Shown: positions 1-46,883 of the stretch, in pieces | Position numbering within the stretch: the stretch's first letter is position 1 | Layout of the letters: each line of letters opens with the position of its first letter | Virus record (IMG/VR): IMGVR_UViG_3300047408_000148 | Span: 1 to 46,883 of that record | DNA from: a virus | Length of the DNA stretch: 46,883 nucleotides | Direction: 5' to 3' (one strand) | The notes under the pieces: model-generated | Database searches by the model: none | What the model was told of the DNA's origin: nothing | What the model saw: the letters and a program-made list of their open reading frames with translations, nothing else | Made by a program: the position numbers and the translations under genes

Positions 1-127
1 TAACACCCCGCGACGATCACAGACCCGGCAGCAATGCTGTAACTCGGCGTAGCCCAAGCTGCTGTGGCGGCTGCCTCAGTCGGTCCTGTGGGTGTCCCAT
101 CCACTGGACTTGAGGTCGCCACACCTG
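1..127. repeat. Left copy of 127-bp terminal direct repeat (circle closure)
   Basis: Bases 1-127 are identical to 46757-46883. A gene on the minus strand reads in frame through the join, so the two copies are one stretch of a circular or circularly permuted molecule. A length of 127 equals a common largest k-mer of short-read assemblers, so the repeat is more likely an assembly overlap than a physical terminal repeat. Confidence 0.95.
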
Positions 128-455
128 TGAACGACAGGCCCATGATGAACGGAGCATTCATCGTCGCGGAATACGTCGCCGTAATCGTCGTTCCAGACGC
201 CAAGCCTGATGGAGCCTGCGCGGAGGCGATCCAGGCTTGGCTTGAGAGACTGCCCCCGTTGGGCTGCTTGTCCACCGTCCACGTCAAGCCTCCGCCAGAG
301 ACGCCCGTGACGGTGCCAGTATTGTCAGCAAACCAGCCACCACTGATGACAATGAACCTGCCAGAGGCGACGGTCTGTGTCGTAACAAGACCCTGCGACG
401 AGGCGGTGCTGTTATAGGTCGATCCTAGGGTGGACTTGTCGATCGCAATCGCCAT
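1..455 (-). CDS. Virion-associated beta-rich protein, N-terminal part (continues at 46756)
   Basis: This is the first 151 codons of a gene that starts at 455 and, on the circle, continues at 46756 to a stop at 46504; the complete product is 235 residues. The start lies directly after the stop of the upstream gene (456-458). The protein is rich in Ser, Thr, Gly and Ala with almost no charged residues and no signal peptide, as in small beta-sandwich fibre or decoration proteins. Its neighbours are fibre-like proteins upstream and the adaptor gene downstream, whose start overlaps its stop by 4 nt. No named family was recognised; a structural role is inferred from composition and position. Confidence 0.8.
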   Translation of the reverse strand, partial: MAIAIDKSTLGSTYNSTASSQGLVTTQTVASGRFIVISGGWFADNTGTVTGVSGGGLTWTVDKQPNGGSLSSQAWIASAQAPSGLASGTTITATYSATMNAPFIMGLSFTGVATSSPVDGTPTGPTEAAATAAWATPSYSIAAGSVIVAGC

Positions 456-1472
456 CTACCGACCCATCCCAGTAAAATTCGGACGCGCCGTAAACAACTG
501 CATGAACAGCGCTATGGGTTCTGGCGCAGGCGCACTCAGCGTGATCGGGAGCCCTGTTTCGTAGTAGACGTTGCCGGACTCTTTCCCGCTGCAGGCGTCA
601 GACGGACCGAAGAACCCGATGGTGGACTTGTAGCGCGTGCTGAAGCGATTATTCGTCAGACTCCAGTTCGTGCTGTTCTCAGGGCAATACACGGCAAAGG
701 CACCACCCGCGAACAGGTTTTCCAAGACCGACCCGTCGTGATCATCGGGATCGGTGATGACAACCGATGTCGTGTAATAGGTTTCGTCGGTTTCGGGGGT
801 GTGCGCTCCAAGTTTCATTGACAAAATAGTGGTGTGCCGTATCGTGTAAAACGACGCAGGCCCGCCGGCACCTGTTTGAATGCCATCCGTGTGCGAGCCA
901 TCGCCTCCACCACATTCCGCCGCCGTGCATTGTCGGAGATCATGGATATAAGAATCCGTAATGCTCCAGTGTGTGCCGTCTCCAGCCAGCCCGTTCTCGC
1001 ACCCCTTAATATTGACCCGCAGCGCGGTAAAGTTATCCCGCTCGATCCCATGCGAATTGCCATAGCCCCCAGGTGGGTCGCCTCCGCAATCGATCGTTGA
1101 GTCAGTCACGTTCAAAACGCCAGGGGCCACAGACGCCAAGGCTCCACCCTCATCACACCCGCTGGAGACCACGATCGAGGACTTCGTGATGTTGAGCGTG
1201 CCTCCCGTGACCGTGATACAGGTCGTGATGGTCTTGCTGTCGATCGTCGTCGTGCCGCTCGTGAACGTGAACGGCCCACCATATGCCGTGAGGCTCGTGC
1301 CAGCAGGGACACCAGTATACGTGGCATCAGGGAAGCACGACGGGAAGGCGCACGAGCCAGACGACACCGACGGACGCGGACGAATCCGTCGCGCTCGTGC
1401 TCGCTGGGCATCCAGCGTCACGGACAGCGCCACGAGCGCCACGAGTAGGCTCGCGCAGACTCGATACCTCAT
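456..1472 (-). CDS. Secreted right-handed beta-helix protein
   Basis: The 338-residue product begins with a clear Sec signal peptide (residues 1-23, a basic start, a long Leu/Val/Ala core and a likely cut near Asp-Ala-Gln). From about residue 60 to 300 it has the irregular Asn/Asp/Thr-rich strands of a parallel beta-helix (pectate-lyase-like or right-handed beta-helix fold), with His and Asp clusters such as DGSHTDGIQTG near the middle. Cysteine pairs suggest disulphides, consistent with export. Beta-helices of this type occur in polysaccharide lyases and phage depolymerases, but a signal peptide is unusual for a virion part. It could act on host surface glycan after export. No catalytic residues could be assigned. 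Confidence 0.8.
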   Translation of the reverse strand: MRYRVCASLLVALVALSVTLDAQRARARRIRPRPSVSSGSCAFPSCFPDATYTGVPAGTSLTAYGGPFTFTSGTTTIDSKTITTCITVTGGTLNITKSSIVVSSGCDEGGALASVAPGVLNVTDSTIDCGGDPPGGYGNSHGIERDNFTALRVNIKGCENGLAGDGTHWSITDSYIHDLRQCTAAECGGGDGSHTDGIQTGAGGPASFYTIRHTTILSMKLGAHTPETDETYYTTSVVITDPDDHDGSVLENLFAGGAFAVYCPENSTNWSLTNNRFSTRYKSTIGFFGPSDACSGKESGNVYYETGLPITLSAPAPEPIALFMQLFTARPNFTGMGR

Positions 1473-1705
1473 CGCTCCACCAGCACCGACCCAATCGTCA
1501 GCTTGGCCAGAAAGGCGTCCCGCTGATTCAGTTCGTCCAAGGCGGCATTGGCGGCGTCCACCAAAAACGCGTCCGACAGCCCGCGCCCATCGAACTCATA
1601 ATCGCGCTGGACCGGCTTGACATCGGACCCATCAAACGCAATGAGTGCGCGGAGCCGGCCGCGATCTTCAATGTTCAGACTCACGAGAACGGCCCGGGTG
1701 AACAT
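1469..1705 (-). CDS. Small protein of unknown function
   Basis: A 78-residue, mostly polar protein with a mixed alpha/beta pattern and an Ala/Leu-rich helix near the C-terminus. Its stop overlaps the start of the secreted beta-helix gene by 4 nt, and its start directly follows the stop of the preceding gene, so it sits in a tight operon. No family was recognised. Confidence 0.65.
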   Translation of the reverse strand: MFTRAVLVSLNIEDRGRLRALIAFDGSDVKPVQRDYEFDGRGLSDAFLVDAANAALDELNQRDAFLAKLTIGSVLVER

Positions 1706-2119
1706 CTACTTAATCCGTGTCCCGCTGGGCGTGGCTGGTTTCACCGCCAGCACAAAACTGAACGCGGGAGACGCATCGCCACAGAGCTGCGCGTTACAGG
1801 CCCGGAAACTGACCGTGTGATTGCCAGTCGTCAGCGCCGGAATAGGTACGACGTAGGTGCTGGAACCGGCCGGCGTCTGCGCGTCGTTGCCTTTCGGCGG
1901 TATCGCGACTGACGTAAACGTAGCGGTGTCGATCTGCATCTCGAAGCGGACCACGCCGCCCGCCGACAGGTCGGCGTCCTTGTAGTCGAACCCAAAACTT
2001 TGACTGGCCGTCGCCACCGGAGGCGGCGGGGTCTGCGCAGACGCAATACCGGTCATGCACAGCCATCCAGCGAGCGAGACGATCAGGATACGGACGTAAG
2101 CATTCAGCAATCCACGCAT
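1706..2119 (-). CDS. Secreted small beta-sandwich (fibronectin-III-like) protein
   Basis: The 137-residue product has a signal peptide (residues 1-29, with a likely cut after Ala-Ser-Ala) and then about 100 residues with the strand pattern of an Fn3/Ig-like domain, including a Cys pair near the C-terminus (NAQLCGD and an upstream Cys) that could form a disulphide. An AGGAG ribosome binding site lies about 8 nt before the start. Together with the secreted beta-helix protein downstream it forms a pair of exported proteins between fibre genes, which suggests a joint role at the cell surface. The exact role is unknown. Confidence 0.75.
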   Translation of the reverse strand: MRGLLNAYVRILIVSLAGWLCMTGIASAQTPPPPVATASQSFGFDYKDADLSAGGVVRFEMQIDTATFTSVAIPPKGNDAQTPAGSSTYVVPIPALTTGNHTVSFRACNAQLCGDASPAFSFVLAVKPATPSGTRIK

Positions 2120-2130
2120 GGAATGGCTCC

Positions 2131-4194
2131 TTAGGGGGCACGGTAGTAACTGACCCCGAGTTGTACACTCGCCACGGTTGACCCGTTGGTCTTGAAGTTC
2201 AAGGCATCCGAGGCCGCAGTCCGGAACAGATACCCCGGAGGCGACACAGCGAGATTCACGCCGGCCACACCTGACGACAGCGCCGCCAAGGTCATCGGCC
2301 AGAGCAGCGTGCCGTTACTCGAGAAGAAGCCCCACTGCGCCGCGGTCTGGTTCGTGGTCGTAATCGAATAGGCTGTGACATAGATGCGGATCGCGGCCCC
2401 GGAGGACTGCACCGCCACTGAGGTCGTCGCTAACGCGGACGTACTCGCAAAGCTGTCCACGCCATCAATGACCTGTCTGACCACAAGCCCAGACGAACCC
2501 GAGGACGGAGCCACACTCGATTGCAGCCCGGAGACGCTGTTGATGTTCCACGTCCCACCCTGCGAGACGGTCGCTAACAGGTCCGTGGCCGTGGACTGAT
2601 ACACCGTGACGAGCGCATCGGCCTTGCTCGAGCGGCAGATCACCGCACCCGCCAAGGACGACACCGCCACGATCGTGCTGTAGCCCGCCACGGTCACATT
2701 GAGGTCAGACGCGGTGCTCTGGTAGACCGTGTGCAGGGAATCCGCTTTGCTCGAGCGCGTAATGACCGCCCCAGCCAGCGACGACACCGTGGTGACCGTG
2801 CCGACGTTCCAGGTGCCTGACTGGGCCGCACTCACCGGCTGGTCGGTATTGGTTGAGGACCACACGTTGCGCACGGTCAGGGCTGACGACCCGCCCGCCT
2901 GCACCGCGGACGAGATCAGCCCAGCGCCAAAAGCGGAGACCGTGACAATCGTGGACCCACCCGCGGCCCCAGCCACCACATTGACCCGAATGGCGTTGTT
3001 CGCGGAATCCGCCGCACTGACGCTGCCGCCGCTGGAATCCAGCAACTGTGACACCGTCAGGGGACCGGTGGACCCGGTGAAGCTGGCCGCGACCTGGAGG
3101 GCTCCGGAACTGTCGAAATGGAATCCGGCACTCGAGGCCCAGAGCGTGGACCCCGGTTGAGACCGCCACGTACTCCCCGCGGCAGGCGTGGCCGTGACTT
3201 GGAGCTCGCTCGCGGTGGATTGATAGACCGAGACCAGGGCATTCGCGGCTGAGGACCGGACAATGACCGCGCCCTGCACCGTGGACACCGTCATGATGGT
3301 CGAACCACCCGCCGCACCTGCCACCACGTTGACATTGATGGCGCGGTTGGTCGAGTCGATAACCGAGACCCCGCTATCGGTCACCGGAATGAAATATTGA
3401 GCCCCCTGTGTCGAACCCCACGGGATGACAAACAGGTCGGTGCTCGAGACCGACGACTGGCCCGCCCGGAGAAAATTGACTCCCCCACCTACCGAGGCAT
3501 TGGTAAACGTGGAGGCGTTCAGGTAATCGACCACCCAAGTCGAGCCGTCCGAGATGCGGACAGAGATGAACCCGGTGGACACCGTGCTGCCAGCCGTCGC
3601 GCTGATCGCCCCGGCAATCTGCAACGCGCCAGAGCTGTCAAAGTGAAAGCCAGCCGAGGATGCCCAGACCGTGCTGAAGGGCATCGTGCCGACACGTCCC
3701 CCGACCGAGCTCACCGCGGCGATCGTGGAATAGCCCGCGACCGTGACATTCAGGTCCGCGGCCGTCGATTGATACACGGTCACCAGCGCATTCGCTGCGC
3801 TCGAGCGCATATTCACAGCGCCCTGCACGGTACTGATGCTGATCGTGGTCGAGGGCGCCACATAGCCCGCCACGGTCACGTTTAACTCGGCGGCGCTGGA
3901 CTGATAGACGCTGACCAGGGCATTGGCGGCACTCGAGCGGACTGTCACCGCCCCTTGAATCGTGCTCACCGCAACGGTCGTGCTGTTCGGGACCACGTCC
4001 CGCACTGCGAGAGCCCAGGCGGTACTGGCCGGCGTGGTATTGAGGACTGCGGCAATCGCGTTGGTGGTATCCGGGTCACCCAGAGACATAATCTCTTGCT
4101 GCATCACGGTCGAATTGCGCGTCAGCGCGACCGTGGCGAGCTTAAAGGTGACCGTGGAAGGCTCTTGGCCGTCGATGTTGGAGAACGTCGGCAC
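2131..4194 (-). CDS. Large repetitive fibre-like structural protein
   Basis: A 687-residue protein dominated by Ser, Thr, Val, Ala and Gly and built from internal repeats. At least five copies carry the core pattern RSSxAxxL..VYQS.A..L.VTV, often followed by AGYSTI and an SxxGAV strand. Two copies of WASSAGFHFDSSGALQ and two of VNVVAGAAGGST also occur. The C-terminal 130 residues are non-repetitive and may be a head-binding or knob domain. Such beta-repeat proteins are typical of phage tail fibres and head appendages. It lies downstream of capsid-side genes in the same minus-strand operon. The fibre role is inferred from composition and repeats. Confidence 0.75.
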   Translation of the reverse strand: MPTFSNIDGQEPSTVTFKLATVALTRNSTVMQQEIMSLGDPDTTNAIAAVLNTTPASTAWALAVRDVVPNSTTVAVSTIQGAVTVRSSAANALVSVYQSSAAELNVTVAGYVAPSTTISISTVQGAVNMRSSAANALVTVYQSTAADLNVTVAGYSTIAAVSSVGGRVGTMPFSTVWASSAGFHFDSSGALQIAGAISATAGSTVSTGFISVRISDGSTWVVDYLNASTFTNASVGGGVNFLRAGQSSVSSTDLFVIPWGSTQGAQYFIPVTDSGVSVIDSTNRAINVNVVAGAAGGSTIMTVSTVQGAVIVRSSAANALVSVYQSTASELQVTATPAAGSTWRSQPGSTLWASSAGFHFDSSGALQVAASFTGSTGPLTVSQLLDSSGGSVSAADSANNAIRVNVVAGAAGGSTIVTVSAFGAGLISSAVQAGGSSALTVRNVWSSTNTDQPVSAAQSGTWNVGTVTTVSSLAGAVITRSSKADSLHTVYQSTASDLNVTVAGYSTIVAVSSLAGAVICRSSKADALVTVYQSTATDLLATVSQGGTWNINSVSGLQSSVAPSSGSSGLVVRQVIDGVDSFASTSALATTSVAVQSSGAAIRIYVTAYSITTTNQTAAQWGFFSSNGTLLWPMTLAALSSGVAGVNLAVSPPGYLFRTAASDALNFKTNGSTVASVQLGVSYYRAP
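2560..3970 (-). repeat. Intragenic tandem repeats of the fibre-like gene
   Basis: Diverged copies of a roughly 115-125-bp unit recur in this part of the gene. Each encodes an Arg-Ser-Ser, VYQS and LNVTVAGY strand set. The copies remain in frame but differ at many bases, which points to old duplications with selection on the protein rather than recent slippage. Boundaries are approximate. Confidence 0.75.
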
Positions 4195-4698
4195 TTAGCG
4201 CCCCTTCAAGGCAAATTCGTGATAAGCCAACTCGACCAGCAAGTTGCAATCGGGATTCGTTAGGGTGCTGGGCGACGTCTGGCGGGTCCATTCACACGCC
4301 TGCAGATGGCGGTAGGTGTTCTCCGCTCGGCCTGGGGACGCTTTCATCTGCCGCGACAGCCCCTGCCACGCTTCGGGCCGGTTAAAGCCCAGGGTCACCG
4401 CGGTCCGCCGCACCGCCTCAAGCGCATACGGATACGCGGGATGGTTCAGGAGCCGCCCCGCCTCAGACAGGGGCGTCTTGGCCGCAGGCACAGGAACCGT
4501 CTGCTGCTGCAGCCTGAGCCAGATGCGGACCTTCCGACAGGCCCACTCCCACAGCGCCTGGAGGCCACCAAAGAGACTCCCCACGGCGCTATTGGACGCC
4601 TGCCAGAGCGGATACCCGCCCTTGCCTGAGACAATCGGTGGCGGGACCACAGTGCTCAAGCTCACGAAGTAGAAGCCGTGCGACCACCCGGACGGCAT
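4195..4698 (-). CDS. Structural-operon protein of unknown function
   Basis: A 167-residue basic protein with many Trp, Arg and Leu residues in its middle and a helical C-terminal half. Its start overlaps the stop of the upstream gene by 1 nt, and the next gene begins immediately after it. Composition differs from the Ser/Thr-rich neighbours, so a chaperone or assembly factor for the adjacent fibre is possible. No family was recognised. Confidence 0.65.
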   Translation of the reverse strand: MPSGWSHGFYFVSLSTVVPPPIVSGKGGYPLWQASNSAVGSLFGGLQALWEWACRKVRIWLRLQQQTVPVPAAKTPLSEAGRLLNHPAYPYALEAVRRTAVTLGFNRPEAWQGLSRQMKASPGRAENTYRHLQACEWTRQTSPSTLTNPDCNLLVELAYHEFALKGR

Positions 4699-5078
4699 TA
4701 GAGCAACGGCACCGCAGAGAGATACGCCGCGCCTCCAGCCCCGGACGATTGCTGGCGAATCCGGATGCGCTGGTCCTTCTCGAGGACATGCTGCAGGACA
4801 TACTGCGCCGACTGCGCGGTCGGGGTCTTCGGGAAGAACTCATCCACCCCGGAGTTCGTGGCCGTCGAGTTACACACCCCCGCCTGCCACGTCACGACCG
4901 TATCCGCGCCCATGACGTAGGTGACCTGGACGAGCATCGATTGCCCGGACTTGAAGAACGCCGTGCCGAGCATGGTCGAATCCAGCTCCGCGAACAGTGT
5001 GGCGGTGGACCCGGCCCCAATCGGCCCGGTGAGGCCCGTCGAGTTAATCGGCTTGTTGCCGAAGGAATGCCACGCCAC
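4698..5078 (-). CDS. Small beta-rich structural protein
   Basis: The 126-residue product starts MAWHSFGNKPINST and shows regular beta-strand alternation with a Gly/Ser/Thr-rich N-terminal half, like head-fibre or decoration proteins. It lies between two Ser/Thr-rich proteins in the operon downstream of the major capsid gene. A virion role is likely, but the family is not recognised. Confidence 0.65.
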   Translation of the reverse strand: MAWHSFGNKPINSTGLTGPIGAGSTATLFAELDSTMLGTAFFKSGQSMLVQVTYVMGADTVVTWQAGVCNSTATNSGVDEFFPKTPTAQSAQYVLQHVLEKDQRIRIRQQSSGAGGAAYLSAVPLL

Positions 5079-5081
5079 CGG

Positions 5082-5549
5082 TTAGCCCTCCGAACGGGTC
5101 GAGGGGATGAACCGCACAAAGCCCCAGATGCTCACGTTGACCTTACTGAGCGGATTGACTGATGTGCTGACGACACGGACGGTCGAACCCGCCGGCACAT
5201 ACAGCCCCTCGTATTCCCCCGCCGTGGCGGTCACCGTGGTCACCGCATTGAGGCTAGTCGAGGTGCCCGAATTGATCGTGCCGATCGTCTGGGCCACGGT
5301 CGAGGCCATGCCTTGATACCGCGCCAGACCCGATGACCCGCCCTCCGACTTGAACACGAACGAGTTGCCCGCACTCGAGCCGGTCGAGAACGACGCCTTG
5401 ATTTCAGTCACATACCAGTCCTCGTAGGGTGCCACCACCGTGGCGGCGAGGAGGATCGTGGAGGCGCTGGTCGTCGGCGAGGCCGCGCTATGCGAGAACA
5501 GAACAGATTTGGCCCCATAGACGGGTCCGCTGAAAGCTACCTTACCCAT
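5082..5549 (-). CDS. Probable head-associated beta-rich protein
   Basis: A 155-residue protein beginning MGKVAFSGPVYGAK, with low charge, high Ser/Thr/Val content and a predicted all-beta fold. It is the first gene after the structured 85-nt gap that follows the major capsid gene, so it may be made at a different level from capsid. Candidates are head-fibre base or decoration protein; nothing in the sequence separates these. Confidence 0.65.
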   Translation of the reverse strand: MGKVAFSGPVYGAKSVLFSHSAASPTTSASTILLAATVVAPYEDWYVTEIKASFSTGSSAGNSFVFKSEGGSSGLARYQGMASTVAQTIGTINSGTSTSLNAVTTVTATAGEYEGLYVPAGSTVRVVSTSVNPLSKVNVSIWGFVRFIPSTRSEG

Positions 5550-5565
5550 GTGTCACCTCAGAAAC

Positions 5566-5616
5566 AGCCAAGGGCATCTGGTGACCAGATACCCCGCCGC
5601 AGGGGCACCCTTGGCT
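5566..5616 (-). promoter_or_regulatory. Three-way-junction RNA element after the capsid gene
   Basis: A 9-bp outer stem (AGCCAAGGG at 5566-5574 with CCCTTGGCT at 5608-5616) encloses two perfect inner hairpins: ATCTGG/CCAGAT (5576-5590) and CCCC/GGGG (5592-5605, 6-nt loop). Almost every base is paired, and it sits in the 85-nt gap between the capsid stop and the next gene. It has no U-run, so it is not a standard terminator. Partial attenuation, RNA processing or mRNA stabilisation are possible roles. Confidence 0.7.
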
Positions 5617-5634
5617 ATCAATGCGGCCTGTCTG

Positions 5635-6555
5635 TTACGCGCCTGCGGTCCCGTACGACCCCATCCACGTCCAGGCACCCACGGAGAACCGATGCCGCGT
5701 AGTGAAGATGCGATTCTTCGTCCGCGGGTCAATCGCCATGGGGTCAGTCGAGATAGGGACGCGACGGTAGAACGTCAGCCCGTGCTGGGCCTTGTTCCCC
5801 GCCACCACAAACCACGCATCGTTGTCGGTCAGCCGCGGATTCACGATGAGGTTCCACGTCCGGCGCGACTTGATCGGGTTGCGGTCGTTGTCCGCCGACC
5901 CTGGTAGTCCGACGCTGTTCAGGAGCCGGTCCGCCAAGAACTCGAGAGCGGGCGGGACAATCAGGTTGAGCGAGGTGACCGGAGCCGCCAGGTGGCCGGC
6001 CTCGTCCTTCTGGTCGGTCTGCAGGTCAATCAGCGCCTGCGTGAGCGACGTCGCGGACAGGTCCGCATCGGTCGAGGGCCGGTTCTTGGCTGTGCCGCCC
6101 CCCTTCAGCACATGCGACGTGCTGAACAGGCTGACGCCGTCCGGGGTGACTTCCGAGGAGAAGCCGTTGTTCAGGACGTTGGCCGCTCGGCCTTCCTCGA
6201 CATACCGCGCCGAGAACGCGAGCCAGTCGCCAGCCCCGTTCAGGATGTTCTCGGGATCGTCCTCCAGCGCGGTCTGCGTCACCTCGAAGCCGAGGCCGTT
6301 TTCCGTGTGGGTGAAGTCCTTCGTCCAGCCCTGTCGCAGGGTGTCCATCACAAACGCATCGCCTTCCGGCTTGCTCTGGGTATCCCCAAAGGGCACGTAG
6401 GTGACGATGCGCTCGAACTTGCGGTCTGATGTCCGGATGTTGAAGTACTCCGGGTAGATCCGCACGAGCTCCTTCAGTCGATCCTTCATGATCGAGTAGA
6501 AGGTTTTGTCAATATTGTCGTAAAGATCGGGATTCGTGCCGCGTGTCTGTGCCAT
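5635..6555 (-). CDS. Major capsid protein (HK97-fold, Mu gpT-like)
   Basis: A 306-residue protein whose N-terminal part resembles capsid proteins of the Mu gpT-like HK97 group: an N-arm with DLYDNIDKTF, then FERIVTYVPFGDTQSKPEGD, which would form the E-loop region, then an alpha/beta P-domain and a C-terminal strand set ending near FTTRHRFSVGAWTWMGSYG. It follows a decoration-type protein, the usual head-operon order. There is no N-terminal delta domain or protease nearby, so assembly probably uses a separate scaffold (candidate at 28861-29703 on the other arm). The family call rests on remembered motif similarity and context. Confidence 0.85.
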   Translation of the reverse strand: MAQTRGTNPDLYDNIDKTFYSIMKDRLKELVRIYPEYFNIRTSDRKFERIVTYVPFGDTQSKPEGDAFVMDTLRQGWTKDFTHTENGLGFEVTQTALEDDPENILNGAGDWLAFSARYVEEGRAANVLNNGFSSEVTPDGVSLFSTSHVLKGGGTAKNRPSTDADLSATSLTQALIDLQTDQKDEAGHLAAPVTSLNLIVPPALEFLADRLLNSVGLPGSADNDRNPIKSRRTWNLIVNPRLTDNDAWFVVAGNKAQHGLTFYRRVPISTDPMAIDPRTKNRIFTTRHRFSVGAWTWMGSYGTAGA

Positions 6556-6567
6556 GTCAGTTCCCCG

Positions 6568-7134
6568 TTAGCGATACGCGCCCAGCACAGTACGGGAGGC
6601 GGTCGAATCCCCCGCTGGCGGCGTCTCAGTGATGAACCGGAAACTGACAGCCCCGCCGCTGTCGCCCTCGTTGTCGATCAGTCCCGTGACCACGCAGCGC
6701 ACGTTGGCGAGCGTGGAGTTGGACAGGTCCACCTTCGTGATGGTCAGGGTCGAGTCCCACACCAGCGCCTTGGTCTTGCCGACCTGTGACGACTGCAGGT
6801 TCGCACCCTGGGTCTGCGCACGGAACTCGACCATCGGGTTCGCTTCCCAGACCGAGATGACCGTGCCGCGGGTATTGGTGGAGCCGGGAAGACCAGGAGA
6901 TTCAGCCGCAATGCCGACGATGGACGTGGACATGACCACGCCAGCCGTCTGCGAGCTGGGAAGAATCTGGCCGGCGTTGCTATCGGTGTTGACATCGTAG
7001 GCGACGACACGACCCAGCAGAATCGCGTTGGAGCTGATACCCGTGGAGAGGGCATAGCCTTTCGTGGGGAACGCGCCCCACGGCGACTTGTAGGGCCGGC
7101 ACGTCATCCCCGATGTGAGGGTGATATCTGCCAT
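6568..7134 (-). CDS. Head decoration/stabilisation protein candidate
   Basis: A 188-residue, Gly/Ser/Thr-rich beta protein immediately upstream of the major capsid gene (12-nt gap). Size, composition and position match capsid-stabilising proteins that precede the capsid gene in many phages. The start is supported by a GGAGG ribosome binding site 8 nt upstream, and that site lies in a hairpin stem (7141-7182). It is the first gene after a roughly 245-nt leader with a recognisable promoter. Confidence 0.75.
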   Translation of the reverse strand: MADITLTSGMTCRPYKSPWGAFPTKGYALSTGISSNAILLGRVVAYDVNTDSNAGQILPSSQTAGVVMSTSIVGIAAESPGLPGSTNTRGTVISVWEANPMVEFRAQTQGANLQSSQVGKTKALVWDSTLTITKVDLSNSTLANVRCVVTGLIDNEGDSGGAVSFRFITETPPAGDSTASRTVLGAYR

Positions 7135-7140
7135 GCGTAT

Positions 7141-7182
7141 GACCTCCGCGCCGAAGCGCAGAATGGATGAGTAAGGGAGGTC
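7141..7182 (-). promoter_or_regulatory. Hairpin covering the ribosome binding site of the decoration gene
   Basis: GACCTCC at 7141-7147 and GGAGGTC at 7176-7182 are perfect complements around a 28-nt loop. In the minus-strand transcript the pairing includes the GGAGG that serves the start at 7134, so the folded form would mask that site. Confidence 0.55.
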
Positions 7183-7183
7183 A

Positions 7184-7215
7184 GGTAGTCGTCAGGCTCG
7201 GGCCTGCTGACTACC
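7184..7215 (-). promoter_or_regulatory. Strong leader hairpin
   Basis: GGTAGTC (7184-7190) pairs with GACTACC (7209-7215), and CAGGC (7193-7197) pairs with GCCTG (7202-7206) around a 4-nt loop, separated by a 2x2 internal loop. It lies in the 5' leader of the capsid operon just upstream of the site-masking hairpin. With no U-run after it, mRNA protection or pausing fits better than termination. Confidence 0.6.
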
Positions 7216-7379
7216 AGGTCCGAACCGAGACACTGCACAGCGATTGAGGCACCCGGTCTGCGCCTGTGAGTGAACGCGCAGCCGAGGGAACGCCGCACCG
7301 TCGATACTCCGGACCATCGCAGCGGTGAGCGAACCTGCGAGCCGGGCGACCGCATCTGGGGACGAGAAACGGTAGGGCT

Positions 7380-7409
7380 ACTCTAAACCAAGAGTCTTGT
7401 CGATGTCAA
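7380..7409 (-). promoter_or_regulatory. Sigma70-type promoter for the capsid operon
   Basis: On the minus strand a perfect -35 TTGACA (7404-7409) is followed after 18 nt by TAGAGT (7380-7385, 4 of 6 to consensus). It gives a leader of about 240 nt before the decoration gene. The gene-free stretch 7135-7532 holds this promoter, the two leader hairpins, and a pair of diverged GTGAGYGAAC-containing segments near 7267 and 7325. I see no other feature there. Confidence 0.55.
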
Positions 7410-7532
7410 GCGCATGACAGATGTATTCAGCTGGTTGGATTTTAATTGGTCAAACTTATGTTATCTAAAGAGGACACTCACTGCCACGGACATTTGTCCG
7501 GTTGAACGTCCGATTCTGTCCGGTGACGTACC

Positions 7533-7754
7533 CTATCGCCCTATTTCTGACCCGCCAGCAGCTTCCCATAATGCCGCGTCGCGCGTCACTGGGCTCCCGC
7601 ATCCGGTTCCTGACCATTCCACATAACAAGCCGTCCATTTGAAGTTCGCAAACGGACGGACCTCCCAATGGGGCCGACGCTTCCACAGGCTCAGCGTGCA
7701 GCCCACGAGCAGAATTAGGCACACTACAAATGGAATTCTTTCTCGCGTGCTCAT
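7533..7754 (-). CDS. Small predicted lipoprotein
   Basis: A 73-residue product with a basic start, a hydrophobic core and a lipobox (LLVGC) around residue 18, so the mature protein would be lipid-anchored with about 55 residues exposed. A GGAG site lies about 8 nt upstream, and its ATG overlaps the stop of another small lipoprotein gene by 4 nt. It is the last gene before the capsid-operon control region. An outer-membrane spanin-like or superinfection-exclusion role is possible but unproven. Confidence 0.6.
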   Translation of the reverse strand: MSTRERIPFVVCLILLVGCTLSLWKRRPHWEVRPFANFKWTACYVEWSGTGCGSPVTRDAALWEAAGGSEIGR

Positions 7755-7864
7755 CGCTGAAACTCCACAGCGGCCTTCGCGCTACGATGTGATTCGTAAT
7801 TACAGCGAAACTCGCACGCAGCCGTCCATAACAGCAACAAGAGAATCGCTAGCCTCTGCTTCAT
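7751..7864 (-). CDS. Very small predicted lipoprotein
   Basis: A 37-residue open frame with a textbook lipoprotein signal: MKQR, seven hydrophobic residues, then the lipobox WTAAC with Cys17. Its start overlaps the stop of the upstream coiled-coil gene (ATGA), and its stop overlaps the start of the next lipoprotein gene (ATGA), which strongly supports translation. The size resembles Rz1-type outer-membrane spanins, but it lacks their Pro-rich tail and no clear inner-membrane partner is adjacent. Confidence 0.6.
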   Translation of the reverse strand: MKQRLAILLLLLWTAACEFRCNYESHRSAKAAVEFQR

Positions 7865-8442
7865 GGCTGGGGCTCCGCAGCGGGAGCGGAGGGGAGCAAA
7901 GCTAGTGCCGCGTCAATGGTGCGCTTCCAATATGGCCCATCGGCTGTCGCATCAAGCATGTCCCATCCACGAATAGCTCGCAGCGTCCCGACTATCGGTT
8001 GCCACGCGGCTCGGCCTTCGGCGCTCCCCGAATTGGCCTCCAATGTCCTTTCTAAAAAGGCGTGCATGGTTTCGCTGTCTTTCGCACCAAAACGCTGCCG
8101 CATGACCATGTTGCCAGCTAGTTCGCCCTCGAAGTCGCGCTTGTAGGCGTCCCGCTCCGCTTCCAACTCCTTGATGCGCTCCCACCGGGCCACTGTCTCG
8201 GCTTCCAACTTCATCAGTTTGGCTTCCTGATGCGAGCAGCGTTCGGTCAGTTTGGCGATGCGGGCCTCGGCCTCGGCTCTCACGGACGCCTGCGCAGCCC
8301 GTAAAGCGTCCAGGATAGCTCTGGCATAGTCGCCGTGAGCGGCCGAAGGACCATACATGGCTAACTTAATCGTGTCTACCAGCCGTGCGGCGATCTGCTC
8401 AAGGCTCTCGGACATCGGACCCACAGGTTTATTGTCGCTCAT
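7861..8442 (-). CDS. Coiled-coil protein of unknown function
   Basis: A 193-residue protein. I chose the start at 8442 because a G-rich Shine-Dalgarno lies just upstream and the preceding gene's stop overlaps it (ATGA). Residues of about 50-115 form a long Ala/Glu/Lys/Leu-rich coiled coil, followed by a Trp-containing globular C-terminal part and an Ala/Pro tail. Similar hypothetical proteins occur in accessory regions of phages of Gram-negative hosts; the function is unknown. Confidence 0.65.
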   Translation of the reverse strand: MSDNKPVGPMSESLEQIAARLVDTIKLAMYGPSAAHGDYARAILDALRAAQASVRAEAEARIAKLTERCSHQEAKLMKLEAETVARWERIKELEAERDAYKRDFEGELAGNMVMRQRFGAKDSETMHAFLERTLEANSGSAEGRAAWQPIVGTLRAIRGWDMLDATADGPYWKRTIDAALALLPSAPAAEPQP

Positions 8443-8645
8443 GCTGCCCCCTCCCGCATCCGCCGCAACCGCTGACACGCCCCGCAGGCACAGCCCTGGA
8501 ACGCCCACACCCACACACAGCTTTTCTCCGCCACACACACCGGCACAATCCGTGACCCGTGGCACTGGCAGCAGCTCGCGTCAGGCACGGCACAGTGCGG
8601 GCACGTCACCAGACGCTGGCTGTGGACTGACAGGGTGGCACTCAT
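8439..8645 (-). CDS. Small Cys-rich zinc-binding protein
   Basis: A 68-residue protein with paired cysteines (CPHC near residue 15, CCQC near 25, then Cys residues and CACGAC near 52-57), the arrangement of one or two zinc knuckles (DnaJ-type zinc-finger-like). Both ends overlap neighbours by 4 nt. Its function is not known; such proteins often bind nucleic acid or act as protein adaptors. Confidence 0.65.
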   Translation of the reverse strand: MSATLSVHSQRLVTCPHCAVPDASCCQCHGSRIVPVCVAEKSCVWVWAFQGCACGACQRLRRMREGAA

Positions 8646-8935
8646 GCGGCCCCCCGCAGTTGTGTCGAGATGCGGTGCGCCCGATGCCCCGCCTGATACC
8701 CCCGATGGTAAATCTCCGCGAACACAATCATCAGGTCATCGCGGGACACGCGCCCCTCCAGCCGGCGCAAGTCCTGCAGAAACATCTTCAGCCGGGTGGT
8801 CTGGGTCCGCTTGGCTCGGCCCTTCCTGGCGGCGGCCACCTTCAGCGCACGCGGCATGCACGCAATGCGGCAGTATTGGCTCTTGTGCCGGTCGGCCTCA
8901 TACGCCTGACCACAGCCCCCACAGACCTTCTGCAT
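8642..8935 (-). CDS. Small zinc-finger protein with basic helical tail
   Basis: A 97-residue protein with an N-terminal zinc-binding motif (CGGCG at 5-9, YC at 22 and Cys 26), then a Lys/Arg-rich stretch (about 36-50) and a helical C-terminal half. The start at 8935 shares a base with the upstream stop (TAATG). The zinc site plus basic patch suggests nucleic-acid binding. It belongs to the replication operon by position. Confidence 0.65.
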   Translation of the reverse strand: MQKVCGGCGQAYEADRHKSQYCRIACMPRALKVAAARKGRAKRTQTTRLKMFLQDLRRLEGRVSRDDLMIVFAEIYHRGYQAGHRAHRISTQLRGAA

Positions 8936-9495
8936 TAGGCTACCTCCACAGGGGCCGCCTTCATCCGCCTCGGCAGCTTGCCAGCGAACTGGTCCCGCAG
9001 CGCGAAATAGGCATCCCGTGCCGCGTACCATCGCGCCAGTTCCTGCCCATGCGCCCAGTGCCCTTTCACGACCACCTTGCCGTCGAGTTGCAGCTTCACG
9101 TCCTGATCGTCGCGGTCGGAATCCGGCACATAGCGCAGCATCCGATGGCTCACGTCTGCGGACTTGCACTCGTGACAGCCGCAGGGCTCGTCCTCGTAGT
9201 GCAGGCTGATGGCGCGGCGATACTCGGTAACATCGGGTTCGACCATCACCGGCAACGCCAAGGCGTTCTGCTGAGACGGCATGCACGCCATCCACTGCGC
9301 CGGCTTCGGGAAGTGCTCGCCCTTCGCAATCCAGGCATCCGCCCCGGCTTCCACCGCACGCAACGGAAACCGTAGCATGGCGCGGAAGTACGACTCCATG
9401 ACCTGATTGAGGTCGCCCTGGTCGCCGCGCAAGCCGAAGATTTTTCGCAGCTTGAGGAACACCGCCGAGAACGCAAGTTGATCAGCGTCTCGCAT
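8935..9495 (-). CDS. Helicase-loader-like replication protein (candidate)
   Basis: A 186-residue protein directly downstream of the replication initiator, overlapping it by 14 nt. The N-terminal 70 residues (LKLRKIFG, LNQVMESYFRAM, FPKPAQW) resemble the small helical domain of phage helicase loaders of the G39P/lambda-P functional class, which act next to an initiator to place host DnaB at the origin. A CGCHEC motif near residue 105 may bind metal. Loader function is inferred from this weak similarity and the initiator-loader gene order. Confidence 0.5.
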   Translation of the reverse strand: MRDADQLAFSAVFLKLRKIFGLRGDQGDLNQVMESYFRAMLRFPLRAVEAGADAWIAKGEHFPKPAQWMACMPSQQNALALPVMVEPDVTEYRRAISLHYEDEPCGCHECKSADVSHRMLRYVPDSDRDDQDVKLQLDGKVVVKGHWAHGQELARWYAARDAYFALRDQFAGKLPRRMKAAPVEVA

Positions 9496-10393
9496 CGAAT
9501 GCCCCCCTCGCAGCCGCTTCGCGAAGTCCAGCCGCTAAGCTCTCTGCCGTGATGCCGTCGTCCTTGCTCGGGGGCTTTGGAGCCGCGAGTACAATGCCGC
9601 GCCGCTTCGCTTCTGCCATCGTCTCGGCATAAATCCACGCCGACATCTCGCGTTTGTCGATCGCAAGCTTTTCCACGTCGAGCCGATTCGCGAGCGCCAG
9701 AAACCACTCGTCCCACAGGAACTCGTCAAAATGCGGGCCGAGAGACAGACGCAAGTCATCAAACTGCCAATCGAACACGACGAATCGACCATTCCGATAC
9801 ACGGGGTGATTGCTTCGCGCTTCCGCAGGCGGACTCTTCTGAGACGAGACAAGAGGAGAAGAGACAGAGACAAGAGGAGAAGAGAAGAGAAGAGGGCTAG
9901 GTTTTGCTAGGTGTGTGCTAGGGATTTCTGTAGCACTGCTAGGATTTACGCTAGCACTGCTAGACTTTAACTCGCTTGTTTTCTGCGCTTTCGCGCGGCC
10001 CCCATTTCTCCCGGCAATTTCCTTGCTCTTTTTGTATTCGCGCCGCTCTTTTAGCACGCGAGCCATGCGCAGGTTTATGATCTGTCTGGAGGCGTCATGG
10101 TCGTTCGGATCGTACACGCCAGTGCCGCCATCGCGGTCACGGTGGCGACGATCCACGAACTTGCGGCGAAGCGCCGGCCACTCCTTCAGCCACTCATCAG
10201 GCGTGCCGCCGAGAAGGTCCGCGCAGGCACGAGGGCAGTCTGGAAGCGCCCCCTTGTCAGCCTGCTCCAACAGCATTTCGAGGTACATGCCGCGCTGTTG
10301 CCAGGACATACGCTGGACGGTGCGAGAACTTCGCCATTCATGGAGATAGAATTGGAATGCGGGTGCGGTAGAATGAGACGCGGAGCTAGGCAT
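9482..10393 (-). CDS. Replication initiator (DUF1376-type N-terminal domain)
   Basis: A 303-residue protein whose N-terminal 90 residues match DUF1376-type winged-helix domains of phage replication proteins (FQFYLHEWRSS, then WQQRGMYLEMLLEQA and LPDCP). A Ser/Pro/Lys-rich linker (about 130-190) follows, then a helical C-terminal domain (about 195-303). I took the start at 10393 because AGGAGG lies just upstream. The longer frame would include that site. The linker DNA carries six GCTAG repeats (9896-9963), the arrangement known from lambda O, where the origin lies inside the initiator gene. With the loader candidate and SSB it forms a lambda-style replication module using the host replisome. 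Confidence 0.8.
   Translation of the reverse strand: MPSSASHSTAPAFQFYLHEWRSSRTVQRMSWQQRGMYLEMLLEQADKGALPDCPRACADLLGGTPDEWLKEWPALRRKFVDRRHRDRDGGTGVYDPNDHDASRQIINLRMARVLKERREYKKSKEIAGRNGGRAKAQKTSELKSSSASVNPSSATEIPSTHLAKPSPLLFSSPLVSVSSPLVSSQKSPPAEARSNHPVYRNGRFVVFDWQFDDLRLSLGPHFDEFLWDEWFLALANRLDVEKLAIDKREMSAWIYAETMAEAKRRGIVLAAPKPPSKDDGITAESLAAGLREAAARGAFDARR
9896..9963. other. Candidate replication origin: iterons inside the initiator gene
   Basis: GCTAG occurs six times in 68 bp, at 9896, 9906, 9917, 9938, 9950 and 9959, so spacings are 10, 11, 21, 12 and 9 bp, close to whole helical turns. TAGCACTGCTAG is repeated exactly at 9931 and 9952. The second copy lies in CTAGCA-C-TGCTAG, an odd-centred palindrome. 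An almost pure purine tract (about 9841-9895) abuts it, as a melting region would. The location in the initiator's flexible linker mirrors lambda ori in gene O. Confidence 0.6.
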
Positions 10394-10454
10394 GGGAGCT
10401 GATACCTCCTGTGTTGAAACCGTGGCGGGGGCCAAACCCCGCTGCGGTGGCTCC

Positions 10455-10460
10455 ATTATA
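10455..10460 (-). promoter_or_regulatory. Possible -10 element upstream of the replication initiator
   Basis: A perfect TATAAT on the minus strand about 60 nt upstream of the initiator start, in the 81-nt gap after the VRR-NUC gene. No good -35 lies at 16-18 nt, so the promoter may be weak, activator-dependent or not real. Confidence 0.35.
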
Positions 10461-10474
10461 CCCCACCTTTTGCA

Positions 10475-10759
10475 TTATTTTCGCCTCAACTTATTGATCG
10501 CCTTCGTCAAGGCTTCGGCCTCTTGGACCGTGCGAATGACATAGGGCGGGTCGCCCTGCCAGTCCTGCCCCCACTTCACCTGCCCTGGTCGGAGCTTGCC
10601 CTTGCCGGTCTTGCACTCGATCAGGACGGTGGCTCCGAACTTCCCGCAGACCAAATCTGGGCCATTGGCGACAGACAGGTGCAGCACGCTCCAGCCCGCC
10701 TTGCGGAGATACTGCACAATCGGGCCTTCCGACAGATCGCGCTTGGCCGCTCGCCTCAT
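10475..10759 (-). CDS. VRR-NUC domain nuclease
   Basis: A 94-residue protein with the compact VRR-NUC/PD-(D/E)xK fold: GPDLVCG supplies the catalytic Asp, IECKTGKGKL the E-x-K pair with the typical Gly/Lys stretch, and PGQVKW the Gln-containing helix. Stand-alone phage VRR-NUC proteins act as structure-specific or Holliday-junction nucleases in replication and recombination. The start at 10759 overlaps the upstream stop (ATGA), which excludes the longer N-terminal extension. Confidence 0.85.
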   Translation of the reverse strand: MRRAAKRDLSEGPIVQYLRKAGWSVLHLSVANGPDLVCGKFGATVLIECKTGKGKLRPGQVKWGQDWQGDPPYVIRTVQEAEALTKAINKLRRK

Positions 10760-10956
10760 GCCAGATCCTTCCGCTTGGCTTGGGCCTTCCGTTCCTTGGG
10801 GGTCCATCCATGCGCGTCATACTCGCCACGCGCCACCGCATCATCGAACCGCTGACAGGCTCGCTCCACGTCCGCTCGGCACAGGGGATGATCCCCGTCC
10901 CAAGGTTCTCCGTGGAAACATGTCAGCGGCGCGTCGAACAGTCTGGGCTGGCTCAT
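10756..10956 (-). CDS. Small protein of unknown function
   Basis: A 66-residue hydrophilic protein starting MSQPRLFDAP, with a Cys/His pair (CFHGE) and a helical Lys-rich C-terminus. Four-nt overlaps at both ends tie it to the HNH-like gene upstream and VRR-NUC downstream. No family was recognised. Confidence 0.6.
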   Translation of the reverse strand: MSQPRLFDAPLTCFHGEPWDGDHPLCRADVERACQRFDDAVARGEYDAHGWTPKERKAQAKRKDLA

Positions 10957-11339
10957 GTCCGCTCCCACGCCAGCGGGCCGTCTGCGCCCAGGTCCGAGAG
11001 GAAGCTCACGGTCAGCTTCTTGTCGTGCAGCATGGCGTGATGGCGTTTGCAGATGATGGCGGTGCCGTGCGTGTGATGTCTGGCCGCTGGTGGCTGGCCA
11101 CGAGTCTTGTACCGAGCGAATTCGTTCAGATGCGCCCACTCCGATTCACCCTCGCAATAGGTGATACATACAGCTCCAGCAGGCAGAGTCAGAACCGCAG
11201 CATGAACATCGTTCGCATATCGACATCGCCCGTCGCGCTCGACACACGCTGCTCTGACTTGGCGCACGATCTTGGCGGCCTCACGCTTGGACCGGGCCTT
11301 CACCCGCCGCTGGGGTTCGGGACGTGGTTGGGCCAGCAT
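10953..11339 (-). CDS. HNH-like nuclease (recombination/replication module)
   Basis: A 128-residue protein with a basic N-terminus and a central region with CRYANDV, then WAHLNEFARYKTRGQ and HHTHGTAIICKRHHAMLHDKKL. The conserved WAHL, the His-rich segment and CKRHHAMLH resemble the beta-beta-alpha metal site of HNH nucleases. The start at 11339 overlaps the upstream stop by 1 nt. Its position between the zinc-ribbon gene and VRR-NUC suggests a role in DNA processing rather than homing. Confidence 0.65.
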   Translation of the reverse strand: MLAQPRPEPQRRVKARSKREAAKIVRQVRAACVERDGRCRYANDVHAAVLTLPAGAVCITYCEGESEWAHLNEFARYKTRGQPPAARHHTHGTAIICKRHHAMLHDKKLTVSFLSDLGADGPLAWERT

Positions 11340-11572
11340 CAGATGCGCTCCATGTCCTCGTCTGAGTAGCCGCGCAGGCTGGCGCGTTCCTCGTCCTGCT
11401 CCGGGTTGCCGCAGCACTCCCAGCACCAGTCCTCATACTCCGCAGGCGAGCTATGCGTCTGCCGCAGCACCTTGACGGTGTAGAACGCCGTGGTGTAGTG
11501 GCCGCACTTGTCGCAGTAGCCGCCCTTGGTCATCGGCATCCCGTTCGCCTTGCGCGTCATGATGGGCTTCAT
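11339..11572 (-). CDS. Zinc-ribbon protein
   Basis: A 77-residue protein with two metal-binding pairs, CDKCG (residues 20-24) and CWECCG (50-55), giving a four-Cys zinc ribbon, and an acidic C-terminal tail. It lies directly downstream of SSB in the replication operon. Zinc ribbons of this type bind nucleic acid or partner proteins; the exact role is unknown. Confidence 0.7.
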   Translation of the reverse strand: MKPIMTRKANGMPMTKGGYCDKCGHYTTAFYTVKVLRQTHSSPAEYEDWCWECCGNPEQDEERASLRGYSDEDMERI

Positions 11573-11574
11573 GA

Positions 11575-12087
11575 TCAGAACGGCGGCTCGTCGCCTTCAG
11601 CCGGGTGCGGTGTTTCATCAGTCGCGGGAGTCTTGTTCTGCTTGGCCTTGATGGCGTCCTGCAGTTCCTTTAGTGGCTTCACTTCCGCCAGCGCATCGTG
11701 CTCCGCGACGGTGAGCGCCACTTCTTTCCGCGCCGGCATCACCGTGTATTCCACTTCCATCGTCCCGGCATTCTTCGCGTGGATGGTGAGATCGTACGGC
11801 ATCGGCACGTCGGTGAAGGCGTAATCGGTATTCATCTGCAACGCTTCAATGGCCTTGTAAATCTTGTGCGCCATGAAGAACGGCTTCACCTTGCTGTCGC
11901 GCCGGTCGAGGACGTAACAGAGCCACTTGAATGACTTCTGCCCCTTGAACTCGTTCTGATGCGGGAGGCATTCACTCATCAGGCGGATGCGGTTGTCGCC
12001 CTCTTTGAGTTTGTAAATATCGCCGCCGCCGAGCATCCCAGACTCTTCGGCCTGTTTCCGCTGCGCTCCAAAATCAACTGCCGGCAT
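11575..12087 (-). CDS. Single-stranded DNA-binding protein (gp32-like)
   Basis: A 170-residue protein with an OB-fold-type core like phage gp32-class binding proteins: LKEGDNRIRLMSE, then KWLCYVLDR with V-PFF, and FTDVPMPYDLTIHAKN. It ends with a flexible acidic tail closing in EGDEPPF, the signature partner-binding tip of SSB proteins. It would coat single-stranded DNA during replication and contact the host or phage replication proteins through the tail. The first three genes after it are the zinc ribbon, HNH-like and a small protein, then VRR-NUC and the initiator. Confidence 0.85.
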   Translation of the reverse strand: MPAVDFGAQRKQAEESGMLGGGDIYKLKEGDNRIRLMSECLPHQNEFKGQKSFKWLCYVLDRRDSKVKPFFMAHKIYKAIEALQMNTDYAFTDVPMPYDLTIHAKNAGTMEVEYTVMPARKEVALTVAEHDALAEVKPLKELQDAIKAKQNKTPATDETPHPAEGDEPPF

Positions 12088-12316
12088 GTTCTGGCTCCTT
12101 CTCCGCGATACGAATCAGAAATTTAAACAGCGACCGCAACGCGGTGCCATTAACTTCAAACTTGCGCCACCGCTCCGTGCCCATCGCATCGCAGCCATCA
12201 CGCACTTCCAGCACGTACTCGTACTCCCCGCCCTCAATCACCAGCCTGACCAACCGGAAGTCCGGCTCGCTGATGACGGCGGTGCGCTCGAGCACAGGAT
12301 CGGTTACTACCGCCAC
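12074..12316 (-). CDS. Small protein of unknown function upstream of SSB
   Basis: An 80-residue protein with a beta-rich N-terminal half (RLVRLVIEGGEYEYVLEV) and a C-terminal helix, overlapping the SSB start by 14 nt. Its strand order suggests a small alpha/beta fold. No family was recognised; a replication-linked role is inferred only from position. Confidence 0.65.
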   Translation of the reverse strand: MAVVTDPVLERTAVISEPDFRLVRLVIEGGEYEYVLEVRDGCDAMGTERWRKFEVNGTALRSLFKFLIRIAEKEPEHAGS

Positions 12317-12540
12317 GGCAAAATTCCTTGCGCCATCATCGCGGCTCCCACGGCTCGCATGACCGCTGCCCAGCCATCCGGCTCAGACTTGGCGAAGTCC
12401 CGGCACTCCCCCATAAACTCCGCCCACCGCCGATCGCGGTCCTCGTCGTCTACCGTATGCGCGGACCCATACGGTTCTGGGTCGGTCGTCTTATACGCAT
12501 CGTAGCTAGCCATCCACAGGTCAGATGCGGCGCGGGTCAT
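12307..12540 (-). CDS. Small acidic protein of unknown function
   Basis: A 77-residue acidic, mostly helical protein with Trp and Asp/Glu-rich segments. It overlaps both neighbours by 10-20 nt, as in the rest of this operon. Nothing recognisable. Confidence 0.6.
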   Translation of the reverse strand: MTRAASDLWMASYDAYKTTDPEPYGSAHTVDDEDRDRRWAEFMGECRDFAKSEPDGWAAVMRAVGAAMMAQGILPWR

Positions 12541-13009
12541 GCAACACCTCCATGCGGGTTCCGAACAGTCGCTGCGCCGTGTCCGTCGTCTTCCCGCCGA
12601 GGCATTCGTGATACGCCGTCAGCCCCCGCTGCATCACGAGATACCAGTGCCGCTGCTCGTCGCTGTTGCTGCACAGGTCCGGGGCTTCAAACTGCTCCTG
12701 GTGGGCTTCGCAAGTAGCCGCAGCTTGGGCGGCGGCGTGGAGCGCCAGAGGCTGATAGTGAAATTGGCCCGCCCCGAAGGACGACCCCCTGAGCGCAATC
12801 AGCGCCCACTGCGCGAAGTGCTGCCGGATATGCTCCGGTTCCTTCCACAACTGCGCGTAGCCGTCAAAGCTCGCCAGCAGCAACGCCAGACCGGTGGCAC
12901 GTTCCTCTTCCTGTGTCGCGGCGGCTCGCGCCTTGGTGTCGAGCGATTCCGGCTCTGGTGGATCGAGCGGCATGGCCTTGCCGTCTTGTCGAATCAATGT
13001 CATACTCAT
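12521..13009 (-). CDS. Helical protein of unknown function
   Basis: A 162-residue, Ala/Gln/His-rich helical protein. The first 35 residues are polar and probably disordered; the rest alternates Leu/Ala-rich helices and a Cys pair. Overlaps: 20 nt with the next gene and 4 nt with the previous one. No motif was recognised. Confidence 0.65.
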   Translation of the reverse strand: MSMTLIRQDGKAMPLDPPEPESLDTKARAAATQEEERATGLALLLASFDGYAQLWKEPEHIRQHFAQWALIALRGSSFGAGQFHYQPLALHAAAQAAATCEAHQEQFEAPDLCSNSDEQRHWYLVMQRGLTAYHECLGGKTTDTAQRLFGTRMEVLHDPRRI

Positions 13010-13212
13010 CTCCGCGTTTCCTTTCCGGGGCCGTTCACAGCGGCCCTTTTCTTTGGTCTACTTCGACGGGTCTGGCGTGTGGGGCACCGCACCACTGTCC
13101 AAGTCTTCCCGGAAAACTCGGTCGGAGGTTGAAACGGCCCGCACTCCTCATAAATACTCGGCTCTGCGTCATTGCAAAGACCCGACACACGCCAGACCAC
13201 GTCTACTCTCAC
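13006..13212 (-). CDS. Small basic protein of unknown function
   Basis: A 68-residue protein started at a GTG that overlaps the upstream stop (GTGA) and ends overlapping the next start (ATGA). The C-terminal 25 residues are strongly basic. The longer frame upstream lies over a neighbouring gene and is not supported. Confidence 0.5.
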   Translation of the reverse strand: MRVDVVWRVSGLCNDAEPSIYEECGPFQPPTEFSGKTWTVVRCPTRQTRRSRPKKRAAVNGPGKETRR

Positions 13213-13382
13213 GTACCAATCTGAGTGCCCCACCGAATCAACATGGCCGCAAAAGAGAGCGTCAGCGGCCCAGCATCTGGTGCCAAGAGATGGCATCCGC
13301 CAGCGATGATCACGAGGGACATTGCATCTACAATCGTCTGCTTCCAAAACGTGCGCGTCTTCAGCCTGTTCATGACGCTCAT
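13209..13382 (-). CDS. Small membrane protein
   Basis: A 57-residue protein with a basic N-terminus (MSVMNRLKTRTFWK) and one or two hydrophobic segments (about 17-33 and 41-52). Four-nt overlaps link it to the neighbouring genes. With the next two genes it forms a trio of tiny membrane proteins, a pattern often seen for holin/spanin-type or host-takeover proteins. The role is not known. Confidence 0.6.
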   Translation of the reverse strand: MSVMNRLKTRTFWKQTIVDAMSLVIIAGGCHLLAPDAGPLTLSFAAMLIRWGTQIGT

Positions 13383-13498
13383 CGAATGACCAGCCCGATC
13401 AGCACATAGAACACGTAGACGGTCCCGACAAACGCCGCTTCGATCCAGAGCGCGTTCAAGACGCCGATCAACAGACTGCCCTCGCGGGGATTCGTCAT
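13379..13498 (-). CDS. Very small membrane protein
   Basis: A 39-residue protein (MTNPREG start) with one long transmembrane helix (about 10-37, rich in Val, Ile, Phe, Tyr). Its coding status is supported by ATGA overlaps at both ends rather than by similarity. Confidence 0.55.
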   Translation of the reverse strand: MTNPREGSLLIGVLNALWIEAAFVGTVYVFYVLIGLVIR

Positions 13499-13677
13499 GA
13501 CGCCTCCCGGTCCGCAATCAGCGCGAGTCGTCTGCGCTGCTCCTCGTTGATTTCCTCGGTGTACTTCTTCCACGCGGTGAGCTTCTGGCTGTGGAGTGGG
13601 GTGTCCTGACTCCAGGCCAGTGTCCGGTAGAGGATCACGCCCACGGTGAAGCCGAGCAGGGGCAGGAGGTATTTCAT
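13495..13677 (-). CDS. Single-pass membrane or secreted protein with coiled tail
   Basis: A 60-residue protein with an N-terminal hydrophobic helix (2-20) followed by a charged helical tail rich in Lys, Glu and Arg. This is the architecture of a short inner-membrane spanin (Rz-like) or small anchored regulator. It overlaps both neighbours by 4 nt. No lipoprotein partner is adjacent, so the spanin idea is weak. Confidence 0.55.
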   Translation of the reverse strand: MKYLLPLLGFTVGVILYRTLAWSQDTPLHSQKLTAWKKYTEEINEEQRRRLALIADREAS

Positions 13678-14489
13678 GCCGTCACCGTCAGCATGCGATC
13701 GAGTAAATCCAGCGCCGACACTTGGAGTTGTCCGACGGTGGGCCTGAGCGCGGCCCTCGCAGCGGCCCTCGCAGCGGCCCCCGCAGCGGCCCACGCAGCG
13801 GCCCCCGCAGCGGCCCCCGCAGCGGCCCCCGCAGCGGCCCACGCAGCGTCCCTCGCAGCGGCCCCCGCAGCGGCCCTCGCAGCGGCCCCCGCAGCGGCCC
13901 CCGCAGCGTTCCACGCAGCGTCCCCCGCAGCGTCCCTCGCAGCGGCCCCCGCAGCGGCCCTCGCAGCGGCCCCCGCAGCGGCCCCCGCAGCGTTCCACGC
14001 AGCGTCCCCCGCAGCGGCCCCCGCAGCGGCCGAAGCCTCTTGCGCGACCGTCAGTGTTGACATCGCCGTCTTTGCTGACTTTGGATTGCAAATGGCATCA
14101 AGCGCCCGCAGCGCAGCCGCATGCGGCTTCAGGCTCTCGGTCAGATCCATCCATGCCGGAGTCTGGACACGCACCAGCCAGTCCAGCGCCAGATACGACC
14201 GAGTCCGTTCAACGGCCTTCGTGCTGCGCGATCCCACCAGCCGTGGGATGAACGGCTTCAGTAGCCGATTACGGTCCTCATCTGTCGGCAGCGCGTCATT
14301 CCATGAGATGACAAACGCGGCAATAACTGGACACGCGCACTGTGGAGAATCGCTGTGCGGTTCCCCAGCGAGCCAAGCAGCGGCTTCCATCGCGCAGACG
14401 CCAGCCTCACGTTCGCTATGACTCCCCTTCTTCAGATCGATCCCGAAGAAGCCGAGTGGCGGGAGCTTGTCTTGATAGACGGTTGTCAT
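13674..14489 (-). CDS. Protein with conserved N-terminal domain and Ala-rich tandem-repeat tail
   Basis: A 271-residue protein in two parts. Residues of about 1-140 form a globular domain with the segments SDSPQCACPVIAAFVISWND and PFIPRLVGSRST and a later LDWLVR..TPAWMDL, which I recognise from hypothetical proteins of actinobacteria and phages, where it is likewise followed by Ala/Trp/Asp repeats. Residues of about 155-250 are a run of 4-residue repeats (xAAG, xAAA, DAAW, NAAW), expected to be one long helix. The start at 14489 overlaps the upstream stop (ATGA). Function is unknown. Confidence 0.7.
   Translation of the reverse strand: MTTVYQDKLPPLGFFGIDLKKGSHSEREAGVCAMEAAAWLAGEPHSDSPQCACPVIAAFVISWNDALPTDEDRNRLLKPFIPRLVGSRSTKAVERTRSYLALDWLVRVQTPAWMDLTESLKPHAAALRALDAICNPKSAKTAMSTLTVAQEASAAAGAAAGDAAWNAAGAAAGAAARAAAGAAARDAAGDAAWNAAGAAAGAAARAAAGAAARDAAWAAAGAAAGAAAGAAAWAAAGAAARAAARAALRPTVGQLQVSALDLLDRMLTVTA
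13746..14033 (-). repeat. 12-bp tandem repeat array encoding Ala-rich helix
   Basis: About 24 near-identical 12-bp units of the form GCAGCGGCCCYC on the plus strand, with variants GCAGCGTTCCAC and GCAGCGTCCCTC. A larger block of about 84-96 bp appears twice (compare 13846-13925 with 13930-14010). The unit is a multiple of three, so length changes keep the frame. The opposite strand gives shadow open frames with Arg/Gly repeats. Confidence 0.9.
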
Positions 14490-14668
14490 AGTCCGCACCC
14501 ACACACAATCCAGGCCCACGAATACGGCTCGAGCAGCGAGCAGGGGTCAGTCACGACAATGGGCATCGGCTTCATGTCCCAGCGAATCAGCAGCAGGGAC
14601 AGTCCCGTCACGAGACTGCCGGCGATGAGCCAGAGCGGAGACACACTCACGAGATGCACCGGAATCAT
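14486..14668 (-). CDS. Small membrane protein
   Basis: A 60-residue protein with a transmembrane helix at about 8-28 and a second hydrophobic, Cys-containing C-terminal stretch (WAWIVCGCGL). Both ends overlap neighbours by 4 nt. No family was recognised. Confidence 0.55.
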   Translation of the reverse strand: MIPVHLVSVSPLWLIAGSLVTGLSLLLIRWDMKPMPIVVTDPCSLLEPYSWAWIVCGCGL

Positions 14669-15000
14669 GCGGTCCTCTCTTTTCTGTCGTGGAGTTCAGC
14701 CCGAAGCATCCTGCGCTGGCCCATGACCGCCAGTTGTAACGGGGCGCTCCGGCGGACTTCACTGGGTAAGCCGTATTTGATGGAGCCGAGAAAATTCATC
14801 CAGCGATGAAAGGACAGCGGCAGCATCAAGAGCCTGCGATGACTCAGATGCCCTTCCCCGTCCAGTTGCCGCTCCAGCAGGGCGCGATCGCATTCCATCC
14901 AGACAGCCGCCTTGGTGATGCTGATGTCGGCATGTCGGAGCGCGGCCCGAATCAAATCGGCATCGAGCAGGGCAAGCAGGAACAGGAGGCTGTGTCTCAT
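14665..15000 (-). CDS. Putative DNA-binding (HTH-like) regulatory protein
   Basis: A 111-residue protein whose central part (LIRAALRHADISITKAAVW, then DRALLERQLDGEGHL) has the spacing of a helix-turn-helix with a recognition helix, followed by a basic helical C-terminus. It heads the operon downstream of the HNH gene and has an inverted repeat (15025-15044) just upstream. It may regulate the leftward genes. Moderate confidence in the fold, low in the target. Confidence 0.55.
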   Translation of the reverse strand: MRHSLLFLLALLDADLIRAALRHADISITKAAVWMECDRALLERQLDGEGHLSHRRLLMLPLSFHRWMNFLGSIKYGLPSEVRRSAPLQLAVMGQRRMLRAELHDRKERTA

Positions 15001-15024
15001 TTCGCTTTTCCTACGGTCCGAGTC

Positions 15025-15044
15025 AGTGACTTCCTTCCGTCACT
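15025..15044. promoter_or_regulatory. Inverted repeat upstream of the HTH-like gene
   Basis: AGTGAC (15025-15030) and GTCACT (15039-15044) are perfect 6-bp arms around an 8-bp spacer, in the 63-nt gap before the gene starting at 15000. The arm spacing (about 14 bp centre to centre) fits a dimeric repressor site. No T-run follows, so a terminator is unlikely. Confidence 0.45.
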
Positions 15045-15063
15045 AATGCTGCGTAGAGTGGGG

Positions 15064-15636
15064 TCATGACGCCAGATGCTCTGCTTCGGAATCATCTAGA
15101 TGCGCCCACGACTTTCGGTTTACAATCCCGCTCACCGTGTTGCGGGCGATGCCAAACTCACGCGCCAGGCGATATTGGAGTTCACCATTGGCAGCACGGG
15201 CGCGAATCTGTCGAACCTGAAGCTCGTTCAGCTTCTGCAGACCCCACGCTCGTTTGCGACCCTTACGAACAGAGTCGAGATGGTTCTCGCGACGGGTACC
15301 GAGGAAGAGATGATCGGGGTTAACGCAGACCGTATTGTCACAGCGGTGGCAGACTTCCATGCCTTCCGGGATCGCGCCACGGCTCGCCCACCACGAGAAA
15401 CGGTGCGCCATGATGCGCGTCTGTCCGCCAACACCGAAGATTCCATAACCTCGGTCGCTGATGTAACCAACATATGCCCAGCACGGACTTTCGCCTTCGC
15501 TTTCGCCCCTCTGGACATTACCCCAAAACCGTGCGAATACGCTCGCCCGCTTAGCTGGATCGAGTGTCCACTTAGCATATTGCCAAGCAAGGGTGCGCCC
15601 TATAAGCGCTGTTATGTTAATCTCGGCTTGAGTCAC
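15064..15636 (-). CDS. HNH homing-type endonuclease with C-terminal HTH
   Basis: A 190-residue protein. Residues 36-120 are a classic phage HNH_3-type domain: FARFWGNV, CWAY..YISDRGYG.F, AHRFSWW, then the metal-binding core EVCHRCDNTVCVNPDHLFLGT. The C-terminal 60 residues (LNELQVRQIRA, YRLAREFGIARNTVSGIV) form a helix-turn-helix that would give target specificity. Such free-standing genes are mobile and often sit between phage operons. It overlaps the repressor gene upstream by 4 nt, so it is well integrated in the transcription unit. Confidence 0.9.
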   Translation of the reverse strand: MTQAEINITALIGRTLAWQYAKWTLDPAKRASVFARFWGNVQRGESEGESPCWAYVGYISDRGYGIFGVGGQTRIMAHRFSWWASRGAIPEGMEVCHRCDNTVCVNPDHLFLGTRRENHLDSVRKGRKRAWGLQKLNELQVRQIRARAANGELQYRLAREFGIARNTVSGIVNRKSWAHLDDSEAEHLAS

Positions 15637-15902
15637 TTTACACCCTGCAAATCAGGCTCAATCAACGTGTTCTCATTGTTGGGCTTAGCCGATCTGCCAA
15701 GCTTCTTTAGCAGCCAGGACTCAGCCGGGATACCGGTGAGGCGCTCGATCCGTACCGCATTTAGCAATCCGGGTGTCCGTATCCCGCTCAGCAACTGCGA
15801 CAAGTAAGCATCACTCATCTTCAGTAGGTCGGCCAGTTCCCTCTGTAGGTACCCGTGGCGATCCCGGTATTCCGCTAGTCGTTCACGACCCGCTTTCGGC
15901 AT
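15633..15902 (-). CDS. Cro/CI-type HTH repressor (leftward)
   Basis: An 89-residue protein with an XRE-family helix-turn-helix at about 8-60: YLQRELADLLKMSDAYLSQL, then GIRTPGLLNAVRIERLTGIP. There is no C-terminal cleavage or dimerisation domain, so it is Cro-like in size. It is divergent from a second XRE gene (15992-16405) across 89 nt, the layout of a lytic/lysogenic or early/late switch. Its promoter (15909-15937) would start the mRNA at or next to the ATG, so translation may be leaderless. Confidence 0.85.
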   Translation of the reverse strand: MPKAGRERLAEYRDRHGYLQRELADLLKMSDAYLSQLLSGIRTPGLLNAVRIERLTGIPAESWLLKKLGRSAKPNNENTLIEPDLQGVK

Positions 15903-15908
15903 GGGCAG

Positions 15909-15937
15909 AGATTAGCAAACAGGAACAACCATGTCAA
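15909..15937 (-). promoter_or_regulatory. Sigma70 promoter giving a near-leaderless mRNA
   Basis: A perfect -35 TTGACA (15932-15937, minus strand) with a 17-nt spacer and -10 TAATCT (15909-15914). Transcription would start at about 15902-15903, where the repressor ATG lies, and no Shine-Dalgarno is present. Lambda cI from PRM is the known precedent for such leaderless repressor mRNAs. Confidence 0.6.
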
Positions 15938-15991
15938 TAGGGCTGAGCTATTTTTTAGCCTCACGCCAAAATAAATTGTGGGACGATAGGG

Positions 15992-16405
15992 ATGGAACTG
16001 ATGAGACGCGAGCTGCGGCCAGATTACTTGCTGGCCGAGAACATCCGTAGCCTCTTGAATGGGCGCGGGTTAACGGAAACGTCGCTGGCGGTCTGGTGTG
16101 GGCACCGACCTGCGTGGATTAGTAAAATCCTGTCCAACGAGCGCGGGGTTAAGATTGCGGACTTGGGGAAGATCGCAGACTTCTTCGGGCTGACCACCAG
16201 CGAACTGTTTTCCCCCGGCATCAGCCTGCTCACGGAGAGGCGAAAGTCCCAGCGACGAACCTGTCATGAGCGGCGGTCCCATGAGGACCGGCGTCGAGGC
16301 GAACGCCACCCCGTCCATCCAGAGGTCAACCCGTTCAAATTACGCGGCATCCCACGGGAAGTCCCGCGCCTTACATCCGGCCAGATTGACGGCGACGGCC
16401 ACTAA
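15992..16405 (+). CDS. XRE-family HTH repressor (rightward)
   Basis: A 137-residue protein with an XRE helix-turn-helix at residues of about 14-72 (LLAENIRSLLNGRGLTETSL, then HRPAWISKILSNERGVKIADL and DFFGLTTSELF), followed by a strongly basic Arg/His/Glu-rich tail with no recognised fold. It is one of very few plus-strand genes in this region. The start may be 15992 or the ATG 9 nt later. It lacks an S24 peptidase domain, so it is not a LexA-type inducible repressor. It probably opposes the leftward repressor, and it converges on the minus-strand gene 16402-16629 with a 4-nt overlap. Confidence 0.85.
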   Translation: MELMRRELRPDYLLAENIRSLLNGRGLTETSLAVWCGHRPAWISKILSNERGVKIADLGKIADFFGLTTSELFSPGISLLTERRKSQRRTCHERRSHEDRRRGERHPVHPEVNPFKLRGIPREVPRLTSGQIDGDGH

Positions 16406-16629
16406 TCCTCGCACCCTTCGTTCTCCGATTCGGTCAGGACAAAGTCCAGATGCTCGGTCAGCGCGGCCAAGACCCATTGGGTTAGTCGGCTCATGGGAAT
16501 ATGGGCAGCGGTCAGCGCGGCCATAATCGACTCGGTCCGCATGGTGACTTCCAGATGCCGCTTCAGGATGTGCTCGCCGGTCACGGCGGTCTGGTCGCAC
16601 GCCTTGTCGGTGAAATCACCGGGGTTCAT
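16402..16629 (-). CDS. Small helical protein of unknown function
   Basis: A 75-residue, mostly helical acidic protein (MNPGDFTDKA start). Overlaps the next upstream stop by 4 nt and the convergent repressor by 4 nt. The middle segment (RTESIMAALTAAHIPMSRLTQWVLAAL, partly) has an amphipathic helix-turn-helix look but no family match. Confidence 0.6.
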   Translation of the reverse strand: MNPGDFTDKACDQTAVTGEHILKRHLEVTMRTESIMAALTAAHIPMSRLTQWVLAALTEHLDFVLTESENEGCED

Positions 16630-16871
16630 GGCTTGGCTGAGACACTGGTGACTAACGCTCTGAACTTCCCCACCGTCATACAGTCCCGGAACAGATGCCC
16701 GTAGGGAGACTCTGCGCAGAGCATGTCGGTATCGTCAAAGTCATTGGCAATGACGATGTGCTTCTGGGTCGGATCAGGTGGGGCGAGCTGCAGGACCGGC
16801 CGTGGCGGGGCACAGCCTGTGTACAGGGCTCCGCATATAACCAGGGCTGTTATAGAGGCAGCGAAGCGCAT
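16626..16871 (-). CDS. Small predicted lipoprotein
   Basis: An 81-residue protein with a lipoprotein signal: MRFAA, a hydrophobic stretch and a lipobox (LYTGC, Cys20) followed by a Pro-rich linker. The mature part is about 60 residues. I chose the start at 16871 because the signal begins there; the longer frame has no support. An Rz1-like or exclusion role is possible, and a two-helix membrane protein gene lies directly upstream. Confidence 0.6.
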   Translation of the reverse strand: MRFAASITALVICGALYTGCAPPRPVLQLAPPDPTQKHIVIANDFDDTDMLCAESPYGHLFRDCMTVGKFRALVTSVSAKP

Positions 16872-16876
16872 GGCTT

Positions 16877-17029
16877 TCAGTGCTTGTACATGAATGTCAC
16901 CGTCGCGGTAATCGCTAGCGCCGACAGCCAGTAGCACACGTCCGCCGCCTTGCGTTCATACGCCCAACGACAGGCGTTGAGAAAATACAGACCCATAATC
17001 ACGTAATTGAAGACCTTCGGATCTTTCAC
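16877..17029 (-). CDS. Small two-helix membrane protein
   Basis: A 50-residue protein started at a GTG that overlaps the upstream stop (GTGA). It has two hydrophobic helices (about 7-20 and 31-46) joined by a basic turn. The topology fits a small holin-like or regulatory membrane protein. It precedes a lipoprotein gene by 5 nt. Confidence 0.55.
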   Translation of the reverse strand: MKDPKVFNYVIMGLYFLNACRWAYERKAADVCYWLSALAITATVTFMYKH

Positions 17030-17271
17030 AGCACCTTCCACGAGCGTCCACAGATGCTGCACACGCGCTCGCGCTGCCCTGCGGTTTCCACAATGTCCAC
17101 CGATCGGGTTTCGCCGCAGCCGTAGCATTCATCCTCGGCCACGATCCGGTTGGCCCCGAGAATCACCAGATGTGATTCCCCAGCCTTAATCGTTTCCAGC
17201 TCGAGATATACCCCACGCCTAATGACGCGCTGGATCGTCGCGCCGGTCAGCCAGTCCACGGTGGCGTCCAT
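17026..17271 (-). CDS. Zinc-ribbon protein
   Basis: An 81-residue protein with a beta-rich N-terminal half and a C-terminal zinc ribbon formed by CYGCGE and CSICGRSW. The arrangement is like small transcription-factor-like ribbons. It overlaps the peptidase-like gene start by 1 nt. No specific function can be assigned. Confidence 0.7.
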   Translation of the reverse strand: MDATVDWLTGATIQRVIRRGVYLELETIKAGESHLVILGANRIVAEDECYGCGETRSVDIVETAGQRERVCSICGRSWKVL

Positions 17272-17663
17272 TACCGCAACTCCAGAAATGCGCCGGCGGT
17301 CGCCTTCTCGCGAGCCAGATATTCATCGGGCGGCAGGATGATCCCGTCCGCCGGATCTGCGACCACGCCATGTGAGACGGCAATCAGATGCGCGGTCCCA
17401 ATCTCATGCCGGGAGCCTTTCGCCCACTCCACGACCAGCAAGCCTTCGTCCTCGTCCAGATTCGGCTCGCGTTTCTGGAGCAAGAGAATGCCCATTTTCT
17501 TGCCAATGCGGATGATGGTATGGAGATGCACGCCTGACCGCCCACGACGTTTCGGCTCGACCTTGGCGGCTTCGACGTACACGTCCTCGTAGGTCTGCTC
17601 GGTCAACGTGGCAATCGCCGCGACTGCGCAGTCCCCGAAGGCTCTCTGCAGCACCAGCTTCAC
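17271..17663 (-). CDS. Papain-like (C39-type) cysteine peptidase-like protein
   Basis: A 130-residue protein with the signature of a small C39-like domain: Gln6 and Cys12 in QRAFGDCAVAAIA, TYEDV after it, then a His (GTAHLIAVSHG) and an Asp (VADPADG) in the order of the catalytic triad. Phage versions may process or bind peptides, but their roles are mostly untested. Its 4-nt overlap with the exonuclease gene suggests co-expression. Confidence 0.7.
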   Translation of the reverse strand: MKLVLQRAFGDCAVAAIATLTEQTYEDVYVEAAKVEPKRRGRSGVHLHTIIRIGKKMGILLLQKREPNLDEDEGLLVVEWAKGSRHEIGTAHLIAVSHGVVADPADGIILPPDEYLAREKATAGAFLELR

Positions 17664-18322
17664 GGCACGTACTCCACCGATTGCGCACTCCCAGAGCGCC
17701 AGACCTTTGGTGTTCCGAGGTAGTCCCGCGCCAGCAGCTCGCGCCTCAGCGCCATGTGCTGCTTGACATCCCCCGTCACACGGTTGCGTACTTCTGCGAG
17801 TCCTTCAGGGGTCAGCCTGTTGGCCGCACGCCACTTGCTCTGGTTCATCTGCACCTTGGCGTGCTCCAGTCGGAACATCGCGCCCAGGCTCTCCTGTGAC
17901 AGACTCAGACCCTTGGACCGAATCAGGTGGATCTTGGTGTCCTGCACCATCACATCCGGCAAGGGAGCCATCAGGCATTCCATCAACGCTCCGTTCACCA
18001 TCGGGAGGTCGTGTCCGAGGATGTAGTGACCCGTGACCAGATCCGCTTGGCGGTAGGCGTTCACAAACTGTTTCAGGATGTAGGGCAGCGGGTGTTCTCC
18101 GAGGAGGTACACGGTCACGTCGGAGTCATCCCACGCCCACGCAATGGCGGTGACTTCGGCCGTGGTGAAGTCGGACCCCAGATAGCTCAGGGGCCTGTTC
18201 TCGATGTCGAAGTCCAGCACGCGCAGCGGGCGTGATTTCACCGTTACGCTGGATGGCGTAATGGTGACGGACTTATTTGGCGTCGCGGTTCGTGGACGAA
18301 TCAGAATCCGCATCAGCCTCAA
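17660..18322 (-). CDS. DnaQ-like 3'-5' exonuclease (PolB-exo type)
   Basis: A 220-residue protein with the three RNase-H-fold exonuclease motifs: ExoI LDFDIENRP (about 36-44), ExoII VTGHYILGHDLPMVN, and a candidate ExoIII near TGDVKQHMAL. It resembles the proofreading domain of family B polymerases, but no polymerase domain follows and none was seen in the window. It may process DNA ends or partner with a host polymerase. A GTG at 18241 is an alternative start that would shorten the overlap with the upstream gene. Confidence 0.75.
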   Translation of the reverse strand: MRLMRILIRPRTATPNKSVTITPSSVTVKSRPLRVLDFDIENRPLSYLGSDFTTAEVTAIAWAWDDSDVTVYLLGEHPLPYILKQFVNAYRQADLVTGHYILGHDLPMVNGALMECLMAPLPDVMVQDTKIHLIRSKGLSLSQESLGAMFRLEHAKVQMNQSKWRAANRLTPEGLAEVRNRVTGDVKQHMALRRELLARDYLGTPKVWRSGSAQSVEYVP

Positions 18323-18509
18323 TCACCAAATCAAATGCTTGGCCTTCGGTCAGGCCCAAGACGCTCTTGCCAGATTTCATCGCCTCGATTTCAGGCAGCA
18401 AGACGTCCTCAATAAAGTCGATGCGCTCAAACTTCTGTTTGAGTGCGAACTGGGAGAGTCGAAACGCTTTGAGTTTCTTCTCCTGCCGCGAGTCCCTGCT
18501 TAAGCTCAC
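18273..18509 (-). CDS. Small helical protein of unknown function
   Basis: A 78-residue, Lys/Glu/Ser-rich protein with a helical core and an acidic, Asp/Ser-rich tail. It overlaps its neighbours by 50 nt and 83 nt, longer than elsewhere, so its start or reality is less sure. No motif was recognised. Confidence 0.5.
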   Translation of the reverse strand: MSLSRDSRQEKKLKAFRLSQFALKQKFERIDFIEDVLLPEIEAMKSGKSVLGLTEGQAFDLVIEADADSDSSTNRDAK

Positions 18510-18798
18510 TCAGCCTCTCCTTGAGATGCGCGTTGATGCGCGTCGCCTCCTCGATCGTCGCGGCCTTCCCGAAGTAGTCGCTATTCCCAGCACGCAGCCG
18601 TCTCGCATTCACCACCCGTCGTTTCTCGCTGAGGTCATAGCGGAGCTTTCTCGCACTCCCCCTGCCATCGATGTTCCAGGGGCGCGTGCGCTCTCGTGCC
18701 CGAAAACAGGGTCGGCAGATGGACCCCTGTTTTCGTCGTTGTAAGACGGGATCGATCGCGCCCCCACAGAACCGGCACGCTACGACCACTTCCACCAT
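18427..18798 (-). CDS. Zinc-finger protein with coiled C-terminus
   Basis: A 123-residue protein: residues 8-35 contain CRFCGGAID and ICRPCF, two CxxC pairs of a zinc ribbon, then a basic segment and a C-terminal helix of about 40 residues rich in Leu, Glu and Lys. The zinc ribbon and basic stretch suggest nucleic-acid binding. Confidence 0.6.
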   Translation of the reverse strand: MVEVVVACRFCGGAIDPVLQRRKQGSICRPCFRARERTRPWNIDGRGSARKLRYDLSEKRRVVNARRLRAGNSDYFGKAATIEEATRINAHLKERLSELKQGLAAGEETQSVSTLPVRTQTEV

Positions 18799-19019
18799 CG
18801 GCGCTCGTCCTCGGTCATGGCCTGCAGCCAGTCGGCATACCGCACGTCATCCTCCCGAATCAGCACACGCCAGCCCTTCTCCTGCCAGAAGGCAATATTC
18901 GGCACCCCCACAATCCGGGATGCCAGAATGCCGGGTGAGAGGTACTTGAACATGATGGCGTCCAGCGGCCTGCCGTCCATGCCATTCGTCAGTAATCGTA
19001 GACGCTGCCTCCGCACCAT
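18780..19019 (-). CDS. Small protein of unknown function
   Basis: A 79-residue protein with a basic start and a Trp/Asp-rich C-terminus (ending DERRWWKWS). It overlaps the next gene by 19 nt. The composition suggests a small alpha/beta domain; no family was recognised. Confidence 0.55.
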   Translation of the reverse strand: MVRRQRLRLLTNGMDGRPLDAIMFKYLSPGILASRIVGVPNIAFWQEKGWRVLIREDDVRYADWLQAMTEDERRWWKWS

Positions 19020-19028
19020 CCACCTACG

Positions 19029-19343
19029 TCATGCATGTGCAGCCTTCTTCGCCGCGATGATGTTCTGCAGCGCCACCACCGCGTCAATGACACCACCAGC
19101 CGCTGCCGCAACCTCGGCATCGTCCAGCAGATCCTTGTTGGTCAGGCTCTCGGTGTTCTCGAGTGCGCCTTTGACCACGGATAGCACGGCAGCTTTCTTC
19201 TCAGCCCCGGTCAGGTCTTTGATGTGCGGGATCGTCTTGACCAGTTCCTCGATCCGGCCGACTTCAGGCACGAGGGTGGCGATGATATTGGAGGTCACGT
19301 CGAAGACCTTTCTCCACGGCACTTTCTTGAAGGGGTTACTCAT
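19029..19343 (-). CDS. Small Ala-rich helical protein next to holin candidate
   Basis: A 104-residue protein starting MSNPFKKVPWRKV, a basic N-terminus followed by amphipathic helices and an Ala-rich C-terminus. Its start overlaps the stop of the holin-like gene (ATGA), an arrangement seen for phage lysis genes and for holin regulators. No enzymatic motif was seen. Confidence 0.55.
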   Translation of the reverse strand: MSNPFKKVPWRKVFDVTSNIIATLVPEVGRIEELVKTIPHIKDLTGAEKKAAVLSVVKGALENTESLTNKDLLDDAEVAAAAGGVIDAVVALQNIIAAKKAAHA

Positions 19344-19531
19344 TGATCCTCCGAATGCGGCAGCGGCGAGCTTGCCAACTTGCCAGAGATGATCCCGACC
19401 ACGAAGGACACCAGCGAAATCCAGTGCTGGACGTGGTCTGGAATCCAGGGGAACAGATCGAAGTTCAGCGCGAGGCCCGTCGCCACCGCGCCGACCATAC
19501 CGATCCACCAATAGGCTGAATCTCGTGTCAT
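19340..19531 (-). CDS. Small two-helix membrane protein, holin-like
   Basis: A 63-residue protein with two hydrophobic helices (about 9-22 and 35-51) and a short polar tail with acidic end. This is the topology of class II holins. A weak G-rich ribosome binding site precedes the ATG. No endolysin lies next to it; the nearest enzyme genes are the glycosidase-like pair at 20.3-23.1 kb, so the lysis role is a hypothesis. Confidence 0.5.
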   Translation of the reverse strand: MTRDSAYWWIGMVGAVATGLALNFDLFPWIPDHVQHWISLVSFVVGIISGKLASSPLPHSEDQ

Positions 19532-19550
19532 TTACTTTCCCCAGAAAATG

Positions 19551-19578
19551 TTGGGATCGAGAGAAGGAGGGGTAAAAT
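19551..19578 (+). promoter_or_regulatory. Possible promoter for the rightward HNH gene
   Basis: TTGGGA (19551-19556), a 16-nt spacer and TAAAAT (19573-19578) lie about 75 nt upstream of the plus-strand HNH gene in the 119-nt gap. Consensus fit is fair (4/6 and 5/6). Confidence 0.35.
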
Positions 19579-19650
19579 AGACGGGACTCGCAGAACGCTG
19601 AAACGCTCGGCGAGCCCCTGACCACATCGGCCGCACAGGAGGCGGCTCAC

Positions 19651-20355
19651 ATGGCTGACGAGAATCCTACTCCACCTCTTTGCGCTTGCGGCTGCGATGA
19701 ATACGTGCGCAGATACAAGGGCAAGTGGCGCACATTCAGGCATGGCCACCACGTGCGCATAGTCGCAAAAGGTCCGTCTCACCCGCAATGGAAGACGGGT
19801 CGATTTATAGACAAGCGCGGTTATGTCCACGCGTGGGTCGGTCGCGACCACCCGCTGTCTAATAAGCATGGCTATGCGCGCGAACACCGACTTGTGATGT
19901 TTGGAATGATTGGGCGACCACTTCTGCCAACCGAGGTTGTTCATCACAAAGACGGCAATAAAGCCAACAACGCTCCGGACAATCTTGAACTCTGCGCGAA
20001 TCAAAGCGAACACCTGAAGAAACAGCACGCCGACATGGATCGCCGTCGCAAGATTCCAATTCCGAAGCTGGTTTGCCACTGTGGGATCGTGGTGAAGGCG
20101 CAGGGATTGTGCGATACGCACTATGCAGCCCTTCGCCGCCGCAGAAGCGGTCTGCAGATCGCCATCCGTCGCGCTGTGTGCTGGTGCGGAAAGCCACATG
20201 TCGCTCGCGGGCTGTGCGATCGTCATTACAGCCAAGCTAAGCGGCTGGGATTCCCGGACACCATGGGGACGTTGGTGCTTCATCGACGCCACAAGACCCC
20301 CAAAGCATCGAGTGATGTCCATCCGGGCTCGGGAGCCGACACTCCAGACTGCTGA
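19651..20355 (+). CDS. HNH homing endonuclease (mobile, opposite strand)
   Basis: A 234-residue protein with a central HNH domain (HGYAREHRLVMF, then EVVHHKDGNKANNAPDNLEL), characteristic of phage homing endonucleases. Two other Cys/His clusters flank it: CACGCDEY at the N-terminus, and CHCG..GLCDTHY and CWCG..GLCDRHY at the C-terminus, which look like repeated zinc-binding specificity modules. A strong AGGAGG precedes the start by 8 nt. It is on the plus strand inside a minus-strand block, consistent with insertion, and overlaps the 3' end of the glycosidase-like gene by 76 nt. Confidence 0.9.
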   Translation: MADENPTPPLCACGCDEYVRRYKGKWRTFRHGHHVRIVAKGPSHPQWKTGRFIDKRGYVHAWVGRDHPLSNKHGYAREHRLVMFGMIGRPLLPTEVVHHKDGNKANNAPDNLELCANQSEHLKKQHADMDRRRKIPIPKLVCHCGIVVKAQGLCDTHYAALRRRRSGLQIAIRRAVCWCGKPHVARGLCDRHYSQAKRLGFPDTMGTLVLHRRHKTPKASSDVHPGSGADTPDC

Positions 20356-21557
20356 CACCTGACCATGAATGGTCCGATGACATAGGTTCTGGCTGATTCG
20401 GATTGACCGTCTTCTACAATGCGGCGATATGCGCCGTAAGGCGCATCAGCCGGAAACGCATTCATCGCATCCAACGCAACAGCGGCCAGCACGCGCTCAG
20501 CGGGAGTTGGCAGGTTCCCATATTTCCCGCTCTCGCTATGCCACGTCGCTCCAGCCCCAAAGAGTGAGGCTCCCCCAAAGTACGCGCGCCATGAGGCAAT
20601 GTCTGTTCCAACATCTTCCAACTTGGCAGGTTCGTCAGCGACCGCAGGTTCGTGGAAGGCTGGATCGCTAGGGCTCCCTGGTCCGCCGCCGTCGTAATAC
20701 TCTTTTAAGTCGTGTGTGCGCCTAGGGAAATCGGGCGTGCGCGCAGTATGCGGGGTCAGGTACTGCCCTCGATGCCCCGCCACGGTCAAGCCATCGGTCC
20801 ACAGCAACTGGGTCGCGGGAACGTGCAACGCGGCCGGATCAACCTTGTCATGGACACCGGGTTCATTCACGAGCTCCACCAGCAAATTGGCTTCACTGAA
20901 ACTGGCGAAGAAATGGTCTACGAGGGCTTGGGCCTCACTGGTGGGCTTGTACCCGGTGAACAGCACTTCTTCGACGTAGAACCCGCGTTGGGCGACATAG
21001 GCGAGGAATCCGTGGACGCACTCGTCTGAGGCTTGCGGCCAGCCGGTCCCCGGCCATTCGACGTACAGGAACACGCGCAGGATGTTGAAGCCCTTGAAGG
21101 CGTCAAGGAATGGGGTAATGTCTTCGCCCTTGCAGAATCGGTCCTGTAGGCCAAACGCCGTGACCCCCTTCCAGCGCCACGCCTGACTATCCTGATAGAA
21201 CAGTTTCCCGTTGGCGGTGAGTCGTGGGGTGGGAGGCGCAATGCGCTCGAGCACCACCGACAGACGCTTGTGGCGATCGACAGGCACGCAATCAGCCGGC
21301 GCATACGGGTGAAAGCCTTCATGTTCCACGGTGAGCGCGTAGCACCCCGTGTGGACGGTGAAGTAGGCCCAGCCGAAATCGTTCGCATCTTTGGCGACTC
21401 CCGCGAAGGTGACGTGACTCCCCGCCTGCAATTGTCCTGAGGGGTCGCTGATGCTGACTGAGAAATCCCAGGCTGGGGATTCAGGAGGCTTCGGCGGACC
21501 AATCGGCCCACACGCATTCAGCGTAAGAAGGACCGCACAAAGCGTCAGACGCCTCAT
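20280..21557 (-). CDS. Lipid-anchored TIM-barrel glycoside hydrolase-like protein
   Basis: A 425-residue protein with a lipoprotein signal (LTLNAC near residue 16, then Gly/Pro), a small beta-sandwich domain (about 30-110, Fn3/CnaB-like) and a C-terminal TIM-barrel-like region: KGVTAFGLQDRF at the start of the barrel, FNILRVFLYV, and LLVELVNEPGVHD. The NEP motif carries the acid/base Glu of clan-A (GH5-like) glycosidases. The start at 21557 fits the signal and the 4-nt overlap with the next gene. It could cleave host surface or periplasmic glycan. A lipid anchor is unusual for a phage enzyme. Its 3' end is overlapped by the HNH gene. Confidence 0.75.
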   Translation of the reverse strand: MRRLTLCAVLLTLNACGPIGPPKPPESPAWDFSVSISDPSGQLQAGSHVTFAGVAKDANDFGWAYFTVHTGCYALTVEHEGFHPYAPADCVPVDRHKRLSVVLERIAPPTPRLTANGKLFYQDSQAWRWKGVTAFGLQDRFCKGEDITPFLDAFKGFNILRVFLYVEWPGTGWPQASDECVHGFLAYVAQRGFYVEEVLFTGYKPTSEAQALVDHFFASFSEANLLVELVNEPGVHDKVDPAALHVPATQLLWTDGLTVAGHRGQYLTPHTARTPDFPRRTHDLKEYYDGGGPGSPSDPAFHEPAVADEPAKLEDVGTDIASWRAYFGGASLFGAGATWHSESGKYGNLPTPAERVLAAVALDAMNAFPADAPYGAYRRIVEDGQSESARTYVIGPFMVRCQQSGVSAPEPGWTSLDALGVLWRR

Positions 21558-23140
21558 TGGAAGATGTCCTCCTGCACATGACCGAACAGCGGGAACAACC
21601 CGAACTCCCCGAAGTTCGCTGGGAGGTTCTGCGGCCCATGCTCGCCACGAGTCGCCCATGACTGCACCAGCACATGGTCAATGGCGAAAGAGGCCTCTCG
21701 ATGGAGTGTGTCGGCTATGTCCATCACTTCAGAGAAGTAGGCGTCATCGGTCAGGTGGGAGTAGCCGACGAGATACACGCCAAGTGGCACCTTGTAATCG
21801 TCCGCATACTGCTTGGCGGTGCGGATGATGTCGTAGGCGTCTTTCCCGGCGCGATGCCAGTCCATGTCGATGTGCCAGCCGTCGAGATGACAGCCCCATG
21901 AATCAAGGCCCATGAGGAACGTGCGCTGCGTCTCCAGATCAATCTCTGGGCAGGCTTCAGCCCAGACGACCTTGACCCCCGGCATCGCGGCTCTGGCAGC
22001 TTCCACAAACTTGACCACCGCAAAGACGCTTTCCTCGAACGGCTGTTCTGGACGTTGCTTCGCTGAGGTCAGCGGTTCATCCATCGTGAGGTAGCAGACG
22101 CGATGCCCCTTCGCCAGCACGCGCTGGGCGATTCGCGGCAGATCGGCTATCGCGTTCTCCGCGTGCCAGTCTCCGGGCTTGATGCTGCCCATTTCGATCC
22201 CGAGGTTCACGCCCTGTGCGCGAATCCCAGAGAGGGTGTCAACCTGCCCATAGCGGGCATCCTCCAAGATCCACTGCACATAGAGGCCAAACACATCCAC
22301 CGTGGCGAGGTCGCCATGAATCGCGGCAACCACGTCGCTGTCAATGTTGGGATGCAGCCAGTAGCGTTCGCTGGTTTTGAGTGGCGGAATGGGCGGGACA
22401 GGGGTCGGCATAGGTGGCTTCGGTGGTTTTGGATCTGGAGGCTTGGGTGGTTCGGGCTTCGGCGGGTCCGGCGGGACCGGGACAGCTTCGAGCGGGAAGT
22501 CCACACCGCCAAGCTCGGACACGTCGAACCACAGGGCTTCCGCGTAGCCGGGTTTGACGAGATAGACACAGACCGTAGTCCCGCTACGACGGACCCGGAT
22601 AAAGTAAACCTGCCCAGTCGAGAGGACGTATCGCTTCCCCTGCCACTCCGCGATGCAGCCGGTGTCACCCTGCCCGATCGTCAGATCACCGAAGTGTGAC
22701 CATTCCCACAGCGGACCAATCACCCCACAGGTCTGTGCCCATGCGGTGCCGTGGTTGACCGTTTGATCTCCGGTGATCACCTCGCCTGAGTCCCCGACAT
22801 ACCGGAAGCCCTGCGACCCGGCCGCCACCGTGGACAGCACCAGCTCTTGCCCGACATAGATCAGCGGGTTGATGCCGTAGGTCGCATAGTACGGAACGGT
22901 CCATCCGCTGTCGTCGTACTGCACCGCCCAGCCCGTCTCTGACCCTTGTCCCGCGAGTTTCAGCGGTCCGGTGTCCGTGATGCGGAGATACAGCGGCAGG
23001 GCTTGAGAAGCCAGCGGCAGCAACGGCTGGTCGTTGACCTGCACGCGCCAGCCCACACCAGGGACGTTGACCAGATAGGCGAGCTGCTGATCAATCCGGC
23101 AGTCGCCATACCAGGCGTTTGGCAGGGTGCGACGGATCAC
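21554..23140 (-). CDS. Two-domain protein: beta domain, Pro-rich linker, TIM-barrel glycosidase-like domain
   Basis: A 528-residue protein with no signal peptide. Residues 1-220 are beta-rich with repeated Gly/Trp strands. Residues of about 222-255 are a Pro/Lys linker (PPKPEPPKPPDPKPP type). Residues of about 260-528 form a barrel-like domain with HIDMDWHR and YLTMDEPLTS near strand ends, fitting a glycosidase. The beta domain and linker resemble a particle-attached enzyme, perhaps a virion depolymerase or exolysin. It is separated from the divergent control region by one short gene and is co-transcribed with the lipid-anchored glycosidase. The family was not determined. Confidence 0.65.
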   Translation of the reverse strand: MIRRTLPNAWYGDCRIDQQLAYLVNVPGVGWRVQVNDQPLLPLASQALPLYLRITDTGPLKLAGQGSETGWAVQYDDSGWTVPYYATYGINPLIYVGQELVLSTVAAGSQGFRYVGDSGEVITGDQTVNHGTAWAQTCGVIGPLWEWSHFGDLTIGQGDTGCIAEWQGKRYVLSTGQVYFIRVRRSGTTVCVYLVKPGYAEALWFDVSELGGVDFPLEAVPVPPDPPKPEPPKPPDPKPPKPPMPTPVPPIPPLKTSERYWLHPNIDSDVVAAIHGDLATVDVFGLYVQWILEDARYGQVDTLSGIRAQGVNLGIEMGSIKPGDWHAENAIADLPRIAQRVLAKGHRVCYLTMDEPLTSAKQRPEQPFEESVFAVVKFVEAARAAMPGVKVVWAEACPEIDLETQRTFLMGLDSWGCHLDGWHIDMDWHRAGKDAYDIIRTAKQYADDYKVPLGVYLVGYSHLTDDAYFSEVMDIADTLHREASFAIDHVLVQSWATRGEHGPQNLPANFGEFGLFPLFGHVQEDIFQ

Positions 23141-23307
23141 GCCTTCACCTTCCGCACCGCTTTCCGAATCTCGCGTCTCAATACCTGATCCAATTCAATC
23201 GTGGACGCGGTGTAGCGGAAGGTCTGCACGAGCCAATAGCGGATGCGGTCCGCCGCGTGCTGGATGGCTTGCTCCTCAACCGTGGACGTCCGTGTCGGGC
23301 GTGGCAT
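23137..23307 (-). CDS. Small protein of unknown function, first leftward gene
   Basis: A 56-residue protein, helical and basic at the C-terminus (RREIRKAVRKVKA). It is the first gene of the leftward arm and overlaps the next start by 4 nt. The start choice (23307) is uncertain because no good ribosome binding site is visible, and the frame stays open to 23424. Confidence 0.5.
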   Translation of the reverse strand: MPRPTRTSTVEEQAIQHAADRIRYWLVQTFRYTASTIELDQVLRREIRKAVRKVKA

Positions 23308-23400
23308 GGAGGACTGAACGCCACCCAGCCGAGACCGGCATCCCCGCGAGACTCCATCTGAATCTGCGCACCGGGAAAGGCTGAACTGGCGTTCCCGCCT

Positions 23401-23429
23401 AGCATAAACCTCGACCATACGCAAATCAA
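23401..23429 (-). promoter_or_regulatory. Leftward promoter at the divergent region
   Basis: On the minus strand TTGATT (23424-23429), a 17-nt spacer and TATGCT (23401-23406), 4 of 6 at each box. It would drive the glycosidase-like gene set, with a leader of about 90 nt to the small gene at 23307. Confidence 0.45.
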
Positions 23430-23454
23430 GTATTTGGATGGTAGTGCCAATCCA

Positions 23455-23476
23455 TTGACATACTAGATAGAGTATG
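23455..23476. promoter_or_regulatory. Divergent control region: perfect -35 overlapped by an inverted repeat
   Basis: A perfect plus-strand -35 (TTGACA, 23455-23460) precedes the terminase operon, but no good -10 lies at 16-18 nt. CATACT (23459-23464) and AGTATG (23471-23476) form a perfect inverted repeat that overlaps it. This looks like an operator or activator site regulating the rightward packaging arm. The whole gap 23308-23514 has no convincing gene. Confidence 0.45.
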
Positions 23477-23514
23477 CGACACTCGGCGCAACTCGTCTAT
23501 TTCCCCAGCACTGC

Positions 23515-23922
23515 ATGCCGTTTCCTAAAGGGAAAAAGAGTCCCAATACGCCCGGAAATCCCGCCTGGAAAAAAGGTGGGGCCAGCCCGAATCCCAAGGG
23601 ACGCCCCCCTGTCGGGATGTCCCTGGCTGACCGCTGCCGCGCCGTCGCGGGAGACGGGACCAAGCTCGCCTGGCTCTATGCCTGTGTCGCCGGGCTCGCG
23701 CCAATTGACGCCGTCGAACAGCAATTCGCCTCGAGCGGCCTGGATTTCTCCATGCGGATTCGCCAGTTCCTCAAAGGGGCCTCCGTCAGGGACCGGCTCT
23801 ATTGCGCGGCACGCCTCGAGGACCGGGCCTTCGGTCTCGTAAAGCAGGAACACGAGCATTCCGGGGAAGTGGGCATGGTGCCCGTCCGTGTCGTGCATGA
23901 ATACGAATCCCTCAGTAGCTGA
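23515..23922 (+). CDS. Terminase small subunit-like protein
   Basis: A 135-residue protein with an N-terminal PKGKKSPNTPGNPAWKKGG segment and SPNPKGRPP, the Gly/Asn/Pro/Lys motif at the start of many phage small terminases, followed by helices and a basic middle. It lies immediately upstream of the large subunit and overlaps it by 35 nt, the standard packaging order. It would recognise phage DNA and load the ATPase. The ribosome binding site is weak. Confidence 0.7.
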   Translation: MPFPKGKKSPNTPGNPAWKKGGASPNPKGRPPVGMSLADRCRAVAGDGTKLAWLYACVAGLAPIDAVEQQFASSGLDFSMRIRQFLKGASVRDRLYCAARLEDRAFGLVKQEHEHSGEVGMVPVRVVHEYESLSS

Positions 23923-25429
23923 CGAGCGCGAGGTCCGGATGCGCTGGCGCGGCGTGGTCGCAGAGTTCATGCGCGATACGACACGTATGATTGATTTTGA
24001 AGGCGCGTTTCGTGTCGGAAAGACGACCGCGGCGCTCTGGAAAGTGTTCAATTCCTGCATCGAGCACCCCGGCATCCAGTGGCTCATCTGCCGCTACTCG
24101 GACGGTGATACCCAGACCAAGCTCAAACCACCCTGGCGAGCCATCTGCCGGCAGGCCGGCGTGGCGGTCGAATGGGATTCGACCGAGATGTGTGATGTCT
24201 TCCCAGAGGTGGAGGGGAAGCGGTCGCGGGTCTATATCTTCGGCATCAAGTCACAGGACCAGACCTCCCGCTACGGCAAGCTCCGCGGCATGACCTTGGG
24301 GGGGATCTACAACGACCAGACCGAAGAACTGCCGAAGGACGTGTTCCAGGAAATGATGGGCCGGCTGTCGCAGCAGGGACATGCCCACCAACTGATCCTG
24401 ACGCCGAATCCCCCCGACGAAAATCACTGGCTCTGCTCCGAGTTTCCTGAGGCCAACAACCTCAAGGACCGGAAGTATTACTCGGCCCCGATTCATGCGA
24501 ACGCGCACAACCTCCCACCCGAAACCATACCGGGGTTGATTGCCGCGTATCCACCCTCGCACCCGAAGCACCGGTCTGCGGTGCTCGGGAAGCGCGGGTT
24601 GAATGTCATCGGCAAACCGGTCTATGGCGGGGACCCTGAAAAAGGACTGGCTCCGATGTTCGTCCGGTCGCTGCATGTGCGACCGCTGACCTACAACCCG
24701 AATCTCCCTCTCCTGACCGCGATCGATTTCGGCAAGCATCACCCCGCCGCTCTGTACTTTCAGTTCACCCCGTGGAACCAGTTGCTGTTTCTCGGGGGGC
24801 TGATGGGGCAGGACTTATACCTCGAGGACTTCGCCCCGCTCATCAAACGCTATCGCGCCGAGTGGTTCCCGCAGGCGTCCATCTATCTCGAGTGCTGCGA
24901 CCCCGCGGGCTCTCATGACAACTCGCAGGGCGTCCGCAACAACGGCATCAAGGTCCTACAGGAACACGGCATCAATCCCATCTGGAAAGAAAACAGCAAC
25001 GCGCCGGATGTGCGACTCGCGATGATCGAACGACTCGCGAGCTACATGCGCAAGCGCACGCCACAAGGTGAAGCCCTCGGCGTGGAGGCGGATGTGAATA
25101 AGTGGATGCTGATTTCACTGGACATCGCCAAGCCGTGGCCGTTTCTCGCGGACGGATTCGAGGCGGGCTATGTGTGGGACGAACACATGGTGTCCATTGG
25201 CTCGAAGCCGATCCGGAAGGCGAAGAAGGACGGTTGGTATGAACACGGGATGAACTGCGCGGAGTATGCGGAAATCAACTTCGGCGGGGCACAACCCAGT
25301 CAGCAACAAATGGAACGACAGGTGGCCGCTCGACAGCAGGCCACGCTGAGACGCGCACAACGCGACATCGACCCCTATGACCTTCGCTCGTATGGACACG
25401 CCGCACGCATGAAACGAGGAGGCTACTAA
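23888..25429 (+). CDS. terL: Terminase large subunit (ATPase/nuclease)
   Basis: A 513-residue packaging motor. Walker A is GAFRVGKTT (about 39-47), Walker B LGGIYNDQTEE (about 137-147, with the acidic pair) and the coupling motif LTPNPP (about 171). The RNase-H-fold nuclease starts with the metal Asp in LLTAIDFGKHHP (about 280) and continues to a second acidic cluster near LECCDPAG. Length and motif order are normal. The protein powers DNA translocation into the head through the portal encoded downstream. Start 23888 or the ATG 9 nt later are both possible. Confidence 0.95.
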   Translation: MSCMNTNPSVADEREVRMRWRGVVAEFMRDTTRMIDFEGAFRVGKTTAALWKVFNSCIEHPGIQWLICRYSDGDTQTKLKPPWRAICRQAGVAVEWDSTEMCDVFPEVEGKRSRVYIFGIKSQDQTSRYGKLRGMTLGGIYNDQTEELPKDVFQEMMGRLSQQGHAHQLILTPNPPDENHWLCSEFPEANNLKDRKYYSAPIHANAHNLPPETIPGLIAAYPPSHPKHRSAVLGKRGLNVIGKPVYGGDPEKGLAPMFVRSLHVRPLTYNPNLPLLTAIDFGKHHPAALYFQFTPWNQLLFLGGLMGQDLYLEDFAPLIKRYRAEWFPQASIYLECCDPAGSHDNSQGVRNNGIKVLQEHGINPIWKENSNAPDVRLAMIERLASYMRKRTPQGEALGVEADVNKWMLISLDIAKPWPFLADGFEAGYVWDEHMVSIGSKPIRKAKKDGWYEHGMNCAEYAEINFGGAQPSQQQMERQVAARQQATLRRAQRDIDPYDLRSYGHAARMKRGGY

Positions 25430-25527
25430 TGGCGAGCAAATATCATCCGACCTCTGTGAAGCCCACGATGAAGGGCCACCCCAAGACCGGTGGCGGTCGC
25501 ACCATGCCCAGTAAGAAAGGCTGCTGA
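25429..25527 (+). CDS. Very small basic protein between terminase and portal
   Basis: A 32-residue, Lys/Gly-rich peptide (MASKYHPTSVKPTMKGHPK start) whose ATG shares a base with the terminase stop (TAATG). Coupling and position support it, but it has no recognised family and may be structural, regulatory or simply a coupling device. Confidence 0.45.
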   Translation: MASKYHPTSVKPTMKGHPKTGGGRTMPSKKGC

Positions 25528-25528
25528 G

Positions 25529-25660
25529 ATGTCACAGACCCGAGGCGTCATGCCCGCGTTAACCGATAACGTCCGGAAGGCACCGAAGGTCCGTCCACTC
25601 CCCATTCGGAAATATCTGCCGCCCCCGCCGGCTCCTAAAAAGAAACAGGCAGGCAGATGA
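25529..25660 (+). CDS. Very small Pro/Lys-rich protein before the portal
   Basis: A 43-residue basic peptide with a proline run (PPPPAPKKK near the end), starting 1 nt after the previous stop and overlapping the portal start by 4 nt (ATGA). These overlaps support translation. The function is unknown. Confidence 0.45.
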   Translation: MSQTRGVMPALTDNVRKAPKVRPLPIRKYLPPPPAPKKKQAGR

Positions 25661-27579
25661 CACCACCCCGCAGTCCGTTCGATGTGAAACTCTCGGATGA
25701 CCGCCGGCAGGAGTTTGCCCGCTGGCTGTCGGACGAAGTCCAGTCGGCACTGGACGCAAAGTCCGCACAGGACCGCGAGGTGGACTACTGGCATCTGTTG
25801 TATGAGCAGGGTCGAACACGGCTCGCCTCCTCTGCTCCCTGGCCGGGTGCCGCGGACCTGACCTCGTATCTCGGGACGCAGAACGTCGATGCGCTCCATG
25901 CGCGGTTGATGAAGACGATCTGGGTGGAGCCGGTCTGGACCGTGGAAGGCTTCGGTCCCGCCGCGCAGAATGCCCCGGTGGTCGAAGAACTGCACCAGTG
26001 GTGGGCGGAAGAAGAACAACTCCAGTCGGTGCTGGACAAGCTCGGCCTCATCTCATTGATCGAACCACGCGGACTCCTCGAGGTGCGGGAAGGCACGCAG
26101 ACGCGGACGGTCCGGAAGACCATCAGCGCCGCGATCGAGATGGACCCCATGGGGGGGTTGGTCTATGACGAGACCGGTGCGCCCAAACTGATGCGCGACC
26201 CCGGTGGGACGATCCTGCCGGCGCAGCCCGGCATGGCGGCGGCGGAGACGGTCGTGGATGTCGTGGAACCTGTCAGGACGGGTCCGCAGTATCGGGTGAT
26301 TCCGTATCGGCACTCGGTGATCCTACCGGGCCATGCGATGCACAAGGACGACATCTGGGGCTACGGGAAACTGTTTCGCCAGCGCATTCCCGACATTCAG
26401 AAACTGGCCGATGAAGGGGTGTATGACAAGGATGCGGTCGAATCGCTCAACCGGGTCGGGGACACGGACCCGGACCCCGCCCTCCAGCGAGCGAAGCAAG
26501 GGGTTGCCCCGCAAGAAGGCCCGACCGCGGAAAAAGAACTCTGGGAAGTGCTTGTGCTCTCGGATCTGGACGGTCGTGGCGAACGCTGGTATCTCGCCAC
26601 CCTCCACATTGGTCATCGTGTACTGCTCCGATTGCAGTATGACGACTTGGATCGGTCCCGTTTCGTTCCCGTCATCTTATTCCCCCGTCCAGATCGAGCG
26701 ACCGAAGGGTTTTCCTGTATCGGCCATAAGCTGATCACGACCATCGAGGAGCACACCGCGATTCGCAACATGCGGGCGGACCGCGAAGCGATGATCGTGC
26801 AGGCTCCTATCAAGCGGCTCACCGGGGCCTTGTGGGACCCGCTCGAGCAACCCTTCGGCCCGTCCGCGGTCATCGACGTCCGCGACATGCGAGAAGTGGA
26901 ACCCTTCCAGGTGCCGGATCTGCCGGCGACGATCATCCAGTGGGAGCAGACCTGTGAGCGCACCGCCGAAAAGCTCATGGGCGTCAATGACATCGCCTCC
27001 GGGCAGACCCTGAACGAAACGAAAACGTTAGGGGAAGTTCAGATGGCGACGGAGCAATCCTTCGTCCGCATGGATCTGGTTATCCGTCGATTCCAGGAGT
27101 CGATGGAGGACTTGTTCCAGATTCGTCATGCGATCCGAAAGCGGATGCTGGCGGAACATCCGGAAGGCGTGGACGCGCCACAGTCGGTCATGACGGGCCT
27201 GGAAGCCCGAGGCGCGTCGATTGATGGCGGCAAGGTCACCGCGCAGATGCTGGAGGGAACGTTCCGTGGGAAACCCCGCGGGTCGGTCGAAACGGCCGAT
27301 CCGAAAGCCCTCAGGAACGACCTGAACCAGCTCCTGCAAGTCCTGCCGACGTTCCTGCAGCTCTCCCCGATGGTGGCGCAGTTCTTCGGGCCGCAAGCGG
27401 TCAGAGCCTTACTCGACCAGATTGTGCGGACGTATCGCATTCCCAATCGGCAGGCGTTTTTAGGTGGACCGGCGCAGCAGATGATGATGGGACCGGGGAT
27501 GCCGCCGGGACCACCGACCATGGGGGGCCCGCCTCCGTTGCCGTTACCCGGGCCGATGGCGGCAACCCCGCCGCAATAG
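25657..27579 (+). CDS. Portal protein
   Basis: A 640-residue portal in the correct place after the large terminase. N-terminal REVDYWHLLYEQGR and APWPGAADLTSYLG, then VDALHARLMKTIW, are typical of large podovirus/siphovirus portals. The middle has a long helical and beta crown region with ASGQTLNETKTLGEVQMATEQS, close to the channel-forming segment of P22-type portals. The last 40 residues are Pro/Gly/Met-rich and likely disordered. It forms the 12-fold ring through which DNA enters and leaves the head. Confidence 0.9.
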   Translation: MTPPRSPFDVKLSDDRRQEFARWLSDEVQSALDAKSAQDREVDYWHLLYEQGRTRLASSAPWPGAADLTSYLGTQNVDALHARLMKTIWVEPVWTVEGFGPAAQNAPVVEELHQWWAEEEQLQSVLDKLGLISLIEPRGLLEVREGTQTRTVRKTISAAIEMDPMGGLVYDETGAPKLMRDPGGTILPAQPGMAAAETVVDVVEPVRTGPQYRVIPYRHSVILPGHAMHKDDIWGYGKLFRQRIPDIQKLADEGVYDKDAVESLNRVGDTDPDPALQRAKQGVAPQEGPTAEKELWEVLVLSDLDGRGERWYLATLHIGHRVLLRLQYDDLDRSRFVPVILFPRPDRATEGFSCIGHKLITTIEEHTAIRNMRADREAMIVQAPIKRLTGALWDPLEQPFGPSAVIDVRDMREVEPFQVPDLPATIIQWEQTCERTAEKLMGVNDIASGQTLNETKTLGEVQMATEQSFVRMDLVIRRFQESMEDLFQIRHAIRKRMLAEHPEGVDAPQSVMTGLEARGASIDGGKVTAQMLEGTFRGKPRGSVETADPKALRNDLNQLLQVLPTFLQLSPMVAQFFGPQAVRALLDQIVRTYRIPNRQAFLGGPAQQMMMGPGMPPGPPTMGGPPPLPLPGPMAATPPQ

Positions 27580-27611
27580 GAGTGAACTGACTGGAGCTCG
27601 ATCCTCGTGTC

Positions 27612-28268
27612 GTGTGGGGCGCGTCCATTCCCAAGGATGCGCCGGTGGATGGTCCGAACGAGCGGTGCATTGAGGTGCCGCTGGCGCGGGAGGTCATGCA
27701 GTTGACCATACCGGGTCGTGTGCTCGATGTGGGCTGCGCGGTCAATGGACATCTCCAGGACGACCTCACCGCCGCTGTCTTTCACCTGACCCAGAACATC
27801 GGGTCAGAAACCGTCTATGCCCATAAGCGCGTTCCGCTGTCCTACCTCTCCGGGGATGTGCGAGACCTGTCCTATTTTGTCGGGGCCGCGTTTGACCGGG
27901 TCGTGTGTGTGTCTACCTTGGAGCATGTCGGCTTCAACAACGAGTCGTATCTGGGACCCGACGAAGACTGCCCGGACACCATGCTGAAAGGCTTCCGGGA
28001 ATTGTGTCGGGTGACGCGAGCGCAGTTGCTCGTGACGGTGCCCTACTCCGAGGAGGCGTGGCGCTGCGACAAATGGCGGTATCTCCAGACGCCAACGTTG
28101 GGCCGCATGGTGTGGATTGCTGCGAACTGCGGATTCCGAACGGACCTCCGGTTCTATGCGAAGTGTGACGGCGGTTGGTATGGCGGGGAACCCGAACCCG
28201 TCGAGGCGAGTCTGACGGGATTTCCGCAGAGTGTCAACGCGATTGCCTGTCTCCTGTGTACCCAGTAA
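27612..28268 (+). CDS. SAM-dependent methyltransferase (class I)
   Basis: A 218-residue Rossmann-fold methyltransferase: motif I VLDVGCA (about 37-43), an acidic loop near SGDVRDL, and the post-motif FDRVVCVSTLEHVG. It resembles small-molecule or sugar methyltransferases rather than DNA methylases, since no DPPY or target-recognition part is seen. The annotated GTG start is preceded by an in-frame CTG at 27591 with AGGAG 8 nt upstream, which could be the true start and would add 7 residues. It is the first of several sugar-type enzymes in this arm. Confidence 0.75.
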   Translation: MWGASIPKDAPVDGPNERCIEVPLAREVMQLTIPGRVLDVGCAVNGHLQDDLTAAVFHLTQNIGSETVYAHKRVPLSYLSGDVRDLSYFVGAAFDRVVCVSTLEHVGFNNESYLGPDEDCPDTMLKGFRELCRVTRAQLLVTVPYSEEAWRCDKWRYLQTPTLGRMVWIAANCGFRTDLRFYAKCDGGWYGGEPEPVEASLTGFPQSVNAIACLLCTQ

Positions 28269-28561
28269 TGGCGAGTGAACAAGAAGACCTCGATCAGTTT
28301 GTGCAGTCAGCCGGCTGGCTGCGCTTTTGTCGGCATGCGGAGGAGGAATGGAACGACCGGTTCCAGCAGCATGTCCGCACCGCCATCAATGACGCCGATG
28401 ATGTGGCGGCCCTGAGAAAGCTCCAACAGGTGACCGTCGCGAAAGATGCCGTGGAGCGGTTGCTGAAATGGCCGAAGGAACGTTTACAGCAGTTGGACCT
28501 GATGACCGGGTCTTTTGTGGACCCGATGGAACAACCCTTATCGCGGAGAGGACGGTTGTGA
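28268..28561 (+). CDS. Small helical protein of unknown function
   Basis: A 97-residue helical protein starting MASEQEDLDQFVQSAGW, with a charged, coiled-coil-prone middle. Its ATG overlaps the methyltransferase stop, and its own stop overlaps the next start (GTGA), so the genes are translationally linked. No family was recognised. Confidence 0.65.
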   Translation: MASEQEDLDQFVQSAGWLRFCRHAEEEWNDRFQQHVRTAINDADDVAALRKLQQVTVAKDAVERLLKWPKERLQQLDLMTGSFVDPMEQPLSRRGRL

Positions 28562-28860
28562 TTACGCCACTCGGTGACCGGATTCTAATTCGCCCTGAAC
28601 CACTCCCGACCGAAACCGAGAGCGGTCTGCACCTGGTGGAGCATCGCAAGCCCGAGACGATGGGTGAAGTGGTCACGGTCCCGGAACGGATCGCCACCGA
28701 TTGTCCGGAGTGCGGGTCGCACATCTTCCATGTGCCGGCGGTGAAGCCGGGGGATACGGTCGTGTTCTCGTGGACGAGTGGACAGGAACTCTTGATTGAT
28801 GACCAGCGGTATCTGTTGATGCGCGAGTCCGACGTACTCGCCGTCCTTGAAGGAGTGTAA
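28558..28860 (+). CDS. GroES-like co-chaperonin
   Basis: A 100-residue protein of Cpn10 length and order: ITPLGDRILIRPE (the N-terminal strand of GroES), a mobile loop (TETESGLHLV), MGEVVTV, VKPGDTVVFSWTSG, and the C-terminal LMRESDVLAVLE. The GroES roof hairpin is replaced by a segment with CPECGSH that could bind metal. Phage GroES-like proteins such as T4 gp31 adapt host GroEL for capsid folding, so a role in folding the major capsid protein is likely. I started it at the GTG overlapping the upstream stop. Confidence 0.85.
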   Translation: MITPLGDRILIRPEPLPTETESGLHLVEHRKPETMGEVVTVPERIATDCPECGSHIFHVPAVKPGDTVVFSWTSGQELLIDDQRYLLMRESDVLAVLEGV

Positions 28861-29703
28861 ATGGCAGACCTCGAAGCCCCCGACCCACCACCCGAGCCGA
28901 CACCCGAACCGGAACCGGTTGCCGCGATCCCCGCCGACCCGATGGAGGCGGAACCCGAAGGCACCACCGAGGTGGAAGGGGCGAAGCATGTCCCGCTGGG
29001 GCACCTGATTAATGAACGCCGGGAAAAGGCCGCGCTGAAACAGAAGGCGGACCAGTTCGATCAACTCGCCGGCTACGTCAATCAGGTCAAGCCCTATATC
29101 GAATTTCTGCAGGCGAACCCCAACCTGATCAGCCAGACCCGGCAGGAGCCCACTCCGGTCACCACGACACAACCGGTGGATGAAGAATCCGCCGAGCTCG
29201 CGAGGACGCTGGACCTCTATACGTCGGACGGGCAACCCGATGTCAAGCGAGCGCAGAAGCTGATCGATCGGGTGGACAAGATTGCCGGGACCCGTGCGCA
29301 AGCCGAGGTGAAGCCCCTGCAGGACAGCACGCAGCGGGAACGGGCGCAGTACAGCTATCAGCGAGCACTGGTGACCAAGACCCCGGATGGTCGAGCGCCA
29401 GACCGCGCCATCCTGGATGAACTCTGGCGGCGGACCCCGGACCATATCAAGGCCACCGAGGAAGGGGCCTCAGGCATCTGGGCGCTGGCGTTGGGATTCT
29501 CCGAGGGACAGGGTCGCACCCCAGTCCCACCGCCGGCCAGTCCCGTGCTGCACACGGAACCGCCGGGAGGCCGGACCCCGAATCGTGCGCCGCTGTCGGG
29601 GCTGGAGGAGAAGATTGCGAAGATTCGCGGTCTGAGTGAGAAGGACTATCACGAACGCACCAAGGGCTACACGCCCGGTCGCGTCAATGTGTTGGAGGAC
29701 TAG
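28861..29703 (+). CDS. Scaffold protein candidate
   Basis: A 280-residue, strongly acidic N-terminus (Pro/Glu-rich, about 1-45), then long charged helices (about 45-110 and 125-200) and a Pro/Gly-rich linker before a short C-terminal helix with a basic face (EEKIAKIRGLSEKDYH). These are the features of internal head scaffolds. It is between portal/GroES and the sugar module. No scaffold motif is conserved across phages, so this is inference from composition and place. Confidence 0.55.
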   Translation: MADLEAPDPPPEPTPEPEPVAAIPADPMEAEPEGTTEVEGAKHVPLGHLINERREKAALKQKADQFDQLAGYVNQVKPYIEFLQANPNLISQTRQEPTPVTTTQPVDEESAELARTLDLYTSDGQPDVKRAQKLIDRVDKIAGTRAQAEVKPLQDSTQRERAQYSYQRALVTKTPDGRAPDRAILDELWRRTPDHIKATEEGASGIWALALGFSEGQGRTPVPPPASPVLHTEPPGGRTPNRAPLSGLEEKIAKIRGLSEKDYHERTKGYTPGRVNVLED

Positions 29704-30212
29704 TGGCACCCAAAACAGAAGCGAAGAAGAAGCCCCGCGTCTCCGTGCTCGAGCGCCGGCTGCAAAATCCCTTCGGGGAACCATCGTCACCGATTGACCT
29801 CACCGACCCGGCGATGGTCGCGAGAGGCTTCAATAAGGCGGTCGGGTCCCAGCAGATTTACAAGGCGAAGCGCAACGGCTGGGATTTCGTCACCCCCGAC
29901 ATGATTGCGGATGTCGATCAGGCCGGCGGGTATCGACCCTCGACGGATGGACAGCGGATGGTCCGTGGCGAGCGGGAAGAAGAAGTCCTGATGTACATGC
30001 CCAAGTCGGACCGCGAGCAGATCGAGTTGGCGAAGGCGAAGAAGAATGTCCGTGACATGCAGATGGGACGGCAGAAAGAAGCCGTGCTGCAGGCGGCGGC
30101 GACCCAATTCGGCGGACAGGCGTCGGACTATTTGAACGGGCGCATTGTCGGCACGGTCACCGACCAGATCGAGCGGATTCATTCGGACGCCAACCCGGAT
30201 GAGCATCTGTAA
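29703..30212 (+). CDS. Structural-operon protein of unknown function
   Basis: A 169-residue protein with a GTG start overlapping the previous stop by 1 nt. It has a very basic N-terminus (KTEAKKKPRV), a central GWDFVTPDMIADVDQAGGY segment and a C-terminal helix. Similar size and position suggest a head or connector component, but no family was recognised. Confidence 0.6.
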   Translation: MAPKTEAKKKPRVSVLERRLQNPFGEPSSPIDLTDPAMVARGFNKAVGSQQIYKAKRNGWDFVTPDMIADVDQAGGYRPSTDGQRMVRGEREEEVLMYMPKSDREQIELAKAKKNVRDMQMGRQKEAVLQAAATQFGGQASDYLNGRIVGTVTDQIERIHSDANPDEHL

Positions 30213-31278
30213 TCTGGATCATTTCGCGGAGTCCTATTGGGACCCGCGGCGGCATGTCCTGGTGGGCGGGGCGTTCGATCCGCTCCACGAAGGACATCTG
30301 GCGTATTTCGAGGAGGCGCGGAAGCTGGGACCTTTGGTATGTGCGGTTAGCCCAGACCGGACCGTGGCAGCGAAAGGAAAGATTCCGTGCCTCCCGGAAG
30401 CTACGAGACTCAAGGTATTGAATGCGTGCTCGCTGGTGGAGCATGTGATTCTGGCCGCGGATAAGGCCGCCGTCATTCGGGCGTTGAAGCCGAAGGCGTA
30501 TGTCATCGGCTCGGACTGGCTGACCGCCTTTCCCGACGAGGAGAAGCAAGCCTGCCTCGATGTCACCACGCGTGTCGTGTTTGCCAGTTGTCGCGAAAAC
30601 TCCTCCACCGCGCTCCTGGCTGACTACGAGCGCAGACGCAACGCTAGGAAGCTCTACGCATTTGAACAGTTCATCCAGCAGCAGCAACCAGCCGCGAAGC
30701 CGTGGGAACCGGTCATTGACTACTCATGGGAGGCGCGGAAGGTGGTCGAGGGACCGCACGCGCAGTTGATTAAGGATGCGTTTGCACCGAGACACGCACT
30801 TGATGCCGGCTGTGGACGACACGGGATTCTCGTTCGTATGCTGCGCAATCTAGGCGTGGATGCCGTTGGCTTTGATGCACAAGCGGAATGCGTAGAGGAC
30901 CAGAAATATCGCTGGCGCTACATGCTGTATGAAGACGATCTGCTCACTGCCGAACGTGAAGAAAGCGGAGAACCGTGCGACCTCGTCATCTGCCGCGAAG
31001 TCTTAGAGCACCTGACCGTCCGCCAGTTGGCCGTCGCGGTGCGCAACCTCGTGACGCTGTCCAGTAAATATGTCTATGTCACGACGAGGTTCACAACAGG
31101 CCCACATCTGCTGGACGTAGACGGCTCTGACTCGCTCGACCCCACACACATCAGCATGTTGAATCAGGATCTGCTCAGAACGCTGTTTGTGCTGGAGGGC
31201 TGTACACGCCGTGCTGACCTCGAGCAGAAGCTGGACTGGATGAAGAAATCCCGCGTGCTGGTCTACCAAGTGCCATGA
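30199..31278 (+). CDS. Bifunctional nucleotidyltransferase / methyltransferase fusion
   Basis: A 359-residue protein with two domains. Residues of about 18-130 are a cytidylyltransferase-like nucleotidyltransferase with GGAFDPLHEGHL (23-34, the GxFDxxHxGH motif) and a later conserved GSDW. Residues of about 195-320 are a Rossmann methyltransferase with LDAGCG (about 201-206) and ICREVLEHL. I started it at ATG 30199, where the sequence becomes family-like. Such nucleotidyltransferases activate a phosphorylated sugar, alcohol or lipid head group. The fusion could activate and methylate the same small molecule. It heads the sugar module; the substrate is unknown. Confidence 0.8.
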   Translation: MSICNLDHFAESYWDPRRHVLVGGAFDPLHEGHLAYFEEARKLGPLVCAVSPDRTVAAKGKIPCLPEATRLKVLNACSLVEHVILAADKAAVIRALKPKAYVIGSDWLTAFPDEEKQACLDVTTRVVFASCRENSSTALLADYERRRNARKLYAFEQFIQQQQPAAKPWEPVIDYSWEARKVVEGPHAQLIKDAFAPRHALDAGCGRHGILVRMLRNLGVDAVGFDAQAECVEDQKYRWRYMLYEDDLLTAEREESGEPCDLVICREVLEHLTVRQLAVAVRNLVTLSSKYVYVTTRFTTGPHLLDVDGSDSLDPTHISMLNQDLLRTLFVLEGCTRRADLEQKLDWMKKSRVLVYQVP

Positions 31279-31388
31279 CGTGGACTGATTACTTCTACTG
31301 CTTCCTGCTGGTGGTGTTCCAGGTGCTGGCCGAGGGCTGGCTGGACGAATGGCGGGATCGTCGCCATGCGAGGCGCAACCGTGATTGA
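31275..31388 (+). CDS. Very small membrane protein
   Basis: A 37-residue peptide with one hydrophobic helix (about 6-21) and a basic Arg-rich tail, overlapping the preceding stop (ATGA) and the next gene's start. The linkage suggests translation; the role is unknown. Confidence 0.45.
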   Translation: MTWTDYFYCFLLVVFQVLAEGWLDEWRDRRHARRNRD

Positions 31389-32118
31389 CGCCGTGCTCTC
31401 GTATCACATGAATCCGCAGACGTGCGGGGTCAGTAAATTCAACCATGTGCTGGCGAAGCGATTGGGCGTTTCGGTCGGACCGCTGCACAGCATGTGTATC
31501 AACTACGAGCATCCGCTGGTGTCGATTAAGCCGTCCGAGATTCACCCAGAAGAACTCTTTCGCTCGTGGCACACCTATGACCTCCTGCTGCATGACCGCT
31601 CGCTGAATTCGGAGAGCGACCTCGTGCAATCCGCCGGTCGCGTCTGGTATGCCGATGAGCTCGGCTGTCCGTCCACCATCGACGGCAACCCACACCGCGG
31701 GGCCTATCGCGTGCTGGTCTTTGGGATGGCGCACAAGCTGAACCTGCCGCACTTTGAGAAGTTGAAAGGGCAACTCGATGAAGCACACCCGGACTACACG
31801 GTCGAACTCTCGACAGCGGTCCATGAAGGCACCCCGTGGGACGAGGCGCTTACGGAGTCTGTCGCTGCCATGCGGCGCATCTACGGTGACAAGCTCAGAG
31901 TGCTTGGTTTCCTCGGTGATGACGCTCTCGCCAAAACACTTCAAGAAGTTGATGCGGTTGCGGCGTATTTCGTTCCTGCTCTAAGAGCGAACAATACGTC
32001 CTATTGGGCGGCGGTCGAAGCAGGCAAAACCATCTACACCAACCGGGACGAGCACTCCCCGAAAGAGACTGACCCGCCCGCGTCATGGGACAAACTCGTG
32101 GAGTTAATCCGTGCGTGA
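31366..32118 (+). CDS. Glycosyltransferase-like protein (GT4-type fold)
   Basis: A 250-residue protein. The N-terminus has VLSYHMNPQTCGVSKFNHVLAK, like the first strand and glycine loop of GT4-like transferases, and the C-terminal part has FLGDDALAKTLQEVDAVAAYFVPALRANNTSYWAAVEAGKTIY (in pieces), like the donor-binding region. It is shorter than usual GT4 enzymes (about 350-400 residues), so it may be a reduced or divergent version. It would transfer an activated sugar, probably the nonulosonate or a sugar built by its neighbours. Confidence 0.6.
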   Translation: MRGATVIDAVLSYHMNPQTCGVSKFNHVLAKRLGVSVGPLHSMCINYEHPLVSIKPSEIHPEELFRSWHTYDLLLHDRSLNSESDLVQSAGRVWYADELGCPSTIDGNPHRGAYRVLVFGMAHKLNLPHFEKLKGQLDEAHPDYTVELSTAVHEGTPWDEALTESVAAMRRIYGDKLRVLGFLGDDALAKTLQEVDAVAAYFVPALRANNTSYWAAVEAGKTIYTNRDEHSPKETDPPASWDKLVELIRA

Positions 32119-33169
32119 ACTGATCATCGACGAGCGTCGGATTGCGGACGACGAGCCCTGCTATGTGGTGGCGGAACTCGGTCACAACCATGGCGGATCG
32201 TTCGACACCGCAAAGGGCATGATCCATGCGGCGGCAGATTCTGGCGCACACGCCGTGAAACTCCAGAAGCGGGACAATCAGACCCTCTACAGTAAAGCCC
32301 TGCTGGATCAGGTCTACGACAACGAGAACAGCTACGGCCCCACCTATGGCGCGCACCGGGAAGCCTTAGAGCTCTCCGCGGAGGATTTACAGAAGCTCCA
32401 CGCACTGGCTCGGTGGCGTCAGGTAGCGTGCTTTGCCACGGCGTTCGATGAAGCGTCCGCGGATGTCCTGGCGGAACTCGGCTATCCTGCGTTCAAACTC
32501 GCCTCTGGCGCGTTGACGGACCTCGCCCTGCTCAAGTATGTCGGCCAGTTTCACAAGCCGATCATCCTCTCCACCGGGGGTGGAGCCTACTGCCATGTCG
32601 ATGAGGCCGTGAATGTCCTGACCGGCACTGGGGCACCCTTTGCCTTGCTCCATGCGACCGCGGCGTATCCCTGCCAGTTCACCGAGTTGAACCTGAAGTG
32701 CATTCCGGTGATGCGGGAACGGTATCCGGACGTAGTCATTGGCTGGTCCGCGCACGTCCACAATATCTCGATGATGCTGCAGGCCCACGCCTACGGAGCC
32801 AGAATCCTCGAATGCCATTTCACGTTGAACCGCTCGAGCAAGGGAACGGACCATGCCTTCAGCCTCGAACCCGCCACGCTCCGGAAACTCTGCAAAGACC
32901 TGGAGCGAGCGCATCAGGCGGCGGGCGATGGCGTCAAGGTCTACTACGAATCAGAGCGCAAGCCTATCTCGAAAATGCGGCGCCGTCATACCGCTGACGG
33001 ATTGCGCATCACAGGAGCCCTCGATGGTCTTACTGGAGAAACTACAGCAACGGATTCTGGAGCGCGAGTGGGGACAGGAAGTCTTCATTGTGGAGTCCCC
33101 GAACTATCTCGGCAAGATTCTCCACATGAGAAAAGGCACGAAAGGCGGTCTGCAATACCACGTCGATAA
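32111..33169 (+). CDS. neuB: Sialic-acid-synthase family (NeuB-like nonulosonate synthase)
   Basis: A 352-residue protein whose first 300 residues are a NeuB TIM barrel: VVAELGHNHGG near the start, AVKLQKR, FKLASGALTD, ILSTGG, LHATAAYPC, GWSAHVHNI and the conserved ECHFTLNRSSKGTDHAFSLEP. It would condense phosphoenolpyruvate with an N-acyl sugar to a nonulosonate. It lacks the C-terminal antifreeze/SAF domain that closes the active site in most NeuB proteins. Residues past about 305 lie over the cupin gene in another frame and look unstructured. Start GTG 32111 overlaps the upstream stop by 8 nt. Which sugar it makes cannot be told. Confidence 0.85.
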   Translation: MRELIIDERRIADDEPCYVVAELGHNHGGSFDTAKGMIHAAADSGAHAVKLQKRDNQTLYSKALLDQVYDNENSYGPTYGAHREALELSAEDLQKLHALARWRQVACFATAFDEASADVLAELGYPAFKLASGALTDLALLKYVGQFHKPIILSTGGGAYCHVDEAVNVLTGTGAPFALLHATAAYPCQFTELNLKCIPVMRERYPDVVIGWSAHVHNISMMLQAHAYGARILECHFTLNRSSKGTDHAFSLEPATLRKLCKDLERAHQAAGDGVKVYYESERKPISKMRRRHTADGLRITGALDGLTGETTATDSGARVGTGSLHCGVPELSRQDSPHEKRHERRSAIPRR

Positions 33170-33413
33170 GGATGAGGCGTTCTATCTCATCGAGGGCGCG
33201 GCGGTGGTCCGGACAGACGCAGGACAGGGGCTGATCGAACTCACCATGAATCCCGGCGAAGGCTTTCGGATTCCACCTGGGGCGATTCATCAGGTCGAGG
33301 CGGTCAGCGACTGCACGCTGATTGAGTGGAGCACACCACATTACGACGACCGCGTGCATGTGGAATCACGGTATGGACTCCCGGAGGCCGGCGGGTTGCC
33401 GACTACGAAATGA
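33024..33413 (+). CDS. Cupin (type II phosphomannose-isomerase-like)
   Basis: A 129-residue single cupin: GQEVFIVESPNYLGKILHM, the metal motif GLQYHVDKDEAFYLIEG (H-x-D-x-E type with Glu), then NPGEGFRIPPGAIHQVEAV for the second motif. The family resembles PMI-type and sugar-metabolising cupins that often accompany neuB clusters. AGGAG lies 6 nt before the ATG. It begins inside the last 146 nt of the NeuB frame, so the two overlap in different frames. The reaction is not known. Confidence 0.8.
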   Translation: MVLLEKLQQRILEREWGQEVFIVESPNYLGKILHMRKGTKGGLQYHVDKDEAFYLIEGAAVVRTDAGQGLIELTMNPGEGFRIPPGAIHQVEAVSDCTLIEWSTPHYDDRVHVESRYGLPEAGGLPTTK

Positions 33414-33541
33414 CACAACTCGGCTTCATTGTACTCTTCGCGATTCTCTGGGTGGCCTCCGTCATCGGGTTGGCGGTGGCGCTTGTCGCGTGGCCCGATG
33501 AACTCGGTAGTTGCCCGAGCCGGTATCGGAGGGGCTGGTGA
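33410..33541 (+). CDS. Small membrane protein inside the sugar module
   Basis: A 43-residue peptide with one transmembrane helix (about 4-28) and a Cys/Arg-rich tail, overlapping the cupin stop (ATGA) and the NeuA start (GTGA). Its conserved coupling suggests it is real. It could anchor the synthesis enzymes at the membrane, but this is speculative. Confidence 0.5.
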   Translation: MTQLGFIVLFAILWVASVIGLAVALVAWPDELGSCPSRYRRGW

Positions 33542-34284
33542 ACATTGTGGCCCTGATTCCCGCTCGCGGTGGCAGCAAGCGCATCCCGCGTAAGAACGTC
33601 AAGCTGCTGGGTGGCAAGCCGCTGATTCAGTGGACGATTGACGCGGCCAAAGCCAGCGGTGTGTTTTTTACCGTTATTGTGTCAACCGACGACGAGGACA
33701 CCAAGCGTGTCGCGCTAGATGCCGGTGCCGGGTTCACGATGCGCCCTGACGGCATCAGCGGTGATGCATCACCAGACATTTACTGGGTGCGTGATGCGAT
33801 GGAACGACAACAGCGCAGCTTTATAAGGGCTGATGCTTTTATGATTCTGCGGCCAACGTCGCCATTCCGAACGGCCGTCACGATCCGGCGAGCGACGGAA
33901 CAGTTTGCGTATGGCAAGTGCTCATCGATCCGCGCCGTTGAGCCTGTCAGGCAACATCCTGGGAAGATGTGGCAGGAGCGTTACGGCAGCATGACTCCTC
34001 TAATTGCGGATGAATGGCCTGCCGCCTCGCACGAGGCTGGACTCACGACACGCATTCCATGGCACTCGCAACCGACGCAATCGCTTCCGAAGGTCTACGT
34101 CCAGAACTCCAGTCTGGAAATCGCGTGGACGTGGTGTGTGACCGTATTCGACAGCATCAGCGGCCCCAAGGTCGCGCCCTTCTTTACTGAGGAGTGGGAA
34201 GGCTTTTCCATTGACTATCCGGAGGACTGGGACCGTGCGGAACGCCATGTGGCCGATCTACAAGCGGCTGCTTCAACGCAGTAA
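33538..34284 (+). CDS. neuA: CMP-nonulosonate synthetase (NeuA-like cytidylyltransferase)
   Basis: A 248-residue nucleotidyltransferase with the NeuA/CMP-KDO synthetase signature: ALIPARGGSKRIPRKN at the start (phosphate-binding loop), GGKPLIQWTI, IVSTDDEDTKRVA, MRPDGISGD, ILRPTSPFR, and a C-terminal FSIDYPEDW. I started it at the GTG overlapping the upstream stop. It would activate the nonulosonate made by the NeuB homologue to its CMP form for a transferase. The nonulosonate specificity is inferred from the adjacent neuB-like gene. Confidence 0.85.
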   Translation: MNIVALIPARGGSKRIPRKNVKLLGGKPLIQWTIDAAKASGVFFTVIVSTDDEDTKRVALDAGAGFTMRPDGISGDASPDIYWVRDAMERQQRSFIRADAFMILRPTSPFRTAVTIRRATEQFAYGKCSSIRAVEPVRQHPGKMWQERYGSMTPLIADEWPAASHEAGLTTRIPWHSQPTQSLPKVYVQNSSLEIAWTWCVTVFDSISGPKVAPFFTEEWEGFSIDYPEDWDRAERHVADLQAAASTQ

Positions 34285-35317
34285 CAAGCCGATTCTCGTC
34301 GGCCCATTCACATCAGAAATCGGCTTCGAGTCGCTGTACTGGGTGCCCTTTGTCCAGTCCCTCGGCATCGACCCCTCCCGGCTGATTCCCATCACGCGAG
34401 GCGGGGCCGCGGTCTGGTATGGCGCACCCCACGGCATTGAACTCTACGATCTGCGCGACCCGAAAGATGTCCGCATCGAGAACATGGTACAGCATGCCCG
34501 CACCGGCCTGCTCAAGCAGACCCGCGTCACCGCATTTGACCGGTCGCTTCTGAAGGATGCGGCCAAGGCCGCTGGGCTGACGTCGTATCACGTCCTCCAC
34601 CCATCCTGGATGTATCAGACCCTCGCCCCGTTCTGGGAGGGGCGCGTCGGGCTGGACTGGATTCTGTCGCGGCTGACCGTGGAACAGACGGTCAATGGCG
34701 TCTCTCAGCGGGCCATTGCCAACCTGCGCGTGTTGCCGTTACCGGAGACTGTGAAACTCCCGGCAAACTTCTGCGCGGCCCGGTTCTATTTCCGTTCAAC
34801 GTTTCCGCACTCCCAGGTGACACTGGATTGTGCGCGGGAATGCCTCAAGCAGATTGCCCAGAACCAGCCGGTCGTCCTGCTCAACCCGGACGTCCATGCA
34901 GACGAGCATGTGGATGTCCCGGTGAAGGACATTCCCAACGTCTTCAAGCTAAGTGATTTTATGAAGACCGCGCCGCGGGATAATCTGGCGATCCAATCTG
35001 CGGTGCTGGCGAAATCGACGGGATTTGTCGGGACCTATGGAGGACTCGCGCAGCTCGCGCTCCGGTTGGGGAAACCCTCGGTCAGCTTCTACTGGGACTG
35101 GAAAGGCACCTCACTCGCGCACAAGCACCTGTCGGAAGCCCTCAGTCTGAACACCGGGATCGCCTTCCTGACCTTGCGCCTGACCGATATTCCCCTGCTC
35201 AAGACGGTGGCTCCGAATCTGTCGTTCCAGACGTCGAGCAGTCAGGGTGGTCTGCAGCAAAGCGGGACCCAGCAACCAGCGCCACAGCCGTCTCATGAGG
35301 AAGGAATCCTATCGTAG
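34247..35317 (+). CDS. Probable glycosyltransferase-fold protein
   Basis: A 356-residue protein (ATG 34247; an earlier ATG at 34211 is possible). It starts with ILVGPFTSEIGFESLYWVPF, similar to GT-B-like enzymes of surface-glycan clusters, and has FVGTYGGLAQLALRLGKPSVSFYWD, a pattern like the nucleotide-sugar binding C-terminal domain. The last 30 residues are Gln/Ser-rich and disordered. It ends the rightward operon and overlaps the convergent gene by 25 nt. The likely role is transfer of the sugar made by the module. The exact family was not identified. Confidence 0.6.
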   Translation: MWPIYKRLLQRSNKPILVGPFTSEIGFESLYWVPFVQSLGIDPSRLIPITRGGAAVWYGAPHGIELYDLRDPKDVRIENMVQHARTGLLKQTRVTAFDRSLLKDAAKAAGLTSYHVLHPSWMYQTLAPFWEGRVGLDWILSRLTVEQTVNGVSQRAIANLRVLPLPETVKLPANFCAARFYFRSTFPHSQVTLDCARECLKQIAQNQPVVLLNPDVHADEHVDVPVKDIPNVFKLSDFMKTAPRDNLAIQSAVLAKSTGFVGTYGGLAQLALRLGKPSVSFYWDWKGTSLAHKHLSEALSLNTGIAFLTLRLTDIPLLKTVAPNLSFQTSSSQGGLQQSGTQQPAPQPSHEEGILS

Positions 35318-35475
35318 TTCCCAATCAGGGAGACATCCGCCGGCAGCCCGTTCCAGACGACGTCATACTCGGTGCCCCAGCGGTCACGATAGGCTCTCGG
35401 CGCAACCGGGGTGACTTCTTTGGGGAGGGTCGGGGATTTCTTCGCCAGTTTGCTGACGACGTAGCGTCTAGGCAT
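35293..35475 (-). CDS. Small protein at the end of the leftward arm
   Basis: A 60-residue protein starting MPRRYVVSKLAKK at 35475, after the overlapping stop of the lysozyme-like gene. It is basic at the N-terminus and Pro/Trp-containing at the C-terminus. It overlaps the end of the rightward operon by 25 nt. The function is unknown. Confidence 0.55.
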   Translation of the reverse strand: MPRRYVVSKLAKKSPTLPKEVTPVAPRAYRDRWGTEYDVVWNGLPADVSLIGNYDRIPSS

Positions 35476-35794
35476 GCACCACGTTCCAGGCTTTCTTGAC
35501 ATTGGTCGGCCAGTTGCCATTCAACCCGGTGGGGTCATTCTTGGCCCCTTGGGGTGCCCAGCGCGAGGCCCAGAACTCCACGAAGCCATCCGGGTCCGTC
35601 TGCTTGATGTAATCGGACATCGCATGCACAGCGGACCGGCAGGTAATCTCAATCGCCTTTTCCACCGTCTCCACCGAGGGCATGGAGCACTGGACAGCTT
35701 TGAGGATGTTGCCTTCCGCCTGAATCACCGCGGCAATCAGGGCAGGGTCAGTCCCAAAATGAGACGAGATGGTTTTCACCTTTTGGTCTATCAT
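35468..35794 (-). CDS. Lytic-enzyme-like protein (candidate lysis gene)
   Basis: A 108-residue protein. ALIAAVIQAEGN near residue 18-29 resembles the catalytic-Glu segment of transglycosylase/lysozyme domains, and FWASRWAPQGAKNDPTGLNGNWPTNVKKAW near the C-terminus is a pattern I know from phage and bacterial peptidoglycan-cutting domains. It lies next to a holin-like coiled-coil/membrane protein gene. The length is short for an intact lysozyme, so it may be a reduced domain. The enzymatic call is tentative. Confidence 0.5.
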   Translation of the reverse strand: MIDQKVKTISSHFGTDPALIAAVIQAEGNILKAVQCSMPSVETVEKAIEITCRSAVHAMSDYIKQTDPDGFVEFWASRWAPQGAKNDPTGLNGNWPTNVKKAWNVVHA

Positions 35795-35991
35795 CAGAAC
35801 CCTAATTTATGCTTCAGCCAATCGACGCCGATGGCACCCACGATGACGCCCACCGACCAGATGGTCTTGATGCGGACCGAGTCGTTCTCGAGCTTGCGGA
35901 CCCGTCCGTTCTGGAGCATGACCGCGGTCTCGATCCGCTGACAGATCCGGTAGACTTCCCCGATTGTGGGTCTGAACTCATGCTCCGACAT
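35794..35991 (-). CDS. XhlA/holin-like protein
   Basis: A 65-residue protein with an N-terminal coiled-coil (VYRICQRIETAV, then RVRKLENDS) and a C-terminal transmembrane helix (about 43-58, SVGVIVGAIGVDW). This matches haemolysin XhlA-like phage proteins that assist holins. I took the ATG 35991; an upstream GTG at 36021 is also possible. The stop overlaps the start of the lytic-enzyme-like gene, so a lysis cassette is likely. Confidence 0.6.
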   Translation of the reverse strand: MSEHEFRPTIGEVYRICQRIETAVMLQNGRVRKLENDSVRIKTIWSVGVIVGAIGVDWLKHKLGF

Positions 35992-36014
35992 ACCCTCACC
36001 CTTGGAGGCGACCT

Positions 36015-36122
36015 GTGACACTTGGCTACCATCCGGAACCGTATTGGTGGAACTACCTGATCGGCATCTTCAAGCCGATTGAACACGCACTCAAACACCT
36101 GACGAAATCCCAAGAGGACTGA
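36015..36122 (+). CDS. Very small protein of a rightward mini-operon
   Basis: A 35-residue open frame starting at GTG 36015 with a strong GGAGG 6 nt upstream. It is Trp/Tyr- and His-rich (MTLGYHPEPYWWNYLIGIF start) and membrane-active in look. Its stop overlaps the next start (TGATG). It is on the plus strand between minus-strand genes, so it would need read-through from the rightward arm or its own promoter. Coding support is the ribosome binding site plus coupling. Confidence 0.45.
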   Translation: MTLGYHPEPYWWNYLIGIFKPIEHALKHLTKSQED

Positions 36123-36238
36123 TGGTCGTCTGGTGGAAGGTTCGCGACTACTTGTTGTTGTGGCTCGCCTTCCTGTTTTGCGTCCCGGTCCTCTTATGGG
36201 GCCTGTACGTGACGGCCGGATTCTTTTTCGGATTCTGA
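36122..36238 (+). CDS. Very small membrane protein of a rightward mini-operon
   Basis: A 38-residue peptide with one strong hydrophobic helix (about 9-37, rich in Leu, Phe, Trp), coupled to the previous 35-residue gene. It overlaps the 3' end of the minus-strand internal-virion gene by 45 nt. A pinholin-like or lysis-regulating role is possible given the adjacent lysis candidates, but it is unproven. Confidence 0.45.
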   Translation: MVVWWKVRDYLLLWLAFLFCVPVLLWGLYVTAGFFFGF

Positions 36239-37474
36239 CCGCACCGTCTCGACCGCGATCCGCGCCGCCGCCGCCGCGGTATACCCATTCTTCGCCAGCT
36301 TCGAGGCGAGGATTGCCGCTCGCGTCATTACCGCTGGTGACAATGCCGCCCGAATCGCTAACGCCGTGGCAATCCCTGCGGCCGGGTCGCGTTCTCGGAC
36401 CCCTTCACCCATCCCCGCCATCCCCGCGATCAGATTCGGGACCGCCGTGGGATTCAAGCCCTTGTTTTCTTCCCGTCCTGCCGCTCGCTTGATGGCTTCT
36501 TCCGCGTCAATCAATCGTCCTTCGCGGGCATTCGCCGGCCCGACCTTGGGTTCCAATCCTTCAATCGCCTGCCGCATCTCTGCGCCGGCGACTTTGCGCG
36601 TGGCAGCTTCCGGGGCGCTCCCCTGCTGTCCAAACGCACGGCTATTCGGTCGGACGGCGGTCTTGATGCTGTTGGCGTTCTCGGCATTGACCTGTGTGAC
36701 CCTGCCTCCAGGCAGATCCAGCGAGGCGTGCTTATCAATGGAGTCCGCCACTTCGAGCGCCGCCTGATAGTCGGCATCTGAGACTCCAGGCTTGTAGTAC
36801 TTTGTCTTCGCGAAGGCGCGAACCTTATCCGCGACCTGTTTCAGGTCTACCTTCCCTTTGGTGCCTTGCAGCATCCCCTGCACTTGCTTGTTGATGTCGT
36901 CAATAAGTCGTCCCGCTCGACGCTGTCCGCCTTCGGTGACCGGCAAGGCTTCATCGAGCGCGGTCTGGACAATCTCCCGCGCCTTGTCAATCTTGACTCC
37001 TGCCAAGGACGGCTTGAGATACCCGCGCATCACGGCTTTGGCGGCTGGCTCAATCGCGTATTTGGATACCCCGGCACCAAGGGCTTCCAACCCACCCTGC
37101 ACGCCACCTTCGGTCGCGATGTCTTTCGCGGCCCCAGTCATTGTCGCGGGTGATTGAATGCCGCGGGCGCGATCGATGAGTTGCTTGATGGCTTCTCCCA
37201 GTCCTCCACCGAGCGTGGCACCGCCAATGGCTCCTGGTGCGCCGCCGACACCAAATCCACCGACAGTGCCACCCATTCCGCCGACGAGTCCGCCGACAGT
37301 GCCGCCAGCCGCTGGGAGTAATCCGGTGAGTGTGTCGGTCAGCGACTGCTGGGGAGCCATGAGCGATGGTCCCTGCTGATAGATCGATTCCATCGCCGTC
37401 TGAATCTGCTTAGGCGTGGCTTCATCCGGGAAGATATGCACCACACCGTCTGGTCCGCGCTGCTTCTGCGGCAT
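36194..37474 (-). CDS. Candidate internal virion (ejection) protein, Gly-rich
   Basis: A 426-residue protein. Residues of about 50-95 are a Gly-rich low-complexity hydrophobic stretch (GGTVGGLVGGMGG and similar) able to insert in membranes, followed by long Ala-rich helices and an Ala-rich C-terminal segment (TALAIRAALSPAVMTRAAIL). These are features of podovirus ejection proteins that leave the head with DNA to form a trans-envelope conduit. It is the last of four such genes, all co-directional from 40.9 kb. The role is inferred from composition and order. Confidence 0.55.
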   Translation of the reverse strand: MPQKQRGPDGVVHIFPDEATPKQIQTAMESIYQQGPSLMAPQQSLTDTLTGLLPAAGGTVGGLVGGMGGTVGGFGVGGAPGAIGGATLGGGLGEAIKQLIDRARGIQSPATMTGAAKDIATEGGVQGGLEALGAGVSKYAIEPAAKAVMRGYLKPSLAGVKIDKAREIVQTALDEALPVTEGGQRRAGRLIDDINKQVQGMLQGTKGKVDLKQVADKVRAFAKTKYYKPGVSDADYQAALEVADSIDKHASLDLPGGRVTQVNAENANSIKTAVRPNSRAFGQQGSAPEAATRKVAGAEMRQAIEGLEPKVGPANAREGRLIDAEEAIKRAAGREENKGLNPTAVPNLIAGMAGMGEGVRERDPAAGIATALAIRAALSPAVMTRAAILASKLAKNGYTAAAAARIAVETVRSESEKESGRHVQAP

Positions 37475-39007
37475 CTACTTCTTCCTTACCAGTTTGCCGT
37501 TCGCGTCGAAGCCCCACACGATGGCACCGGCATCACTCGGAGGTGTTTGATCGCCAAAATGATCCACGCTCGAATCGCCGCCTAACCCTTGCGGCCGCAA
37601 CTCATTGAACGCACCCATGCGGTAATTAATCAGGCGCTGGACTTCTCCAAGCGAGGCATTTAAGTCCTTCGCGCCAAAATCACCATTGACCTGTTGGTTG
37701 GCGAGTTGAAACGCACCCTCTGTCGGTGCGAAACCACCTTGCACAAGGCTGGCAAATTCTTCTTTCAGAGTGCTAATCGCGGCCAGATATTCCGCCGCGG
37801 CTTCGCTTTGCGGCGTATTGCCATACAATTGCAGAATGCTGCCGCGCTTCGCGGCATTCCATCGCTGGATGCCGCCTTGCTGTAACTCATCCCCAAGGCG
37901 CTTCACTTCATCGATGGTATTGATCACGCTGCCGGCCAATCCCTTGAATCGGATCATGTTCGGCCCGTTCAGGCTCGCCACGAACCGCTTCGCGCCTTCA
38001 TAGTCAATCTGGAGTTTTGCCAGATTAACCGGCCTGCCCGTTTGCGCCAGACTCAACTTGTTCGCCCTTGCGAGCGTGGCGTTATACGTGCTGCCTCGCT
38101 TGCTCAACATGCTCGGCAACGCACGCCCATCGACCAGCATCTGCGCCAGCGTATCGGTATCGTCTGCCGCGCCAGCGGTGGCGGCTGGTGGCTTCTCCAG
38201 CGCCCGCTTGGTCTGGATCGCAATCAGTCCGCGCTCCGCTGGCGTGGCCTTGCGTCCCTTCTCGGCTTCAAACTGTGCCACTTTCCCCAGGAACGCTTCA
38301 TCGTCCAGTTGAATACCGGATGTCTTCGCCTCTTTCGGCAGCACCAACGGAGCTCCGGTCTGCGGGTCGAGCTGTACCCCCGAAGCCGCGAGGACGTCTT
38401 TCACCGGCACTTTAATCGGCTTGCCGTCTCCCTGCACATCGACTTCGATCATCCCATCCAGTTTGCCCTGCTCAATCGCTTGCGCATTCGCGGGATTCTT
38501 CAGAAACGCTGCGCCCGCTTTCGCCATGACGTCATTCGCATTCGGAGCCATCCACGGCACCGCGGACCGAATACTATTGGGCCGCATGCCGAGGAACGAC
38601 GCCCCGATCCCTTCGTTCTGTGCGATGAGCTGTTCATACTGGTCCCGCGTCAAGCCCTTCGCCTGTGTCGCGGTATCCATGACCAGTTTCTGTTTGGCCT
38701 GCTCAATCGCCTGCTGACGCACCGCTTCGTGTTGCGCCTGCTGCGCGGCCAGTTGCTGCTGCTGGAGCATCACCTGTTGCTGCTGATGCTGTTTAACCTG
38801 TTGCTCCTGGTCCCGCCGCTGCATGGTCTGGTGCGCCCCATGAAGGAACGCGGCCCCGGCTTGCGGACTCCCGCCCATCGCTGTCCCGATGGCAAAGAGC
38901 GGCGTGATCAGCGACAGCGCCTTCTGCATCGGGTCCGGCTGCAGCGTCTGCTCAGGGGCTAACTGCGACGGGTCCGGCAGCGGCACATTGAGATTCGGGG
39001 GATACAT
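37475..39007 (-). CDS. Candidate internal virion protein, Gln-rich
   Basis: A 510-residue protein with a Pro/Gln-rich N-terminus, a Gln/His-rich coiled-coil (about 70-105, QQQVMLQQQQLAAQQAQH), then long helical regions to a Gly/Asp C-terminus. Similar Gln-rich helical proteins are seen among internal core proteins of short-tailed phages. It directly follows another such gene with no gap. It has no enzyme motif, so a structural role in the head or ejection is inferred. Confidence 0.5.
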   Translation of the reverse strand: MYPPNLNVPLPDPSQLAPEQTLQPDPMQKALSLITPLFAIGTAMGGSPQAGAAFLHGAHQTMQRRDQEQQVKQHQQQQVMLQQQQLAAQQAQHEAVRQQAIEQAKQKLVMDTATQAKGLTRDQYEQLIAQNEGIGASFLGMRPNSIRSAVPWMAPNANDVMAKAGAAFLKNPANAQAIEQGKLDGMIEVDVQGDGKPIKVPVKDVLAASGVQLDPQTGAPLVLPKEAKTSGIQLDDEAFLGKVAQFEAEKGRKATPAERGLIAIQTKRALEKPPAATAGAADDTDTLAQMLVDGRALPSMLSKRGSTYNATLARANKLSLAQTGRPVNLAKLQIDYEGAKRFVASLNGPNMIRFKGLAGSVINTIDEVKRLGDELQQGGIQRWNAAKRGSILQLYGNTPQSEAAAEYLAAISTLKEEFASLVQGGFAPTEGAFQLANQQVNGDFGAKDLNASLGEVQRLINYRMGAFNELRPQGLGGDSSVDHFGDQTPPSDAGAIVWGFDANGKLVRKK

Positions 39008-40081
39008 TTAGCCGTAGCCTCCGTCTGGTCCAGGACCCGGAGGCGCACCGCCACCGGGATGCTTCCCAAACAACCCACTCAAGGATTTCAGAATGTCTGG
39101 CAACGACTGCCCAAACACGTTCCAGAAGTTGTTCCCGTTCTGCTGCGCGTCGTTGTAGACGCCTTCCCCTTGATTCGACAACCCCAGGAGTAACTGAATC
39201 ATCTGGGACATGCTATCGGCTTCCGGCACATGCTGGCCGTTGATCGCGTTCATCGACGCAATCGCATTCGCGTTCGCCTTGAACGGCAGATCCGCCATGT
39301 TGCCGAAGATCCCCATTGCGGACATCAGGTTCCGCAAGGGTTCATCCTGCAACTGACTGCCGATGCCTGCCAGTGACCCCGCGGCGGAGAGATTCTGTCC
39401 GCGGCCGGCGACCTGTCCCTGTAAATCCGCCTGACTCCCGGAGAGTCCCAACTGCGACAACTGGCCGGCATTCGAGACGGCTTCCTGCTTCCGCGCCTCG
39501 TCATACTGCATTTCCTTCGTCGCCAGATCACGTTCCCCGGTGGTCCGCTGCTGCGAGAAGTTCCGGTCGCTGTCGAGGAGCGCTTGCTGCACGATGCCGG
39601 AATCCGGCGTCATGCCGCGAGCGCCGAAGTGCTGAATGATCTGCTGCCGGGCCGCGTCCCGCTGGGCCTCGAGCGGGTCGGTGACATTCGTCCGCAGAAT
39701 ATCCTGCTGGGTGGACGAGAATCCCGGCTGGTCGATCTGCGCCTGCCGCTTCGACACCGCCGCCTGCAACGGCGCGAGGTAGCTCATGTCCATGTGCGGG
39801 GCGGATTGATTCGACATCCGCGTCAGCGCGTCAATCGCCTGCTGCAGGACGGGACTGATGGACTGCGGTCCTGTGAGCTTCCCGATCGCGTTCTGCCCGA
39901 AATTAAGATACCCCTGCAACAGCGGGTCACTGAAATAGTTGGACATCGACAGCGGCGGGGTCGTCTTCGATGGACTCATCACGCCGCCATTGTCAATCCG
40001 TGGTCGTGGCGTCGTGGTCGCGGGGGTCGTGGATTTCGGCACGTAGCCGCCGACCTCGACGTTGGGGTCATAGGCTTGCAT
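39008..40081 (-). CDS. Candidate internal virion protein, helical
   Basis: A 357-residue protein with a Thr/Pro-rich N-terminus, a helical Gln/Ala/Ser-rich middle (TQQDILRTNVTDPLEAQRDA, then DLATKEMQYDEARKQEA) and a Gly/Pro-rich C-terminus. It lacks enzyme motifs. Abutment with both neighbours suggests expression as one unit with the other ejection-type proteins. Confidence 0.5.
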   Translation of the reverse strand: MQAYDPNVEVGGYVPKSTTPATTTPRPRIDNGGVMSPSKTTPPLSMSNYFSDPLLQGYLNFGQNAIGKLTGPQSISPVLQQAIDALTRMSNQSAPHMDMSYLAPLQAAVSKRQAQIDQPGFSSTQQDILRTNVTDPLEAQRDAARQQIIQHFGARGMTPDSGIVQQALLDSDRNFSQQRTTGERDLATKEMQYDEARKQEAVSNAGQLSQLGLSGSQADLQGQVAGRGQNLSAAGSLAGIGSQLQDEPLRNLMSAMGIFGNMADLPFKANANAIASMNAINGQHVPEADSMSQMIQLLLGLSNQGEGVYNDAQQNGNNFWNVFGQSLPDILKSLSGLFGKHPGGGAPPGPGPDGGYG

Positions 40082-40948
40082 TTATCCTGCTCCTTGCTGC
40101 GCGAAGACCGCATTGCGCAGCCACGACATGAACGGGTCCGTGCCAGGCGCGGCCTGCGCCGCATTCTGGGTCTGCACCGAGTTCGCATACGGCTGATACG
40201 CGCCCGCAATCGTCGGGGCCGGTGCGGGCGCAGCGGTCTGCGGCATGTTCCCGGCGGCAATCGGGGCCTGCTGTTGCGCGGGATACTGCGCCTGTGGCTG
40301 AAACATCGACAAGAGCGACATCAACGTCTCCGGGTCAATCCCAGTGTTCATCGTGACGCTCGGTGGTGTCGCGGCGGTCTGCTGCCCACCCTGGAAGAGG
40401 GACGCGAGCATCGCGGACAAGTCCGGAACGCCCTGCTCCGTCTGCTGCCCTTGCTCGATGAACGGGTTGTAGCCCCACACGGTGGAGTCGTTCTGGGCCT
40501 TGTAACTGTTGATGAAGTCCTGTGGGTTCCAATCACTCCCCAACCCGGCGCTGCGCCCGACATCCGTCAACCCCGACAGCCCAAGATTCTGCCCGCTCCC
40601 GCTGAAGGTGCCATATCCCAGCTTGTTCAGCGCGGCGAGCACATCAGGCGTGACGCCCTGCAAGGGGTTGTAGGCCCCCAACGTACGGCCAATCGTGTAT
40701 TTGGCGGATGTGTGCGATGGGTCGTTCAACTTCTCATCGACATACCCGCCGCTCAGATACTTCCGATTGAAGGCCGGTGCCGGTGGTGGTTCCGACCCGG
40801 TCGCGGGTGGCGGTGCGGTTTGTGGTGGCGGCGTCTCCGTGGTCTGACCCGTATCAGACACACCCCCGCCAGCCCCCGCGACTCGTGGCGCTTTGGTCGG
40901 ATAGCTCTCCGACCCACCGCTATCTTCATACATCTGCAGTCGCGCCAT
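40082..40948 (-). CDS. Candidate virion protein, Pro/Gln-rich
   Basis: A 288-residue protein with a disordered Pro/Thr-rich start, a helical DNA- or protein-binding-like middle (PDVLAALNKLGYGTF, GLGSDWNPQDFINSY) and an Ala/Pro/Gln-rich end. No family was recognised. Its position among structural genes suggests a minor head protein. Confidence 0.5.
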   Translation of the reverse strand: MARLQMYEDSGGSESYPTKAPRVAGAGGGVSDTGQTTETPPPQTAPPPATGSEPPPAPAFNRKYLSGGYVDEKLNDPSHTSAKYTIGRTLGAYNPLQGVTPDVLAALNKLGYGTFSGSGQNLGLSGLTDVGRSAGLGSDWNPQDFINSYKAQNDSTVWGYNPFIEQGQQTEQGVPDLSAMLASLFQGGQQTAATPPSVTMNTGIDPETLMSLLSMFQPQAQYPAQQQAPIAAGNMPQTAAPAPAPTIAGAYQPYANSVQTQNAAQAAPGTDPFMSWLRNAVFAQQGAG

Positions 40949-40949
40949 C

Positions 40950-41273
40950 TCAGCCTCCCATCGGTGGCCCGCCGTTGCGCGGCATCAGGCCCATCGCCAT
41001 CTTCTGAATCGACTGCTGCAACGGCTGAATCTGGCTGTACTGGTCCTGCTGCTGCTGGTAGTTCTGCTGGCTGTGCTGCTGCTGCTGCTGCATCATCGCC
41101 ATCAGTTGCGGCAGGATGTCCTGCAGTCGCGCCCCCTGACTCGCCTGGGTTGCGGCCTGCTTCTGCTTGTGTCCCCCAAACAGCCCGGAGAACAGCGAAC
41201 TCAATCCCGTGATGAGCGGAATGACCAGCGGCGCAATTGCCATCCCGATCGATCCGTGTTGCGGGTCTACCAT
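40950..41273 (-). CDS. Small Gln-rich protein with N-terminal hydrophobic segment
   Basis: A 107-residue protein with a hydrophobic N-terminal helix (about 12-32), a Gln-rich coiled-coil (MAMMQQQQQHSQQNYQQQQD) and a Gly/Pro end. The layout resembles the small membrane-active ejection component of podoviruses (functionally like T7 gp14). Inference from composition and place. Confidence 0.5.
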   Translation of the reverse strand: MVDPQHGSIGMAIAPLVIPLITGLSSLFSGLFGGHKQKQAATQASQGARLQDILPQLMAMMQQQQQHSQQNYQQQQDQYSQIQPLQQSIQKMAMGLMPRNGGPPMGG

Positions 41274-41274
41274 C

Positions 41275-42138
41275 TCAGGCTCCGATCTGCAGTCGCGCCA
41301 TCGACTGCCGGGTGTCTTCCATCGCCGCTTCCAGATACTGCAACTCGTGATGCAGCGTCGTGGTCGAACAGAGACGCTTTGCCGTCTGTCCCTGCGTATT
41401 CGGCTCCTCGAGCGCCACCAGCGGGTTCCACCACGGACGCTTCTGCAGCGCCTGGGATTTCCGCTGATGCTTCAACTGCAGTTTGTGCATCTCCCACTTC
41501 AGCGGCTCGAGATACGCATTCGGGCGCGTCTGATACGCATACTGGAAGTTGCTCTGCAGAATCGGGGCATCTTCCGGGAGCACCACCAGGGCATCCTGTG
41601 TTTCGTAGCGCCGCAGCCCTTGATGCGTGGAGGTCTTCATCGTCCCGTTCCCTAAGACCCGCCCGATCAGATATTCGAAATTCGGTCGCTGCTCGATGTA
41701 TTCGTGCTCCGTCGCCAGATGAATCCCGTAGATGTGAATCTCTTTGGCCCCGCGCTGAATGGCATGCGCGAGCATCCATGCCGGGGTGCTCGTCATGTAG
41801 CGGCCGAACGCGGATTCAATCGCATCCTTGGGAAACTTGCGGGCATGTCGCCAGTCCGCCGGCGGGTCTTCATGGAGCCAGAGCGGAATCGAGAGCTGCG
41901 ACATCCACGCGACGTGATCGTCCGGCCGCGCATAATGCCCCGGCGGAATCTGGTGCGCAAAGACTTGCTTCCCCTGCGCATAGAAAAACTTGGACATCGG
42001 GTGGATGTCATACCACTCATCCGCCCGCGGCCAGCCCAGACGATAGGCGTCATTGAGGCCGAGGATTTTCAGCCCCGGATCATTCCACGGCGTCAGCTTC
42101 CAACTCTGCGCCGTGCCGACAATCGCAACTCGCTGCAT
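41275..42138 (-). CDS. MptE/DUF115-like Rossmann protein of phage
   Basis: A 287-residue protein with a nucleotide-binding-like start (VAIVGTAQSW), GLNDAYRLGWPRADEWYDIHP, then SAFGRYMTSTPAWMLAHAI and HIYGIHLATEHEYIEQRPNFEYLIG. This pattern is shared by a family found in many phage structural operons and related to the MptE/DUF115-like fold of sugar-phosphate or pterin enzymes. The C-terminal 80 residues form a long helix. In this phage the neighbouring fibre genes and the distant sugar module make a link to glycan modification plausible, though unproven. Confidence 0.65.
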   Translation of the reverse strand: MQRVAIVGTAQSWKLTPWNDPGLKILGLNDAYRLGWPRADEWYDIHPMSKFFYAQGKQVFAHQIPPGHYARPDDHVAWMSQLSIPLWLHEDPPADWRHARKFPKDAIESAFGRYMTSTPAWMLAHAIQRGAKEIHIYGIHLATEHEYIEQRPNFEYLIGRVLGNGTMKTSTHQGLRRYETQDALVVLPEDAPILQSNFQYAYQTRPNAYLEPLKWEMHKLQLKHQRKSQALQKRPWWNPLVALEEPNTQGQTAKRLCSTTTLHHELQYLEAAMEDTRQSMARLQIGA

Positions 42139-42503
42139 CAGAACTCCGCAAGAATGGACACGGTGGCAGACGTGTCCGGACTACTCAAGTAGATTCGCTG
42201 CGCATCCGCAGCCCGTGTCACCAGCAACCGAGGCGTCTGCCCGCCATTCACATCGAGAAACATCACCGGCCAGCACACGAGCGGTCTCGACCCTTGCCCG
42301 TGATGAATCGAAAACTCCGTATTCGCCACCGAACTCGTCACCGTGTCAAACCGGACCCACTTGAAATTCGCCGCCTTGTTCATGTCGTCCGGGTCGCCGA
42401 TGGTGAGGTTTTTCATCACCTCGCGAAAGGCTTGCACCACCGGTCCCTTGACCCCATCGGGCAACGTATTCAGCAACGACTCGACATACCCGAGGGACGC
42501 CAT
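42138..42503 (-). CDS. Small virion protein with beta-rich C-terminus
   Basis: A 121-residue protein with an N-terminal helical segment (VESLLNTLPDGVKGPVVQAF) and a beta-rich C-terminal domain (TPRLLVTRAADAQRIYLSSPD). The C-terminal motif resembles small beta-sandwich modules of phage head or tail proteins. It overlaps the start of the Rossmann protein by 1 nt. Structural role inferred. Confidence 0.65.
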   Translation of the reverse strand: MASLGYVESLLNTLPDGVKGPVVQAFREVMKNLTIGDPDDMNKAANFKWVRFDTVTSSVANTEFSIHHGQGSRPLVCWPVMFLDVNGGQTPRLLVTRAADAQRIYLSSPDTSATVSILAEF

Positions 42504-43115
42504 CTACTGACTCGCCAGATACGAAATCGTGAACGCCAGTTCCTGCGTGGCTCCGAGATTCGCGACTGTCGCCTGTGTGACCCCGGTCGCTGCCGCGGTC
42601 AGCAGATACAGCACGAATGTCGTTGTCCCCTGCACCCCGAGCCCACCCATCCAGGTCACAGCCGTCGTATTGTTGGCAAAATAACTGATGGTCGCATTCG
42701 CGACATTCGAGCCTGCCCCAATCGTGAATGGCAGCGCCCCGATGGTGACATTGCCAACTGCGAGCGTGCCCTTGTCGCCCAGACGAATCAACCCGGTGCA
42801 TGTGACCAACCGAGCGACCTTGATGTAGTAGCCCGTCGCTTCGGCATAGGTCGCGGCACCACCACCCGTCGAAATAAACGTGGGATTGAAGGTGCCTTCT
42901 TCGTAATCATCCAGCGTATTCGCATCGCTGGACGCGGTCTGGGCCGCGGGAAACTTCAGCGCCGTCATGCGGGTACTGTCGAAGACCATACTGGACAGCA
43001 ACACCGTGCCCAGGGCCGTCGTTTCGCCCTGGAGGTCGTCAATGTGGCTCGCCTGGACCGTGTCGCCGGCGTTCTTCGTCGTAAAACTGGGGGCCGAGTT
43101 GGGGAAATTTGCCAT
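42504..43115 (-). CDS. Tail-fibre or appendage protein
   Basis: A 203-residue protein with the start ANFPNSAPSFTTKNAGDTVQASHIDDLQGE, a known N-terminal module of phage tail and head fibres, then TLDDYEEGTFNPTF and GYYIKVARLVTCTGLIRLGDKGTL, the beta-jelly-roll fibre domain common in receptor-binding proteins. It lies next to the nozzle protein, as expected for a tail appendage. It could be a side fibre or a short tail-tip protein. Confidence 0.75.
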   Translation of the reverse strand: MANFPNSAPSFTTKNAGDTVQASHIDDLQGETTALGTVLLSSMVFDSTRMTALKFPAAQTASSDANTLDDYEEGTFNPTFISTGGGAATYAEATGYYIKVARLVTCTGLIRLGDKGTLAVGNVTIGALPFTIGAGSNVANATISYFANNTTAVTWMGGLGVQGTTTFVLYLLTAAATGVTQATVANLGATQELAFTISYLASQ

Positions 43116-43118
43116 GCG

Positions 43119-45035
43119 TTACTCGCTAAACGTCCGACTGCGTGTTTCCGGAACGAGACCGGGGGTATAGGTGAACCACTTGAAGGTCTGCGTGCCGCTG
43201 TATTGCGCCTTCTGCACGTAGGTCCGCCCGTCTGCACTCAAGGGATGCGTTACATAGAACATCCGCCGCCCCTGACCGGCATAGACCGCGGTCCCATACA
43301 CCGCCGAGCCATACCGCGCCTGACCGGACCCGATGTTGACCGTTCGCGAGCCGGCCGAGACGCCATCAATCACCGCTTCGACTGTGAACGCACCGTCATT
43401 CGGCTCATACTCGCCATACACATCGATCCAGCGCCCGTGAATGTTGCCCAGTGTTAATCCGGGTCCTTCATAGTCCGCGACCATGTTGGAACTGTTGGCC
43501 GTGGTCCCCGTGGACTCCTCAAAGACCGTCGCCATCGAGGAATGCCAGGAAAAGATCCGGCCACGGTCCCCGGCGCTGGCTTCCGGTCCATTGAATTGGA
43601 TGTAGCCTCCGATGGTGCGGTCGGTCGCGGTCCAGGCTTCCGACCCTTGCCGCGTGCGATTCAGGTCCAATATCCATTCTCCAAAGACACCAGAGGGATA
43701 CCGCCTGGGGATGGAGATGCGGACTTCTTTCCGCTGCCCGTCGTAACAAACCGCGATCCGATTCAGGTCCGCGACTTGCGCACTCTTGACCAAATCCCGC
43801 CAGCCGGGTTCGATGTCAAACGACAGATACTTGTCGGTGGTGCCGTCAAAGATGTACACCCCATTCGCGCCGACATGAATCACGCCGTTCTCGACCACGC
43901 CCGTCGCAAAGGGGCCGAAGGCTCCTTCCTGCGAATCAATCGTCGGGCGTACCTCGAAATCGAGTGACGTCTGTCCCACGAGGAGGTAAATCTTGGTCGT
44001 GCCGAACACGATCAGCGTGTCCCCCATCGGCACCAAGGCCCGAATCTCGTCGCCGCGCTCGAATGGAATATCCAGATAGAACAACGTCGGCCAGGACTGC
44101 GGCTGAAACAGTTGCGTGAAGTGAATCCGGTTCTTGACCGTCGCGGACCGTGCCCACCACCGGTTTTTCCAGACCACGCCAAAGCTCAAGACCGTGGGAG
44201 GGTTATGATCGGTGGGTTCCTCGTCATTACTCGACCAGTTCGAGGACGTGATGACGATCGTGCTGGACGCTCCTGCAGATTGCGCTTGTGAGCTCGCCCT
44301 TCGGCGCACCGTCTCCCCAGACGTCTTGTTGCGGGCGTAGACGACAATGGAATCCACCGCTGGCTGGGTGCTATTCGGCACCACGATCGCAATCGAGCCG
44401 GTGGCGGTCAGTCGAATCGTGGACCCGGTGACCGGTCCGTTGGATTCGTGCGCGAGGTCTCGGTCCTTATACGTGAACCCGAACTCAAATTCGGACGTGC
44501 TCAGATTCCCAGACCCACCAGACGACAACGTCCCACCCGTCGAGGGCCGGTCAATCCCCATCTTCGTCCAGCTCGAGCCGTTCGTGGACTTCCACGGCGT
44601 TGTCGATCCATCCATCACCGCCACGAGGTCACGGTCATGCGGGAACCACAGATCGTTGACGGTTGAGAGCCCAGAGAGTTGCGGCGTGGTCGAGAGCCAC
44701 CCGCCCGAATCGGACAGGTTGTAGACCCCGCCATTCCAGCCGAGGAGCGTGAACGCGGTACTCGCGGCGGAGGGTATCGCGGTGTTCAGATAGACCCGCT
44801 GGCCCCCTTGGGGACGTGAATTGCCCAGATTCGAGGTGGAGAATTTCAGGAACCCCGGACGGACCACTAAGGCTCCAGGCTGCTCAAGGCTCCAGTTGAC
44901 CAACAGGCGCGACCGCTCGGTCTTGAGCAGGGTCTGCGCCGAGCGCAGATCGATCCCGCCAGACAGATCGGTCACCGGCAGCAACTGATATGCTTTGCCG
45001 TTGACGGCCCGTTGGGTCTTGGGCGCTCCAGCCAT
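43119..45035 (-). CDS. Tail-nozzle-like beta-propeller protein
   Basis: A 638-residue protein with repeated Gly/Trp/Asp strands (VNDLWFPHDRDLVAVMDG, ALVPMGDTLIVFGTTKIYLL, VIHVGANGVYIFDGTTDKYLS) characteristic of beta-propellers in phage tail-nozzle proteins. After about residue 480 come other beta-rich domains. It follows the adaptor and zinc-ribbon genes in the podovirus order (adaptor, nozzle, fibre). It would extend the portal-adaptor channel below the head. Confidence in the fold is fair; the stated role follows from gene order. Confidence 0.7.
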   Translation of the reverse strand: MAGAPKTQRAVNGKAYQLLPVTDLSGGIDLRSAQTLLKTERSRLLVNWSLEQPGALVVRPGFLKFSTSNLGNSRPQGGQRVYLNTAIPSAASTAFTLLGWNGGVYNLSDSGGWLSTTPQLSGLSTVNDLWFPHDRDLVAVMDGSTTPWKSTNGSSWTKMGIDRPSTGGTLSSGGSGNLSTSEFEFGFTYKDRDLAHESNGPVTGSTIRLTATGSIAIVVPNSTQPAVDSIVVYARNKTSGETVRRRASSQAQSAGASSTIVITSSNWSSNDEEPTDHNPPTVLSFGVVWKNRWWARSATVKNRIHFTQLFQPQSWPTLFYLDIPFERGDEIRALVPMGDTLIVFGTTKIYLLVGQTSLDFEVRPTIDSQEGAFGPFATGVVENGVIHVGANGVYIFDGTTDKYLSFDIEPGWRDLVKSAQVADLNRIAVCYDGQRKEVRISIPRRYPSGVFGEWILDLNRTRQGSEAWTATDRTIGGYIQFNGPEASAGDRGRIFSWHSSMATVFEESTGTTANSSNMVADYEGPGLTLGNIHGRWIDVYGEYEPNDGAFTVEAVIDGVSAGSRTVNIGSGQARYGSAVYGTAVYAGQGRRMFYVTHPLSADGRTYVQKAQYSGTQTFKWFTYTPGLVPETRSRTFSE

Positions 45036-45521
45036 TTACCCCAAGACCGGCGCGAAATTGTCCTGTCCGCCCTTGCCGCGTTTATTCATGCGGTCCTCGC
45101 GAGTATCCTGGTTCACGGGAAACTTCGGATTCGGTCCCGCCGTCCCACCGGGGAGCGGCTGATAGTGAATCGCCGGATTCGGCAGTGACACCGGGGCGTT
45201 GGACACAGGCGCGGACGGCATCGGCAAGGGACTCGACGGCCCAGAGGCACCCGGCGTGGGGCCTGCACCCGTGGCCGGGGCATACCCGCCCATGACGGCA
45301 TGGATGAGGGCTTCGAGCATGGGGTTCGTCCCTGCACTGGGCAATCCACTTGCGCCCTGCGCATTCAATAGCGCCCCCGGTGCCGGCGCTCCAGATCCCA
45401 CGACCCGTGGAAGGCGCAGGTTCAACACCTTGATAGCCTGCTGTGCGCCAGGCGCGACCCCGCCACCGTCCGGTTTCGCCGGCATCCCGTTTCCGAGCGG
45501 TGCGAACGATTGCCCGATCAT
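45036..45521 (-). CDS. Gly/Pro/Ala-rich protein of unknown function
   Basis: A 161-residue low-complexity protein rich in Pro, Gly, Ala and Asn, with a short basic C-terminus (EDRMNKRGKGG). It is likely disordered. It lies between the zinc-ribbon gene and the nozzle gene and may be a flexible tail component or linker. No domain was recognised. Confidence 0.55.
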   Translation of the reverse strand: MIGQSFAPLGNGMPAKPDGGGVAPGAQQAIKVLNLRLPRVVGSGAPAPGALLNAQGASGLPSAGTNPMLEALIHAVMGGYAPATGAGPTPGASGPSSPLPMPSAPVSNAPVSLPNPAIHYQPLPGGTAGPNPKFPVNQDTREDRMNKRGKGGQDNFAPVLG

Positions 45522-45676
45522 GTGCGCTCCACGCAGGGACCACTACACGCCCCGCGAAATACTGGTTTCGGTGCCTTCACCATCTGCACCCGCGTTTCCC
45601 CACAGACCGTACATTGCGGGGTCGTCACGGTTTCCACGTCCTGTTGATGCCCACAGGCAAATCTGACCGTCACCAT
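45518..45676 (-). CDS. Small zinc-ribbon protein in the tail operon
   Basis: A 52-residue protein with Cys8-x-His10, CTVC (22-25) and later Cys43/Cys47, fitting a small zinc ribbon. Its ATG directly follows the adaptor stop (TAAATG), and its stop overlaps the next ATG by 4 nt. The ribbon may be structural for tail assembly; its function is unknown. Confidence 0.6.
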   Translation of the reverse strand: MVTVRFACGHQQDVETVTTPQCTVCGETRVQMVKAPKPVFRGACSGPCVERT

Positions 45677-46507
45677 TTATCGTCTCGGATCGTCCACGTC
45701 CTGCGAAGCCCCAAGGGACCGCCGGAAGTAGGTTCTGGCGAAGGTCAAGGCCGTCCCACCCTTCTGCCGCGTGGCCTGCAGATAGCGCGTCACATAGCCG
45801 AGAAACTTTTGCAGTTGCCGGTCTGACGCTTGGTCATCCCGCCGCAATTTCTCCAAGAGGTGCGCGGCATAATGCACCGCCGCCCGATGGTAAGGACGAA
45901 GATCCCATCGGGTCTGGTCATGGAGAATCACCGGTCCCCCGGACGATGGATTACTTACCGTGGTGATCGAAAAGGGTTCCGAGGTGCTGTTGCTCAGCAC
46001 AGGGGGAAATGCCACATAGGGCACCAACACGGTCGCCGTCGCGCTTGAGCCGGTCGAGAGCGTCGGCCACAACCCGAAATAGAGCGCGGCCCCATCCGGA
46101 CGCAGATAGAACAGCCGCGGTAACTGCTTCACGCTCGAGGCCACCGTGGAACTGCGCCAGCCGGGTTCTTCCCGCTCCAACCACGCCACATCGACCTGTC
46201 GGAGGTCTTTCCCGCTCACGACGGTTTCTTGACTCGACGCATCGACATACCGCACCGCGGGTGATTGCTTGGCCGCGAGCCGCACGAAATCATTCGCGAG
46301 CGTGGTGCTATTGAGGTCGGTTTCCAGCGTGCCGCCGGTCCAGACAATGCTGGACACCCGGACGTAGCACTCGGTCAGGTCGGCAAACTCCGCGATACCT
46401 TCATTGATAGCCGCGGCCCGGCGGTCATCGGTAAAGAGCTGCGTGGAATCGTCCGACCCCAATTCCTGGGTCAGTAGCCGCTGCCAGAGCGAACTGAACT
46501 GGGTCAT
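45677..46507 (-). CDS. Head-tail adaptor protein (P22 gp4-like role)
   Basis: A 276-residue protein starting MTQFSSLWQRLL at 46507, overlapping the previous stop by 4 nt. The N-terminus (LTDDRRAAAINEGIAEFADLTECY, in pieces) is typical of podovirus/siphovirus adaptor proteins that form a ring under the portal. The middle is beta-rich and the C-terminus helical (HYAAHLLEKLRRDDQASDRQLQKFLGY). It precedes the tail-nozzle candidate. A longer frame runs upstream but lies over another gene. Confidence 0.75.
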   Translation of the reverse strand: MTQFSSLWQRLLTQELGSDDSTQLFTDDRRAAAINEGIAEFADLTECYVRVSSIVWTGGTLETDLNSTTLANDFVRLAAKQSPAVRYVDASSQETVVSGKDLRQVDVAWLEREEPGWRSSTVASSVKQLPRLFYLRPDGAALYFGLWPTLSTGSSATATVLVPYVAFPPVLSNSTSEPFSITTVSNPSSGGPVILHDQTRWDLRPYHRAAVHYAAHLLEKLRRDDQASDRQLQKFLGYVTRYLQATRQKGGTALTFARTYFRRSLGASQDVDDPRR

Positions 46508-46883
46508 TGCACCCCCAACATTGTCAGGGTGGACAGACTTGCGGGTGTGGCCCCACCACCCGCCGCGACCTTGTAGGCCACCGCGACATTGCCGGTATTC
46601 CCCGCCGCGCTCCACGTCCCAGCCACCGTATAGGAGCCTGCCGAGGTCTCGATTCGGTACTCCATGACGTGACTGACCGTATCGCCAGATTGATCGTTCT
46701 CTGGCCCCTCAACAGATGGCCCGGTCGGACTATTGCTAGCTGATTGCGACTCCTGGTAACACCCCGCGACGATCACAGACCCGGCAGCAATGCTGTAACT
46801 CGGCGTAGCCCAAGCTGCTGTGGCGGCTGCCTCAGTCGGTCCTGTGGGTGTCCCATCCACTGGACTTGAGGTCGCCACACCTG
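46504..46883 (-). CDS. Virion-associated beta-rich protein, C-terminal part (gene starts at 455 across the join)
   Basis: This is the C-terminal 84 codons plus the 127-nt repeat of the gene that begins at 455 on the circle. The frame is continuous across the junction and ends at 46504 in a 4-nt overlap with the adaptor start. The product part is Ser/Gly/Ala-rich and beta-forming. A start inside the window at 46878 would be an artefact of the linear cut. Confidence 0.8.
   Translation of the reverse strand, partial: GVATSSPVDGTPTGPTEAAATAAWATPSYSIAAGSVIVAGCYQESQSASNSPTGPSVEGPENDQSGDTVSHVMEYRIETSAGSYTVAGTWSAAGNTGNVAVAYKVAAGGGATPASLSTLTMLGVQ
46757..46883. repeat. Right copy of 127-bp terminal direct repeat (circle closure)
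   Basis: Identical to 1-127. See the left copy. Removing one copy gives a 46,756-bp circle with one continuous open frame across the join. Confidence 0.95.

What the first reader, a model, noticed from the sequence alone, without database searches (positions are those of the whole stretch)
20280..23140. Two adjacent TIM-barrel glycosidase-like proteins, one lipid-anchored
A 425-residue protein with lipobox and GH5-like NEP motif sits next to a 528-residue two-domain protein with a Pro-rich linker and a barrel. Phage glycosidases are usually virion depolymerases; a lipoprotein enzyme made in the host is unusual. They could prune the host surface glycan while the phage sugar module rebuilds it.
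Basis: partly seen in the sequence, partly recalled or inferred. Interest (0 to 1): 0.75.

Follow-up and report, generated by a model that had tools for sequence, protein, structure and literature searches.

The report
Phage GH5-like enzyme with lipobox
An uncultured phage carries two overlapping genes, one for a probable sugar-chain-cutting enzyme of the cellulase (GH5) type that seems to be fixed to the host's envelope by a lipid, the other for a protein of unknown activity; such enzymes are known in soil viruses, so this is an odd and very rare variant, not a new kind of system.

Summary
The two genes are real: 425 aa (21557-20280, -) and 528 aa (23140-21554, -), overlapping by ATGA, both kept by purifying selection in a sister phage (dN/dS about 0.17 and 0.13). 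P0001 is a divergent GH5-like (clan GH-A) enzyme. Its family profile has a GH5 endoglucanase as best PDB hit (E 0.0021, NEP in register), and against a GH5 profile it scores 32.6, versus at most 17.1 for 60 shuffled controls. Glu232 (NEP) and Glu309 (ADEP) are conserved in all three known members. It does not pass PF00150. Its lipobox (LTLNAC) is conserved in the sister but carries Asn at -2, which strict rules reject; a third member lacks any signal. P0002 has a conserved N-terminal domain, a Pro-rich linker and a barrel-like alpha/beta C-terminal domain, but GH25, GH114, GH123 and GH5 comparisons are at or near noise, so "glycosidase" is unsupported for it. In G002 the relatives follow a holin-like gene and an SLT endolysin, so I favour secreted or lysis-released glycan cleavage late in infection. 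The prune-and-rebuild link to the sugar module is untested. Only three genomes carry the family; host unknown.

The parts
21554..23140 (-). P0002, 528 aa (GTG start): N-terminal beta-rich domain 1-215, Pro-rich linker 216-254, C-terminal alpha/beta domain 255-528 (barrel-like, function unassigned)
   Evidence: ortholog 92% in G001; N-domain plus linker also in G002/L009; dN/dS 0.13
20280..21557 (-). P0001, 425 aa: signal and lipobox 1-16, Pro-rich tether, Ig/CarboxypepD_reg-like domain about 31-105 (weak), GH5-like domain about 110-425 with Glu232 (NEP) and Glu309 (ADEP)
21510..21557 (-). signal peptide and lipobox MRRLTLCAVLLTLNA-C16
   Evidence: sequence; conserved in G001; Asn at -2 fails the strict pattern
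21554..21557 (-). ATGA overlap of the stop of P0002 and the start of P0001 (likely translational coupling)
   Evidence: same arrangement in G001
23137..23424 (-). small gene upstream (95 aa or shorter), overlapping the start of P0002
   Evidence: 99% identical in G001; no family
19340..19531 (-). 63-aa ORF with two hydrophobic segments, holin-like by appearance only; overlaps the next gene
   Evidence: no family and no phage match; absent in G001
19029..19343 (-). 104-aa helical protein
   Evidence: 60% identical in G001; PHROG of unknown function E 0.0013
19651..20355 (+). HNH endonuclease gene on the opposite strand between P0001 and the 63-aa ORF, overlapping the 3' end of P0001; absent in G001

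Best explanation
P0001 is a divergent GH5-like (clan GH-A) retaining glycosidase made in the infected cell, exported through its signal peptide and fixed by a lipid at Cys16, so that its catalytic domain cuts a beta-linked polysaccharide of the host envelope, capsule or matrix, with Glu232 as acid/base and Glu309 as nucleophile. P0002 is probably made from the same message but has no export signal; it is most likely a glycan-binding or glycan-acting partner set free at lysis. Together they most likely clear envelope or extracellular glycan late in infection, for release and spread of progeny. Shown: gene structure, conservation, GH5 relationship of the beta2-beta4 part of P0001, conserved acids. 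Inferred: catalysis, anchoring, substrate, timing, and the role of P0002.
For: Family profile (3 members): best PDB hit is GH5 endoglucanase 6gjf, E 0.0021, catalytic NEP aligned. GH5 profile from 20 bacterial PF00150 matches: hhalign score 32.6 against at most 17.1 for 60 column-shuffled controls, and only 15-17 against GH25, GH114 and GH123. Invariant in all three members: R161, N231, E232, H270, E309 among others. Lipobox conserved in window and sister. Operon overlap with AGGAGG. Purifying selection. In G002 the homologous pair follows a holin-like gene and an SLT endolysin.
Against: No significant Pfam, PHROG or NCBIfam hit even at lax thresholds. The C-terminal half with Glu309 is not aligned to GH5 by any profile; that assignment is by position and motif. 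Lipobox has Asn at -2. The G002 member has no signal or lipobox. In the window the pair is not beside an identified endolysin, and the neighbouring 63-aa holin-like ORF is missing from G001. AlphaFold models failed.
Confidence: 0.42

Rival explanations
1. Virion depolymerase pair: the N-domain and Pro-rich linker of P0002 fix it to the tail, and the two proteins cut surface glycan on entry.
For: In G002 the pair lies downstream of tail-like genes and the lysis genes; linker plus conserved N-domain look like a modular adhesin; N-domain residues 61-215 are the most conserved part of P0002 (97%, dN/dS 0.05).
Against: P0001 has a signal peptide and lipobox, which virion proteins do not need; in the window the pair heads a leftward operon away from head and tail genes; no PHROG tail family matches.
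Confidence: 0.22
2. One reading: host surface remodelling, where the anchored enzyme prunes host glycan during infection while the phage NeuB/CMP-sugar/glycosyltransferase module rebuilds it, for example for superinfection exclusion.
For: The sugar module is real: HldE-like/methyltransferase, NeuB (2.1e-66) and CMP-sugar synthetase. Phage-encoded lipoproteins are known in superinfection exclusion (PMC3952083, PMC9586334).
Against: The module is on the other strand and separately organised; no shared regulation seen; the G002 member has no signal, and its neighbours in the part read are tail and lysis genes, not sugar genes.
Confidence: 0.15
3. P0002 is the phage's endolysin (a barrel muramidase with a wall-binding N-domain) and P0001 a helper of lysis.
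For: No endolysin family was found among the window proteins scanned; in G002 the barrel-less N-domain protein sits beside a separate SLT endolysin.
Against: No match of the barrel to GH25 above shuffled controls, none to Pfam or PDB; endolysins can be undetectable by sequence in such divergent phages.
Confidence: 0.12
4. Auxiliary metabolic gene: the enzyme feeds the infected host by degrading environmental polysaccharide.
For: A soil virus GH5 with proven endomannanase activity is known (PMC6786970).
Against: Only three phage genomes carry this family, and no host homolog was found in about 1,000 genomes sampled from three phyla or in scans of the genome collection, unlike a gene borrowed recently from a host.
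Confidence: 0.09

Closest known systems
GH5 cellulases, e.g. PDB 6gjf endoglucanase (Pfam PF00150)
   Same: beta1-beta4 region with conserved Arg and NEP in register
   Different: fails PF00150; C-terminal half unalignable; Ig-like domain and lipobox added
Soil-virus GH5 endomannanase (Emerson et al. 2018, PMC6786970)
   Same: GH5-type enzyme carried by an uncultured phage
   Different: that one belongs to recognised GH5 and was assayed; its sequence was not compared with P0001 here
Phage-encoded lipoproteins of superinfection exclusion (Ltp of TP-J34, PMC3952083; T5, PMC9586334)
   Same: phage-made lipoprotein on the host envelope
   Different: those exclude other phages and are, to my knowledge, not enzymes
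Uncultured Caudovirales GH5-annotated protein in BFVD (A0A6J5PWD3)
   Same: rank 4 in the Foldseek search with the poor P0001 model
   Different: E 0.05, not significant

Membership tests
GH5 (clan GH-A), for P0001 | passes the family model PF00150 at its cut-off | tested here: not met
   no PF00150 hit at E<=1 for P0001 or at E<=5 for its relatives
GH5 (clan GH-A), for P0001 | NEP acid/base Glu at the end of beta4 with Arg on beta2, in register | tested here: met
   N231-E232-P233 aligned with NEP of 6gjf, E 0.0021; hhalign 32.6 vs shuffled max 17.1
GH5 (clan GH-A), for P0001 | nucleophile Glu on beta7 | tested here: inconclusive
   E309 (ADEP) invariant in three members, but no profile alignment covers it
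GH5 (clan GH-A), for P0001 | (beta/alpha)8 barrel | tested here: inconclusive
   AlphaFold pLDDT 39 with two sequences; Foldseek nothing significant
GH5 (clan GH-A), for P0001 | glycosidase activity | not testable with these tools
   needs an assay
Bacterial lipoprotein, for P0001 | signal peptide with lipobox ending in Cys | tested here: inconclusive
   MRR plus hydrophobic stretch plus LTLNAC conserved in two phages; Asn at -2 fails the strict pattern, passes if -2 is left free
GH25 endolysin, for the P0002 C-domain | similarity to Glyco_hydro_25 | tested here: not met
   hhalign 12.1 vs shuffled max 16.5
GH123 and GH114, for the P0002 C-domain | similarity to the family profile | tested here: not met
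   16.5 vs shuffled max 22.4, and 13.1 vs shuffled max 22.8
GH5, for the P0002 C-domain | similarity to the GH5 profile | tested here: inconclusive
   20.8 vs shuffled max 20.3
Phage virion depolymerase | present in the virion | not testable with these tools
   needs virion proteomics; no tail PHROG match

The most novel reading that the evidence does not exclude
A phage-made, lipid-anchored glycosidase works on the surface of the still living host and, together with the phage's own sialic/pseudaminic-acid-type module, rewrites the host glycan coat during infection.
Probability: 0.12. Interest if true: 0.8.

Novelty: new variant of a known kind. Interest (0 to 1): 0.4.

Why it matters
Phage glycosidases are usually thought of as virion parts or lysins. 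One that is exported and anchored by the infected cell would put a phage enzyme on the outside of its own host, with consequences for release, biofilm escape or exclusion of rivals. It is testable with a single gene. The family is not recognised by Pfam, PHROGs or NCBIfam, so annotation pipelines overlook it.

Tried and rejected
Searches for relatives: eight scans of viral contigs (seven by protein, one by DNA pattern), two of the genome collection, tblastn against phages and plasmids, and about 1,000 whole genomes by profile gave only G001 and G002; the 16 genome pattern matches were chance. AlphaFold on two-sequence alignments failed (pLDDT 35 and 39), so the Foldseek lists are not used as evidence, although GH5 entries occur among them. 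The P0002 C-domain was tested against GH25, GH114, GH123 and GH5, all at or near noise. The longer start of P0001 (21659) was rejected: no Shine-Dalgarno there, AGGAGG before 21557. A relation between the P0002 C-domain and the P0001 family was tested: hhalign 18.9, E 0.08, none. Artificially varied query sequences were generated but dropped and not used.

Full report
The window is a single uncultured phage record of 46,883 bases. A sister genome, G001 (49 kb), is collinear with it up to circular permutation. Terminase, portal, a major head protein and an SU10-type adaptor are recognisable; its large terminase has only distant relatives in the phage collection (27% identity for the best) and its portal none. 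The host is unknown.

Observation. Both ORFs exist as described. P0002 (528 aa) and P0001 (425 aa) overlap by ATGA, with an AGGAGG upstream of the P0001 start. The same overlap is present in G001. Nei-Gojobori dN/dS between the two phages is 0.13 for P0002 and 0.17 for P0001, so both code for functional proteins. P0001 from residue 246 on and P0002 residues 471-528 have high or saturated dS, which points to recombined segments.

P0001. No curated family matches. A relative with 48% identity over the core was found in a third phage contig, G002. With a three-member profile, the best of 177,635 PDB sequences is a GH5 endoglucanase (6gjf, E 0.0021), aligned through beta1-beta4 with the NEP motifs in register. 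Independently, a GH5 profile made from 20 bacterial PF00150 matches aligns to the same region: 32.6 against a maximum of 17.1 in 60 column-shuffled controls, and 15.5-17.1 against GH25, GH114 and GH123. I therefore call it GH5-like. I do not file it in GH5: the PF00150 cut-off is not met, and the nucleophile half is not aligned. Glu232 and Glu309 are invariant in the three members.

Lipid anchor. MRRLTLCAVLLTLNA-C16 is conserved in G001. The strict lipobox pattern (from memory) does not allow Asn at -2; I hold anchoring as likely but not shown. The G002 member begins at the catalytic domain, without signal, lipobox or Ig-like domain.

P0002. The N-domain is strongly conserved (97% at 61-215) and recurs, with a Pro-rich linker, in G002 as a 345-aa protein without the C-domain. 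The C-domain can be read as eight beta segments alternating with helices, from the sequence and a low-confidence model; acids at predicted strand ends include D354-E355 (MDEP) and D425/D427. No glycosidase family scores clearly above shuffled controls. A glycosidase is possible but not supported.

Context. Downstream of P0001 lie an HNH gene on the other strand, a 63-aa ORF with two hydrophobic segments and a 104-aa helical protein. G001 lacks the HNH gene and the 63-aa ORF. In G002 the pair follows tail-like genes, a membrane protein resembling a holin and an SLT-domain lysin (PF01464, 2.5e-10). That favours a late, lysis-linked or release-linked role. No lysin family was recognised among the window proteins scanned.

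Comparison. A soil viral GH5 with shown endomannanase activity exists (PMC6786970), and phage lipoproteins on the host surface are known for superinfection exclusion (PMC3952083, PMC9586334). The combination of the two in one phage protein was not found in the papers searched here; absence from the held library is weak evidence.

Verdict. A real pair of genes under purifying selection: one GH5-like, probably lipid-anchored enzyme and one unassigned modular protein. New variant of a known kind, interest 0.4.

Noticed in passing
window 19651-20355 +: HNH endonuclease gene on the strand opposite to the P0002/P0001 operon, overlapping the 3' end of P0001 and absent from the sister phage; the P0001 C-termini differ between the two phages.
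   Followed up: partly
window 30145-35317 +: Sugar module: HldE-like cytidylyltransferase/methyltransferase, NeuB, PseF-like CMP-sugar synthetase, putative glycosyltransferase. The synthetase is only 52% identical to G001 while the neighbouring gene is 99.7% identical, which suggests a swap.
   Followed up: partly
window 13750-14031: 12-bp tandem repeat, 23.5 copies, coding for a Cys-Gly-Arg-rich repeat on the minus strand (ORF 13495-14091).
   Followed up: no
L005:1903-2511 (G001) -: 202-aa ORF with a hydrophobic N-terminus that looks like a secreted trypsin-type protease (read by eye), without a counterpart seen in the window.
   Followed up: no
window 16626-16937 -: Small protein with a signal-like stretch and a GALYTGC lipobox-like motif, a possible second phage lipoprotein; no counterpart seen in G001.
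   Followed up: no
L009:11198-11677 +: In G002 a small protein with a hydrophobic start and a Cys follows the GH5-like gene, a possible lipoprotein.
   Followed up: no

Follow-up and report, generated by a model that had tools for sequence, protein, structure and literature searches.

The usual view of phage-encoded lids such as T4 gp31 is that their differences from GroES make room for large capsid proteins. The window analysed here, an uncultivated phage record of 46,883 bases, carries among its head genes a short gene for a GroES-like protein with the segment CPECGSH in its roof, and the question that it raises is what such a lid serves and what its altered roof is for. Our main reading, to which we give a probability of roughly 0.78, is that the protein is a phage lid for host GroEL that serves virion assembly and whose outer roof is rapidly remodelled.

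The ends of the window (46000–46883 and 1–1500) adjoin one another in a sister record (32540–33390 and 33571 onward), so the window probably represents a permuted, near-complete genome, whose full length would be about 47–49 kb.

Identification of the co-chaperonin gene

The gene lies at 28558..28860 on the + strand, with a GTG start, 100 codons and a TAA stop. Its first four bases (GTGA) are shared with the end of the preceding gene, stop codon included, and the next gene begins at 28861, directly after the TAA. An in-frame ATG at 28468, which would add 30 residues, was rejected as the start because the added codons are read in a different frame from the upstream gene that they overlap and differ strongly from those of the sister phage L002, with no sign of conservation; GTG 28558 is thus the better start.

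The product matches Pfam Cpn10 (PF00166) with an E value of 1.2e-14 and 54.5 bits against a cut-off of 21.1, over positions 2–92 of the 93 in the profile, and it matches the co-chaperonin GroES family PHROG 3188 at E 2e-17. Cpn10 is also matched by all eight members of the phage group (below) that were scanned. Together with the matches to NCBIfam GroES models, these scores bear out the earlier proposal, made from the letters of the window, of a phage co-chaperonin of the GroES type, and they place the protein inside the Cpn10 family. The best NCBIfam GroES score, 53.8 bits, does not reach the curated cut-off of 96, as expected for a divergent viral member; judged from its sequence, the product is a Cpn10 family member and not an ortholog of cellular GroES. 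The same sequence-only reading considered phage co-chaperonins uncommon, and this does not hold: at E ≤ 0.001 the matches include more than 50 viral models, and GroES is among the core genes of the HTVC023P-type pelagiphages (PMC9599517).

Head module and genome context

The co-chaperonin gene sits within a run of head genes that are all on the + strand. Profile matches identify the terminase large subunit (23888..25429) and the portal protein (SU10_portal, 25657..27579), and these are followed by a methyltransferase-like gene with weak Pfam matches (27612..28268) and by a conserved 97-aa protein ending in SRRGRL (28268..28561), which is the upstream neighbour of the co-chaperonin in most group members. 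Directly downstream is a conserved gene (28861..29703) that we call scaffold-like from its position and composition and that has no family match in Pfam or PHROG; next comes a conserved head-module gene of 169 aa with a weak PHROG 'major head protein' match (29703..30212).

Searches of viral contigs recovered this arrangement in a group of 13 distinct uncultivated phages, counting the window and L002 together; the other members are L003, L004, L005, L008, L009, L011, L013, L109, L112, L115, L119 and L120. The order terminase, portal, (methyltransferase), small protein, co-chaperonin, scaffold-like gene, 169-aa gene, nucleotidyltransferase/methyltransferase and NeuB is kept wherever the contigs reach, with the small protein or the methyltransferase undetected in occasional members, and the co-chaperonin is followed directly by the scaffold-like gene in all 13 phages where the contig extends. 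Neither the window nor either of two related records, which may be incomplete, yielded a GroEL gene, so the partner of the lid must be the GroEL of the host.

Phage records gave only 10 close co-chaperonin relatives, at 30–39% identity and several of them without annotation, and no matches to the portal and scaffold-like gene queries. A first scan of cellular genomes found no prophage relatives, and a second picked up ordinary cellular GroES proteins and an extended paralog but no member of the phage group. A divergent second Cpn10 paralog (in L050–L107, for example L051:1170–1541 and L103:3001–3348) has a long acidic roof loop with a conserved EPW, and its hosts include Ignavibacteria, Bacteroidota, Marinimicrobia, Calditrichota, Planctomycetota and others.

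Two other features of the genome may be noted. Right after the head genes, at 30145–34284 on the + strand, is a sugar-activation island comprising an RfaE/HldE-like nucleotidyltransferase–methyltransferase fusion, a 250-aa gene, a NeuB-family synthase (E 2e-66) and a cytidylyltransferase (CTP_transf_3, E 8e-22); most group members keep NeuB and the genes around it, which suggests that these phages make nonulosonic (sialic-like) acids. At 15064–15636 on the – strand lies an HNH endonuclease (HNH_3, E 5e-13), probably a homing endonuclease.

Predicted fold and mobile loop

An AlphaFold2 model, built with 24 sequences from the window and the fetched viral loci, has a mean pLDDT of 87.9 and the GroES beta-barrel fold. 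The comparison with Cpn10 templates that had been suggested as a check gave Z 13.7 to Thermus Cpn10 (1wnr; rmsd 2.2 over 86), 11.6 to E. coli GroES (1aon) and 9.0–9.5 to T4 gp31 (1g31), and the next structural matches are alcohol-dehydrogenase-type enzymes at Z about 7 (range 5–7).

The mobile loop comprises residues 16–33 (LPTETESGLHLVEHRKPE, 28603..28656, + strand), as placed by alignment and model, and it is the block of lowest pLDDT (70). At residues 22–26 its sequence reads SGLHL, a hydrophobic G-L-x-L where GroES carries G-I-V-L. Leu fills the first position of the tripeptide in every one of the 8 aligned members, and a hydrophobic residue the third; the middle one is His here where GroES has Val, a point that counts against our main reading.

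In whole-length fold and in its length of 100 aa the protein resembles the cellular co-chaperonins of E. coli (1aon), Thermus (1wnr) and M. tuberculosis (1p3h), with which it has in common the G-[IL]-x-L mobile loop, the GDxV strand and the C-terminal [LM].[RS]E.D[IVL]L segment. It differs from them in the CPECGSH of its roof, in a roof segment longer than that of E. coli GroES and in the location of its gene in a head module without groEL. With T4 gp31 and the PHROG 3188 proteins it shares phage encoding and the expected use of host GroEL on virion proteins; gp31 nevertheless has a longer mobile loop and is only 12% identical to the phage lid, at a structural Z of 9.0 (1g31).

The roof hairpin and its cysteine pair

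The roof segment, residues 43–61 (28684..28740, + strand), is predicted to be a beta hairpin. CPECGSH occupies residues 49–55 (28702..28722, + strand) between the strands GEVVTV and GDTVVF, which is the position of the GroES roof hairpin (GNGRILENGE), and residues 42–64 (PERIATDCPECGSHIFHVPAVKP) align to GNGRILENGEVKPLDVKV of E. coli GroES. The predicted strands are 45–48 and 55–58, with the CPECG turn at the tip, which would place Cys49 and Cys52 at the hairpin tip and leave His55 and the nearby His58 as possible further ligands. The earlier suggestion that the hairpin is replaced by the CPECGSH segment therefore goes too far: the Cys segment is real and is in the roof, but the model keeps the hairpin, with a sequence unlike that of GroES. 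The roof has been modified, not lost, and probably retains its hairpin form.

Comparison with L002 indicates that this roof is maintained. The two co-chaperonin genes differ by 17 synonymous changes and one amino-acid change (V93L); five of the silent differences fall in the roof, in codons 43, 46, 48, 49 and 51, and the one in codon 49 exchanges TGT and TGC, both Cys. Since the roof changes are silent only, even in a Cys codon, the pattern of substitutions indicates that the Cys-bearing roof is under selection and is not an assembly error. A roof with at least two Cys is also rare: it occurs in 3 of 193 unique Cpn10s (28 viral and 165 cellular, the cellular set being a non-random one drawn partly by a motif-biased scan and partly evenly from genomes of three phyla), and all three belong to this phage group.

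These observations bear on the idea that the roof is simply a low-constraint loop whose two Cys serve no particular function. Ten of the 13 members lack two roof Cys, one lacks the roof altogether, and roof-deleted co-chaperonins such as gp31 are functional, all of which would fit such a loop; the silent-only changes between the window and L002, the restriction of the paired roof Cys to this group and the conservation of another roof type in most members (below) speak the other way, and we consider the idea unlikely.

Roof variants in the phage group

With the roof removed, the lid core of the window is 59–64% identical to that of every other member, and on this conserved core the roof is hypervariable, from 11 to 68 residues long. 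The Cys hairpin is found in the window and L002. L008 has a Cys-rich insert with six Cys, including CPCREC, and L009 has no roof. Most members carry a long insert that begins with HPRKAEA and ends with LLRDLV, an insert type that is itself conserved; L115 has a CC pair within its long insert, and the long insert of L109 is a different one. In the model of L004 the insert forms a helical hairpin (helices 50–62 and 70–86; block pLDDT about 80–90) on an otherwise ordinary Cpn10, and the roof of most relatives is accordingly predicted to be a helical hairpin. What is new here is that the roof is an exchangeable module on a lid that is otherwise conserved across a single lineage of phages.

A tree of the lid core gave no resolution and the portal tree resolved some of the relatives without placing the window, and neither fixes the order of the roof changes; midpoint rooting makes the long, probably helical roof the likelier ancestral state. 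Outside the group, one viral co-chaperonin (L029:1553–1987) has a roof insert of about 45 residues, so that viruses seem to have enlarged the roof on more than one occasion.

One explanation for this diversity is that the roof touches a variable partner outside the cage, be it another assembly protein of the phage, a factor of the host or one of its defences, and that the roofs record an arms race or co-adaptation. No part of the lid lies farther out than the roof, and the roof alone has been swapped for unrelated modules (Cys hairpin, Cys-rich insert, predicted helical hairpin or none) in one syntenic lineage; the next gene downstream, the scaffold-like gene, is likewise fast-evolving, at 33–43% identity in the group. 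Such a partner is hypothetical, however, and variation in an exposed loop could also stem from weak constraint, although the window roof is under purifying selection. An outside partner is thus possible, at clearly less than even odds.

The likely capsid protein and cage size

The sequence-only reading connected the altered roof with a changed cage volume and a large capsid protein. T4 gp31 is the precedent for a roof change that would enlarge or open the folding cage: it has no roof loops and is required for the folding of gp23, of about 56 kDa (PMC6318259). L009 is the one relative that resembles gp31 in having no roof. The window roof, in contrast, is present and modified, and is still a hairpin in the model.

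The likely major capsid protein, a possible chaperonin client, is a 306-aa product encoded at 5635..6555 on the – strand, which matches Pfam Phage_capsid_4 with 56.1 bits against a cut-off of 27. It is well below gp23 in size. A homolog was found in 9 of the 13 related records, the four without one being short fragments, and identity to the window protein is 97% in the sister phage and 75–82% in six relatives; the two most distant records have 68% and 58%. The six relatives at 75–82% have completely different roofs. A small and nearly constant likely capsid protein combined with wholesale change of the roof argues against a roof tuned to capsid size; that proposal is disfavoured, and we regard cage enlargement for a large capsid protein as improbable in this phage.

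The position of the capsid gene itself varies. In the window and its sister about 24 kb separate it from the other head genes, whose strand it does not share, and in six relatives it is on the same strand as the co-chaperonin and 7–10 kb downstream of it, so that it has been inverted or relocated between the two sets.

A capsid protein of 306 aa also fits an ordinary GroEL/GroES cage, which counts against our main reading in that it leaves unexplained the need of the phage for a lid of its own. Virion proteins other than the capsid protein may be clients.

What the cysteine pair might do

The CPECG turn looks like one half of a zinc site, and the chain has no second Cys pair. The roof searched by itself gave sub-significant matches to ribosomal eL42/L44e (E 0.44) and RNA polymerase subunit P (E 1.1), and zinc-finger and zinc-knuckle proteins are among its matches, all at E 0.4 or worse; the best-ranked matches among PDB sequences were T-cell-receptor chains, which we judged to be chance. 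From the sequence, binding of zinc or another metal by the roof Cys is plausible, if somewhat short of an even chance. With one CxxC, each chain would supply half of a Cys4 site, and the seven halves of a ring could not all be paired; a symmetric site would therefore have to include His, and could be built from Cys49, Cys52 and either His55 or His58, of the same or the adjacent subunit.

A disulphide or redox switch in place of a metal site is the other role to be weighed, as CxxC is also the motif of thiol-disulphide proteins. The cytoplasm is reducing, though, CPxCG turns are typical of zinc knuckles, and the sub-significant matches of the roof (E 0.44 and 1.1) include zinc-finger and zinc-knuckle proteins; we think a disulphide or redox role very improbable.

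Two other proteins of related fold or function carry Cys outside the common core, at other positions. Alcohol dehydrogenases have a Cys-bearing loop, the structural zinc lobe, on the same GroES-like fold, but this lobe contains four Cys and lies after the GDxV strand; CPECGSH lies before it, and the two are not homologous in position. The H. pylori co-chaperonin HspA also has Cys and His residues outside the core; there they form a C-terminal extension that sequesters nickel (PMC7840056), and in the window they are in the roof.

Proposed action of the lid

By analogy with the Cpn10 family, the phage protein most likely forms a seven-membered ring that would dock on host GroEL through the SGLHL of its mobile loop and close the chamber around phage virion proteins, the presumed clients, from the same head-gene cluster. 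The outward-facing roof at the top of the dome is the part that the lineage remodels, in this phage as a short predicted hairpin with a CPECG turn. Here the two Cys would most likely stabilise seven hairpin tips around the dome opening, perhaps through zinc and His. More tentatively, and with rather more doubt than confidence, we suggest that a replaceable roof module tunes lid opening, ring stability or an outside partner while the capsid protein stays unchanged: in the window it would be a collar of seven metal-bound CPECGSH segments around the dome opening, in which Cys49 and Cys52 are joined by a His from their own subunit or the adjacent one, and in most relatives a predicted crown of fourteen helices.

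The small, nearly constant likely capsid protein and the swapped roofs mean that roof evolution in phage co-chaperonins is separable from capsid size. The group is a set of natural roof variants on one conserved core, and as such it is ready-made for asking what the roof of GroES does.
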